Shown in pieces: positions 1 through 46,336 of a DNA stretch of 46,336 nucleotides; within the stretch, counting starts at the first letter, position 1, and every line of letters begins with the position of its first letter. The DNA comes from an uncultured Flavobacteriales bacterium (GTDB lineage Bacteria > Bacteroidota > Bacteroidia > CAIKAF01). The stretch covers positions 1-46,336 of the forward strand of contig CAIKAF010000009.1 in NCBI GenBank assembly GCA_903825395.1, written 5' to 3'. The position numbers were made by a program, and so were the translations under genes. Under the pieces are notes generated by a model. The model searched no databases. It was given only the letters and a program-made list of their open reading frames with translations, and was not told where the DNA came from.

Positions 1-2
1 AA

Positions 3-113
3 GAGAAGATTCTCCGTGACCGAATCAATATCCCTGACGGGTTGCTCCTCAGCAGAGCCCGTTTCCGTTTCTTGATTGGCAAAATGAAATTAAACACAAA
101 TTTGTATATTTAA
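3..113 (+). CDS. C-terminal fragment of an unknown protein (partial, cut by window start)
   Basis: An open frame enters from the left edge and ends at a TAA at 111-113, giving 36 residues that end in KMKLNTNLYI. The residue mix (charged helix, then RFRFLIGK) looks like real coding sequence, but the fragment is too short to assign a family. Its stop codon touches the likely left end of the IS5-type remnant that follows, so its natural C-terminus may have been altered by that insertion. It could also be a chance open frame. Confidence 0.35.
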   Translation, partial: EKILRDRINIPDGLLLSRARFRFLIGKMKLNTNLYI

Positions 114-1354
114 AACCTGTCCTAAAAATGGGGTGGTTACACTTTGTAAGTGACTTCGTTGGGCGTAGAACTAAGAAAAACAAGTTTTTCAATCAGATTG
201 ACTCGGTAATCGATTGGCAACCTATTGAAAAAGAGATTAATAAAGCGTACAAGAAAGGCAGTGATATTGTTGGCCGGAAAGCTTATCGTGGCATTATGCT
301 CTTTAAGATGCTTTTGGTTGGAATTTGGTATGGTTTATCGGATGAGCGCACCGAAGAAATGGTATGCGAGAATTTATCTGCCAGTAAATTCTGCGGGCTT
401 TAAGTAGAGGACGATGTTCCGGACCACAGCGTGCTAAGTCGTTTTAGAAGGGAGCTGACGGGAAAGCGGGCCTTTGACCGTATTTTCAACAAGGTAAATA
501 AACAGCTCAAGGAAAAAATGGTATTGGTTTAAGGGTGTGTTAAAGTAGACGCGAGCATTACCGAAACGCCCTTAATACCAAGTTCCAAACCAACATTCGT
601 AATGGCCGAAGATCGGGAAGAAGATAATAGAAATCAAGACGACGTTGACGCAGAACAAAAGCAGCAAGAGCGGATTAAGGAAAACGATACTGGGGCAGAT
701 TATGAGGCGAGGTAGTTGAAAAAAGGGAATAAGTCGAAGTACGGCTAAAAGAAGCATCATGCGGTTGATATCGAGGGGTTGGTTGTGGGAGTACACACAC
801 CAACAGCCAACGAACATGACAGCAATGGGCTAGAACCTCTCATCAAGAAGGTTGACCCAGATTTTTTGAAAAAGGAGTATACGCGGACAAGGGTTACAAG
901 GTTCCCAAAAACGATGAACGTTAAAATCAAAAGGGATAAAAAACAGAATACAGCGCAAAGCATACAGGAATAGACCATTGACAAAGTGGAAGAAGCTCTT
1001 TAATAAACTTATCAGCAAGTCAAGGTACGTGGTGGAACGTACTTTTTGGGGAATGAAACGTTGGTTTGGGGCAGGAGTAGCAAGATATAAAGGGCTAGCG
1101 CTAACCCACACACACAACAACTCTTGGAGGCTATCGCGTATAATTTGTACAGAACCCCAGGGATAATTATGTCCAGACCCGTATGAATATGAGAAATGGA
1201 CAAAAAATGAAGCTAAAAGGGTGAAAAAAGACGAAAAAATGGGGAATAAATCCCCGAAAGGTTCAAAATAAAAAAAGTAAAATCTAGAATTAGACCAAGA
1301 AAAAATCGCAATTAACATGAAGTCAGCATGTCAATTTTATTTTGCAAAGGTCTC
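112..1354 (+). mobile_element. Decayed IS5-family insertion sequence
   Basis: The stretch holds a broken IS5-type transposase (128 to about 1165). Its probable right end is TTTTGCAAAGGTCTC at 1340-1354. The reverse complement of that, GAGACCTTTGCAAAA, resembles the left-hand sequence AAAACCTGTCCTAAAA at 112-127, as expected for degenerate terminal inverted repeats. The resulting length of about 1.24 kb is normal for this family. The ends are inferred from this weak pairing, and no target-site duplication was identified. The transposase is not functional, so the element could only move if helped in trans. Confidence 0.6.
128..1165 (+). pseudogene. Degraded IS5-family transposase
   Basis: The frame starting at 128 encodes an IS5-type N-terminal domain, including FFNQIDSVIDWQPIEK and MLFKMLLVGIWYGLSDE. 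Same-frame stops follow near 401, 531, 714 and 747. Between the stops the reading continues with recognisable family segments: a DVPDHSVLSRFRREL-like DNA-binding part, the catalytic-core start VDASITETP, and AVHTPTANEHDSNGLEPLI. After about 975 the homology moves to another frame (SKSRYVVERTFWGMKRWFGAG). It shifts again for LLEAIAYNLYRTPG near 1130-1160. Several point nonsense mutations plus at least two frameshifts show old, neutral decay rather than programmed frameshifting. Confidence 0.85.
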
Positions 1355-1619
1355 GTAATTATTATAAAGCATTTTGAGCCGTATGTGATTCAAAAAAAAC
1401 AGCTCAGTTTGGCGTGCAAAATCCCTTGTTGTAATTTGAGTTAAAGTAGTCGCTATATTCACAGACGTGTCTTAAGATTATCTTAAATGGTTTCTTACAA
1501 TAATTATTAAGGTTTGAAGTGCAACTTGCATTTTAGATAATATTTCTAGCATAAAATCCTTTTTTTAGTAATTGGGGCAAGTAATTTTTTCTAAATTTAC
1601 CCTCTTAACGATAGCAGCC
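1355..1619. other. Intergenic AT-rich stretch without a recognised gene
   Basis: About 265 bp lies between the probable right end of the insertion-sequence remnant and the ATG of the large surface protein. It is AT-rich, has no convincing open frame, and must carry the promoter of the downstream gene. No clear TAnnTTTG box was singled out. No tRNA or structured RNA was seen. Confidence 0.5.
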
Positions 1620-4607
1620 ATGGTTGAACGAGCATTACTTTTCATATCTCTTTATCTGCCATTATTTTTGTATTCACAGCAACCAATATTTAACATGCCA
1701 TTAAGAAATGGAGTGTATAATATTGGTAACATCGACTTTGCATGGGACTACAAACCTTGCACTACTTTTGACCTCTGGATTGCATCTGACAGTTCTTTTT
1801 CTCAAAACTTACAAATTTACAATTCAATAAACAGTAACGTAAAAATTGGCATTTATTCGACAGGCATCTATTATACTAAAGTAAGGTGTTCGGGCGAAGC
1901 ATTTTCCTCGATCTCTAAATTTACCGTTATTGACCTCGCTAGTTCCGGCCAGCTAAAATTATGGTTGCGGGCCGATTCAGGCTTAATCCTCAATAATTCT
2001 AAGGTTGTCCATTGGATTAATTTGGCAGATACTAGTTTGATTTTTTCTCAGGGGGCAGATAACTTCCGGCCGACTTTTTTGCAATCAGGCCTTCTTGGAT
2101 ATCCAAGTGTAAGGTTTGGCATGAATAGCGCTTCAACTTGGTTGAATTTAAATGGGACTTTAACTTTAGATTCATTTTCTTTATTTCAAGTTGTACAGCA
2201 GGCTTCAACTACAAATACTTTGCAGTATTTTCTTGCAGGTCATCTTCAAGGTTTTATATGGGGTGGCACCTACAACAATTGTAATTTTGGAATCTACGAT
2301 GGAACGACCCTTATGATGCATTCTGCAGCTCAATCCACCTGGCCACGTGTTTTATCTCAATCAAAATCACATTTTTCAATAAATAATGCTTTTGTTGGGG
2401 TTAATTATTTGTTTGGAAGTGCTTTGGGTCAAATTTTGTTAACAACATTAGGGGCTCGAAGTGATGCTACAAATCCAGCATTTCAATTGTATGCCAATGG
2501 AGCTTGTTCTGAATTAATTTTATTTGAGAATAGTCTACCCCCATCAATCATGTCAAGCGTAAGTGAAATGCTAATGACTAGATTTTCAAAGCCTTTATTC
2601 TTGCCCTACGACACATTAGCTTGTGCGCCCAACGTTGTTTTTACCTTGCCGAATGATGGTAGCGTTGCTTCCGCTTTATGGTCAAATGGTTCTACTCAAC
2701 TTCAGTCCGTTTATAGTACCCCCGGCACCCATTGGGTAAGAGTGGTAAATCGATTTGGTGTTACCTTGACAGACACTTTCCGTGTTTCAGGCGTTTTCCC
2801 CGCACCCCTAGTTACTGAATCCGGCATCAAGCCCCTCTGCCTCGGTGACACCCTTTCTCAAGTGTACATGAACCCCGACCCCATCCAACCCTGGCAGTGG
2901 AATACGGGCTCTACCACTGACACCCTTAAAATTACCCGCCCAGGGCAATATTGGTTGCTGCAAACCGATTCTTCCGGATGCGTGCTCTCTTCCGACACCC
3001 TAGAAGTCATTAACCGAGTGGATTCCGAGATTGCCTTAAGCTTGGCCGGTTGTTCCGGCGACACCTCCCTTTTTTCAGCTCAAGCCGGCGATTTGCTGGG
3101 CAGCCCCATTGTGTTTTACGATTGGGATTTTGGACCGAACGGCAGCCTGGATACCTTTCATTTGGCTCAAGCCGCAACGGTTTTCAACCAGCCCGGCCCC
3201 CAAACCATTCGCCTGATTGCCTACAATTCCCTAGGCTGTCCCGACACAACCGCCCTGACCATTCAGGTGCCCGGAAGCCCAACGGCTCAATTTTCCCAGC
3301 CCCATGCCTGCGCAGGAACACCCATGCCCCTAAGCAACCAAAGCGTGATTCCCCCCGGCACCAATGTTAGTTCTTACCGTTGGGAGTATTGGAATGGGCA
3401 AAGTTCAAATCTGGTAGGGCCCCTACTGCATTTCAGCGATACGGGAATGTACCCCATTGCCCTGAAGGTGTTCTTGGCCAACGGATGTTCCGATTCCATT
3501 CAATCCAACCTTCATGTGTTTCGTCAGGTTAATGCACATTTTGTGTTGCCCTTTGACTCCCTATGTCAGTTTGCTCCCCTACCCCTGAGCGATGCAAGTA
3601 CCTATTTGAATTCAAGCCCCGGGCAAGCGGTTTGGCGGCTGGGCAGTACGCAAGCCGATACCGGCTTTGCCTTGCAACTAAACCCTTTGGAATCCGGCCT
3701 TTTGCCCTTGCGGCTGTCGGTAAAAAGCGCCGAGGGCTGTGTGGATAGCCTCCAAAAACAGGTTTGGGTGAATGCTACACCCCAAGCCGATATCGGATTA
3801 AGTCAACAATTGGGATTCCCCCCACTGGCTATTTCGGTGTGGGATGCCTCTGACAAATCCTACCCCGCGCGAACGTTTGGGCTGAATGGGCAGCAGTTCT
3901 GGAGCGATTCCTTGCTCAGCCTGAATCTTACCGATACGGGCTTGTATCGCTTTTCCTTATTGGTGACCGACAACTTGGGTTGCCGGGACTCCAGCACCAA
4001 AAACCTTAGGCTGATTCGGCCCGAACTGAGCACCGAAATTAAAAATCTGCGCTGCGAAAAAAAGGGCAGTTTGTATGCCCCGGACTTTGAATTGCAGAAC
4101 AGCAGTGTTTTGCTGCCCATTCAAAAAGAAAGTTTTGACTTTTGGGTGGAAAACAGCGCCACCATGCGCTGGGAAGACAGCGTTTTGGTGCCCCCCGGAC
4201 TGACGGTAGGCTTTCAATCTAAAGGCAGCTTAAACGCCCCGAAGTCGCCTCGATTCTGCTGTGTTAAGCCGGTGTCTCTGATTAGTGAATATGCGCCCGG
4301 GTTGTTTTTGAATGTTTCCGGCGAAACCACTTGCGCAGCACTGGTTGATCCTTTTTTCCTAGCCGATGTACAACCAAATCCAAGCCGGGGTGAAGTATTG
4401 GTCCGGTTCCATTTGTCGGCTCCAGGAAAGGTGTCATGGAGGGTGATTGGTGGCGATGGGAAGTCTGCGCTCCTAGGAGAAGGCGATTATGCCGCGGGCA
4501 TGCAGCAATTTAGTATTCCCGCAAAGACCTTGGCTCAGGGCAGCTATTCCCTTTTTATGACACAGGGAGACAATGTAGGTGTGAGCAAGTTTATCGTCTT
4601 GGAATAA
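1620..4607 (+). CDS. Large T9SS-secreted surface protein with LamG-like and PKD-like domains
   Basis: The protein is 995 residues from the chosen ATG, which begins a good signal peptide (MVERALLFISLYLPLFLYSQ). A TTG 48 bp upstream keeps the frame open but would spoil the signal. About residues 110-325 resemble the bacterial LamG/concanavalin-like module that begins LWLRADSG and carries an RPTFLQSG...PSVRFG region. Several PKD or Ig-like repeats follow, with motifs such as YDWDFGPNG, FNQPGPQTIRLIAYN and LFSAQAG. The last 80 or so residues (VQPNPSRGEVLVRF ... GSYSLFMTQG ... KFIVLE) form a type A T9SS sorting domain, so the protein should be exported and anchored to the outer surface. An adhesin or glycan-binding role is inference. 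The coding sequence is clearly AT-rich up to about 2750 and GC-richer after it, as if two parts of different origin were joined. Confidence 0.85.
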   Translation: MVERALLFISLYLPLFLYSQQPIFNMPLRNGVYNIGNIDFAWDYKPCTTFDLWIASDSSFSQNLQIYNSINSNVKIGIYSTGIYYTKVRCSGEAFSSISKFTVIDLASSGQLKLWLRADSGLILNNSKVVHWINLADTSLIFSQGADNFRPTFLQSGLLGYPSVRFGMNSASTWLNLNGTLTLDSFSLFQVVQQASTTNTLQYFLAGHLQGFIWGGTYNNCNFGIYDGTTLMMHSAAQSTWPRVLSQSKSHFSINNAFVGVNYLFGSALGQILLTTLGARSDATNPAFQLYANGACSELILFENSLPPSIMSSVSEMLMTRFSKPLFLPYDTLACAPNVVFTLPNDGSVASALWSNGSTQLQSVYSTPGTHWVRVVNRFGVTLTDTFRVSGVFPAPLVTESGIKPLCLGDTLSQVYMNPDPIQPWQWNTGSTTDTLKITRPGQYWLLQTDSSGCVLSSDTLEVINRVDSEIALSLAGCSGDTSLFSAQAGDLLGSPIVFYDWDFGPNGSLDTFHLAQAATVFNQPGPQTIRLIAYNSLGCPDTTALTIQVPGSPTAQFSQPHACAGTPMPLSNQSVIPPGTNVSSYRWEYWNGQSSNLVGPLLHFSDTGMYPIALKVFLANGCSDSIQSNLHVFRQVNAHFVLPFDSLCQFAPLPLSDASTYLNSSPGQAVWRLGSTQADTGFALQLNPLESGLLPLRLSVKSAEGCVDSLQKQVWVNATPQADIGLSQQLGFPPLAISVWDASDKSYPARTFGLNGQQFWSDSLLSLNLTDTGLYRFSLLVTDNLGCRDSSTKNLRLIRPELSTEIKNLRCEKKGSLYAPDFELQNSSVLLPIQKESFDFWVENSATMRWEDSVLVPPGLTVGFQSKGSLNAPKSPRFCCVKPVSLISEYAPGLFLNVSGETTCAALVDPFFLADVQPNPSRGEVLVRFHLSAPGKVSWRVIGGDGKSALLGEGDYAAGMQQFSIPAKTLAQGSYSLFMTQGDNVGVSKFIVLE

Positions 4608-4629
4608 GCCTCGCGGCTATCCTTACATA

Positions 4630-5319
4630 ATGTCGGTCACTTGCGCCATACACCAGCCCAATTTTTTGCCTTGGCTCGGGTATTTTTATAAAATTCAGTC
4701 GGCCGATGTTTTTATTTTTTTAGATTCTGTCCCTCTGTCCACCGGGGGGGCCTCGGCCATTACGCACCGAACCCGGATTCGGCTGGGCGAAAAAGAGCAT
4801 TTTCTGAGCTTACCCATGCAAAAAACTGGGGCAAAACGAATTCAAGACGAACGCATTGTACCCGGAAATCACCTTCAAAAACTAAAAAAAACCGTTGCCC
4901 AGTCTTATGCCAAAGCTCCTTACTTTAAACAAACCTGGCCGCTGTTGGAGTCGGTTCTATCCTATCCCTCATTAAGCCTTTCTGACTTCAACATTCATGG
5001 TATTGAATCGGTTTGCTCAGCACTGGGTTGGAGCCCAAGGCTGTTGCGCTCCTCTGATCTCGTTCAATCTTGGTCCCACATTCCTCAAAAATCCGAATTG
5101 CTCATTGCTTTGTGTCAACGTGTTGGCGCAGACCGCTATTTGGCTGGAGGGGGAGGCTCAAGAAATTACCTAGATATAGATTTGTTTCGTGCCGCGGGCA
5201 TTGAGGTGGTTTATTCTCCGTTTGTACACCCCATCTACCGCCAATTTGGAAACACATTCATTCCCGGGCTTAGTGCAATGGATGCCCTATTCCATGTTGG
5301 TTCGCTCCCAAGCCAATGA
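4630..5319 (+). CDS. WbqC family protein
   Basis: This 229-residue protein opens with the family signature AIHQPNFLPWLGYFYKI, followed by a DVFIFLDSVPLS strand and a TRIRL...FLSLPM segment. The C-terminal GLSAMDALFHVG is also typical. WbqC-like proteins sit in O-antigen and capsule loci and are thought to help make or transfer modified amino sugars, but the exact reaction is not settled. The length is normal and the frame intact. It starts 22 bp after the T9SS protein on the same strand, so the two may be co-transcribed. Its position just before the minus-strand glycan block fits a surface-polysaccharide role. Confidence 0.85.
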   Translation: MSVTCAIHQPNFLPWLGYFYKIQSADVFIFLDSVPLSTGGASAITHRTRIRLGEKEHFLSLPMQKTGAKRIQDERIVPGNHLQKLKKTVAQSYAKAPYFKQTWPLLESVLSYPSLSLSDFNIHGIESVCSALGWSPRLLRSSDLVQSWSHIPQKSELLIALCQRVGADRYLAGGGGSRNYLDIDLFRAAGIEVVYSPFVHPIYRQFGNTFIPGLSAMDALFHVGSLPSQ

Positions 5320-5419
5320 GTGTACACTTTTCTTTAAGAATTATACTGTCCATGATGATAAATGGGGGGCCCGGCTAATCCGATTTTATTGCCCAAAAGT
5401 TTGCAACGTACTCGCAATA

Positions 5420-5745
5420 CAACATTCCTTCTGTGAACTATGTGCCGACTTGGGGTTCTCATTTATGGTAAAAACCAATCAAGGCATAACCGCCCATTTT
5501 TTACTGCAAAGGCCGCAAAGGGAACCGCAAAGGGAGCAAAGGAGCCTCGGATTTCCTGGGCACATCTCGCTATAACTACATTCCCTCTGTGCCCTTTGTG
5601 TCGACTTGGAGTGCTTTGTGGTAAAAAAAACAATCACGGCATAACAGCCACAATGGGAGCAAAGGAGCCTCGAAATCCCTGCACACACTAGGCGGACTTC
5701 ATTCTCTTTGTTCCGACTTGAGGTTCTTTATGGTAAAAAACGGAA
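5420..5745. repeat. Cluster of CACAAAG-type intergenic repeats
   Basis: This gene-free stretch between convergent genes holds two full and one partial imperfect direct repeat unit of about 100-150 bp. Each carries a variant of CTTTGTGGTAAAAA (near 5460, 5615 and 5730). The exact 18-mer GGGAGCAAAGGAGCCTCG occurs at 5532-5549 and 5655-5672. GGCATAACCGCC and GGCATAACAGCC are matching inner pieces. The CAAAGGCCGCAAAGG tract near 5507-5535 is roughly the inverse of the CCCTTTGTG...CTTTGTGGT tract near 5595-5622, so a long imperfect hairpin is possible. Related TTTTACCACAAAG pieces occur at 22838 and 46083. Open frames across it on both strands are low-complexity and not believable genes. Confidence 0.7.
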
Positions 5746-5750
5746 GAAAA

Positions 5751-6902
5751 TTAAAGTTGTATCCTTTTCCCAAACTCCATAGGCCCAACCGTTCGAGTAG
5801 GCAAAAGATTAAATATCCGGCCCATCAATACAAAGAAAACGTGAATCCATTTGGACTTTTCCATACTCCGATAGGTGAAAAAATCTCTTTGTCTGGGTTT
5901 TGAAAGATAATATGGCCACCAACCTGTCAATCGGTGTTGAACTATTCCGGATTGATTTTCATAAAATGCAGCCTGAGCTTGGTTTATGAGCAATTCACTG
6001 AGCCAAGTTTTAACTACATCAGCCCGAAGGGGCGAGTGGGGATTTGTTGACAGCAAATGTTGAGCATAGTCCGGATAAGCCAACTTCATGGCCGGCAAAA
6101 AAGTGGGGGCATAGGCTCGTGCAAATCTCAATCGCATTGCCTTGGTTTCTATATCTGAAGCAGAACCGGGTCCCCAACCCTCCAGTTCGCTTTTGGAGTC
6201 GGCATGAAATCGAAAATTTGCCGTAATGGCCTCAGAAGAACGAACCCGTTCTTGGCCAAACGTCAACAAGAAACGAATCCACAAATCCAAATCCATAGAA
6301 TAATGGTACAGGGGATCTACCCCATTCAGGAGCCGTATGCATTCCATGCGGTAAAAAAGTCCCTGTTGGTTCAATCCGCGAACTGAAGCCGTTTCCCAAA
6401 CAGAGGGGAAAATTGAACAGGCTGAATTAACATATTCGATTTGATTTAATTTGACAATATTGGCCCTGCTGGTAAGTGCCAAGGCTTCCGTGTCTCGGAA
6501 TTGGGTTCCTATCAGATAGAGGGCTCCGGGCTCAAGCCAATCGTCCGAATTTAACCAATTAAATATTTGCCCCGTACAACGTGCAATCCCTTTGTTTAAG
6601 GCATCGCTTTGTCCTTTGTCTGGCTCGGACACCCAATGGGATATTAAACCTCGATAATGCTGTATTACCTGCATGGTTTCGTCGGTACTGCCCCCATCAA
6701 TGAGCACAACCTGCAAGTTCGGGTAGTTTTGAAGAAAAAGACTGCGTAAGGTTGTCTCTAAAAACCGCCCTTGCTGAAAACTAGGCACTACAATGCTGAT
6801 TTGCGGCCATGCCAAATGGGGTTCATATTCAACAAAAAAATCTTCTTCAACTAAGATTTTTTCAAACCCGAGCGGTTCGGGAAGAATAGCCGGCTGCTTC
6901 AT
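5751..6902 (-). CDS. Family 2 glycosyltransferase
   Basis: This is a 383-residue cytoplasmic GT-A type transferase. The nucleotide-sugar fold starts at about residue 35 (ISIVVPSFQQGRFLETTL). DGGSTD lies at 69-74 and the metal-binding DxD-like motif NSDD at about 118-121 (FNWLNSDDWLEPGAL). A basic C-terminal region follows, with no clear membrane helices. It probably adds one sugar to a lipid-linked surface glycan; donor and acceptor cannot be told. Its ATG overlaps the stop of the upstream FkbM gene by 4 bp, and with Wzt and Wzm it forms a tightly packed operon of which it is the last gene. Confidence 0.88.
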   Translation of the reverse strand: MKQPAILPEPLGFEKILVEEDFFVEYEPHLAWPQISIVVPSFQQGRFLETTLRSLFLQNYPNLQVVLIDGGSTDETMQVIQHYRGLISHWVSEPDKGQSDALNKGIARCTGQIFNWLNSDDWLEPGALYLIGTQFRDTEALALTSRANIVKLNQIEYVNSACSIFPSVWETASVRGLNQQGLFYRMECIRLLNGVDPLYHYSMDLDLWIRFLLTFGQERVRSSEAITANFRFHADSKSELEGWGPGSASDIETKAMRLRFARAYAPTFLPAMKLAYPDYAQHLLSTNPHSPLRADVVKTWLSELLINQAQAAFYENQSGIVQHRLTGWWPYYLSKPRQRDFFTYRSMEKSKWIHVFFVLMGRIFNLLPTRTVGPMEFGKRIQL

Positions 6903-7813
6903 TTGGAATTCAAATAGGCGCGTACTTGACCTAAATCTTTAACAGCAATTAAATTGCAATAATCGTAGGTGTTTCCGGCAGGTTCAGGCACCAATGTTTT
7001 TGTTTTTGGCAGGTAACGAAACCAGGAATATCCCAAATTCAGCAGGAAATCAAACAACTCGGTGCAGGTATGCCCTGCATGTTGTGCATTGGCTTCTGTA
7101 AATTCAACCAAAAAGACAGGCGCCCGATCCTGTGCAAGCCAATTTCTACCTCCTTGCAACACCTTTACTTCCCATCCTTCTACATCCAATTTAACCAAGC
7201 GTATGGAATTCGCCAAGTCCGGGCTTTCTATGCTCCATTCATCCAAGGTTTTGGTTTGCACGATTTCATGACCTGTTTTACCTCCCATAAATGGTTGAGC
7301 AAACGAATTGAAGGCATCAAAACCTTCTTCGGCAAGTTGCAAGGGCAATTCCCCTGTTTTGTCAGAAAAGGCCCAAGGTAAAATTTGTACGTCCTGTATG
7401 TTATTCAGGGCTAAATTCTCTTGTAGTTTACTCCGTGTTTTCGAGGCCGGCTCAACGGCCAAACAGGGTGCTGAACCCTGCAAAATTTTTGCTGCATGCA
7501 ATGAAAATAAGCCGACATTGGCTCCAATATCTAAAAATCCCATGCCGGGCTTTAAAAAATCCCACACAAACGCCAGTTCGTCTTCTTCAAATCCATTAAA
7601 AATAGCGAAGGAAAGTTGGTTGTTTTTTTCCAACATAATTCGAATTCCCCTGGGAAGTGAAAATGAAATACGGTCGGAATTGCCAAACTGCAAATCAAAC
7701 AAATAGCGTTGTTTCCAAGCTTTGAAATGCTGGGGCTTCAGCCTGCGCCAATGCCGGTAAATTTGCACCCGGTGCATCAAAAAATCCGCTATATGTAAAT
7801 CCACCTGTTTCAT
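6899..7813 (-). CDS. FkbM family SAM-dependent methyltransferase
   Basis: The protein has 304 residues with the class I SAM-binding motif FLDIGANVGLFS at about 93-104, then AVEPASKTRSKLQENLALN and a late KLDVEGWEVKVLQGG, which are hallmarks of the FkbM family. These enzymes O-methylate sugars, peptides or polyketides. In a Wzm/Wzt cluster the likely role is methylation of a glycan residue, sometimes as a chain-ending step. It lies 8 bp after wzt and overlaps the next GT2 gene by 4 bp, so translation is probably coupled. The sugar position modified cannot be inferred. Confidence 0.88.
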   Translation of the reverse strand: MKQVDLHIADFLMHRVQIYRHWRRLKPQHFKAWKQRYLFDLQFGNSDRISFSLPRGIRIMLEKNNQLSFAIFNGFEEDELAFVWDFLKPGMGFLDIGANVGLFSLHAAKILQGSAPCLAVEPASKTRSKLQENLALNNIQDVQILPWAFSDKTGELPLQLAEEGFDAFNSFAQPFMGGKTGHEIVQTKTLDEWSIESPDLANSIRLVKLDVEGWEVKVLQGGRNWLAQDRAPVFLVEFTEANAQHAGHTCTELFDFLLNLGYSWFRYLPKTKTLVPEPAGNTYDYCNLIAVKDLGQVRAYLNSK

Positions 7814-7821
7814 TTGAAATT

Positions 7822-9018
7822 CTATTCTAGGATGAAGGTGGCCTCATCATTAAACAGCCCCTGGTTGAGCGACGGAACGGCAAATCCCTCTTTCATCGGC
7901 GGGGCCACCACCACCAGTTGTTGCACATCTTCCGCTTGTTCAACCAAGACGCCCTTCGAGGTAAGGTAGGTTAGCATCATATAATTCGCAGGCATTAATT
8001 TCATGGCCGGCATACGAATACGAATGCGGTTTATCCCCGGCACGAACGAAAACCGTTGATGTTGAAACTCTGTCCAAACGGACAAAACACGCTGCCCCCC
8101 CATATCATTAAACCCTAAGGCAACACCCACATCTTCAAGGTGCTGTTGGGCAAAAAATTCCAAAACAAAGGAACACGGTCTGCTTTGTTGAACAATAGCT
8201 AGATGTTCCCCCTGTTCATTAAATATTTGAATGCTATTCAATTGTGCCAGAAAAGTACCCGTTCGTGTTGCTCCGGCCTGAGCAGATTGAAGACCTTGAA
8301 TGTATTGTTGAATCACCTCAGAGGTGGCTCCATCGGCCAGCAAGCGGCCTTGGTCCAGTAAAATAGCCCTAGGACACAATGCCTGAATGAAAGCCAAATT
8401 GTGCGATACAAACAAGATGGTTTTCCCTTCCCCCCTTGAAGCCATTTTCATCTTTTCAACACACTTTTTTTGAAATTCAGCATCGCCTACAGCCAATACT
8501 TCATCAATGATTAGAATTTCAGGGTCTAAGTGGGCGGCTACGGCAAATGCAAGTCGAACATACATACCGGAAGAATACCTTTTTACCGGTGTATCTAAAA
8601 ATTGTTCAACTCCGGCAAAAGCAACAATTTCATCGAGCCGCTGATGTACTTCCCACCTTCTCATCCCAAGAATAGCTCCATTCAGGAATACATTTTCACG
8701 GCCGGTCAAATCGGGATGAAACCCTGTTCCTACTTCCAGAAGGCTGGCCATACGGCCCTTTTGTTTGATTTTTCCTGTGGTTGGAGTTGTGATTCTTGAC
8801 AACAATTTAAGCAGTGTGCTTTTCCCGGCCCCGTTTCTGCCCAAAACGCCAAGCACCTCTCCTTGTTCCACGCCAAAAGAGACATCGTTTAATGCTTTAA
8901 TAGAATGGGGATATGGCGAAGCCGGATTTGAAAAAACCCGTCCAAGCCAACTTTTGCCATTTAGTTGGCCCAATTGGTACTCCTTACTTAGCCCTTCGAC
9001 AAATAACGCTGCTGCCAT
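7822..9018 (-). CDS. wzt: ABC transporter ATP-binding protein, polysaccharide export (Wzt-like)
   Basis: The protein has 398 residues. Walker A is GRNGAGKST at 60-68, the signature YSSGM is at 148-152, Walker B runs through ILIIDEVLAVGD at 168-179, and the switch histidine is in VSHN near 206. About residues 255-398 form an extra C-terminal beta-rich domain like the Wzt carbohydrate-binding domain, which in known systems recognises the finished, capped chain. It would power export of a lipid-linked polysaccharide across the inner membrane together with the adjacent permease, whose stop lies 3 bp upstream. The FkbM methyltransferase directly downstream fits a chain-capping and recognition scheme. 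Confidence 0.92.
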   Translation of the reverse strand: MAAALFVEGLSKEYQLGQLNGKSWLGRVFSNPASPYPHSIKALNDVSFGVEQGEVLGVLGRNGAGKSTLLKLLSRITTPTTGKIKQKGRMASLLEVGTGFHPDLTGRENVFLNGAILGMRRWEVHQRLDEIVAFAGVEQFLDTPVKRYSSGMYVRLAFAVAAHLDPEILIIDEVLAVGDAEFQKKCVEKMKMASRGEGKTILFVSHNLAFIQALCPRAILLDQGRLLADGATSEVIQQYIQGLQSAQAGATRTGTFLAQLNSIQIFNEQGEHLAIVQQSRPCSFVLEFFAQQHLEDVGVALGFNDMGGQRVLSVWTEFQHQRFSFVPGINRIRIRMPAMKLMPANYMMLTYLTSKGVLVEQAEDVQQLVVVAPPMKEGFAVPSLNQGLFNDEATFILE

Positions 9019-9021
9019 TCT

Positions 9022-9888
9022 TTACACAAAGTCTACAAATTTACCTTCAACCCGATGAAAGGCCATTAGCCCAAGCAATAAACTTCCAAGCGCGAAACAA
9101 AAGCTATAGAAAAGCCCCCACCAATTTGAAAAATCCAATCCAAACAAACCGGCTTTGAATCCTTCTAGAATGGGAGCAATAGGATTGAGGGAAAAAAGCT
9201 GTTGAAGTGACTCGGGGACAAAAGAAGCAGGATAAATGACCGGGCTGGCATACATCAATAGAAGTACCCCAAACCCAACCAAGTGGTTGAGGTCGCGATA
9301 GCGGGTGGAGAGGGATGCAAAAACCAATCCTAAACCTAGAGCTATGGCGGCAAGAATAATTAAAAGTAGGGGCAAAATGCAAAGCAATAAACTAGGCCTC
9401 CATGTAAAATTTTGAAAAAAAATAAAATACAGAAGAATTGAGGCCAACATGATGGCTTGAATGCCAAGTTTTACCAAACTTGACAATAAAATAGAAAGGG
9501 GAACAACTAGTCGTGGAAAATACACCTTTCCAAACAGCGATGCATTTTGAACCAGACTGCCAGTGATGGCCGTGAGGTTGGATGAAAAAAAAGACCAAAG
9601 AAGTATTCCTGACATATAAAAAATAGGCGGTGGCACGCCATCGGAAGGCAGTCTGGCAACCCTCCCAAAGACCAGTGTATACACCGCCACTGTAAACAAG
9701 GGCCCCATGAAAAACCAAATTGGACCCAATACCGTTTGCTTGTAAACTGCCACTATATCGCGTCGAAAAAGCAAGAGAATCAAATCTCTGTATTCCCATA
9801 TTTCTTTTGCTGGCAAGTTCCACCAAGGCCTACTTGGTCGCACGATACGATCCCAATAGTGGTCAGGAATACGATGAAATGAATCCAT
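9022..9888 (-). CDS. wzm: ABC transporter permease, polysaccharide export (Wzm-like)
   Basis: This 288-residue ABC-2 type permease has six likely membrane segments. The N-terminal amphipathic part (WEYRDLILLLFRRDIVAVYKQ) and the GPIWFFMGPLFTVAVYTLVFG segment are characteristic of the Wzm/TagG/KpsM group. It pairs with the Wzt-like ATPase 3 bp downstream to move lipid-linked glycan from the cytoplasmic to the periplasmic face. It is the first gene of the four-gene minus-strand operon ending at 5751, and a perfect -7 box lies just upstream. Confidence 0.9.
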   Translation of the reverse strand: MDSFHRIPDHYWDRIVRPSRPWWNLPAKEIWEYRDLILLLFRRDIVAVYKQTVLGPIWFFMGPLFTVAVYTLVFGRVARLPSDGVPPPIFYMSGILLWSFFSSNLTAITGSLVQNASLFGKVYFPRLVVPLSILLSSLVKLGIQAIMLASILLYFIFFQNFTWRPSLLLCILPLLLIILAAIALGLGLVFASLSTRYRDLNHLVGFGVLLLMYASPVIYPASFVPESLQQLFSLNPIAPILEGFKAGLFGLDFSNWWGLFYSFCFALGSLLLGLMAFHRVEGKFVDFV

Positions 9889-9898
9889 ATTAGTTGTA

Positions 9899-9906
9899 CA
9901 AAGGTA
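9899..9906 (-). promoter_or_regulatory. -7 promoter box of the wzm-wzt operon
   Basis: The minus strand reads TACCTTTG, a perfect match to the Bacteroidota -7 consensus TAnnTTTG. It ends 10 nt before the wzm ATG, which would give a very short leader of about 6 nt. No clear -33 TTTG was identified. Confidence 0.55.
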
Positions 9907-10067
9907 GTTGATTTACGCGATGCTTATTCTTGTTTTTGTGTTTGACACAGAATCGCCCCATGTATAGTTCCTCTTCCCTTAACCCAGATATATTATTTGA
10001 TTACGCGCATTTATTCTCTTACAAAGGCAGGCTTGTTTTTTCCGAAAAACATGGTCCTTAATTTACC

Positions 10068-11570
10068 CTAGGGCTTTTCATTTCCTTCTTTGATTCTACC
10101 CCTTTCAACGAGGCTTTTGGCCGTTGAACTCTTGACCACAACTTCTTTCCAAACCCCCTTCCGAACCTCAACAAAACCGCCATTAAATCGAGCCCCATAA
10201 AGACTATCCGGCAAATCTTCCCCAACCCAATACTTTATTCTCCCCTCCTGTACCGCCAATGCCCATTCTTCGTACGAATAAACCCCTTCCCGGTACGTGG
10301 TGTAATGAATGTCCACGGGCACCATGGCCGCATGCTCCGGCAAGGCCAGGCTTATCTCTCGCTCATCGGCCACAAAGTACTCCCCGGCCTTTAATTCCGA
10401 TTTTAAAAATTGTATTTTTTCCTCTACGCCAATGTTTGTTTCCGGTTTTCCCTCCTCAATGTAATACTGAGTTAAATAATTGGATGCCTTTTGGCCTCCC
10501 ATAGAAACCGCGGCAACCAATAGCAACATCGAAAACCCCGAATCCGAAATCTGATCTTTTCGAAAACGAACCAGCAAAAGAATGGCCCAAAACAGCGGCT
10601 CGAAGAAATAGTTCTCTGCACTTCCTACTTTTACAGAAGCCATGAGCGACAACACCACCGTAAAAGCTAAACCCATACTCAACAACAAGCCCGTCCCATT
10701 TTTTATGCCCAATAACGATTGACGCAGCAAAAGCCAAGCAACAACCAACATTAAAGGGAAAACTACCGTTAAATAATAGGGATACGTCTTTTGCAAGGCC
10801 AAGAACCAGTTGCTTCCATTTTTTACTCCCTGAACCACATTGGCCAGCAAAAACTCGAACCGATGCCCTTGAAGCCAAAACAAAAAAGCCAACATCCCTA
10901 CAGTTACTACCCCTGAAGCAAACACCAAAACCACCTCCTTAAATCTCCGCTCCATCAAGAAAGTCAAACCCAAAGGCAACAGAAAAAAAAGCGCATTCAT
11001 TTTTGTAACCATGGCCAAGCCCATCCAAAATCCGCTGAGCATGGCATTGCGACGCCCAGAGCCCATGCTGTGAAAAATGGATGCGGACAGGGTTAGCAAC
11101 AAAAGGGCATCCGGTCGAATCAACTGATACCAGGGTAGTGTTGCCATTATAAAAAGAAGCGCCGCATCAAATCCAATCCAGCGGGGTTGCCCCAATCTTA
11201 GCCTGAGGATGCGCACCAAGTAAAACATAGCGGCCAACAAAAAAAACAACGACAAGAACCTCCCTATAATACGAATGGCTAGGTGCTGCGAGGGCTGAAT
11301 ACCCCCTATTTTCAAAAGTTCTTCCACCGCCATGTAATAGGCCGGAGAATATTGACTAATATGAAAGGGCAACGCTTCCGGGTCGGAATACAAGTCTGCA
11401 GGATTCAACAAGCTCCGCTGAAGGGAATGAACAACATTGCTTTCTACTCCCCGAATATCTCCCTTTTGTTTGAGGGTAAAATAACTGAAAAGCAGGAAAA
11501 ACAAGAGCAATCCTAGCCTCAAAACACCAAAATACACAGCCTGTTTATCCCCGACTTTCCACATCTTCAA
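10068..11570 (-). CDS. Multipass membrane glycosyltransferase (GT39/ArnT-like)
   Basis: The protein has 500 residues and about ten hydrophobic helices. A first periplasmic loop carries an acidic DIRGVESN region, followed by a HISQYSPAYYMA loop. The RPDALLLLTLSASIF and GFWMGLAMVTKMNALFFLLPL segments are typical of the PMT/ArnT-like group. Such enzymes take a sugar from a polyprenyl-phosphate carrier and attach it to lipid, glycan or protein in the periplasm. It overlaps by 26 bp the GT2 gene upstream, which looks like a polyprenyl-phosphate sugar synthase, so donor maker and donor user may be coupled. The soluble C-terminal 100 residues are of unknown function. Confidence 0.75.
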   Translation of the reverse strand: MKMWKVGDKQAVYFGVLRLGLLLFFLLFSYFTLKQKGDIRGVESNVVHSLQRSLLNPADLYSDPEALPFHISQYSPAYYMAVEELLKIGGIQPSQHLAIRIIGRFLSLFFLLAAMFYLVRILRLRLGQPRWIGFDAALLFIMATLPWYQLIRPDALLLLTLSASIFHSMGSGRRNAMLSGFWMGLAMVTKMNALFFLLPLGLTFLMERRFKEVVLVFASGVVTVGMLAFLFWLQGHRFEFLLANVVQGVKNGSNWFLALQKTYPYYLTVVFPLMLVVAWLLLRQSLLGIKNGTGLLLSMGLAFTVVLSLMASVKVGSAENYFFEPLFWAILLLVRFRKDQISDSGFSMLLLVAAVSMGGQKASNYLTQYYIEEGKPETNIGVEEKIQFLKSELKAGEYFVADEREISLALPEHAAMVPVDIHYTTYREGVYSYEEWALAVQEGRIKYWVGEDLPDSLYGARFNGGFVEVRKGVWKEVVVKSSTAKSLVERGRIKEGNEKP

Positions 11571-12471
11571 TAAACTTTTTGTAATAATCCAAGGGCCGAG
11601 ACGGCGGTTGTCTCCGGTTATTCAAGTGTTGAAGCACTATCATAAAAATAAACAGGGACACGGTCAGTAAGATGTTTAATATAATGGCCATTAAAAAGGA
11701 GGTCCAACCGGGTATGGCTACTTTTGATATGTACTTCATATACAAGACCATTCCCATTCCTCCAAATGCCGTCAAAATTAACCCGGCTGCCGCCATCAGC
11801 ATGCGCACGATTATGGTATCCAAGTACAAGGAAAACGAACTTAATCCGTGTACAATCAAGTTGGTAAAGTTCATTTTTGAAGTCCCGGCATAGCGAATTC
11901 CCCGCTCGGTTCGTACGGACAAAAAGGGCAATCTGGATTTGAGTACTGCACCCGGATAATGGTTCCAAAAATCAGCGTTTTGAACCATTGTTTTTACGGC
12001 AGTTCGAGGAACAAGGCTAAAGTTGCCAAAGGTGATTGCTTTGCCGGTTAACAGCTTAAACGCCGCTTTATACACCAGATAAAAAGCTTTAAATGCAGGT
12101 CCTTCCGAGCGCTTACGCCGCTCAGCAAAAACCAAGCCCTTGCCATCAAACCGTTCTCTAAGGGCTTTTATGTCCTGCGGTCGGTCTTCTCCGTCCGAGT
12201 CCATAATTAATACGCTATCCCAATCCTGCCGAGATTCCATCAGGTAACACAATCCAATGTTGATGGCCCGCTGATGCCCCATGTTCATAGAGAGATGTAG
12301 AATCTGCAGCGACACCCCGGCAGGCACATTTAACCGATCCGGCAAATCCGTTGACCCATCATTCACGGCATAAACCTCCCAGGTTGCTTCCTCTGGCTTT
12401 ACCTCCGCCAATTCCCGAAGCAACTCCCCTAAACTTTCCCAATCGTTGTATACCGGCGTTAGAATGACCAT
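11545..12471 (-). CDS. Polyprenol-phosphate-type GT2 glycosyltransferase with C-terminal membrane helices
   Basis: The protein has 308 residues. The N-terminal GT-A domain starts ILTPVYNDWESLGELLREL. It has AVNDGSTD at about 35-42, GHQRAINIGL at about 65-73, and the metal site MDSDGEDRP at about 90-98. Two hydrophobic segments near 215-240 and 250-280 anchor it in the membrane. This build matches the DPM1/GtrB group that transfers a sugar from UDP or GDP to polyprenyl phosphate. The product would feed the GT39-like enzyme encoded immediately downstream, whose start lies inside this gene. The sugar is unknown. Confidence 0.82.
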   Translation of the reverse strand: MVILTPVYNDWESLGELLRELAEVKPEEATWEVYAVNDGSTDLPDRLNVPAGVSLQILHLSMNMGHQRAINIGLCYLMESRQDWDSVLIMDSDGEDRPQDIKALRERFDGKGLVFAERRKRSEGPAFKAFYLVYKAAFKLLTGKAITFGNFSLVPRTAVKTMVQNADFWNHYPGAVLKSRLPFLSVRTERGIRYAGTSKMNFTNLIVHGLSSFSLYLDTIIVRMLMAAAGLILTAFGGMGMVLYMKYISKVAIPGWTSFLMAIILNILLTVSLFIFMIVLQHLNNRRQPPSRPLDYYKKFIEDVESRG

Positions 12472-12482
12472 GCAAGCTCCAT

Positions 12483-14624
12483 TTATTTCCTAACAACCTG
12501 AAAAACGCCCTGTTCTAAAACGATGAAATAGGTTCCCGAACTCAAAAATTCAACGGAAATAGCCCCATCCTGTTCCGCTAATCCCCGGCCCATATCTCTT
12601 CCCAGCACATCCACAATGCGATACAATGTTCCTGGAGCAACGCCCCTCACCCACACCGTCTCCTCCGTCGGATTCGGATACACATAAACCTCCGCATTCA
12701 GCTCCCCCAAGGAATTAACCCCTGGAATCAAGACGGTATCGCTGTTCTGAGTACAACCGGCCGCATCCGTTGCATGAAAGACATAGGTACCTGCACACAG
12801 CCCGGAAGTTCCGGTTCCGGTTTGCCCTCCCGGCATCTGAGTCCATTGCACCTGATAGGGGGCTTGGCCACCCGAAAAACTTAAATTCACGCCGGCATCG
12901 CAAGCGTTAAGCGCCGTTTCCGGCCAAATGCTGTCCAGGCTAATACTCAACCGCTGGGTAGCAATGGCATGCCATTGCCCGGGGCCTGCCTGATAAAAAT
13001 ACCCGGACCCCGTTTGTTTCTTAAACAACAAGCGGCTAAACAACATTCCTGTATCGGCAGGCAAAACAAGGCTGTGTTGACCTATTCCAAAAGGTTGGCG
13101 GGAAAGCAGTTGTGCCGGAGACACACTGTCGCTTGCCCAAGCCAATTCCACCCATTCCGGCCAGGCAATGCTGACGTTGGGCCAGCTTAGCCTAAGGCTA
13201 TCGCAATCCAGTACGACCTGAACGCCAGCCTCTTCCTTTCGAGGGAAAACCAACAAACTGGGGTCGCCCATTAAGGCCATGTGTACCCCCCGCTGCCCCA
13301 CGGCATTTCCAAAGGAGTAGGAAGGAACATTCGCACTGCTGCGGTACATGTCTCCAATATTGGCTCCGGCCGCCAAGGAATTTAAGTACACATAAGGGCG
13401 ACCGGCCCAAATAGCCACCAAACCCAAACCCTTTGAAGCCAGGGGCGCACGCAAAAAGGCGTTGGCATTGTCCCAATCCCCAAAGTAAGAACCAAACAAT
13501 AGGTTAAACGGTATGTTCAGGCTGTCGCTCACAAACTGAGAAGAGGTGCCGACTCCCGAACAGCTTTGATAGGAACCTCCCCCGCACCCATATCCAAACA
13601 AGGCGCCGCCAGCATTTCCTGTTCCAAAATAATCGGCTTCCTGTAGGCCCTGAGGTCCAAACAAAGGCCAAAAACCTCTCCAGGCGGGAGCAGCAAACCC
13701 TTCCTGAAAGCTGGGAAAATTGTCGTCCACGATTCCGGTTTCAGGGCCTGTCCATTGGCCGGAACGAAAGAAATGGTTTTTGTCCAAATAGCGCTCCAAC
13801 AGCATCTTGGGTGTTCCAAACGCCGCCATGTCTGCAAAATCTATTCGCCCCACCGCCAAATCCAAATCGGTAGAGAAGGAGGAGGGGTCAAACTTTCCGT
13901 CGCCGGGCACATTGTGGTGCCGGGCTTGGCTTCCACTGGTGCTGTTCACCTGTTGGTCGGTCCAAAATCCGTCCACATCGGCATAATATCCATCGGCCGG
14001 CCAGGCTCCCCGGTGATCGGGATGGCCATCCGGATAAATATCTCCGCTGTACGGCACCGGTACCCGGCCCATCAATACAGCATGGCTTAGAAAGGGATGG
14101 GATTGCTTTAAGCTTTGAAGGCCTTGCCGAACAGAAACCGGACTTGCCTGAGCATGGGTTGGAAGCACAAACACCGCCCATCCTTCTGAACGAACATCTT
14201 GGATCCATCGACCAATGCGGGCATCCTGCTCTGAAATCAAACCGGTATCGAGTACCAAAACAATGCCTTTAGGAAGGGCAGGGAAAAAATCCAAAACCGC
14301 ACTAATGGTGGCGGCAGGATTCAGGTTGTTTCCCAAGGCTTGAATCACATAGTCGGTGCAGGACCCTGCCGCAGCGGAAGCATCTACCCAGGTTGTGTCG
14401 CTGGCCGACAAGGTGGCAATGACGCTGGAAAATGCCGGCTGAGAACAATCTTTTTTGCGAATTGAAAAACCGGTATGGCTTCCGGGCGGCAACTTCCATG
14501 TTAGCCTATTGCCTCCTCCGGGTTCCGGAGCCGACCATACTTGTATAGAACGCTGTTGACCTACGGATTGAGCCCAACCTAGAATGGGGTTAAGTAAAAC
14601 CAATAAAACAAATACAATTTTCAT
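12483..14624 (-). CDS. Gingipain-fold (C25-like) T9SS-secreted protein, apparently lacking the catalytic dyad
   Basis: The protein has 713 residues. A signal peptide (1-19, ending GWAQ) leads into a fibronectin-III-like domain at about 25-112, then a C25-like region at about 118-460. That region has a GIVLVLDTGL strand, HAVLMGRVPVPYSGD, AVGRIDF, and a closing VHMALMGDPSLLVF that matches the GDPTL end of gingipain-type peptidases. Where active C25 enzymes have a GHG histidine it reads GYGCGGGS (344-351). Where the nucleophilic cysteine is expected it reads LFGSYFGDWD (about 376-385). An SCS-type beta domain follows, then a T9SS type A sorting domain from about 645 (VYVYPNPTEETVWVRG). It is probably a surface-displayed pseudo-peptidase or binding protein; loss of activity is inferred from motif position. 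Confidence 0.75.
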   Translation of the reverse strand: MKIVFVLLVLLNPILGWAQSVGQQRSIQVWSAPEPGGGNRLTWKLPPGSHTGFSIRKKDCSQPAFSSVIATLSASDTTWVDASAAAGSCTDYVIQALGNNLNPAATISAVLDFFPALPKGIVLVLDTGLISEQDARIGRWIQDVRSEGWAVFVLPTHAQASPVSVRQGLQSLKQSHPFLSHAVLMGRVPVPYSGDIYPDGHPDHRGAWPADGYYADVDGFWTDQQVNSTSGSQARHHNVPGDGKFDPSSFSTDLDLAVGRIDFADMAAFGTPKMLLERYLDKNHFFRSGQWTGPETGIVDDNFPSFQEGFAAPAWRGFWPLFGPQGLQEADYFGTGNAGGALFGYGCGGGSYQSCSGVGTSSQFVSDSLNIPFNLLFGSYFGDWDNANAFLRAPLASKGLGLVAIWAGRPYVYLNSLAAGANIGDMYRSSANVPSYSFGNAVGQRGVHMALMGDPSLLVFPRKEEAGVQVVLDCDSLRLSWPNVSIAWPEWVELAWASDSVSPAQLLSRQPFGIGQHSLVLPADTGMLFSRLLFKKQTGSGYFYQAGPGQWHAIATQRLSISLDSIWPETALNACDAGVNLSFSGGQAPYQVQWTQMPGGQTGTGTSGLCAGTYVFHATDAAGCTQNSDTVLIPGVNSLGELNAEVYVYPNPTEETVWVRGVAPGTLYRIVDVLGRDMGRGLAEQDGAISVEFLSSGTYFIVLEQGVFQVVRK

Positions 14625-14645
14625 AGCAGTTGAAACTGATTGGAC

Positions 14646-14653
14646 TAAAGGTA
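14646..14653 (-). promoter_or_regulatory. -7-like box upstream of the C25-like gene
   Basis: The minus strand reads TACCTTTA, one base from the TAnnTTTG consensus, and ends 21 nt before the ATG at 14624. It lies between the stop of the C25-like gene's upstream neighbour (threonine aldolase) and this gene, so it could serve the gene separately. Confidence 0.4.
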
Positions 14654-14659
14654 TACATT

Positions 14660-15718
14660 TTACCCTGCTCCCAACTCCCGAACCCGCCCCAAAAACCCCT
14701 CCACCTCTTCCCGTTGAGCATCAAAACCACACATCCACCGGGCCATATTGCGCTCCACATCAAAGATGTAAAATGGCATGTATTCCTGCAGCGGTTTATT
14801 CCATTCCCGTGGAATGCAAACAAATACTCCATTCACCTGGGTCGGATATGCCAAATCCACTCCCGGTATTTTAACCGCCCCTGCCGACAACTCGGCCGCC
14901 ATGGCATTGGCATGCCGGGCGCTGTTCAACCACAAATCGTCTTCAAAAAAGGCCAAAAACTGGGCCGAAATAAAGCGCATCTTGGAATGCAACTGCCCCA
15001 TTTGCTTGCGGAAATACAGCATCTCCCGACTCAATTCCGGCTTGAAGGTGAGCACCAGCTCTCCAAACACCAAGCCGTTCTTCGTGCCACCAAAACTCAA
15101 CACATCTACCCCGGAATCCACGGTCATTTCACGCAGAGAAACCCCCAAGGCCGCCACCGCATTCGATATGCGGGCCCCGTCCATGTGAAGCCAGAGTCCA
15201 TGTTTTTTACAGCAGGCTGAAATGGCTCTAATTTCATCCAATGCATATAACGTTCCCCATTCGGTAGGCTGTGTGATGGAAACGACCGCCGGCTGCACCC
15301 GATGTTCATCTCCCCGCCCATGCAGCAACGACTCGATGTCTTCGGGCCGCAGTTTGCCGTCTGACGTGGCAACATCCATAAGTTTTATGCCCAGCCAACG
15401 TTCTGGAGCTCCACATTCATCTTCGTTCAAATGGGCACTCCGCGGACAAATTACTGCTTGATACGGACGCAACAAGACTTGCAATGAAAGCACATTGGCG
15501 GCGGTTCCGTTAAAAACGGGGTAAACTCCCGTATCGGGGCCCAGTTCCTGCCGAAGGTATGAGCTCAGCCGTTCCGTGTAGGGGTCGTATCCGTAGGAGG
15601 AAGCGTGGCCTGTTGAGGCGGCCGCCAAAGCAGCTAAGACCTGTGGATGAGCACCCGCATAATTGTCGCTGGCAAAACCCCGTCCCCGTGGAACGGCTGA
15701 AAAGTCTGTCAACTTCAT
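14660..15718 (-). CDS. ltaE: Low-specificity threonine aldolase-type PLP enzyme
   Basis: The protein has 352 residues of fold-type I PLP-dependent beta-eliminating lyase type. Visible landmarks are FASDNYAGAHPQVL near the start, the cofactor-loop FNGTAANVLSLQ at 69-80, HMDGAR with Asp180 for the pyridine nitrogen, and the Schiff-base lysine K213 in SFGGTKNG. The expected reaction is cleavage of L-threonine (or allo-threonine) to glycine and acetaldehyde in the cytoplasm. Length and motifs are complete. Its ATG overlaps the TAA of the nucleoside transporter by one base (TAATG), so the two are translationally coupled. A related phenylserine-type aldolase cannot be excluded. Confidence 0.85.
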   Translation of the reverse strand: MKLTDFSAVPRGRGFASDNYAGAHPQVLAALAAASTGHASSYGYDPYTERLSSYLRQELGPDTGVYPVFNGTAANVLSLQVLLRPYQAVICPRSAHLNEDECGAPERWLGIKLMDVATSDGKLRPEDIESLLHGRGDEHRVQPAVVSITQPTEWGTLYALDEIRAISACCKKHGLWLHMDGARISNAVAALGVSLREMTVDSGVDVLSFGGTKNGLVFGELVLTFKPELSREMLYFRKQMGQLHSKMRFISAQFLAFFEDDLWLNSARHANAMAAELSAGAVKIPGVDLAYPTQVNGVFVCIPREWNKPLQEYMPFYIFDVERNMARWMCGFDAQREEVEGFLGRVRELGAG

Positions 15719-17184
15719 TAATAGTACATTCCGGCAACGGCCGCCGTCATTAAGCAGGCCAGCGAGCCCGCTAACATAGCCCGGAAACCCAACTCAGAAA
15801 GCTGGCCTCGGCGGGCCGGCGCCAAGGAACCGATTCCACCAATTTGTATGCCGATGCTGGCAAAATTGCTGAATCCACACAAAATGTACGTAACCATAAT
15901 GACCGACTTCTCATGGACAAAAACCCCGGAATTTTTCATCTGTGCCAGTTCCACGTAGGCATAAAATTCGTTTAACACGGTCTTTTGCCCTACCAATTGT
16001 CCAACTGAAACCATATCTTCTACAGGCACCCCAGTCATCCATGCTATTGGTGCTCCAATATACCCAAGTAAAAATTGAAGATTTAATCCTTGATAGCTGC
16101 CTTGAGTCAAAGCGACAATCTCAGAATTTAAGCCGGTCCATTCACCAACAAGGTTTTGAAGCATAAAATTTACCATGGTTACCATGGCGGTAAAAACCAA
16201 GAGCATGGCCCCAACATTCACAGCTAATTTTAATCCGTCTGCAGTCCCATTGCTTATGGCCTCCAAAAAGTTGGCTCCAATTTTTTCTTTTGGAATGCTA
16301 AGCTCTGTTTGACCCCTTTCTTTGTCTGGCACTAATATTTTTGAAACCACAATGGCAGCCGGGGCAGATAATACGCTAGCTGTAATCAAGTGCTTGGCAT
16401 AATATATCTCCAACATTGGATCACCGTTGCCCAAAAATCGAACATATGCAGCCAATACACCCCCTGCTACTGTTGCCATACCGCCAGACATTAAACACAT
16501 TAACTCAGATTTGGTCATTCCTGCAATATAAGGCTTGATTAATAGTGGGGCCTCGGTTTGACCTAGGAATATATTACCTGCCGCAGCCAAACTCTCTGGT
16601 CCCGACAACCCCATAGTACGCTTCATTACCCAAGCCATTCCAAAAACCACCTTTTGTAAAATCCCCAAAAAGAAAAGTAAACTTGTTAATGCTGAAAAGA
16701 AAATCACCGTAGGCAATATAACAAAGGCGAAACTTTTTAGCGCGGGCATCATGGTTCCCGTATCCATATTATTAAAAAGAAAATCTACCCCCGACTGCGT
16801 AAACCCAAGAACACGAGTGAATCCTAAGCTAACGAGCTCCAGTCCAGATTGAAAAAAAGATACTTTAAGCACCAAAACCCCTATCACAATTTGAAGAAGT
16901 ACACCCACTCCAACCAAACGCCAATTTACTGCGCGTTTATTCGTACTGAATACAAAAGAGATTAAAACTAAAAAAGCAAGGCCGATCAATCCACGCAAAA
17001 CAGATTCCATGCTCATACCCTCACTAGCTATTTTATAGTCCTTAATTCTGGGGGCCTCCTGTGCAACTTGATTCAATTGCCCTAAGCTATCCACAGCGGC
17101 GCCAACCAAACCAGTATCAGCTTGGGCAAATAATCCCCCCGACATAAAAAACATTAAAAAGAAAACAAGGTGCTTGATCTTCAT
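15718..17184 (-). CDS. nupC: Concentrative nucleoside transporter (NupC/CNT family)
   Basis: The protein has 488 residues. A cleavable-looking N-terminal hydrophobic segment and a short periplasmic stretch come first, then the CNT membrane core. The core has an N-terminal helix set (LVGVGVLLQIVIGVLVLK), a central gate domain (ALKSFAFVILPTVIFFSAL), FLGQTEAPLLIKPYIAGM, MSGGMATVAGGVLAAYV, and the C-terminal NEFYAYVELA and CGFSNFASIGIQIGG motifs. CNT proteins import nucleosides with Na+ or H+. The N-terminal extension of about 60 residues before the core is longer than in E. coli NupC and is seen in other Bacteroidota members as far as I recall. It is co-transcribed with threonine aldolase. Confidence 0.9.
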   Translation of the reverse strand: MKIKHLVFFLMFFMSGGLFAQADTGLVGAAVDSLGQLNQVAQEAPRIKDYKIASEGMSMESVLRGLIGLAFLVLISFVFSTNKRAVNWRLVGVGVLLQIVIGVLVLKVSFFQSGLELVSLGFTRVLGFTQSGVDFLFNNMDTGTMMPALKSFAFVILPTVIFFSALTSLLFFLGILQKVVFGMAWVMKRTMGLSGPESLAAAGNIFLGQTEAPLLIKPYIAGMTKSELMCLMSGGMATVAGGVLAAYVRFLGNGDPMLEIYYAKHLITASVLSAPAAIVVSKILVPDKERGQTELSIPKEKIGANFLEAISNGTADGLKLAVNVGAMLLVFTAMVTMVNFMLQNLVGEWTGLNSEIVALTQGSYQGLNLQFLLGYIGAPIAWMTGVPVEDMVSVGQLVGQKTVLNEFYAYVELAQMKNSGVFVHEKSVIMVTYILCGFSNFASIGIQIGGIGSLAPARRGQLSELGFRAMLAGSLACLMTAAVAGMYY

Positions 17185-17196
17185 ACGATTTGGTAT

Positions 17197-17233
17197 TAGA
17201 ATTCAAACCTACAGTAAATTTTTAGAATTCAAA
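17197..17233 (-). promoter_or_regulatory. nupC promoter with flanking 11-bp direct repeats
   Basis: A perfect -7 box TAGGTTTG lies on the minus strand at 17204-17211, 19 nt before the nupC ATG. The 11-mer TAGAATTCAAA occurs at 17197-17207 and again at 17223-17233, 26 bp apart. One copy overlaps the -7 box and the other falls about where the -33 element would be. This could be a repressor or activator site. Confidence 0.5.
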
Positions 17234-17297
17234 ACGCCGGGATTCACTCAGAACAAATTCTGTTGAATCATGCAAAGCATTTTTTAGGAATAAATGT

Positions 17298-17442
17298 GGG
17301 CGGGTATTCCGGCTGTCAGAGCTAGTCCGCGGTGCCGGTCGGTGCCGGCAGCGGGCGCAAGGGGGCTCCCAAGGTCGCCCCTTCCGCCACGCGCCGGCTA
17401 CCGCCAGGCCCCTTGCGGGCTACCTTCTTCCATCCGGCCCGC
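17298..17442 (+). repeat. GC-rich interspersed hairpin element, copy 1
   Basis: This 145-bp GC-rich element lies at the 3' end of the desaturase gene. It starts GGGCGGGTATTCCGGCT, has the core GGCTCCCAAGGTCGCC at 17364-17379, and ends near CATCCGGCCCGC. Outer arms TAGTCCGC (17323-17330) and GCGGGCTA (17415-17422) can pair, and so can GCCGGC at 17344-17349 with 17393-17398. Copies 2 and 3 have the same length, core position and end sequences. Confidence 0.75.
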
Positions 17443-17456
17443 AATGTCATCAGAAA

Positions 17457-17470
17457 AAAACCGCGGTTTT
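17457..17470. repeat. 14-bp perfect palindrome near the desaturase 3' end
   Basis: The sequence AAAACCGCGGTTTT is a loopless perfect palindrome 16 bp beyond the desaturase stop and 15 bp from the GC-rich element. It might act as part of a terminator or a protein site, but no T-run terminator structure is convincing. Confidence 0.4.
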
Positions 17471-17485
17471 CTTACGTCTGCGGAA

Positions 17486-18472
17486 TTAAGTGGCCGATTG
17501 ACCCATATCCTCAGCACTTAAATCCTTATTCCGGGCTTCAATCACCCAATCCTGGTCTTCCATTTTTGATGGAACAGCCAGGGGATTGCCCAAATAATCA
17601 AGGCGACGACCTGGAAAAATCAAACTTTTCCAAAGGTAAATTATAAGACTTTTTTGATCTAGATTAGGATGCAAATGCGGGGCAATATGTTCCCGGTGGA
17701 AAGCCGGATATAAACTCCAATGCAAGGCTGGCCGCATGTGATGTGCCCCATGATAACCATTGTTGCACACCAAGAAATTGAACACCTTTCCCGTAAAATT
17801 CCGACTGTGGTTGTACGGGTGGTTTTCGTCGCAGCCATCGTGCTGCCAAAAATTAGTGCCAAAAATGCCCCATACTGCGTACAAATTGGGGATAATGAGC
17901 AGCCAAATAGCTAATTTCCAATTCCAAATGACAAACAGTATCTTCCAAATCCAAGACAACCAAACCTCTAGGCGGTATTGGTTATACCAATTTGGTTTTG
18001 ATGGACCAATTTCCTTAGCAAACCGCCCTTCTGTCCTCAAAATTCCTGGTATCATTACAAAAAAGAACAGCATTTGATTCAATAAATTCCAACGGAATCT
18101 CATTTTATAGGTGCGCGTGTTGTCTTTGGCGGTTTGAAGGTGTTTATGGTGGCTCAAATTATGCCCGGGCACATACCCGGATGCAGGAGCTCCAAAGGCC
18201 AAAGTCAATAGAATTCGATGGGCCCGATTCCAGTTTCTATCAACAAAAACTGGACAATGAACACTATTATGAATGGTAATGGCCACCATAAAATTTACAA
18301 AACCCAACACAACCATGGTTGCCAGAAACAACCACCCTTGCTCACGCGGCCACAATTCAAATCCCCAAACCGAAAATTGGGGTAAAAAATACACCCAAGT
18401 CCCTAAAAACAAGCCGTAATATAGGGCTAAAACACCCAAAGACCTTCGGTCGGCCAAATAACGGAGCTTCAT
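17486..18472 (-). CDS. Membrane fatty acid desaturase
   Basis: The protein has 328 residues and belongs to the membrane di-iron desaturase superfamily. Three histidine boxes are visible: HNSVH at 68-72, HNLSHHKH at 104-111, and HGAHH at 241-245 after HDGCDENHPYNH. Four or so hydrophobic spans separate them in the usual order. The reaction would be O2-dependent insertion of a double bond (or hydroxylation) in an acyl chain at the inner membrane. Regioselectivity cannot be read from the sequence, and a carotenoid or sphingolipid-type substrate is possible. It is a single gene, divergent from the DUF1566-like gene, with a perfect -7 box upstream. Confidence 0.88.
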   Translation of the reverse strand: MKLRYLADRRSLGVLALYYGLFLGTWVYFLPQFSVWGFELWPREQGWLFLATMVVLGFVNFMVAITIHNSVHCPVFVDRNWNRAHRILLTLAFGAPASGYVPGHNLSHHKHLQTAKDNTRTYKMRFRWNLLNQMLFFFVMIPGILRTEGRFAKEIGPSKPNWYNQYRLEVWLSWIWKILFVIWNWKLAIWLLIIPNLYAVWGIFGTNFWQHDGCDENHPYNHSRNFTGKVFNFLVCNNGYHGAHHMRPALHWSLYPAFHREHIAPHLHPNLDQKSLIIYLWKSLIFPGRRLDYLGNPLAVPSKMEDQDWVIEARNKDLSAEDMGQSAT

Positions 18473-18489
18473 AGCACAAAATCTAGGTC

Positions 18490-18497
18490 CAAAGGTA
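18490..18497 (-). promoter_or_regulatory. -7 promoter box of the desaturase
   Basis: The minus strand reads TACCTTTG, a perfect TAnnTTTG match ending 17 nt before the ATG at 18472, giving a predicted leader of about 13 nt. Confidence 0.6.
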
Positions 18498-18611
18498 AAT
18501 AGGTCTTCTTATCTAGAAACATGGCAACATGTTTTTTTAGGAATTTCTTAAAAAACTCCTTTCCTTTCCATTGAAACTATAATTTTGAAACCTAGACATA
18601 TTTTTAATTTA

Positions 18612-19331
18612 ATGAGATTTACAATTTACTGTATCCTTTGGGCTGGCTTGCTTTCCGGCCCTTTCCTATTTTCCCAATCCGTTGGCATTCAAACCGCCAA
18701 CCCCGACCCTTCAGCGGCGCTGGATGTTTCAAGTCCTTCTCAGGGCTTTCTTCCACCTCGCTTAAGTACGGCACAGAGAAATAGCATTGTTCTGCCTGCC
18801 GAAGGCTTGGTCTTGTACAACACCGACACCCATTGTCTTGAAATAAACGAAGGAACACCCCAAATACCAACTTGGATTTGCTTGTCAGATACGGGAACGG
18901 GAGGCAATCTTGGTGGTGGCGGAGGAGGTGGTAGTGGGGTACATTTTGTTGGAGAACTATGGGGTGGAGGTATTGTTTTTTACGTCAATACCGCCGGAGA
19001 CCACGGCTTGGTTGCAGCTCTTCAAGACCAATCTTCCGGCATCAATTACGGTCTGGCCGACGACGCTTACACAAATCCCAACAACCACGATAATGCCGGA
19101 AAAGCATTTACCGATTGGCGTATGCCTTCCCGCTACGAATTAAACTTGATGTACCAGAACCTGCATTTGAACGGTTTGGGGAATTTTGCGCTTGGTGCCT
19201 ATTGGAGCAGCAGCTGCAACGACAACAGCCTACCCATTCCCGGCTGGACCCTAAATTTCTCCAATGCCGCTCAAACAACCATATCTCGAAGCAACAACTC
19301 GATTCGGGTAAGAGCCATTCGGGAATTCTAA
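18612..19331 (+). CDS. Secreted DUF1566-like protein with a tail-fibre-like N-terminal module
   Basis: The protein has 239 residues from the ATG at 18612, which begins the signal peptide MRFTIYCILWAGLLSG; a TTG 27 bp upstream is less likely. Mature residues begin VGIQTANPDPSAALDVSS, then GFLPPRLSTAQRNSI and EGLVLYNTDT. This is the same module found at the start of the two glycine-rich proteins at 42879 and 44515. A GGGGGGGSG linker leads to a C-terminal domain with GGGIVFYV, WRMPSRYELNLMY, GAYWSSS and SIRVRAIREF, matching the DUF1566/Lcl C-terminal family. Function is unknown, and surface ligand binding is a guess. No T9SS sorting domain is visible. Confidence 0.8.
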   Translation: MRFTIYCILWAGLLSGPFLFSQSVGIQTANPDPSAALDVSSPSQGFLPPRLSTAQRNSIVLPAEGLVLYNTDTHCLEINEGTPQIPTWICLSDTGTGGNLGGGGGGGSGVHFVGELWGGGIVFYVNTAGDHGLVAALQDQSSGINYGLADDAYTNPNNHDNAGKAFTDWRMPSRYELNLMYQNLHLNGLGNFALGAYWSSSCNDNSLPIPGWTLNFSNAAQTTISRSNNSIRVRAIREF

Positions 19332-19349
19332 GAATCCTTTCGCATTTCC

Positions 19350-19357
19350 TACTTTTG
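19350..19357 (+). promoter_or_regulatory. -7 promoter box of pheT
   Basis: The sequence TACTTTTG matches TAnnTTTG exactly and ends 16 nt before the pheT ATG. It lies in the 42-bp gap after the DUF1566-like gene, giving pheT its own promoter. Confidence 0.6.
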
Positions 19358-19373
19358 CAGATATTTCCTCCTC

Positions 19374-21812
19374 ATGAAACTATCTGTTGCCTGGATTAAC
19401 GAATTGCTGAATCAAAACCTATCTGCCGATGTAGTAGCCGATTGGCTTACCTCTACCGGACTGGAGGTGGAAGAACGGGAACAGATGGAAGCTGTTCCCG
19501 GTGGCTTGGCAGGAGTATGCGTGGCTGAAGTGCTGGAATGCCGGCCCCACGAAAATGCCGACCGACTTAAAGTTTGCCTGGTACATACCGGAGAAGATAA
19601 CCCTAGGCAAATCGTGTGTGGAGCCCCCAACGTCGCTCAAGGTCAAAAGGTGCTGGTGGCCCTTCCTGGTGCAGTGCTTTACCCAAGCTCCGGACAACCA
19701 CTGCACATTAAGGCATCAAAAATCCGTGGAGTTGAATCTGCAGGAATGATTTGCGCCGAAGACGAACTTGGGCTTGGAACCAACCACGATGGAATTTGGG
19801 TACTTGACTCCAACGCCCCCGTCGGACAACCCGCTGCCATCTATTTAAACCTGAGCAGCGACCACATCCTTACCGTCAACATTACTCCGAACCGAGTGGA
19901 TGGGGCCAGCCACCTGGGAGCCTGCCGCGATTTGGTAGCCAAAGCCGCAAGCCGGGGAGAATCCTGGGCCATGCCTGAATTTCCAAGGGCATTTCTTCCC
20001 TTAAGTGGAAATGGCCGAGGCATTCAGCCGCAGGTGGAAGATGAAGCCGGTTGTGGTCGATATTCCGGCATTACCCTAAAAGGGGTTCAGGTAAAAGACT
20101 CGGCCCCGGCCATGGCCGATCGGCTTAAAGCCTTGGGGGTAAAACCTCAAAACAACGTGGTGGACATCACCAACTATGTTATGCTAATGCTGGGCCTCCC
20201 TCTGCATGCCTTTGACGCCGATTGCCTGAAAGGAAATACCCTGCTGGTAAGGGCGGCCAAAAGCGGAGAAACGCTGACCACCCTCGATGAGGTAGAACGG
20301 GAATTGCATCCCGATGATTTGGTGATTGCAGACCAGCACAAGCCCGTATGCTTGGCGGGCGTATTTGGTGGAAAATCCAGTGGAATAACCGGCAAAACAT
20401 CAAAAATTTTCATTGAAGCGGCCTGGTTTGATCCCGCCCGAATTCGTGGCTCAGCCAAACGTCATGGTCTTCATACCGATGCATCGTTTCGCTTTGAACG
20501 GGGTTGCGATCCCGGAATTACCCTCACTGCCCTGCGCGTGGCGGCTCGCTTAATTATGGAGGCCGGAGGCGGAGAAATCGAAGGAGATGAGATTGATATT
20601 ACCACCAAGGGACTTCCCGCACCTCGATTTGTAGATGTAGAACAGCATTACCTAAACCGCATGGCCGGGGTAGAAATCCCTCAAAATGAAGCGGCTGAAA
20701 TCCTCACCGCCTTAGGGTTTGAAGGTGCTAAGGAACGGCATACTTCTTGGAGATTAAAAGTACCGGGCTTTCGGCCGGACGTAAGCCGTCCCGCCGACCT
20801 GGCCGAAGAAGTTTTACGCATTTTTGGATTGGACCGCATTCCGGTTACCGGCACCTTGGGCATACATGTCAATGCCAAGCAAAGCGGAGCGGAAGATGCC
20901 CTACGCAGCAAAATTTCAGAGCGCCTACAGCACAACGGCTGGAACGAGTCGGTTTCTCTGTCCATGCATTCCAAAGAGTTAGCCACACGCAGCTATCCTA
21001 CCTCAACAGAACGCCATGCAACTCTGCACAACCCCTTAAGCAAAGAACTGGACACCCTGCGGCCCGGCCTTTTGGGTTCCATGCTTCAAAATGCGGCTAG
21101 AAATCTACACCAGCGTTCCATGGATTGGCGGATTTTTGAGTTCGGGCGAAGCTATGTGATGGACGGAAATGGATTTAAAGAGGAAGAACTCCTGGGACTA
21201 ATGATGTCGGGGAAAAACAGCCCAATGAATTGGGCTGTGGAATCAAAAGAGCATGGCATCTATGAACTCAAAGCCTGGGCCGACGACATCCTTCGGATGA
21301 TGGGGCTCCAGCTGCGTTGGGAGCCCAGCCAAGAACTTCCCTGGCCCGGATTTGGCTGGATTGGTTACCTGAAAGACAAATCCGCCCCCCCGGTTTCGCT
21401 TGGCTTTATAGACCAGAACCTGTTGAAATTCATTGACATAAAGACGCCTTTGTGGTTCTTGGAATTGAATCGGACGGCGTTGGAACGCCTTAGTCCGGCC
21501 CCGAAAAAAGCATTTAAGCCCCTGCCCCGTTTTCCTGGCATAGAACGGGATTTGGCTCTGCTTGTTCCGCGTGACCTGCCTTTTTCCAACATCGAAACAT
21601 GCATACGAAAACAGGGGGGAAGCCAGTTGAAGCAATGCCGCTTGTTTGATGTCTATTCCGGCAAAGGGATTCCGGAAGGCCACATTTCATTGGCGGTTTC
21701 CATCACCTTTGCCGATCCTGAAAAAACCCTGCGCGATACCGATGCAGATGCCAGCATTGAACGCATTTTAAAAGGATTAAGTGCACTGAACTGCCGTCTG
21801 CGCGATGCCTGA
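19374..21812 (+). CDS. pheT: Phenylalanine--tRNA ligase beta subunit
   Basis: The protein has 812 residues, normal for the long bacterial type. It starts MKLSVAWINELLN. An EMAP-like tRNA-binding domain covers about 40-150 (VVCGAPNVAQGQKVLVALPG-like region). The B3/B4 editing region contains MLMLGLPLHAFDAD. The B5 domain follows with RPDVSRPADLAEEVLRIFGLDRIP, then the catalytic-like core (NPLSKELDTLRPGLLGSML, FEFGRSY). The C-terminal FDX-ACB domain has FPGIERDLALLVP and LFDVYSGKGIPEGH. With PheS, encoded elsewhere, it charges tRNA-Phe. Its last 8 bp overlap the Sua5/TsaC gene, so the two tRNA-related genes are co-expressed. Confidence 0.97.
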   Translation: MKLSVAWINELLNQNLSADVVADWLTSTGLEVEEREQMEAVPGGLAGVCVAEVLECRPHENADRLKVCLVHTGEDNPRQIVCGAPNVAQGQKVLVALPGAVLYPSSGQPLHIKASKIRGVESAGMICAEDELGLGTNHDGIWVLDSNAPVGQPAAIYLNLSSDHILTVNITPNRVDGASHLGACRDLVAKAASRGESWAMPEFPRAFLPLSGNGRGIQPQVEDEAGCGRYSGITLKGVQVKDSAPAMADRLKALGVKPQNNVVDITNYVMLMLGLPLHAFDADCLKGNTLLVRAAKSGETLTTLDEVERELHPDDLVIADQHKPVCLAGVFGGKSSGITGKTSKIFIEAAWFDPARIRGSAKRHGLHTDASFRFERGCDPGITLTALRVAARLIMEAGGGEIEGDEIDITTKGLPAPRFVDVEQHYLNRMAGVEIPQNEAAEILTALGFEGAKERHTSWRLKVPGFRPDVSRPADLAEEVLRIFGLDRIPVTGTLGIHVNAKQSGAEDALRSKISERLQHNGWNESVSLSMHSKELATRSYPTSTERHATLHNPLSKELDTLRPGLLGSMLQNAARNLHQRSMDWRIFEFGRSYVMDGNGFKEEELLGLMMSGKNSPMNWAVESKEHGIYELKAWADDILRMMGLQLRWEPSQELPWPGFGWIGYLKDKSAPPVSLGFIDQNLLKFIDIKTPLWFLELNRTALERLSPAPKKAFKPLPRFPGIERDLALLVPRDLPFSNIETCIRKQGGSQLKQCRLFDVYSGKGIPEGHISLAVSITFADPEKTLRDTDADASIERILKGLSALNCRLRDA

Positions 21813-22782
21813 TAACCTGGCGGGGCCTTCCATTGGCAGCGACATTGGAATAGCATTGAGCTATTTATCCCAAGGGTTTCCGGTGGGAATACCAACGGAA
21901 ACCGTGTATGGACTTGCCGCCAACGCATTAAACCCTGAGGCGGTTCAGCGGGTTTTTCGGGCCAAAAAGCGGCCTGATTTTGATCCCTTAATTGTTCATG
22001 TTGGCCGAAAAAGCCCTCTTCATCAATATGCCAAAGAATTGCCCCGACAGGCCCAACAGCTTATCGAAGCGTTTTGGCCGGGGCCCCTTACCCTACTACT
22101 GCCAAAAACAACATTAATTCCCGATATTGTCAGCTCAGGATTGGAACGGGTAGGCCTGCGCATGCCCAATCACCCGCTTACCCTTGAGCTCTTAGACAAA
22201 ACGGGGTTCCCCTTGGCGGCCCCTTCGGCGAACCTGTTTGGCTACATCAGTCCTACTCAGGCCTCGCATGTGCGCGAGGCCTTTGGATTGGAGGTGCCCT
22301 ATGTCTTGGACGGCGGGCCTTGTTCCATCGGACTGGAATCGACCATCCTTGGGTTTGAATCGGGACAGGCCGTTGTGTACCGCTGGGGTGGAATTGAGCT
22401 TTCTGACCTAACTGAAGTCTTGGGCTATGTACCGCAGGTAAAGGTGAAAGCAGAAGAACACCCGGCAGCGCCCGGCATGCTCGCCCGGCATTATGCCCCA
22501 AAAACACCCTTAACGCTGCTGAACGAGAATGAGGACTGGCCACTGGCAACGGAACGGGCCGGCATCATCTTGCCCTTTCAGGAGCCTCTGCCGGCGGAGC
22601 ATTCGGTCTGGGTTTTGTCGGAATCCGGCGACCCCTTTGAGGTCGCTCGGCGCTGGTATGCTGTGCTTAGAGAAGCTGATTCCGCAGGGCTTACCCGAAT
22701 TTATGTTCGAATGGTTGGCCCTGACGTCCCATTTTCCCAAGCCTTAAACGACAAGTTCCTTCGGGCCGCCGAAAGCAATTAA
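21805..22782 (+). CDS. sua5: L-threonylcarbamoyladenylate synthase (Sua5 type)
   Basis: The protein has 325 residues. The YrdC-like domain includes GIPTETVYGLAAN at about 28-40, RAKKRPDFDPLIVHV at 52-66, FWPGPLTLLLP and AAPSANLFGYISPT. The C-terminal PAAPGMLARHYAPKTPL linker and following domain identify the longer Sua5 type rather than short TsaC. It condenses threonine, bicarbonate and ATP to threonylcarbamoyl-AMP for the t6A37 modification of ANN-decoding tRNAs. It overlaps pheT by 8 bp, probably as a two-gene operon. Confidence 0.95.
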   Translation: MPDNLAGPSIGSDIGIALSYLSQGFPVGIPTETVYGLAANALNPEAVQRVFRAKKRPDFDPLIVHVGRKSPLHQYAKELPRQAQQLIEAFWPGPLTLLLPKTTLIPDIVSSGLERVGLRMPNHPLTLELLDKTGFPLAAPSANLFGYISPTQASHVREAFGLEVPYVLDGGPCSIGLESTILGFESGQAVVYRWGGIELSDLTEVLGYVPQVKVKAEEHPAAPGMLARHYAPKTPLTLLNENEDWPLATERAGIILPFQEPLPAEHSVWVLSESGDPFEVARRWYAVLREADSAGLTRIYVRMVGPDVPFSQALNDKFLRAAESN

Positions 22783-22835
22783 GTTCAGCCCTCGGCTCTG
22801 TGCTGGGAAAAAATGTGCTCAGGCTTAACTGCCTA

Positions 22836-22880
22836 TTTTTACCACAAAGTTCAAGGAGGGAGGCGCAACGTTCACGGAGA
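22836..22880 (+). repeat. Single CACAAAG-type intergenic repeat
   Basis: The sequence TTTTTACCACAAAGTTCAAG, then a GGAGGGAGGCGCAACGTTCACGGAG-like continuation, lies between the convergent sua5 and recX genes and just enters the recX 3' end. It resembles the repeats at 5420-5745 (inverse orientation) and a short piece at 46082-46094. Confidence 0.5.
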
Positions 22881-23330
22881 TTTTGGGGTAACCCCTCCCT
22901 CGTTTTCCGCCAATTGAATGTCCTCCCAACCATACCCTTTCCTTAAAAAGTGCATCCGGATTTTATGAAGCTGCTCTTCCGTTATGGGAGCAGTGGCCAA
23001 ATCTAACTTTCTCTGGAATAATCGATTTAATTTTTGAATATACTCTTCTTTTGGAATTGATTCCATGGCCTTATTCCTTACATCTGAGGATACCCCTGCT
23101 GCTCGTAGCCCTTGGTTTATTTTTTCTTTTCCCCAGTGGTTCAAATTCCAGTGGTCGAAGGCATAAGCCCTTGCAAATCGTTCCTGATTCCACCAGCCTT
23201 CAGATTGCAACTCTTCGGCCCAGGATTCAGGAGCCGACAGTTCCCGTAATTTTTCTTTTACTTCCTTTTCCGAACGCTCCCGCTGTGCAAAAAACCGTAT
23301 TAATTTGGCCCTGATTTCCGAAGGCTTCAT
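22872..23330 (-). CDS. recX: Regulatory protein RecX
   Basis: The protein has 152 residues built of repeated three-helix motifs typical of RecX: AKLIRFFAQRERSEKEVKEKL, GWWNQERFARAYAFDHWNLNHWGKEKINQGLRA-type helices, and IRMHFLRKGYGWEDI near the end. RecX binds RecA filaments and limits strand exchange. No recA is present in the window. It starts 4 bp after the membrane-protein gene, so it is the last gene of the prs operon. The last ten residues are encoded partly in the CACAAAG repeat, so that repeat may have changed the C-terminus. Confidence 0.88.
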   Translation of the reverse strand: MKPSEIRAKLIRFFAQRERSEKEVKEKLRELSAPESWAEELQSEGWWNQERFARAYAFDHWNLNHWGKEKINQGLRAAGVSSDVRNKAMESIPKEEYIQKLNRLFQRKLDLATAPITEEQLHKIRMHFLRKGYGWEDIQLAENEGGVTPKSP

Positions 23331-23334
23331 CCCT

Positions 23335-24735
23335 TTACTTTTTCATTTTTCCCCCTTCTACTACCGGCCCTTCCCATTTTGGTTTGGCAGATAGCTTCAT
23401 AAACGACAGGACCATAATCATCGAGGTAAAAAAGGGAAGAAGAGGAATTTTATACCGGACCATAGCCCCAAAATTCCCTGCTGTTAGCCCAATGGAAAAG
23501 GCCAAAAACAGCGAAAAGGACAAACAAAAAATAAAGAGAGGATAGGTGAATATTCGGGTAAAAAAACCCAACACTTTGGTGCGGTACAACAAGATCAAAG
23601 ACCATATAAGCAAATAGGAATTTTCAAGGCCCGAAAAAAACATAGTGGGCGAACCGCTTTCCCACAAATACGGTCGGTACAAACCGGCATTGATTGCAAT
23701 TGGAATCTTTGGAATAATCCCTTGAATGGTAGGCTCAAAAGCACCAATATCAAATTTGTTGTCCCCATACTGATCTCGAACCAAATCCTGTTGCGTCAAT
23801 GAGGCCTTTTCTAAAACTGTATCGGCCGAATATTCGCCAAATCGTTCTCCTCCCCGCAAATAAAATGCCGTAGCGCCGATTAAAGACCCAAAAACAAGAG
23901 CAGGTAAAACAACCACCCGAATTAAAACACTTTTAATTTGCTTCACGGCATCAAAGTTCAGCCAAATCAGTAATCCGGGAGTCATGGCAATCAAAATATA
24001 GGGCTTGGCTTTAAAAATAAGCCAGCCTGCTATGAAGGCTTGGATAAAAAAGCTAACCGGATCTATTTTATGGGTAACAAACCGGCGGAATAAAGCATCC
24101 AAGAAAAACCCCATACCTATCATGGTTAAGGTATCCTTCATAATTCCTGAACCCCAAAAAGCCACCGAGGGCATCAGCAAAATGGAAAGATTAAGTTCTT
24201 TGTGTCTCTCCGGAAAATAATGCAAAAAAATCTGGTAAATCTTCCAGATCGACAAAAAGGAAAAAAAAGCGAAAATAGCAGTGGTGCCGGCGATTGATCC
24301 TCCTGTCAAAATCATGGGAAGGGTCGCCGCACGAACAATAAACAAGTTTTCTGATCTTTTCCAAATGGATGGATGGATATTGCCGTGAACTACTCCCTCA
24401 CCATGCAAGTACTCCCAAAACTTATAGTTATTACTTTCAGTCACACTCATGGTCATCAGTTCCAAAAACTGGTCAAAATTTGCAGTAAACAAATTTTTAT
24501 ACGCATTCGCCGCTTCCCAGTAATTTATGGTATCTCCTCCCCCATAATAAAAAATATAAATCCCCAGAAAAACCAATCCCATTAGCATTCTAAACACCAA
24601 AGCCCGGGTAAAGTAGCGGTAATGCGGCTTTTCTTTGATGTTGAGGTTTACAACCTTATTGGCATACCAGTAAAAAACCAAAAACAGAAATACAAACCAA
24701 ACCAAATCGGTAGCAGTGATAATCTTACCCCACAT
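23335..24735 (-). CDS. Multipass inner-membrane protein of unknown function
   Basis: The protein has 466 residues with about ten hydrophobic helices. Noticeable motifs are IYYFGGGDT-like FYYGGGDTINYWEAA near residue 65, LMPSVAFWGSGIMKDTLTM near 205, and KAKPYILIAMTPGLLIWLN near 255. The layout, with a long first periplasmic loop and an RxxKP segment, recalls GT39/polymerase-like membrane glycosyltransferases, but no defining motif was identified. It is tightly packed between prs (TGATG overlap) and recX (4 bp gap), so it is co-expressed with them. The function cannot be assigned. Confidence 0.75.
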   Translation of the reverse strand: MWGKIITATDLVWFVFLFLVFYWYANKVVNLNIKEKPHYRYFTRALVFRMLMGLVFLGIYIFYYGGGDTINYWEAANAYKNLFTANFDQFLELMTMSVTESNNYKFWEYLHGEGVVHGNIHPSIWKRSENLFIVRAATLPMILTGGSIAGTTAIFAFFSFLSIWKIYQIFLHYFPERHKELNLSILLMPSVAFWGSGIMKDTLTMIGMGFFLDALFRRFVTHKIDPVSFFIQAFIAGWLIFKAKPYILIAMTPGLLIWLNFDAVKQIKSVLIRVVVLPALVFGSLIGATAFYLRGGERFGEYSADTVLEKASLTQQDLVRDQYGDNKFDIGAFEPTIQGIIPKIPIAINAGLYRPYLWESGSPTMFFSGLENSYLLIWSLILLYRTKVLGFFTRIFTYPLFIFCLSFSLFLAFSIGLTAGNFGAMVRYKIPLLPFFTSMIMVLSFMKLSAKPKWEGPVVEGGKMKK

Positions 24736-25673
24736 CAGATGCTGTTTAAGGTTTTAATGCTCTGATTGCGGGAAAGGTTGTCTAAGGCTTTGGCCATTAA
24801 TGGGGCGCAGGAAAGCACTCTGAATTTGGGCCCTTCCGGCCGGTGGGGAATGCTGTTGGTGAACACCAATTCCTCTAAATCAGAGGCGTTGATTTTTTCC
24901 ACCGCATCTCCAGAAAGCACACCATGGGTGCAATAGGCCCTTACCGTCAGCGCTCCCTGCTGCAAAAGCAAGTGGGCGGCCGCTACCAATGTACCTCCGG
25001 TATCGGTCATATCGTCAATCAAAACCACATGCTTTCCTGCCGGGTCTCCAATAATTTCCATGCGCTCCACTACATTGGGCTTCAGGCGCTCTTTATGAAT
25101 GACGGCCATATCGCAATCCAAGGCTTGCTTATAGGCTCTAATGCGCTTAATGCCGCCAAAATCCGGACTGCATACCATTAGGGGTTTGCCGGCGTACCTT
25201 TCCCGAATGTCTTTTACAAACTCCCCACTCATCTGCAAGTGGTCGATGGGAATTTTAAAGAAGCCTTCAATGCTCATGGAATGCAAATCCAAGGTCAATA
25301 CCCGATTCACTCCTGCACGCTCTATGGTTTCTGCCATCAATCGGGAGGTTACGGCTGTTCGTTCTCCATCCCTACGTTCTTGTCGGCTATGCGGCAAATA
25401 CGGCAATACCGCCACCACTTCTTTTGCCGAAGAGCGCCGCGCGGCGTCAGCCACCACCAGCAATTCAAACAGGTGGTGGTAAGGCAGATTGATTTGGGCG
25501 ATCAAAACAACGGTTTCTCCCCGTATGGTTTCATCAAACCGCGCATAAACCTCTCCGTCGCTGAAGCGCGTCGTGAACAAAGCCCCCAAGGAAAGGCCAA
25601 GGCTGCCGGCGACTTCCTGAGCCAGGTCTTGGCTTCCAGATAATGCAAACAGTTTAAAGGGTTTCACCGACAT
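24735..25673 (-). CDS. prs: Ribose-phosphate pyrophosphokinase
   Basis: The protein has 312 residues from the ATG at 25673; a TTG five codons upstream lies inside the promoter box and is rejected. Visible motifs are LFALSGSQDLAQ at the start, RFSDGEVYARF, YLPHSRQERRD for ATP binding, the metal-binding DLHS near 130, the flexible loop KERLKPNVVERMEIIGD, and the PRPP-binding VVLIDDMTDTGGT at 216-228. It makes PRPP from ribose 5-phosphate and ATP for purine, pyrimidine, His and Trp synthesis. It lies 29 bp after mfd and overlaps the membrane-protein gene. Confidence 0.95.
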   Translation of the reverse strand: MSVKPFKLFALSGSQDLAQEVAGSLGLSLGALFTTRFSDGEVYARFDETIRGETVVLIAQINLPYHHLFELLVVADAARRSSAKEVVAVLPYLPHSRQERRDGERTAVTSRLMAETIERAGVNRVLTLDLHSMSIEGFFKIPIDHLQMSGEFVKDIRERYAGKPLMVCSPDFGGIKRIRAYKQALDCDMAVIHKERLKPNVVERMEIIGDPAGKHVVLIDDMTDTGGTLVAAAHLLLQQGALTVRAYCTHGVLSGDAVEKINASDLEELVFTNSIPHRPEGPKFRVLSCAPLMAKALDNLSRNQSIKTLNSI

Positions 25674-25677
25674 GCCA

Positions 25678-25685
25678 TAAAGGTA
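25678..25685 (-). promoter_or_regulatory. -7 box immediately before prs (predicted leaderless)
   Basis: The minus strand reads TACCTTTA, a near-consensus box, with only TGGC between it and the prs ATG. With the usual spacing, transcription would start at the ATG itself. Confidence 0.5.
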
Positions 25686-25702
25686 CAAATCTGCAGTACA
25701 TA

Positions 25703-28700
25703 TTACACGGGTTGAGCGGTGTTCTGAGGGAATAAGGCATCCATCTGCTTCATTGCGCCTGCCATGTCGTTCACATTCTTAAAGAGCAGCATCAGACGGG
25801 TTTTTTGCTGCTTCATTTCAACATCCCTCCGTGTGCCCAACTGCTGCAAAATGGAAGTAAACAATCCTGAATTGTAATACGCGGCCCGTTCCTGCCCCGG
25901 AAACCCCGCTTGAAGCTGCCCGTTTTTAAGCACAATTCTTTCTATACCAAGGCTTTGTGCTTTCAGCCTTAGTTTCAGCGCCAACAATAAATCCTGGGCG
26001 GCGGCGGGCAAAGGTCCAAACCGATCCCGCAGCCGTTTTTCAAACCCTTCAATCTCATGATCCCGCTGCAGGCTGTCCAATTCCTTGTACAAGGCCAACC
26101 GCTCGGCCATATTGTCCACATAGGTTTCTGGCAACAGCACGGGTATATCGGTGTCAATTTGGCAATCTGCGGCCCATCTATGGTCTTCCGAGTTCAGTTC
26201 TTCTTTAAATTCTTCAGCAAAGATTTCTTCTTTTAGTTCCTGTATGGCTTCGGCCAATACCCTTTGATAGGTTTCATAGCCCATTTCATTCACAAATCCA
26301 CTTTGGTCGGCCCCCAGTAAATCTCCGGCGCCACGAATATCTAAGTCTTTCATGGCAATCAAAAATCCGCTGCCTAAATCAGAAAACTCAATCAAGGCTT
26401 GGAGTCTGCGCTTGCTTTCATCGGCCAATGCATGAAACGGTGGAGTAATAAGGTAACAATAGGCTTTTCGATTTCCCCGCCCCACCCGGCCGCGCATTTG
26501 ATGTAAATCGCTAAGCCCATAGCTGTGGGCCTCATTGATTAAAATGGTGTTGGCATTGGGAACATCCAAGCCGTTTTCAATGATGGAGGTGGACACAAGC
26601 ACATCAAAATCTCCGCGTATAAATTCCAACATGATTTCTTCCAGCGCCTTTCCGTCCATTTGCCCATGAGCGTACCGAATTCTGGCTTCCGGCACCAACC
26701 GTTGGAGCATGCCGGCTATTTCAGGCAAATTTTGAATCCGGTTGTGAAGAAAAAACACCTGACCCCCCCGTTCCAATTCATGGTAAAGGGCATCTCGGAT
26801 GAATTCTTCGTTAAAGCCTTTTAACTCGGTCAGAATGGGATATCGGTTTCCCGGCGGAGTTCGAATCACGCTCAAATCGCGGGCACCCAACAAGGAAAAT
26901 TGGAGCGTCCGAGGTATGGGCGTGGCCGACAAGGTTAAGGTATCCACATTGACCTTCAAGGTTTTTAATTTGTCTTTGGCATTGACTCCAAATTTTTGTT
27001 CCTCGTCAATAATCAGCAGCCCTAAGTCTTTGAACTTCACTTCTTGTCCCAGCAATTTGTGAGTCCCAATCAATACATCTACTTTCCCCGATGCCAAATC
27101 GGCTAAGATTTGCTTTTGTTCGGCTGAGCTGCGAAAGCGGTTGATGTATTCCACTCGACAAGGCAGGCCGGCATATCTTTTTTCAAAGGTTTTGTAGTGC
27201 TGCAAGGCCAGAATGGTGGTCGGTACTAAAACGGCCACCTGCTTATTGTCACACACCGCCTTGAAGGAGGCCCTCACTGCCACTTCGGTTTTTCCAAAGC
27301 CAACATCTCCGCACACCAAGCGATCCATGGGACGGATTTTTTCCATGTCGGCCTTGACTTCGCGGATGGCCTTGGCCTGGTCTTCGGTCTCTTCGAAGGA
27401 AAAGCTGCCTTCCAATTCATGCATCAGGTAATTGTCTGCCGCAAAGGCGTGTCCCTTTTCTTTTTGGCGCTGGGCATATAATTTTAATAAATCGTAGGCC
27501 AAGGCCTTTACTCTTGCTTTGGCCTTTGACTTCATGCTGGCCCAAGCGTTGGTGCCCAGTTTGCTTAAGCTGGGAGCCTTGGCGTCGCGACCGGAATGCC
27601 TGCTGATTCGGTGCAGGTGCTGAAGGGAAACAAAAACGGCATCTCCGTCTTTAAACAGCAATTTGATGACTTCTTGCTTTTTGCCTCCGTTGTCTTGAAT
27701 TTCGAGTCCGGCAAACCGGCACACCCCATGGTCGATATGGGTAACATAGTCGCCCGGCTGCAGTTCTGAAAGTTCCCGAATGGAAGCGGCTTGTTGTTTG
27801 CTGTAGCGGGATTTGATGCGAAAACGCCGATACCGTTCAAACAGTTCGTGGTCGGTATAACAGGCCCAACCCAATTCGGGAAACAGAACACCTTGACTTA
27901 AGCCTCGTTTTACCCAGATAAAGGGCAATTGATCGGCTCCCAGTTGAAATTGATCTTGAAAAATGGCAATCAAACGGTCGCGCTGAGGCTCCTGTTCGTA
28001 AAACATCAGAACGGTGGTCTTCTCCTGGGCCAATTGGGCCAAATGTTCTTGAAATAGATTGTATTTTTTATTGAAAACGGGCTGGCTTTTGGCCTGGAGG
28101 CGGCAGCGCACATCGCTTGGTTCGCCCGGCGCCTCGAATTGAATGTAGGCCTGAGAAAGCAGTTGAGCTGCAAAGGCGTGGCCCGACCACACTAGTTCTT
28201 CGGGGCTAGCCCTTTTCACAGGACTGTTTAATTCCTGGTAGATTGTTTGAGCTTCCAGCCATTTTTTATCCATACGAACGGCCGCATCTCGGGCATCATA
28301 GATCCACACCTCGGCCTGATTTCCTATAAATTCGAGTAGGGTTTTCCGTTCTTCTACTCCGGTTTTTTGTTCAATGGAGGGAAGCAAAACCACCTCGTTG
28401 ACCGAGCTGTGGCTCAGTTGAGATTCGGGGTCAAAGAATCGGATATCGGCAATGCTATCTCCGTCAAATTCCAGTCGGAAAGGTTGGTTGTGAGCGAAAG
28501 AGAACACATCCATTAATCCTCCGCGCAAGGCAAACTGCCCCGGTTCATAGACCAAATCATCGCGCTCAAAATCATAAGAAACCAGCAAATCAAATAAGAA
28601 ATCCATGTCTAGCCGGTCGCCAATGGCAATGCGGTGGCTACGGGCCTCGAGCTGAGTGCGGCTCACCACCTTTTCACAAATGGCTTCGGGATAAGTAACC

Positions 28701-29065
28701 AAACATAGGGGTCTTTTTTCCCGAATTCGGTTTAGGGCTTCGGCCCGAAGAAGCACGTTGGCGTTGTCCACATCGGGCTGGTCGTAAGCCCGGCGGTAGG
28801 TTTCAGGAAAAAACAGACTGGAATTAGGCGATAGGATGTTTTCCAAGTCGTTGTTCAGGTAGGCCGCCGACTCTTTGTCTTTGGCTACGAGTATTTGGTG
28901 GCGTTCGGATTGCAAAAATCGGGCGGCAACCAGAAAGGAAAGAGCAGAGCCGGCAAGGCCTTCAAGCCAAATTCGCCCGGTTTTTTCGCCGTTAAGCGCA
29001 TCTTGTTCACGTATCCAGCCTTTTACGCTCGCTAGAACCTCCTCCATTGGATTGAATCCATTCAT
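25703..29065 (-). CDS. mfd: Transcription-repair coupling factor
   Basis: The protein has about 1120 residues from ATG 29065; in-frame ATGs at 29119 and 29047 are alternatives. Numbering from 29119: UvrB-like N-terminal domains (ALRGGLMDVFSF near 198), the RNA-polymerase-interacting CarD-like domain at about 452-510 (GDYVTHIDHGVCRFAGLE), the helicase Walker A GDVGFGKTEVA at 604-614, DEEQ at 705-708, SATPIPRTLQ, and QMRGRVGRG in motif VI. A C-terminal TRCF domain follows. Mfd removes stalled RNA polymerase and recruits UvrA. I prefer 29065 because a perfect -7 box sits just before it. Confidence 0.95.
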   Translation of the reverse strand: MNGFNPMEEVLASVKGWIREQDALNGEKTGRIWLEGLAGSALSFLVAARFLQSERHQILVAKDKESAAYLNNDLENILSPNSSLFFPETYRRAYDQPDVDNANVLLRAEALNRIREKRPLCLVTYPEAICEKVVSRTQLEARSHRIAIGDRLDMDFLFDLLVSYDFERDDLVYEPGQFALRGGLMDVFSFAHNQPFRLEFDGDSIADIRFFDPESQLSHSSVNEVVLLPSIEQKTGVEERKTLLEFIGNQAEVWIYDARDAAVRMDKKWLEAQTIYQELNSPVKRASPEELVWSGHAFAAQLLSQAYIQFEAPGEPSDVRCRLQAKSQPVFNKKYNLFQEHLAQLAQEKTTVLMFYEQEPQRDRLIAIFQDQFQLGADQLPFIWVKRGLSQGVLFPELGWACYTDHELFERYRRFRIKSRYSKQQAASIRELSELQPGDYVTHIDHGVCRFAGLEIQDNGGKKQEVIKLLFKDGDAVFVSLQHLHRISRHSGRDAKAPSLSKLGTNAWASMKSKAKARVKALAYDLLKLYAQRQKEKGHAFAADNYLMHELEGSFSFEETEDQAKAIREVKADMEKIRPMDRLVCGDVGFGKTEVAVRASFKAVCDNKQVAVLVPTTILALQHYKTFEKRYAGLPCRVEYINRFRSSAEQKQILADLASGKVDVLIGTHKLLGQEVKFKDLGLLIIDEEQKFGVNAKDKLKTLKVNVDTLTLSATPIPRTLQFSLLGARDLSVIRTPPGNRYPILTELKGFNEEFIRDALYHELERGGQVFFLHNRIQNLPEIAGMLQRLVPEARIRYAHGQMDGKALEEIMLEFIRGDFDVLVSTSIIENGLDVPNANTILINEAHSYGLSDLHQMRGRVGRGNRKAYCYLITPPFHALADESKRRLQALIEFSDLGSGFLIAMKDLDIRGAGDLLGADQSGFVNEMGYETYQRVLAEAIQELKEEIFAEEFKEELNSEDHRWAADCQIDTDIPVLLPETYVDNMAERLALYKELDSLQRDHEIEGFEKRLRDRFGPLPAAAQDLLLALKLRLKAQSLGIERIVLKNGQLQAGFPGQERAAYYNSGLFTSILQQLGTRRDVEMKQQKTRLMLLFKNVNDMAGAMKQMDALFPQNTAQPV

Positions 29066-29069
29066 ATAG

Positions 29070-29077
29070 CAAAGGTA
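29070..29077 (-). promoter_or_regulatory. -7 box immediately before the preferred mfd start (predicted leaderless)
   Basis: The minus strand reads TACCTTTG, a perfect match, followed by CTAT and then ATG at 29065. The box lies inside the longer open frame starting at 29119, which argues against that longer start. Confidence 0.55.
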
Positions 29078-29175
29078 GGGGTTGGGCAGGATAAATGCGG
29101 GATGCCGAATGGTAATCATTATAATTTATTCCTAATCCATCCCTTTTTTTTAAATTTGAAAAAAAATAATCTAAA

Positions 29176-29838
29176 GTGAATTTCAATAGAATTTATGAGT
29201 ATCGTTTCAGATCAACCAGTGCTGTCAAAAAAGAAATTTTTTGGGACGTTTTAAGCCATCATTTATTTTACCGTTATTTAGGTTCGCCGAAAAAGATTTT
29301 AGATCCAGCAGGTGGAAAATGTGAATTTATTAACTCTGTTCCTTCAAAAGAAAAATGGGCAATTGATTTAGAAGAAAGCTTTATCCTTAAATTTGCAAAT
29401 AGTAATGTGAAAACTATTATTGGGTCAAATTTAGAAGTTGAAATACCCGAAAATTATTTTGATGGAATTTTCATAAGTAATTTTTTAGAGCATCTTAAAT
29501 CCCAAGAAGAAGTTTCATTATTTCTTACTAAGATGAATAAAGCCATGACAAAAAATGGAAAAATTGTTGTTATGGGGCCGAATTTTAAGTATAGTTATAA
29601 AAATTATTTTGACTTTGCAGATCACAGTGTTATTCTAACCGAATTAGGTTTGGCTGAACATCTTTATGGGGCAGGCTTTGAAATTGAAAAAGTAATTCCT
29701 CGTTTTCTTCCACTTTCTTTTAGAAGCAACCGTTTAATCCCTATTAATAAATTTATAATTACATTTTATTTGTATTTTCCTTTTTCATGGAGATTTTTCG
29801 GGCAACAATTTTTGGTTGTCGGTCAAAAAAAAATTTAG
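29176..29838 (+). CDS. AT-rich class I SAM-dependent methyltransferase
   Basis: The protein has 220 residues and starts with GTG at 29176. The core resembles Methyltransf_11-type proteins: KKILDPAGGKCEFINSV takes the place of motif I, IDLEES matches motif II, and FDGIFISNFLEHL with KMNKAMTKNGKIVVMGPNF covers motifs IV-V. The glycine-rich loop is DPAGGKCEF rather than the usual GxGxG, so SAM binding should be checked. The gene is much more AT-rich than its neighbours and stands alone between mfd (divergent) and the glycan block (convergent), which suggests recent transfer. A glycan- or lipid-modifying role is inference. Confidence 0.75.
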   Translation: MNFNRIYEYRFRSTSAVKKEIFWDVLSHHLFYRYLGSPKKILDPAGGKCEFINSVPSKEKWAIDLEESFILKFANSNVKTIIGSNLEVEIPENYFDGIFISNFLEHLKSQEEVSLFLTKMNKAMTKNGKIVVMGPNFKYSYKNYFDFADHSVILTELGLAEHLYGAGFEIEKVIPRFLPLSFRSNRLIPINKFIITFYLYFPFSWRFFGQQFLVVGQKKI

Positions 29839-29940
29839 TGTTCAGTTTTTTTTCTTTTTTTGCTGCGTTAATTTTAGGATCAGCATAAGCGTTTTGTTAA
29901 AAATCCACTTTTCCTATAATCCACTTATTTTTTTTCACTA

Positions 29941-30087
29941 CGCCCGGCGGCGGGATTGAACAGGGTTGCCCGCAAGGGTGCCGGCGGCAGGTGGCGCGTG
30001 GCGAGGAGGCGACCTTGGGAGCCACCGCAGACCGCTGCCAGCCCACCCGCAAACGCGGACAACCCGTGAAAGCCCGATAACCGCCCC
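29941..30087 (-). repeat. GC-rich interspersed hairpin element, copy 2
   Basis: This 147-bp element lies in the opposite orientation to copies 1 and 3, in the gap between the convergent methyltransferase and GT4 genes. On the minus strand it starts GGGGCGGTTATCGGGCTTTC, has the exact core GGCTCCCAAGGTCGCC (plus-strand 30008-30023), and ends CAATCCCGCCGCCGGGCG. Plus-strand arms GGGTTGCCCGC (29963-29973) and GCGGACAACCC (30055-30065) pair over 11 bp with one G-U. Confidence 0.75.
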
Positions 30088-30092
30088 AAAAA

Positions 30093-31331
30093 TTAATGCG
30101 ATTTCAACAGCTCAACGTACACCTCGTGATACAACTGAACGCCCCGGCTCAGCGAAAAGGCCTCGACGGCTCCGCCACGGCAGTGCTTAAATCCCTGATT
30201 GCGTTCGCTTTGCCAGTGCTGAATGGCGGTTTGATAGGCCCCCGAATTGAACTCCGGTATCAGAATTCCGCTGCGATAACGTCCAACTAGAGCATCGGTA
30301 TCGCCAACGCCGGTGTTGCAAAAAACCGGAATATTCATGGCCATCAATTCTCCCTGCTTGGTGGGGCTGCTGGCCTGCTTGGAATAGCTTGGGCGAATGA
30401 AGAAAACGGCGGCATCGGCCGAGCTCATGGCCAGAGGCAATTCCGCCCGGGAAAAACCCTCCACCAAAATCCGTTCGGCAGGAATCTTGCGCTGCCTCGC
30501 CGCAGACCAAACCGCATCAGAGTTGTCACGCGTGGCCAGCAAAAGGCGGGCTTCCGGCTCAAGCAAAAGAAATTCACTGAAAAAATCCAGCATCTCGTTC
30601 AGCATGTACCAGGTGCCGAGCGAACCCACATACATTAGAAGGGGGGCTGAGGGCGGCACATGGCGGACTTCCCGCCACTGCTGCCGCTGAACAGCGGTCC
30701 AGGAATCCGGATTGAAAAGCTCCAAATCGGTACAACAAGGAATAACCGTACAGGGTTTTAGGCTTAACCCATGCCGGGGCAGCATTTCCTGCATGATGGT
30801 TTTGCCTTTTTCGGTTAAGCTAATGACATGGTCTGCCCTAGATAAGAGCTTTAATTCCAGGCGTTTAAAGTAACGGTACACGACCCCAAACAAAGGGTGT
30901 TCTTTTTTCCACAATCCGGCATCGGCGCGTTCGTCCGGAAAAAAGCCCCGCATATCAAACAAGAATGGTATTCCTTTTTTTTGCCAGTAAAGGCCTTGAG
31001 GGGCGGTAATGTAGCCGCGGCAATGCAGCAATTGAAAGGGCCGTTTTCGGAACAGTTTTTTCAACTGCCGACCCAACCGCCACTGGTCGTATAGCGTCGA
31101 TAAAACCGGGGGTGATTTTGTGTAGGATATGGGCTGCCAATCAATGCCATGCCGTTGGCATTCGGCCTGCAGTCTTTCTTTGTGCCGGGCAAAAAGAGCG
31201 GGTTTTTCAAATGAAATCAGGGTGTATGACCAGCCCAATGCCGATAGTCCTTTTACATAGGGAAGCACCTGCGCTTCGCCCAAGGGGTCGCTTAATCCGT
31301 CGTACGACAAGAAGACCACATGTTTATTCAT
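30093..31331 (-). CDS. Family 4 glycosyltransferase
   Basis: This is a 412-residue GT-B fold protein. The N-terminal domain begins VVFLSYDGLSDPLGEAQVLPY, with a long FDMRGFFPDERADAG segment. The C-terminal domain starts LLMYVGSLGTWY near residue 225 and contains the donor-site SYSKQASSPTKQGELMAMNIPV near 320-340, close to the EX7E-type pattern of GT4. It is cytoplasmic and likely builds a surface glycan. Its ATG overlaps the asnB stop by 8 bp, making it the last gene of a four-gene cluster. Donor and acceptor are unknown. Confidence 0.85.
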   Translation of the reverse strand: MNKHVVFLSYDGLSDPLGEAQVLPYVKGLSALGWSYTLISFEKPALFARHKERLQAECQRHGIDWQPISYTKSPPVLSTLYDQWRLGRQLKKLFRKRPFQLLHCRGYITAPQGLYWQKKGIPFLFDMRGFFPDERADAGLWKKEHPLFGVVYRYFKRLELKLLSRADHVISLTEKGKTIMQEMLPRHGLSLKPCTVIPCCTDLELFNPDSWTAVQRQQWREVRHVPPSAPLLMYVGSLGTWYMLNEMLDFFSEFLLLEPEARLLLATRDNSDAVWSAARQRKIPAERILVEGFSRAELPLAMSSADAAVFFIRPSYSKQASSPTKQGELMAMNIPVFCNTGVGDTDALVGRYRSGILIPEFNSGAYQTAIQHWQSERNQGFKHCRGGAVEAFSLSRGVQLYHEVYVELLKSH

Positions 31332-33168
31332 GGTAGTTCATCCATTGATTAAACACCAACAGCAGCCAAACGCGGTTGTAGGCCAAGGTATTGCCCCGGC
31401 GAAAAGCGTTCAAGTGGCGCAGGGATTCTTTGCGGTCAAGAAGGCCATGTCGGTAGGCATCTGTGTCCAACACCCATTGATCGACCAAGTGTTTGCCTTC
31501 TTTTTGTAGCCATGAGGCCAAGGGCACAGAGAATCCCCATTTGGGGCGCTGAAACAATTCTGCCGGCAAGTATTTGTACAGCAGTTGTTTCAAAAGGTAT
31601 TTTTCGTGTCCGTTCTGCCATTTTAAGGCATCGGGAAGTCCGAGGGCAAATTCCACCACCCGATAATCCAACAAAGGCACGCGGGCTTCCAAGCTGTTGG
31701 CCATGGTGGCGCGGTCTACCTTCACCAGCAAATCATCGGGCAGATAGCCCGTCAAGTCGAAAAAAGCCTGCCGGGCTGGGGCTGAACGCAAATCCAAAAC
31801 AGGCGAACTTCTCCAAGCCGAAAGACGGTCGGTCGGTATGCGCCCGGTAAGTCGGGCCACTTCTTCGGCACGAAACAGATATTGTTCTTGGCTGAAAATA
31901 TGGGCTTGTTGGGCAATGCCTTTGGGGGCAGGCCGAAGCAAACGGGCGACGCGCCGTTCGCGGGCCCTACCCAAGCTGAGCAATCCGGCTAAGCCGGATT
32001 GAAAGGCAGGATTGGACCATGGGGAGCGGCTTAGCCGATCGGCCCAGCGGTAGGCTCCATAACCCCAAAAGAGCTCATCTCCGCCGTCGCCGGTCAGCAC
32101 CATGCTTACCTCTTCCCGAGCCAGCTTCGATACGGCTAAGGTGGGTAAGGCCGAGGAATCGGCAAAGGGTTCTGAAAAGATTTCCGGCAAGCGGGGCACC
32201 CATTCCAAGGCAAAATCAGGCTGAAGGGTGAACGTGGTGTGCTTGGTTTTTAATTGACGGGCGACAGCCTCGGCATAAACCGATTCGTTGTGGCTGGCGG
32301 CCGGCATAGCAATGGAAAAGGTGCGCAACCCCGGGCCATATTTTTTGGCAGCAATGGCGGTAATCAGGCTGGAGTCAACGCCCCCGCTTAAAAAAGTTCC
32401 GAAAGGCACATCGGATACAAGGCGGGCATCTACCGATGATTCCAGTAAGGTTTGAAGGGTCTGCAATGCCGCTGACTCAGAAATTGAACCTGCGGAATGC
32501 ATGGGCGGACTCCACCAAACGCGCGGCTCAGAAGCTCGCCCCTGCTGTACCTTTAATACATGTCCGGGGGGCAAGGAAAGTATGCCTTTGCGTATGCTGT
32601 TGTGGCCAGGAACGAAACCCAAGTGAAAGAATGCCGCCACCGATTCGGGATTCAGCTCTGGTTTGGCATCTGCAAATACCGAGAGGTCTGAGCCAAATCG
32701 GAAATTCTGCCGGGCATCCTGTCCATAATACAAGGGTTTTATACCCAGTCGATCGCGGATAAGCCAAAGCACCTCTTCCGCATGGTCGTAAATGCCTATG
32801 GCAAACATGCCGTTCAATTGAGGCAGCATATCGAGGCCATAAACAGCGAACATTTCCAGCAACACTTCGGTGTCAGAGCGGCTGTGGAAGAGGCTGTGCC
32901 CTTGGTCTTGAAGGCCTTGCTTTAGGTCAAGAAAATTATAGATTTCACCATTGAAAACCATAGAAAATCGGCGGCAATGGCTTTGGATGGGTTGGTTGCC
33001 CGCAGAACTTAGATCCAAGATGCTGAGGCGGCGGTGCCCCAAGGCCAAATTCCGTTCTGGGATACGCAGAACACCCTGATGATCAGGGCCTCTGTGTTTA
33101 AGCCCTTGCGTCATCGCTTCGATGCAATCTGCCGCATCGGGGCCCCATATTCCGGCAATTCCACACAT
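31324..33168 (-). CDS. asnB: Asparagine synthetase B (glutamine-hydrolysing) family
   Basis: The protein has 614 residues. The N-terminal Ntn glutaminase domain has the nucleophile Cys2 (MCGIAGIWGP), GHRRLSILD at 44-52 and NGEIYN at 73-78. The synthetase domain has the ATP pyrophosphatase loop SGGVDSS at 261-267 and VLTGDGGDELFWGYGAYR. It transfers ammonia from glutamine to an AMP-activated carboxylate. Position inside a glycosyltransferase cluster suggests either a biosynthetic asparagine synthetase or an amidase of uronic-acid sugars as in O-antigen loci; the sequence does not decide this. It overlaps the GT4 downstream by 8 bp. Confidence 0.9.
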   Translation of the reverse strand: MCGIAGIWGPDAADCIEAMTQGLKHRGPDHQGVLRIPERNLALGHRRLSILDLSSAGNQPIQSHCRRFSMVFNGEIYNFLDLKQGLQDQGHSLFHSRSDTEVLLEMFAVYGLDMLPQLNGMFAIGIYDHAEEVLWLIRDRLGIKPLYYGQDARQNFRFGSDLSVFADAKPELNPESVAAFFHLGFVPGHNSIRKGILSLPPGHVLKVQQGRASEPRVWWSPPMHSAGSISESAALQTLQTLLESSVDARLVSDVPFGTFLSGGVDSSLITAIAAKKYGPGLRTFSIAMPAASHNESVYAEAVARQLKTKHTTFTLQPDFALEWVPRLPEIFSEPFADSSALPTLAVSKLAREEVSMVLTGDGGDELFWGYGAYRWADRLSRSPWSNPAFQSGLAGLLSLGRARERRVARLLRPAPKGIAQQAHIFSQEQYLFRAEEVARLTGRIPTDRLSAWRSSPVLDLRSAPARQAFFDLTGYLPDDLLVKVDRATMANSLEARVPLLDYRVVEFALGLPDALKWQNGHEKYLLKQLLYKYLPAELFQRPKWGFSVPLASWLQKEGKHLVDQWVLDTDAYRHGLLDRKESLRHLNAFRRGNTLAYNRVWLLLVFNQWMNYHE

Positions 33169-33200
33169 ACATTTATCTACTGTGCTGCAAGATAATGAGA

Positions 33201-34340
33201 TTAGGCGGGTTGAATGCGGTTGTAGTGCAGCAAGAGCTGGTCAACATAGGATTCAATCCCAAATCCGGCAGCAAAAGCCATGGCCTGTTGGCGCGCTTCC
33301 TGCTGTTGTTTTTGGCTGCCCATCCAATCCCGAATGGCGGTTCCAACGTGCATGGGCGTCGAATTCAAGGGCAACAACCGGCCTGTTCTGCCATCTGAAA
33401 TCAATTCCCGATTTCCACCGGCATCCAGCGCAACCACCGAAAGGCCGGAGGCCATGGCTTCAATTAAAACCAGGCCGAAGGGTTCTTCCCAAGCGGTGTG
33501 CAAATACAGGTCGGCCTCTTTATACTGCAGTTCTATGTCAGTGATATTGCCTAAAAAAATTACCTTTTCGCTTAAGCCCAGGGTTCGAACCTGTTCCTGG
33601 ACTTCGGCTTTCAGGGGGCCATCGCCGGCCAAGGTTAGCCGGGCGTCCAGGCCTAGGTTTAGCAATTCCTGCAAAACCAGTACCGCCAATTTTTGGTTTT
33701 TTTTGGGGACGAAACTGCCCACGTTGATGAGGCGGAGAGGGCTTCCGGGAATCCATTCCGCGCGCAGGGGATGGGAAAACCGAGTTAGGGGAATGGCATT
33801 TTTTAAGAGGGCAATGCGGGAATGCATGGCAGAGGGCAGAACGGTTTTCAGGTAGGCCTGGGTGTCTTCGGAGATGGCCAGGAAGTGGTTGTTGGTTTTG
33901 CGGAAGGACGTCAATAGCGTGGTGCGGGTTGCCCTTTGGATCCAATCCGATTTTTTAATGAAACCCAAGGGGCGTTTCAGTTGCCGCATGTTGTCGTGCA
34001 TGGTTGAGATGTTTGCCCAGGTTGATGGGCGGAACAGACCTCGAACCAGCTCCGACTCAAACAAATGAGCATGAAGAATGTCTGGGTTAAAAGAAGCAAT
34101 GGCGGATTCCAATTTGTGAATCTGATACTCAGGGGGCCCCAACAATCGAAGCCGAACTTGAGCAGGAACATAGAAACACTGGTTAAGTTCGGTTGCCTTG
34201 TAATCTGCTACGGGCTGGAAATAAAAAATTCTTGACTCTATCCCCGGCCTTTGATTCAATTCGGAATTGATGTTCAAGGTTAAGCGCTCTGCCCCCCCTT
34301 GACTCAACTGTGGAATGATATGAGCTACCCGTTGTATCAT
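33201..34340 (-). CDS. Family 4 glycosyltransferase (tandem paralogue 1)
   Basis: This 379-residue GT-B protein has VAHIIPQLSQGGAERLTLNI at the start and SRFRK-type basic residues mid-protein. LRLINVGSFVPKKNQKLAVLV opens the C-terminal domain, and EPFGLVLIEAMASGLSVVALD provides the donor-binding EX7E motif. Many blocks match the upstream gene: HVxP..xQGGAE, PDIxHxHLFxxELV, STxHDNMxQL, NRFLAxSxDTxAYLKxVLP. The two are therefore duplicates that have diverged. They overlap by 4 bp. Successive sugar additions on one glycan are plausible. Confidence 0.87.
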   Translation of the reverse strand: MIQRVAHIIPQLSQGGAERLTLNINSELNQRPGIESRIFYFQPVADYKATELNQCFYVPAQVRLRLLGPPEYQIHKLESAIASFNPDILHAHLFESELVRGLFRPSTWANISTMHDNMRQLKRPLGFIKKSDWIQRATRTTLLTSFRKTNNHFLAISEDTQAYLKTVLPSAMHSRIALLKNAIPLTRFSHPLRAEWIPGSPLRLINVGSFVPKKNQKLAVLVLQELLNLGLDARLTLAGDGPLKAEVQEQVRTLGLSEKVIFLGNITDIELQYKEADLYLHTAWEEPFGLVLIEAMASGLSVVALDAGGNRELISDGRTGRLLPLNSTPMHVGTAIRDWMGSQKQQQEARQQAMAFAAGFGIESYVDQLLLHYNRIQPA

Positions 34341-35485
34341 TTGTTCTTGGCTAAGGCCAACTGATATTGATAAACCACAGCTGAAATCGTTTTTGCAAAA
34401 TCAAATTCTGCAGCAACTTTTGTGGCTTCCGCCGATGCCGGATTCAACAAATCAGGTTTTTGGTACCATTCTAAAATGGCATCGGCAAGGCATTCTGCAT
34501 CGGCATCTTTTGGGAGCATTCGGGTCGCCGTTGTGTTGACTAAAACCTCCCGATTGCCCCCTGCATCTAAAGCAATAACGGGAAGCCCGGCGGCCATGGC
34601 TTCAATTAAGACCAATCCAAAAGATTCAGAGGTAGATGCATGAACATATAAATGATGTTGGGCGTATTCCGGCTGCAACCGGTGAACAACTCCTTTAAAA
34701 AGAATCCACTTGGAAATCTGAAGTTCCGTGGCCAATGCTTTACATGCCTCGAATTCCTGACCTTCCCCTAAAAAAGTCAATTCAACATGCACCCCCTTTT
34801 GGCGTAAGTAAAAAATCGCTTTAATAAGGTTTGCCTGGCCTTTGAAGGGCCTGAAACTTCCAACATTTATCAATCTCAATGGAGCTATTTCAGAAAAGGC
34901 AACCGGAAATAGCCGTTCTTGAACTAGAAAATCAGAAGTTGGAACTCCATTGTATATGAGTTCAACCCGTTCGGCAAGTTTTTCGGGAAGTACCCGTTTT
35001 AAATACGCTGAAGTGTCTTTTGAGACGGCCAAAAACCGATTGTAGGATTTGCTGTAAAAGGATAAGGCCAGGTGCCTTTCCCACCATGCCGCTGGAATAG
35101 TCTGCCATCTCTTGCTCCAAATGGAGTCCAATTGCTTCATGTTGTCATGAACGGTTGAAAAATATTGAACCCCCTCAAAAACAGGAACTCTACCAACCAA
35201 TTCAGCCTGGAACAAATGAGAATGAATAATGTCGGGATTAAATTCCCGTACAAACGCTTCAAACGGCTTCAATTTCCGCTTATTAATTCTACCAATTCCC
35301 AATTCAACTTCAACAGAAATCTTTTGGGTTAGGGGAACAAATGAAGCATCAAACTGAAAAATGGGTTCCCAATATACCAACACACTTGTTATTCCGGGCT
35401 GGGAATTTAATCCTGAAACCAGATTCAGAGCAAACTGCTCAGCTCCCCCCTTTATCAACTTAGGAATAACATGCAATACCCGCAT
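34337..35485 (-). CDS. Family 4 glycosyltransferase (tandem paralogue 2)
   Basis: The protein has 382 residues. It begins RVLHVIPKLIKGGAEQFALN. The C-terminal domain starts with LRLINVGSFRPFKGQANLIKA, and the donor site is ESFGLVLIEAMAAGLPVIALD near 310-330, with both EX7E glutamates present. It is the first gene of the minus-strand cluster GT4-GT4-asnB-GT4 and divergent from the hypothetical exported protein at 35533. It is paralogous to the next gene over its whole length. Confidence 0.87.
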   Translation of the reverse strand: MRVLHVIPKLIKGGAEQFALNLVSGLNSQPGITSVLVYWEPIFQFDASFVPLTQKISVEVELGIGRINKRKLKPFEAFVREFNPDIIHSHLFQAELVGRVPVFEGVQYFSTVHDNMKQLDSIWSKRWQTIPAAWWERHLALSFYSKSYNRFLAVSKDTSAYLKRVLPEKLAERVELIYNGVPTSDFLVQERLFPVAFSEIAPLRLINVGSFRPFKGQANLIKAIFYLRQKGVHVELTFLGEGQEFEACKALATELQISKWILFKGVVHRLQPEYAQHHLYVHASTSESFGLVLIEAMAAGLPVIALDAGGNREVLVNTTATRMLPKDADAECLADAILEWYQKPDLLNPASAEATKVAAEFDFAKTISAVVYQYQLALAKNK

Positions 35486-35502
35486 CTGACATGAAATAAC
35501 GT

Positions 35503-35510
35503 TACCTTTA
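35503..35510 (+). promoter_or_regulatory. -7-like box before the hypothetical exported protein
   Basis: The sequence TACCTTTA lies 22 nt before the ATG at 35533, in the 47-bp gap between two divergent genes. It is one base from consensus. Confidence 0.4.
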
Positions 35511-35532
35511 TGCCAATCCTCGAACGGCGTTG

Positions 35533-36537
35533 ATGCAAAGGTCTTATTTTTCTGCTATTGGGGCCCTCTTTGGTGCATTGTTTCTGTTTTGTCCTGAAAC
35601 CCAAGGCCAATTCCGCCGAACCTATCAGGCCTCCTTTTTTGCCGATATCATCCCCGAAGGCTACAGCTTAATAAAAGTGAAAAAAGCAGGCATTGACCCC
35701 AAGCTGGGCCAAGGCCTGATTCTTCTGGAACAACTCTCAGGACCAAAAATTCGTTCTAAAAAAATCGGCGTTTCTCAGTTCCTGATGGCCCCCGCTTGCG
35801 ACGGCAGCCGCGGAGAACTAGCTCCCTTTCGAATGATTAACGACACCGCTTATGTGTTGGTAAAATCATTGGGTAAAGGGAAATTGGGACTGCCCGCTCC
35901 CGACAATGGCATTATGTATGCCTCGGCCGGCTGGGTGGCCTGGGGCTTTTTGCATCCGGCTCTGCCCATTTATGTTTCTGAACGGCTGTTCCGCTCTACT
36001 TTTTTGTCCGGATGGAATGCCCTAACCCGTTCAAAATCAAGACTCCCCGAATGGGCCGAAGCACAACGCCTATTGGGCCAACAATTGCTACCCCTGCTGC
36101 AAAAACCACCGGCTCCCATGGGCGGCGCACTAGACACCCTCCATTTTCAACAAAGCTATGCCCTGGAATGGGTGGCCTTACTTCAAATTCCCATCACGAA
36201 AGAGCTGTTGTACCCCTTTTGGGAAAGCCAGCACGACAAGCATCGTTTATCGGCCATCAAGGCCGCCGCAGGACTTCCGCCTGAACAGGCCGCTGCTTTT
36301 TGGATCGACGGACTGCTCGACCCAAACTGGAAACCATACGAACAACTGTTGGCTTTGCAAGGATTAATTCAACTAAACGCGCCGCTGCCAAACCCGGAAT
36401 CCCTGTCTAGAATGCGTGCAACACTCAGCCATAACCCCACCCGCCTCCCTCTGTTGGTAGAAGACCCCCGCTTCTGCTCTTCCTACCCCTCACTGCAATC
36501 TCTGCTAGAAAAATGGGTTCAATTGCACCCTCATTAA
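35533..36537 (+). CDS. Hypothetical exported protein with possible HEAT-like C-terminal region
   Basis: The protein has 334 residues from ATG 35533; a TTG one codon upstream is not preferred. A signal peptide (MQRSYFSAIGALFGALFLF ... ETQGQ) is clear. The mature N-terminal part (SFFADIIPEGYSLIKVKKAG, GPKIRSKKIGVSQFLMAP) matches no family I know. The C-terminal 150 residues are Leu- and Pro-rich helices (SAIKAAAGLPPEQAAAFWIDGLLDPNWKPYEQLLALQGLI-type) that resemble HEAT-like repeats. It is probably periplasmic or surface-located. No T9SS tail is visible. Function unknown. Confidence 0.7.
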   Translation: MQRSYFSAIGALFGALFLFCPETQGQFRRTYQASFFADIIPEGYSLIKVKKAGIDPKLGQGLILLEQLSGPKIRSKKIGVSQFLMAPACDGSRGELAPFRMINDTAYVLVKSLGKGKLGLPAPDNGIMYASAGWVAWGFLHPALPIYVSERLFRSTFLSGWNALTRSKSRLPEWAEAQRLLGQQLLPLLQKPPAPMGGALDTLHFQQSYALEWVALLQIPITKELLYPFWESQHDKHRLSAIKAAAGLPPEQAAAFWIDGLLDPNWKPYEQLLALQGLIQLNAPLPNPESLSRMRATLSHNPTRLPLLVEDPRFCSSYPSLQSLLEKWVQLHPH

Positions 36538-36608
36538 GGTATTTCGCTCAGTTTTCTGCACTTTTGCCCCAATAAACCAACCTAAATCAACATATATTTA
36601 ATGCTGTT

Positions 36609-37841
36609 ATGAATAAAATACGCGTTGCAAACCCCGTAGTGGAATTGGATGGAGATGAAATGACCCGCATCATTTGGAAGTTCATCAAAGAAAAATTGAT
36701 TCTTCCTTACCTGGATATAGACATCAAATACTATGACCTGGGCATTGAATACCGCGATGAAACCAACGATCAGGTTACCATTGATGCGGCCCAGGCCATC
36801 CGCACCTACGGCGTTGGTATTAAATGCGCTACCATTACGCCCGACGAACAACGGGTGGAAGAATTTGGCCTAAAAAAAATGTGGAAATCCCCCAATGGTA
36901 CCATCCGCAACATTTTAGACGGCACCGTTTTTCGTGAGCCCATTGTAACGGCGAATGTACCTCGGTTGGTACCCAATTGGACCGCCCCCATTTGCATTGG
37001 GCGGCATGCCTTTGGCGACCAATACCGCGCCACCGATTTTGTGGTTTCCGGTCCAGGCAAGCTAACCCTGACCTTCATCCCCGAAGACGGAAGTGCCCCT
37101 CAGGAATTTGAGGTGTATCAATTCAAAGGCGCCGGCGTCGCCCTGGGAATGTACAACACCGAAGAATCCATCATCGGCTTTGCCCACGCCTGCTTCAATC
37201 AGGCCCTAATGAAAAAATGGCCCCTGTTTTTGTCCACCAAAAACACCATTTTGAAGCAATACGATGGTCGCTTTAAAGACATCTTCGAGGCGATTTACCA
37301 AGCCGATTACAAATCCAAGTTTGAGGCCGCCGGCATTTACTACGAACACCGATTGATTGACGACATGGTGGCCAGCGCGCTTAAAATGAACGGAAACTTC
37401 GTCTGGGCCTGCAAAAACTACGACGGAGACGTTCAGTCCGACACCGTCGCTCAAGGTTTTGGCTCCTTGGGACTAATGACCTCTACCCTGGTTACCCCGG
37501 ACGGAAAGGTCATGGAGGCCGAGGCCGCGCACGGCACCGTTACCCGGCACTACCGGCAGCATCAGCAAGGCAAGCCCACCTCCACCAATCCGGTAGCCTC
37601 TATTTTTGCCTGGACCCGAGGCTTGGAATTCCGCGGAAAACTAGACGACAACAATGAGCTGATCCACTTCTGCCAAACCCTTGAACAGGTATGCATTGAC
37701 GTTATTGAGTCGGGCAAAATGACCAAAGACCTGGCCATTTGCATCCACGGCAACAAGGTAAACCACGGTGAGCACTATTTATACACCGAGGAGTTTCTAA
37801 GCGCCTTGGATACCGAGCTGGCCAAACGCCTCTCGGCCTAA
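36609..37841 (+). CDS. icd: NADP-dependent isocitrate dehydrogenase (eukaryote-like dimeric type)
   Basis: The protein has 410 residues. [20 protein letters not shown] at 11-30 and [20 protein letters not shown] at 93-112 are the substrate-binding blocks of the eukaryote-like IDH subfamily. [35 protein letters not shown] with metal-binding aspartates, [11 protein letters not shown] and [14 protein letters not shown] follow. It oxidatively decarboxylates isocitrate to 2-oxoglutarate in the TCA cycle. Length and all motifs are complete. A weak -7-like CACTTTTG lies at 36559-36566, about 40 nt upstream. Confidence 0.96.
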
Positions 37842-37877
37842 GTGCTTAGTCCACTTTCAAAATAGCGGGCGAGTCCG

Positions 37878-37885
37878 TACCTTCG
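37878..37885 (+). promoter_or_regulatory. -7-like box immediately before purQ (predicted leaderless)
   Basis: The sequence TACCTTCG is followed by CCCT and then the purQ ATG at 37890. It is one base from consensus, and the spacing matches that at prs, mfd and murF. Confidence 0.45.
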
Positions 37886-37889
37886 CCCT

Positions 37890-38591
37890 ATGAAATGGGG
37901 CATCGTCACCTTTCCCGGGTCCAATTGCGACCAAGACATGGCCGACGCCGTCCGCTTGCTTCCCAATGCCCAGCCCATCCGGCTTTGGCATAAAGACACC
38001 GATACGCAAAACGTAGATGTGCTGGTCCTCCCCGGCGGTTTTTCCTATGGAGATTACCTGCGTTCCGGCGCCATTGCCCGTTTTTCCCCGATCATGCAGG
38101 CCGTGGCAAAACACGCGGCTTCCGGTCGACCATTAATCGGCATTTGCAACGGCTTTCAGGTGCTGGTCGAGGCCGGTTTGTTGCCCGGAGCCCTGTTGCA
38201 CAACACCCAACGGCGATTTATCTGTACCGACATACATGTGCGCGTTGAGCAAACCCATTCTATTTTGACGCAAAACACAAGCGTTGGTCGGGTGCTTCGC
38301 CTGCCCATTGCCCACGGCGAGGGCCGGTATTTTGCTCCGCAAGACGATTTAAACCGCTTAGAAGACCAGGGGCAAGTTATTCTGCGCTATTGTTCGGCTG
38401 CGGGTGAATTGACCGAGGAAGGGAACCCGAACGGCAGCACAAATCACATTGCTGGCATTTGCAACCCTGCCGGCAACATTTGCGGATTAATGCCTCATCC
38501 TGAGCGCGTTATGCACCCCAACATGGGCAACACCGACGGGCGAAGCCTATTGGAATCGGTGGCCGGGAGTTTGGGATTAATCTCCGTTTAA
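37890..38591 (+). CDS. purQ: Phosphoribosylformylglycinamidine synthase subunit PurQ
   Basis: This 233-residue class I glutamine amidotransferase starts WGIVTFPGSNCDQDM. The nucleophile is Cys86 in GICNGFQ, the oxyanion region is VLPGGFSYGDYLRSGAIA at 46-63, and the His-Glu pair is in GLMPHPERVMHP near 205. It supplies ammonia to PurL in purine synthesis, step 4. A separate PurQ implies a small PurL and PurS elsewhere rather than the fused large PurL. It lies 48 bp after icd on the same strand but has its own likely promoter. Confidence 0.95.
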   Translation: MKWGIVTFPGSNCDQDMADAVRLLPNAQPIRLWHKDTDTQNVDVLVLPGGFSYGDYLRSGAIARFSPIMQAVAKHAASGRPLIGICNGFQVLVEAGLLPGALLHNTQRRFICTDIHVRVEQTHSILTQNTSVGRVLRLPIAHGEGRYFAPQDDLNRLEDQGQVILRYCSAAGELTEEGNPNGSTNHIAGICNPAGNICGLMPHPERVMHPNMGNTDGRSLLESVAGSLGLISV

Positions 38592-38604
38592 TTTTTCTTT
38601 TTTT

Positions 38605-38753
38605 GGGGCCCTTATCCGGCTTTTGGCTGTAGCCGCTTGTGCCGGAGCTTGGTCGGCTGCGGCTTGCGTGGGGCTCCCTCTGGTCGCCTCCGCAGCCGGC
38701 CGCCCATAGCTCCGGCCCTGCGCGTCTGCCGCCGCAATCCGGGGGCCGGCGGC
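38605..38753 (+). repeat. GC-rich interspersed hairpin element, copy 3
   Basis: This 149-bp element lies between the convergent purQ and queA genes. It starts GGGGCCCTTATCCGGCTTTT, has the core GGCTCCCTCTGGTCGCC at 38672-38688, and ends CAATCCGGGGGCCGGCGG. Outer arms GCCGGAGCT (38641-38649) and AGCTCCGGC (38708-38716) are perfect inverted repeats. Inner arms TCGGCTGCGG (38653-38662) and CCGCAGCCGG (38690-38699) pair almost fully, leaving the core in the loop. Confidence 0.75.
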
Positions 38754-38776
38754 ATGGTGCTTAAATCCCCCTCATT

Positions 38777-39925
38777 TTATTTCACCTTCTTCCAAAGCAA
38801 ACTGGCATCTCCATAACTCAAAAACCGATAGCCCGAATCCAGAGCATGTTGATATACCCTCTTCCACTCTTCTCCAATCAACGCGGCCACCAACATGATC
38901 AGGGAACTTCCCGGTTGATGAAAGTTGGTCAGCAACCCATCCGCCACGTGCAAGGGACCGCCCGGGTAAATGAAAATCTCGGTTTCTCCCTCCAACCCAT
39001 TCGGATAGGCTTCTGCCAAGGCCGAAAATGCCAATTTCCGATTGGAAAAGCGAAGCGGAAATTCCCGAGCTGGGTACTGAGGAACCACCGTAAATCCCGA
39101 TTGAGCCACCCAAAACAAAGATTCCAAGGTGCGGAAAGCGGTGGTGCCCAATGGCACTACCGGCCCTTCATGATTGGCCAATTGCCTCAATGTTTCTCCT
39201 GAAACCGCAAAATATTCACTGTGCATTTTGTGTTCCAACATGTTCTCGGCCGTTACGGGCTTAAATGTTCCCGCTCCTACATGCAATGTGACATTGCAGC
39301 GCCCAATTCCTTGCGCTTCCAATGCCGTCAATATCCGCTCCGTAAAATGCAGGGAGGCGGTAGGTGCTGCCACGCTTCCCCTTTGTTTGGCAAAAATGGT
39401 TTGATAATGCTGCTTGTCTTCCGGTTGAGCTTCCCGATTCAAATATGGGGGTAGGGGCACCTTACCGGCTCGTTCGAGAATATCGGCCATTTGTATGGTT
39501 TCTTTCCATTCCACCCGAACGGTATTTTCCTCCCTATTCTCCCAGGCAATTTTCACTTCCGGCAATTCGGTAACACGAATGTATTCTCCCTCCTTCCATC
39601 GTTTTTTGTTGCCCACCATGGCTTCCCAAACCACCGCATTTGTTTCCGACAGCGCCTCTTCCATGGTTTTGCCTTGAGGTTTTAATAAAAACACCTCAAT
39701 GCCTGCACCGCTTTCCCGCTGAGCCGGCAAACGTGCCGCTACCACTTTAGATTCGTTGCTTACCAACAAGGCATTGCCGGGCAATTCATTGGGGATGTTT
39801 AAAAATTCGCTGTCGCTGATGGTGCCATTTCGGTACACCAACAGGCGGGATGCGTCGCGGGGCTGAACCGGAAATTTAGCGATTTGTTCCTCCGGCAAGG
39901 GATAAAAAAAGTCAGATGTAAACAT
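38777..39925 (-). CDS. queA: S-adenosylmethionine:tRNA ribosyltransferase-isomerase
   Basis: The protein has 382 residues. FYPLPEEQIAKFPVQPRDASRLLVY opens it. LLVSNESKVVAARL, VAAPTASLHFTERIL, LHVGAGTFKPV and TNFHQPGSSLIMLVAALIG follow; the last two are the most diagnostic QueA blocks. It transfers and rearranges the ribose of SAM onto preQ1 at tRNA position 34 to make epoxyqueuosine. The enzyme is slightly longer than E. coli QueA, as common in Bacteroidota. It is divergent from murF with overlapping promoters. Confidence 0.95.
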   Translation of the reverse strand: MFTSDFFYPLPEEQIAKFPVQPRDASRLLVYRNGTISDSEFLNIPNELPGNALLVSNESKVVAARLPAQRESGAGIEVFLLKPQGKTMEEALSETNAVVWEAMVGNKKRWKEGEYIRVTELPEVKIAWENREENTVRVEWKETIQMADILERAGKVPLPPYLNREAQPEDKQHYQTIFAKQRGSVAAPTASLHFTERILTALEAQGIGRCNVTLHVGAGTFKPVTAENMLEHKMHSEYFAVSGETLRQLANHEGPVVPLGTTAFRTLESLFWVAQSGFTVVPQYPAREFPLRFSNRKLAFSALAEAYPNGLEGETEIFIYPGGPLHVADGLLTNFHQPGSSLIMLVAALIGEEWKRVYQHALDSGYRFLSYGDASLLWKKVK

Positions 39926-39933
39926 GATGCCCT

Positions 39934-39941
39934 CAAAATTA
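39934..39941 (-). promoter_or_regulatory. -7 box of queA
   Basis: The minus strand reads TAATTTTG, a perfect TAnnTTTG match, 8 nt before the queA ATG. It lies within the region expected to hold the -33 contact of the divergent murF promoter. Confidence 0.55.
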
Positions 39942-39952
39942 CGGAAGCTTTC

Positions 39953-39960
39953 CTACTTTG
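39953..39960 (+). promoter_or_regulatory. -7 box of murF (predicted leaderless)
   Basis: The sequence CTACTTTG is followed by CAGGC and the murF ATG at 39966. The TACTTTG part has one base less spacing than consensus. It overlaps the longer reading frame from 39924, arguing that 39966 is the true start. Confidence 0.5.
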
Positions 39961-39965
39961 CAGGC

Positions 39966-41264
39966 ATGAAAACCTTGTCTGAGCTCTACACTGCCTTTTT
40001 GTCGGGCAATGGAATCAGCACCGACACGCGGAAAATAATACCCGGCGGTCTGTTTTTTGCCCTGAAAGGGTCGAATTTCGATGGGAATGATTTTGCCGAA
40101 GCGGCATTGGTCCAAGGCGCCAGCTTGGCTGTGGTGGATCGACCGGAGCTGGGACACCTTCCGGGGATGTGGTTGGTCAACGATGCCTTGAACACCCTGC
40201 AAGAATTGGCGGTGCTGCACCGCAGGACCCTAAACACTACTCTAATTTGCATTGCGGGTTCCAATGGAAAAACAACGACCAAAGAATTGACCTACGCCTG
40301 TTTGTCTGCCGCTGCTCCTACCTTGGCTACTCCCGGCAATTTTAACAACCACATTGGCCTTCCTTTAACCCTACTGATGCTGAAGCCGGAACACCGCTGG
40401 GGCATCATCGAAATTGGAGCAAACCATGCCGGTGAAACGGCGTTTCTAGCCCAATTGGCCCAACCCAATGCCGGATTGATTACCAACAACGGCAAAGACC
40501 ATTTGGAAGGATTTGGAAGTGTAGAAGGAGTTCGGGCCGCGAATGCCGAGCTCTTTGAATACCTGCGTCAATCTGAAGGCACCGCCTTGGTTCCCGACTT
40601 CCAGCCCGATGTGTTGGAAGACAGTCAAGACTTAACCCGCATCGTTTACGGCTGGAACGCGGATTCAACCTGGCATGGAGTTCCCGTAAAATCGGGGCAT
40701 TTGGCGGGATTGCGCATGTCCGATTGGGACCTTCCTGTTTGGTCGCAATTGGCAGGAGCTTTCAACAGCGAAAACATGATGCATGCCCTGGCGGTAGCTC
40801 GCTGGTGTAGGGTTCCCGATGAAATCAGCAAAAAGGCCCTGGCTGAATATGTTCCCCAGCTGATGCGCAGCCAATATATCCGAGGAACGCACCTGAACAT
40901 CTTGCTGGACGCCTACAACGCCAACCCCAGCAGCATGGAGGCGGCATTGCGGAGCTTTGTCGCCGAAGCCTCGCGCCCCTTTGGATTCATCTTAGGCGAC
41001 ATGCTGGAAATGGGCGAAGCCGCATCGGAAGAGCATAAAAACATATTGAGCCTAGCCGCATCGTTCAAGCCCGACTTTATGTGGTGCATCGGACCCGAAT
41101 TCGAACAACAAAAAGAGTGGGGACCGGCATGTGCAAAGTATTTTATAAATACAGAAGCCGCCAAGGCGCAGGCCATAGCTGAACATGAACTAAGGGGCGA
41201 GGTGTTGATTAAAGGTAGTCGGGGGTTTCGGTTGGAGGGGCTGCTTCGTCCGCTTTGTGAATAA
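39966..41264 (+). CDS. murF: UDP-N-acetylmuramoyl-tripeptide--D-alanyl-D-alanine ligase
   Basis: The protein has 432 residues from ATG 39966. The frame is open from 39924, but those 14 codons overlap the queA start and the promoter. Domain 1 has DTRKIIPGGLFFALKG. The ATP loop is GSNGKTTTKE at about 98-107, followed by ATPGNFNNHIGLPLTLL and EIGANHAGE. The C-terminal domain has LLDAYNANPSSMEAAL, ILGDMLEMGE and VLIKGSRGFRLEGL. It adds D-Ala-D-Ala to the muramyl tripeptide, the last cytoplasmic step in making the stem peptide of peptidoglycan. It stands alone rather than in a mur cluster. Confidence 0.95.
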   Translation: MKTLSELYTAFLSGNGISTDTRKIIPGGLFFALKGSNFDGNDFAEAALVQGASLAVVDRPELGHLPGMWLVNDALNTLQELAVLHRRTLNTTLICIAGSNGKTTTKELTYACLSAAAPTLATPGNFNNHIGLPLTLLMLKPEHRWGIIEIGANHAGETAFLAQLAQPNAGLITNNGKDHLEGFGSVEGVRAANAELFEYLRQSEGTALVPDFQPDVLEDSQDLTRIVYGWNADSTWHGVPVKSGHLAGLRMSDWDLPVWSQLAGAFNSENMMHALAVARWCRVPDEISKKALAEYVPQLMRSQYIRGTHLNILLDAYNANPSSMEAALRSFVAEASRPFGFILGDMLEMGEAASEEHKNILSLAASFKPDFMWCIGPEFEQQKEWGPACAKYFINTEAAKAQAIAEHELRGEVLIKGSRGFRLEGLLRPLCE

Positions 41265-41320
41265 AATCACGTTAAACCCAAATTTGATTTTTAAAAATTT
41301 AATTTACCTAAATAAACATT

Positions 41321-42742
41321 ATGGAAAGGCGGCTTACTTTAATTTCCCTAGTATTAATATCCATTATTAGCGTTTCAACCAGATTTTATAAACTTTCGAA
41401 TTTTGGGCCTTGGGCTGATGAGAGAATATCAATCGGCATCGCAAATGGAATGACACTTTCCGATCCAATCAAAAAAGAAGTTTTTACCAATTTCGATATA
41501 AAATCAGAAAACAGTGTGAAAAATGTTTTACGGGCAACAGTCTTAGATAATGGGAATAGTAGTTTGTATAATATGATATTGCATTACTGGCTTATTCTTT
41601 ATGGAAACACCGAATATTCAGCCCGATTGCTCTCTGCCATTTGTAGTATTTTAATTGTTCCGCTTGGATATTTATTTGCCAAAGAAATCTCTAACTCTAA
41701 TCTGTTTTTAATTACAACGACTCTTTGGCTCTCAATTGACCCAATTTTAATACAAGACTCACATGAAATTAGAGCCTATTCTATGGCAACTCTATTTTCA
41801 TTTATTAGTAGTTATCTGTTGTTTTTAATTGTTTTCAACAAATCAAGAGGGGAGTATTTATACATTTTTTACTCGCTATTTGGATTTTTTTCGATTTTAA
41901 GCCATTATCTAACCGGGTACATCCTATTAGCCCATTTTATTATATTTTTATATTTCAAGAAAGATAAAACCACTGATTTTAAATTGATTGTATGCGGCAT
42001 GACTGTCTGCCTACTCTTCTTATTTTGGCTTTTTTGGGGTGGCCTTAAAGGTTTCAAAATGCTGAACCAGCAGTTTTCTGGTTGGGATGTACAAATTAGT
42101 GAGGGGAATCCGTATTTACTTCCTTTAACATTTAAAAATGTTATTGCCGGTTGGATTCAGGTGTTTTTACAACTCTTCGGCATCCCATTTCAGGATTTTG
42201 GCATTAGAATGCGAAGTTTTTTTGTTCTAATTCTGATACCGTTTACGACAATTTCATTAAGTTATTTTTTAAAACAAGATAATGAAATTCGCAAGAAATT
42301 GATTTTTTTAGGAATTCTTACCTTCACCCAAATCATATTTGCTACTTCCGCAGCCTTTTTACAAGGCCATTGTCGGCCCTTTTTGGTAGCTTATTCGGTG
42401 TTTTCCGCCCCTTCGGCAATTATCCTTCTGGCATTTTCTGTCTACTTTACAGCACAAATTAAAAAAGTTGTCTTTTGGTTTTTATTTTTATTTTTTTCTT
42501 TTAATATGTTTATATCGATTTTTCCTGTTTACATTGATAACCAAGGTAATTCTGAACCAAGAAATAGAAACCCTCATTTTCTTGCAGCGAATACCATTGC
42601 AATGACTTACCAAAAAAATGATACAATAAGATTTGCAAATATTGAAACGGCTCGTCTTGTAAACATATATCTTCCAGACTCCATTTTAATATTTCAAACT
42701 ATAGATAGCGCCTCGGGGATAAAAATCCAACCCATTCGATAA
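41321..42742 (+). CDS. AT-rich multipass membrane protein, GT39/PMT-like
   Basis: The protein has 473 residues with about ten membrane helices. The first periplasmic loop contains FGPWADERISIGIANGM, an acidic ADE motif as in PMT/ArnT-type sugar transferases. NTEYSARLLSAICSILIVPLGYLFAKE and LSIDPILIQDSHEIRAYSMATLFSFIS follow the GT39 pattern (RYxR-like and HExRAY-like motifs). It probably transfers sugar from polyprenyl phosphate in the periplasm. The gene is far more AT-rich than murF upstream and the glycine-rich genes downstream, suggesting transfer. It is unrelated in detail to the GT39-like protein at 10068. Confidence 0.75.
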   Translation: MERRLTLISLVLISIISVSTRFYKLSNFGPWADERISIGIANGMTLSDPIKKEVFTNFDIKSENSVKNVLRATVLDNGNSSLYNMILHYWLILYGNTEYSARLLSAICSILIVPLGYLFAKEISNSNLFLITTTLWLSIDPILIQDSHEIRAYSMATLFSFISSYLLFLIVFNKSRGEYLYIFYSLFGFFSILSHYLTGYILLAHFIIFLYFKKDKTTDFKLIVCGMTVCLLFLFWLFWGGLKGFKMLNQQFSGWDVQISEGNPYLLPLTFKNVIAGWIQVFLQLFGIPFQDFGIRMRSFFVLILIPFTTISLSYFLKQDNEIRKKLIFLGILTFTQIIFATSAAFLQGHCRPFLVAYSVFSAPSAIILLAFSVYFTAQIKKVVFWFLFLFFSFNMFISIFPVYIDNQGNSEPRNRNPHFLAANTIAMTYQKNDTIRFANIETARLVNIYLPDSILIFQTIDSASGIKIQPIR

Positions 42743-42878
42743 CCTTTTTTCCTCACTGCTGCTTTAATTAGAATAATTTTGGACATGCCGACACCTTAAC
42801 TCTTCTTTAAATATTATTTTCGAACCACTTAAACTGAATTACATTCTTTACTTTAACCTGCTTCTCAATCCCCCCCCT

Positions 42879-44417
42879 ATGAATCTGCGCCAAACGCTGC
42901 TCTTTTTGTTTCTATCCTGCTCCCTGCTCGCGCAACAAGTAGGCATCAACACCCAACAACCCGATGCCTCGGCATTATTTGACATTTCAGGAACTGCGGG
43001 AGGGCTGCTTATTCCCCGCATGAGTGCCGCCCAGCGAAACGCCATTCAAAACCCAGCTGAAGGGCTTTTGATTCTCAACACCAGCACCTCTTGCCTTGAG
43101 ATTCACTATCTTGCCAACGGTTGGCAAGCCATCGCCTGCAATTGCACGACAGCGCCGCTTAGTCCGGCCTCCATTTCCGGATACGCCGATGTGTGCCCAT
43201 CCCAAGCCAATATAACCTATGTGGCGGCACCCAGTTCAGGCGCTACCACCTACACCTGGCAGCTGCCCAGCGGTTGGAGCATTGTCAGCGGACAAGGAAA
43301 CGACACCCTGGTAGCCACCGCCGGAGCCGCCGGGGGCACCATCTCGGTGGTCGCCTCAAACCCTTGCGGGACCTCCTCGCCAACCCTACTGCCTGTAACA
43401 GTGCGTACTCCAAACGCCGGTTTCACCAATGCTCCGGCGACCATATCGGTGGGTACCAACATTCAATTTACGTCCAACACCGCCAATGCTTCTGCCTACG
43501 CCTGGAGTTTTCAAAACGGCAGCCCCGGCACGGCAACCTCCTACAACCCAATCGCAAGCTGGAGCCAAACCGGAAATCCGAATGTTTTTCATCGGGTAAC
43601 CCTGAATGCACAATGCAAAGACTCAAGTACAACTGCGGTAACGGTGATTAATTGCCCTGCAGGTTCTCAAACTTTTAGTTACACCGGATCTATGCAAACC
43701 TTTACGGTTCCCAATTGCGTAACTTCTGTAAATATAACCTGCAATGGAGCCGCGGGAGGCGATGGACATAACCCCGGAAATCAGCCTAAAGGGCAAGGGG
43801 GAATTGCCTCAGGAACACTTTCAGTAACTCCTGGCCAAACCCTGTATATCTACGTAGGTGGTCAAGGCCAACGATCTAGCAGTTCGCCCATGCAAGGAGG
43901 TTGGAATGGTGGCGGAAACGGGTATAACTACGGCAATACGGGCTGGACTTGTGCCGGCGGCGGCGGCGCGAGCGATGTCCGCTCTGGCGGTACTGCATTA
44001 GCCAACCGCGTTATTGTAGCTGGCGGCGGCGGCGGCGGGGGATCTGGCAGTTGGGGAAATGGGGGCGGGGGAAATGGGGGTGGAAATAGCGGTGCAAACG
44101 GCTATGATGTTGGCGGCGGCGGATATGGAGGGGATAGGCACGGAAAAGGGGGCACCCAAAATTCTGGGGGCGCTGGGGGAAGCGACCTTTCCGGCGGATC
44201 AGCAGGAAGCGCAGGGACGCTGGGGTTTGGCGGAAATGCCTCAACGGGAAGTAACACACTAGCCTCCGGGGGCGGAGGAGGATATTATGGGGGCGGAGGA
44301 GGCTCCTATCATGGCGGGGGGGGCGGAGGAGGCTCCTCCTACACAGGGGGAGTAACAAATGGCTCTACCAGTTCTGGCGGAATAACAGGTAATGGCAGCG
44401 TTGTTATCACTTGGTGA
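42879..44417 (+). CDS. Glycine-rich secreted surface protein 1 (tail-fibre-like module, PKD-like, ALK-type glycine-rich domain)
   Basis: The protein has 512 residues. The signal peptide is 1-19. Residues 20-78 are the VGINTQQPDASALFD ... LLIPRMSAAQRNAI ... EGLLILNTSTSCLE module also seen at 18612. About 95-175 and 176-259 are two PKD/Ig-like domains (TYTWQLPSGWSIVSGQG; YAWSFQNGSPGTA). From 260 a domain starting QTFSYTGSMQTFTVPNCVTS leads into long glycine-rich runs and ends NGSVVITW. This is the pattern of the ALK-type glycine-rich family, whose known members form packed polyglycine helices. No T9SS tail is visible. An adhesive or matrix role is inference. It is nearly identical to the next gene over the first 260 residues. 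Confidence 0.85.
   Translation: MNLRQTLLFLFLSCSLLAQQVGINTQQPDASALFDISGTAGGLLIPRMSAAQRNAIQNPAEGLLILNTSTSCLEIHYLANGWQAIACNCTTAPLSPASISGYADVCPSQANITYVAAPSSGATTYTWQLPSGWSIVSGQGNDTLVATAGAAGGTISVVASNPCGTSSPTLLPVTVRTPNAGFTNAPATISVGTNIQFTSNTANASAYAWSFQNGSPGTATSYNPIASWSQTGNPNVFHRVTLNAQCKDSSTTAVTVINCPAGSQTFSYTGSMQTFTVPNCVTSVNITCNGAAGGDGHNPGNQPKGQGGIASGTLSVTPGQTLYIYVGGQGQRSSSSPMQGGWNGGGNGYNYGNTGWTCAGGGGASDVRSGGTALANRVIVAGGGGGGGSGSWGNGGGGNGGGNSGANGYDVGGGGYGGDRHGKGGTQNSGGAGGSDLSGGSAGSAGTLGFGGNASTGSNTLASGGGGGYYGGGGGSYHGGGGGGGSSYTGGVTNGSTSSGGITGNGSVVITW
42932..43657 (+). repeat. 726-bp direct repeat, copy 1
   Basis: This stretch aligns without gaps to 44568-45293 (offset 1636 bp), with a few scattered, mostly silent changes. 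The encoded proteins differ at three residues in about 241. Similarity drops sharply after the codons for VTVINCP. Confidence 0.85.
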
Positions 44418-44456
44418 TTTCTCCCCTATTCTTTTTTTAAGGTATTAATATTTAAT

Positions 44457-44478
44457 CCAATACTGATTGAAGTATTGG
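44457..44478. promoter_or_regulatory. Perfect 8-bp inverted repeat upstream of glycine-rich gene 2
   Basis: CCAATACT (44457-44464) and AGTATTGG (44471-44478) are perfect inverted repeats with a 6-nt loop. They lie just upstream of the -7-like box at 44490, about where a -33 element would be. The site may be an operator for gene 2 or a weak terminator for gene 1. Confidence 0.5.
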
Positions 44479-44489
44479 TTTAAACCCTT

Positions 44490-44497
44490 TACCTTAG
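44490..44497 (+). promoter_or_regulatory. -7-like box of glycine-rich gene 2
   Basis: The sequence TACCTTAG is one base from TAnnTTTG and lies 17 nt before the ATG at 44515. With the inverted repeat just upstream it suggests independent expression of the second copy. Confidence 0.4.
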
Positions 44498-44514
44498 AAT
44501 AAAAATAACCTATC

Positions 44515-46050
44515 ATGAAATTGCGCCTCGCCCTTCTTTTTTTATTATTCTCTTCTTCCCTGCTTGCTCAACAAGTTGGCATCAACACCCAACAACCCGA
44601 TGCCTCGGCATTATTTGACATTTCAGGAACTGCGGGAGGGCTGCTTATTCCCCGCATGAGTACCGCCCAGCGGAACGCCATTCAAAACCCCGCCGAAGGG
44701 CTTTTGATTCTCAATACTACTACCTCTTGCCTTGAAATCCACTACCTTGCAAACGGTTGGCAAGCCATCGCCTGCAATTGCACGACAGCGCCGCTTAGCC
44801 CTGCATCCATTTCCGGATATGCCGATGTGTGCCCATCCCAAGCCAATATAACCTATGTGGCGGCACCCAGTTCGGGCGCTACCACCTACACCTGGCAGCT
44901 ACCCAGCGGTTGGAGCATTGTCAGCGGCCAAGGAAACGACACCCTGGTAGCCACCGCCGGAGCCGCTGGCGGCACCATCTCGGTGGTCGCCTCAAACCCT
45001 TGCGGGACCTCCTCACCAACCCTACTGCCTGTAACAGTGCGTACTCCAAACGCCGGTTTCACCAATGCTCCGGCTACCATATCGGTGGGTACCAACATTC
45101 AATTTACCTCCAACACCGCCAATGCTTCGGCCTATGCCTGGAGTTTTCAAAACGGCAGCCCCGGCACGGCAACCTCCTACAACCCAATCTCAAGCTGGAG
45201 CCAAACCGGAAACCCCAATGTATTTCATCGGGTAACCCTGAATGCACAATGCAAAGACTCAAGTACAACTGCGGTAACGGTGATTAATTGCCCCCCGGGA
45301 ACCCAAACCTTTAACTACAACGGGGCCATTCAAAGTTTTACCGTTCCTGCCTGTGTTTCTTCGGTGAGTATTGATTGCCGTGGGGCACAAGGGGGAGACA
45401 ACATCGATTTAATTCCACAGCAATTGGGGGGAAAGGGCGCACGAATGGTGGGTACATTTAATGTGTCTGGCGGCACTGTCCTTCAAATTATCGTAGGCCA
45501 AAAGGGCATTAATGCAACAAGCGGCAACTCGGCCAATGGCGGCGGCGGCGGCGGCGGCGGAAGCTTTGTCTGGGTACAAGGACAAACAAACCAGCCACTT
45601 ATCGCCGCAGGTGGTGGTGGGGGCTCTTGCCTTACCAACAATGGGGCGCCCCATTATTATGGAAAAGACGGAGTTACCACCAATGCCGGAAGCGGAAGCC
45701 GAAGCCACGATGCCTTTAGCAATGCACCGGGAGGTACCGCCGGACAAGATGGATATGGTGGTTCGGGGGGAGGAAAAGGTTGGATATCTATCGTTCAAAA
45801 TCCGGCAGGGAAATTGGCTACAAACTATGGCGGAAATGGTGGATACGGTGGTGGTGGTGGCAGTGGCGCAAGCTGCTGCGGCAATCCTATGCATGCTGCT
45901 GGGGCCGGAGGGGGATACTCCGGCGGTGGGGCAGGAGGTTCTACCTATTACTATGGTGGGGGAGGCGGAGGATCCTACAACTCCGGTTCAAACACTACCG
46001 CCACCGGAGGGTTTCAAAGCGGCAACGGGCAAGTTATTATTACTTGGTAG
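44515..46050 (+). CDS. Glycine-rich secreted surface protein 2 (paralogue of 42879)
   Basis: The protein has 511 residues. The signal peptide (MKLRLALLFLLFSSSLLAQ) differs from copy 1. Residues 20-259 are almost identical to copy 1 (A/T, S/T and A/S substitutions only). From 260 the protein has its own version of the glycine-rich domain: QTFNYNGAIQSFTVPACVSS, then GGKGARMVGTFNVSGGTVLQIIVGQKG, several poly-Gly runs, a cysteine pair SCCGNP, and the ending NGQVIITW. The two back halves align only in framework. Export is clear, and function is unknown. A terminator-like hairpin follows at 46167. Confidence 0.85.
   Translation: MKLRLALLFLLFSSSLLAQQVGINTQQPDASALFDISGTAGGLLIPRMSTAQRNAIQNPAEGLLILNTTTSCLEIHYLANGWQAIACNCTTAPLSPASISGYADVCPSQANITYVAAPSSGATTYTWQLPSGWSIVSGQGNDTLVATAGAAGGTISVVASNPCGTSSPTLLPVTVRTPNAGFTNAPATISVGTNIQFTSNTANASAYAWSFQNGSPGTATSYNPISSWSQTGNPNVFHRVTLNAQCKDSSTTAVTVINCPPGTQTFNYNGAIQSFTVPACVSSVSIDCRGAQGGDNIDLIPQQLGGKGARMVGTFNVSGGTVLQIIVGQKGINATSGNSANGGGGGGGGSFVWVQGQTNQPLIAAGGGGGSCLTNNGAPHYYGKDGVTTNAGSGSRSHDAFSNAPGGTAGQDGYGGSGGGKGWISIVQNPAGKLATNYGGNGGYGGGGGSGASCCGNPMHAAGAGGGYSGGGAGGSTYYYGGGGGGSYNSGSNTTATGGFQSGNGQVIITW
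44568..45293 (+). repeat. 726-bp direct repeat, copy 2
   Basis: This is the partner of 42932-43657. The homology starts inside the signal-peptide region and stops at the junction with the glycine-rich domain, so the boundary matches protein domain borders. Confidence 0.85.
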
Positions 46051-46157
46051 AGGCAAGGGGCCCATACGTTGATGTTTTTTCTTTACCACAAAGATTCTGT
46101 GTTAATTTCCAAAGGAAATATCCAATTTTCTTTAACTTTGATTTAAATCAGCAAAAG

Positions 46158-46336
46158 CTAGATTCGAAGGTTCTGCGGCATTTTGTTGCAGAACCTTTTT
46201 TCTTGGTAATTGTCGTCATACTTTGTTTGGTTTTTGAATAGTATGTACATCAATTCCAGCAACTTTCGCTGAATGCATACCAATGCTTTCATTTTGATTC
46301 CATGTCTGCCAACCAATCTTGCATAGGTGTCTTTAT
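46158..46336 (-). CDS. IS110-family transposase, C-terminal fragment (cut by window end)
   Basis: The minus strand carries an open frame entering from the right edge and ending at TAG 46160-46158. It gives 58 residues that include YARLVGRHGIKMKAL and CIQRKLLELMYILFKN. The IQRKLLxLMYxLFK block is typical of the C-terminal Transposase_20 part of IS110/IS116 elements, which use a DEDD catalytic domain and, in some members, a bridge RNA. Whether the whole gene is intact cannot be seen. The stop lies beyond a hairpin that could also end the plus-strand gene. Confidence 0.7.
   Translation of the reverse strand, partial: KDTYARLVGRHGIKMKALVCIQRKLLELMYILFKNQTKYDDNYQEKRFCNKMPQNLRI
46167..46202 (+). 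terminator. Rho-independent terminator-like hairpin after glycine-rich gene 2
   Basis: AAGGTTCTGC (46167-46176) and GCAGAACCTT (46188-46197) form a perfect 10-bp stem with an 11-nt loop, followed by a T run. On the plus strand it would end transcription of the glycine-rich gene. The same DNA encodes the last residues of the opposing transposase fragment. Confidence 0.65.

Follow-up and report, generated by a model that had tools for sequence, protein, structure and literature searches.

Three copies of a GC-rich element lie in a 46,336-nt stretch of DNA from an uncultured Flavobacteriales bacterium (the window), and the initial annotation of this sequence noted that their arms pair in every copy despite different sequences. 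This raises the question of whether the arms are kept complementary by selection on structure or are renewed by palindrome-based copying, and of what such an element might do.

A highly repeated element in Bacteroidota genomes

The element is about 145 nt long and is dispersed at at least 150 places in the window's own genome, a Bacteroidota genome of 2.63 Mb (G000). A DNA similarity search of this genome with copy 2 matched 43 places, and the best-matching copies still differ from copy 2 by about 13–20%. We then searched with a covariance model (R1), trained on 30 copies, with copy 2 among them but not copies 1 and 3. Using cmsearch, R1 found at least 150 places in G000, each with E < 1e-11, as well as 139 in a close relative (G003) and at least 150 in a more distant one (G001).

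Copy 2 (29940–30088, + strand) has a GC content of 72%, scores 136.3 bits with R1 as a member of its training set and takes the consensus rod fold at −75.8 kcal/mol. Copy 1 (17297–17448) and copy 3 (38604–38753) are both in the − orientation. The former, although absent from the training set, scores 85.5 bits, while the latter is divergent (17.2 bits, E 0.093) with a rod fold at −81.0 kcal/mol. Some copies also occur as head-to-head inverted pairs (L113:2501-2830, L142:2501-2875, L114:5714-6463 and L146:2501-2833), spaced 29–75 nt apart in three of the four cases and about 450 nt in L114.

The named carriers of the element core are Bacteroidota metagenome-assembled genomes that, going by their names, come from lakes and the Caspian, for example Flavobacteriales ErkenSummer_bin-6618; a lake is presumably also the habitat of the window's organism. 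The searches made in plasmids, phages and viral contigs found no copy, and we rejected spread by such vehicles for this reason.

All copies form one rod with a conserved base and tip

Folding of 32 copies gave one long rod in every case, at about −73 to −94 kcal/mol. From the base inward, an outer stem of 5 bp and a 3'-side bulge lead to a basal module, which is followed by a stem carrying a single conserved C-A step, then by a long, variable helix and finally by the tip. In copy 2 the outer stem P1 pairs GGCGG (29946–29950) with CCGCC (30081–30085) on the + strand; other copies have GCGGC/GCCGC, GCGGG/CCCGC, GCGGT/ACCGC or GCAGC/GCTGC at this place. The basal module, with the consensus GGGAUUGAAC / GUGAAAGCCC, lies at 29952–29961 and 30066–30075 (+ strand) and comprises GGG/CCC, an A-G mismatch, UU/AA and tandem G-A pairs. 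Among 97 copies it is nearly invariant, its parts GGGAUUGA and GAAAGCCC included, with the exception of the AC/GU step. Helix 3 follows, its arms in copy 2 being GGGUUGCCCGC (29963–29973) and GCGGACAACCC (30055–30065), again on the + strand. The middle helix occurs in two subtypes of nearly wholly different sequence and equal pairing.

The tip domain of copy 2 (30000–30030, + strand) reads GGCGAGGAGGCGAC[CUUG]GGAGCCACCGCAG and contains an A-A mismatch, tandem G-A pairs and a tetraloop at 30014–30017; its consensus is GGCGAGGAGGCGAC-tetraloop-GGAGCCACCGC. The tip helix is intact in all of 98 copies, and the domain is also present in distant genomes. Across 99 aligned rows the tetraloop is UUUA in 42, CUUG in 39 and GUCA, GCGA or GUGA in 13. 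About 15 places in another genome (G127) match R1 positions 62–92 alone, i.e., the 31-nt tip hairpin (e.g., C85:121503-121533 and C56:30335-30365), which suggests that no other module is as conserved as the tip, or that the tip also occurs alone.

With this structure at hand the arms quoted in the initial annotation can be placed. They exist as quoted and they pair, but they are not the outer arms. The copy 1 arms, TAGTCCGC (17323–17330) and GCGGGCTA (at about 17416), and the copy 2 arms, of which TTGTCCGC is the minus strand of 30055–30062 and its partner the minus strand of 29966–29973 (TTGCCCGC on the + strand), belong to helix 3; in copy 2 the outermost pairing is that of GGCGG with CCGCC. 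Pairing of these arms holds except for one non-Watson-Crick step, which is U-G on the minus and C-A on the plus strand. In copy 3, GCCGGAGCT (38641–38649) and AGCTCCGGC (38708–38716) pair one helix further in and have no homology to the arms quoted for the other two copies. The second, inner stem described for copy 3 was confirmed as TCGGCTGCGG (38653–38662) with CCGCAGCCGG.

Compensatory changes support selection on structure

Over 98 copies, 96.9% of the cells at paired positions are paired and two-sided changes occur at 28 of 36 pairs, including all eight pairs scored in helix 3. When the partners were slid by one to three columns, pairing never exceeded 50%, and the covariation score of 0.327 fell to 0.040 or less. 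We also applied a phylogeny-aware G-test to 96 copies, modelled on R-scape (FastTree tree, parsimony substitutions re-dealt along the branches, APC correction, 200 nulls). Significance (E ≤ 0.05) was reached by 14 pairs; the rod accounts for 13, and the remaining one (columns 24–161) extends a helix. This test is a re-implementation and not R-scape itself, and its alignment was fitted to R1 and is hence biased towards structure. The bias is answered in part by the slid controls and by a MAFFT alignment made without structure, in which two-sided changes still occur at 15 of 36 pairs. The expectation that covarying pairs would persist once more copies were aligned thus survives, and the compensatory changes are real, far beyond chance and far stronger than could be seen from the three copies of the window.

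Orthologous loci allowed us to follow single copies. In G003 the element is present at 30 of the 30 orthologous sites examined, and we therefore see no recent transposition. At these sites the element diverges by 1.2%, adjacent intergenic DNA by 4.1% and DNA further away, largely coding, by 3.1%; the element thus evolves about three times more slowly than the intergenic DNA beside it, which indicates selection acting copy by copy. Gene conversion among copies is an unlikely cause of the low divergence because even the closest G000 copies remain so different from copy 2. In G001, where most of about a dozen mappable sites are occupied, four well-aligned sites show 11.6% divergence in the element compared with 21.9% in the flanks, together with nine two-sided Watson-Crick replacements. 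One of these (A-U to G-C) is in copy 3, whose ortholog lies at the same place. No clean empty site with a target duplication was found, and the two apparent empty G001 sites examined have rearranged flanks. On the time scale tested, inheritance would be vertical and not due to active mobility.

Of the two readings offered in the initial annotation, selection on structure is borne out by the covariation, the slow evolution at the 30 orthologous sites and the paired double changes at single loci. Palindrome-based copying of the arms is not supported, since it should yield perfect complementarity, yet the same mismatches (tandem G-A, A-G and C-A) and bulges persist in most copies.

The element is an enlarged relative of the Flavo-1 RNA

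At the gathering threshold Rfam gave no match in the window, and a relaxed search with copy 2 returned chance matches alone, with no match to Flavo-1 (RF01705) even at E ≤ 10. Flavo-1 is present in 138 of 395 sampled Bacteroidia genomes (about a third) but gave no match in G000, G001, G003 and G005, four element-rich genomes of this genus. R1 in turn recognises none of 15 Flavo-1 loci tested and detects no tip domain there. Therefore we did not file the element as a member of Flavo-1.

The basal motif of Flavo-1, GAUUGAA / GGAAAGC between two short stems, is nevertheless found in the element as GGGAUUGAAC / GUGAAAGCCC. Both share the outer stem, the 3'-side bulge, a 3-bp stem, the GAUUGAA/GGAAAGC internal loop with tandem G-A pairs and the next stem. 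Both also have a T-rich 5' flank and an A-rich 3' flank, and both occur between genes in many copies in Bacteroidota, with no preference for orientation. In contrast to Flavo-1, the element is about twice as long and GC-rich, it carries a conserved tip domain, and copy 2 scores nothing on RF01705.

Since the Flavo-1 loci tested escape R1, the link between the two rests on intermediates. Full-length relatives turned up with R1 in several further Bacteroidia families. Two long ones with the tip domain (L103 and L104) and L105, in which the middle is shortened, score 28–32 bits on Flavo-1, the long tip-domain relatives 28–30 bits, where the gathering cut-off is 42 bits. A short relative found by R1 (L179) reaches 42.0 bits, equal to the gathering score, and the same genome carries a long copy (L101). 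We describe the element as a previously undescribed, extended relative of Flavo-1, bridged by intermediates; the conserved tip domain with its tandem G·A pairs and tetraloop, the GC-richness and the very high copy number are new compared with Flavo-1. The short relatives of about 88–101 nt (L105 in G056; L175, L179, L182 and L186 in G270) align to both ends of R1 but lack the middle, and score 31–42 bits on Flavo-1, making them natural intermediates.

In F. psychrophilum, Flavo-1 matches lie indifferently sense or antisense to transcripts, many are outside transcribed regions, and the function is unassigned (PMC9723704). The papers on Flavo-1 consulted, from 2010 to 2022, give no function.

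Copies lie between genes, close to stop codons

Placement relative to genes was determined for 124 copies in G000 with a simple ORF caller. Only six lie inside ORFs. The 117 placed copies comprise 47 between convergent genes, 19 between divergent genes and, in tandem gene pairs, 22 sense and 29 antisense, compared with 39 convergent, 63 divergent and 136 tandem gaps free of the element (convergent versus divergent, p = 3.6e-5). Tandem pairs in G001 and G003 together hold 15 sense and 30 antisense copies. For 76 of the 117 copies the gene on the 3' side has its stop codon close by, at a median of 19 nt (quartiles 11–37). Copy 2 itself is flanked by two convergent genes, one for a methyltransferase with its stop at 29838 and one for a glycosyltransferase with its stop at 30093.

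The flanks are skewed in composition. About 20 nt upstream of the 124 copies is T/G-rich and C-poor, seen in copy 2 as a T-rich stretch at 29927–29938, and the downstream tail is A/C-rich and G-poor (30086–30100 in copy 2, + strand for both), with G at about 1–8% over some 18 nt. Extended pairing between the two flanks was rejected because the matched 5' and 3' flanks paired no better than flanks that had been swapped. The 5' flanks are mostly TTGAGTGGCC- or TTGAGGGGGCC-like, while a minority ends in ACCACGCCC, both kinds far above composition; the words TTGAGTGG and TATTGGG are likewise shared beyond base composition. The Bacteroidota −7 motif TAnnTTTG does not exceed composition in the 5' flank (32 versus 26.8 expected), and we rejected an own promoter of this type. 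The element resembles Rho-independent terminators in being a GC-rich hairpin close behind stop codons, but differs from them in that T-rich DNA precedes it, A-rich DNA follows it and a T-run directly after the rod is missing in either direction (4/51 in the + and 0/71 in the − direction). An intrinsic terminator was rejected on this ground; termination, if any, is therefore not intrinsic.

The + strand probably folds

Were both strands equally important, one would expect as many G-U as A-C intermediates. Counting single-step changes on the tree, we obtained 28.5 events from Watson-Crick to G-U against 10.4 to A-C (p = 0.003), and a second alignment gave 55 against 24 (p = 0.0006). A column-wise sign test was not significant (11 versus 5, p = 0.21), and one conserved step points the opposite way, being C-A when read on the + strand but a U-G wobble on the minus strand. 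Because single-step G-U intermediates outnumber A-C, it is probably the + strand that folds, although this is not certain.

Possible roles of the element

Our best guess is that the element acts at the RNA level as a boundary or 3'-end rod, because it is intergenic, enriched between convergent genes and situated about 19 nt from a stop codon. We tentatively favour, as a real possibility, the full reading of it as a GC-rich, apically extended Flavo-1 relative that forms an RNA rod at transcript boundaries at at least 150 intergenic places per genome. The transcribed element would fold into a nuclease-resistant rod that could mark and protect transcript ends, or keep transcription from running from one gene into its neighbour, in most cases a convergent one. 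The conserved base (UUGA/GAAA) and the tip (GGCGAC-tetraloop-GGAGCC) might be what a protein reads, and the helix between them would need pairing alone. The tip is RNA-like, with its tandem G-A pairs and CUUG, GNNA or UUUA loops, and counts in favour of an RNA. The weak point of the boundary RNA is the indifference to orientation, which it has in common with Flavo-1: in tandem gene pairs read-through would therefore yield the + strand at part of the copies only. The lack of a promoter motif beyond base composition, the conserved C-A step, the non-significant sign test, the missing T-run and the many Flavo-1 matches outside transcribed regions in F. psychrophilum also count against it.

Several other explanations share some of this evidence. 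It is unlikely that the element is a REP/BIME-like DNA palindrome that owes its spread to a Y1 (HUH) transposase and whose use, if it has any, is at the DNA level, for instance in binding gyrase or a nucleoid protein close to the ends of genes. Like REP/BIME sequences with their RAYT (TnpA-REP), the copies are dispersed imperfect palindromes of high number, intergenic near 3' ends, found in either orientation, enriched between convergent genes and sometimes paired head to head. G000 also holds three Y1 transposase genes, one of them RAYT-like with an element copy 150 nt away; a Y1 transposase gene is present in G003 as well, whereas copy-rich G001 and G005 have none. REP/RAYT elements are described in one account as palindromes of 20–40 bp tagged at one end with GTAG or CGTC (PMC3733652). 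In the present copies GTAG occurs in the first 16 nt of 5 of 97, CGTC in 0 of 97, and the final 16 nt contain neither CTAC nor GACG in any copy. REP/RAYT identity was rejected as the tag is absent, the length of about 145 nt is wrong and the transposase is missing from two copy-rich genomes; strong RNA-like covariation, locus-by-locus constraint, full occupancy in G003 and a wobble-pair bias between strands, not expected of a symmetric cruciform, also speak against a DNA palindrome of this sort. Decay of a formerly mobile, non-autonomous element, its arms kept complementary by palindrome-templated copying, would fit a dispersed multi-copy family with some sites unoccupied in G001, but it is already disfavoured and very improbable: the element evolves more slowly than flanking DNA at orthologous sites, and arm copying would erase the conserved mismatches and bulges. 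The RAYT-like ORF (L045:1087-1719, + strand, contig C26 of G000) has MPDHFH and QRSYHD motifs, the neighbouring element copy is on the opposite strand, and G000 has two further Y1_Tnp matches.

The remaining alternatives likewise place the function in RNA. The Rfam label 'sRNA' for Flavo-1 implies independently transcribed small RNAs with an own promoter per copy, and discrete ends, a 5' flank with conserved words and a + strand that probably folds are in line with this. It is nonetheless distinctly unlikely, as the TAnnTTTG motif is not enriched, so many near-equivalent copies are unusual for an sRNA gene and many F. psychrophilum Flavo-1 matches lie outside transcribed regions (PMC9723704). 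Improbable, too, is a 3' UTR structure in antisense orientation, belonging to the gene whose stop codon is about 19 nt from the element's 3' side. The tight stop-codon spacing and the conserved C-A, which becomes a U-G wobble on that strand, would suit such a structure; the variable pairs favour the other strand, and the tandem G-A pairs would turn into C-U mismatches.

Extending the boundary-rod reading, the Flavo-1 superfamily, including the tip-domain class, might consist of Bacteroidota-specific transcript-boundary RNAs, hundreds per genome, read at base and tip by a dedicated RNA-binding protein. We consider this generalisation quite unlikely; if true, it would constitute an RNA-level counterpart of the REP/BIME system with genome-wide control of 3' ends. 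Being longer, highly conserved and present in at least 150 copies, this class yields a much stronger signal than Flavo-1. Selection on individual copies, a probable folding strand and two candidate protein-contact sites provide direct experimental handles on a long-standing orphan RNA.

An apparent tandem duplication in the window

Elsewhere in the window, two adjacent ORFs at 42879–44417 (512 aa) and 44515–46050 (511 aa) score identically for a PKD-like domain and have nested ORFs at matching positions, and are apparently a tandem duplication. Their C-terminal parts differ, an ALK/LTK glycine-rich domain being matched in the first only.
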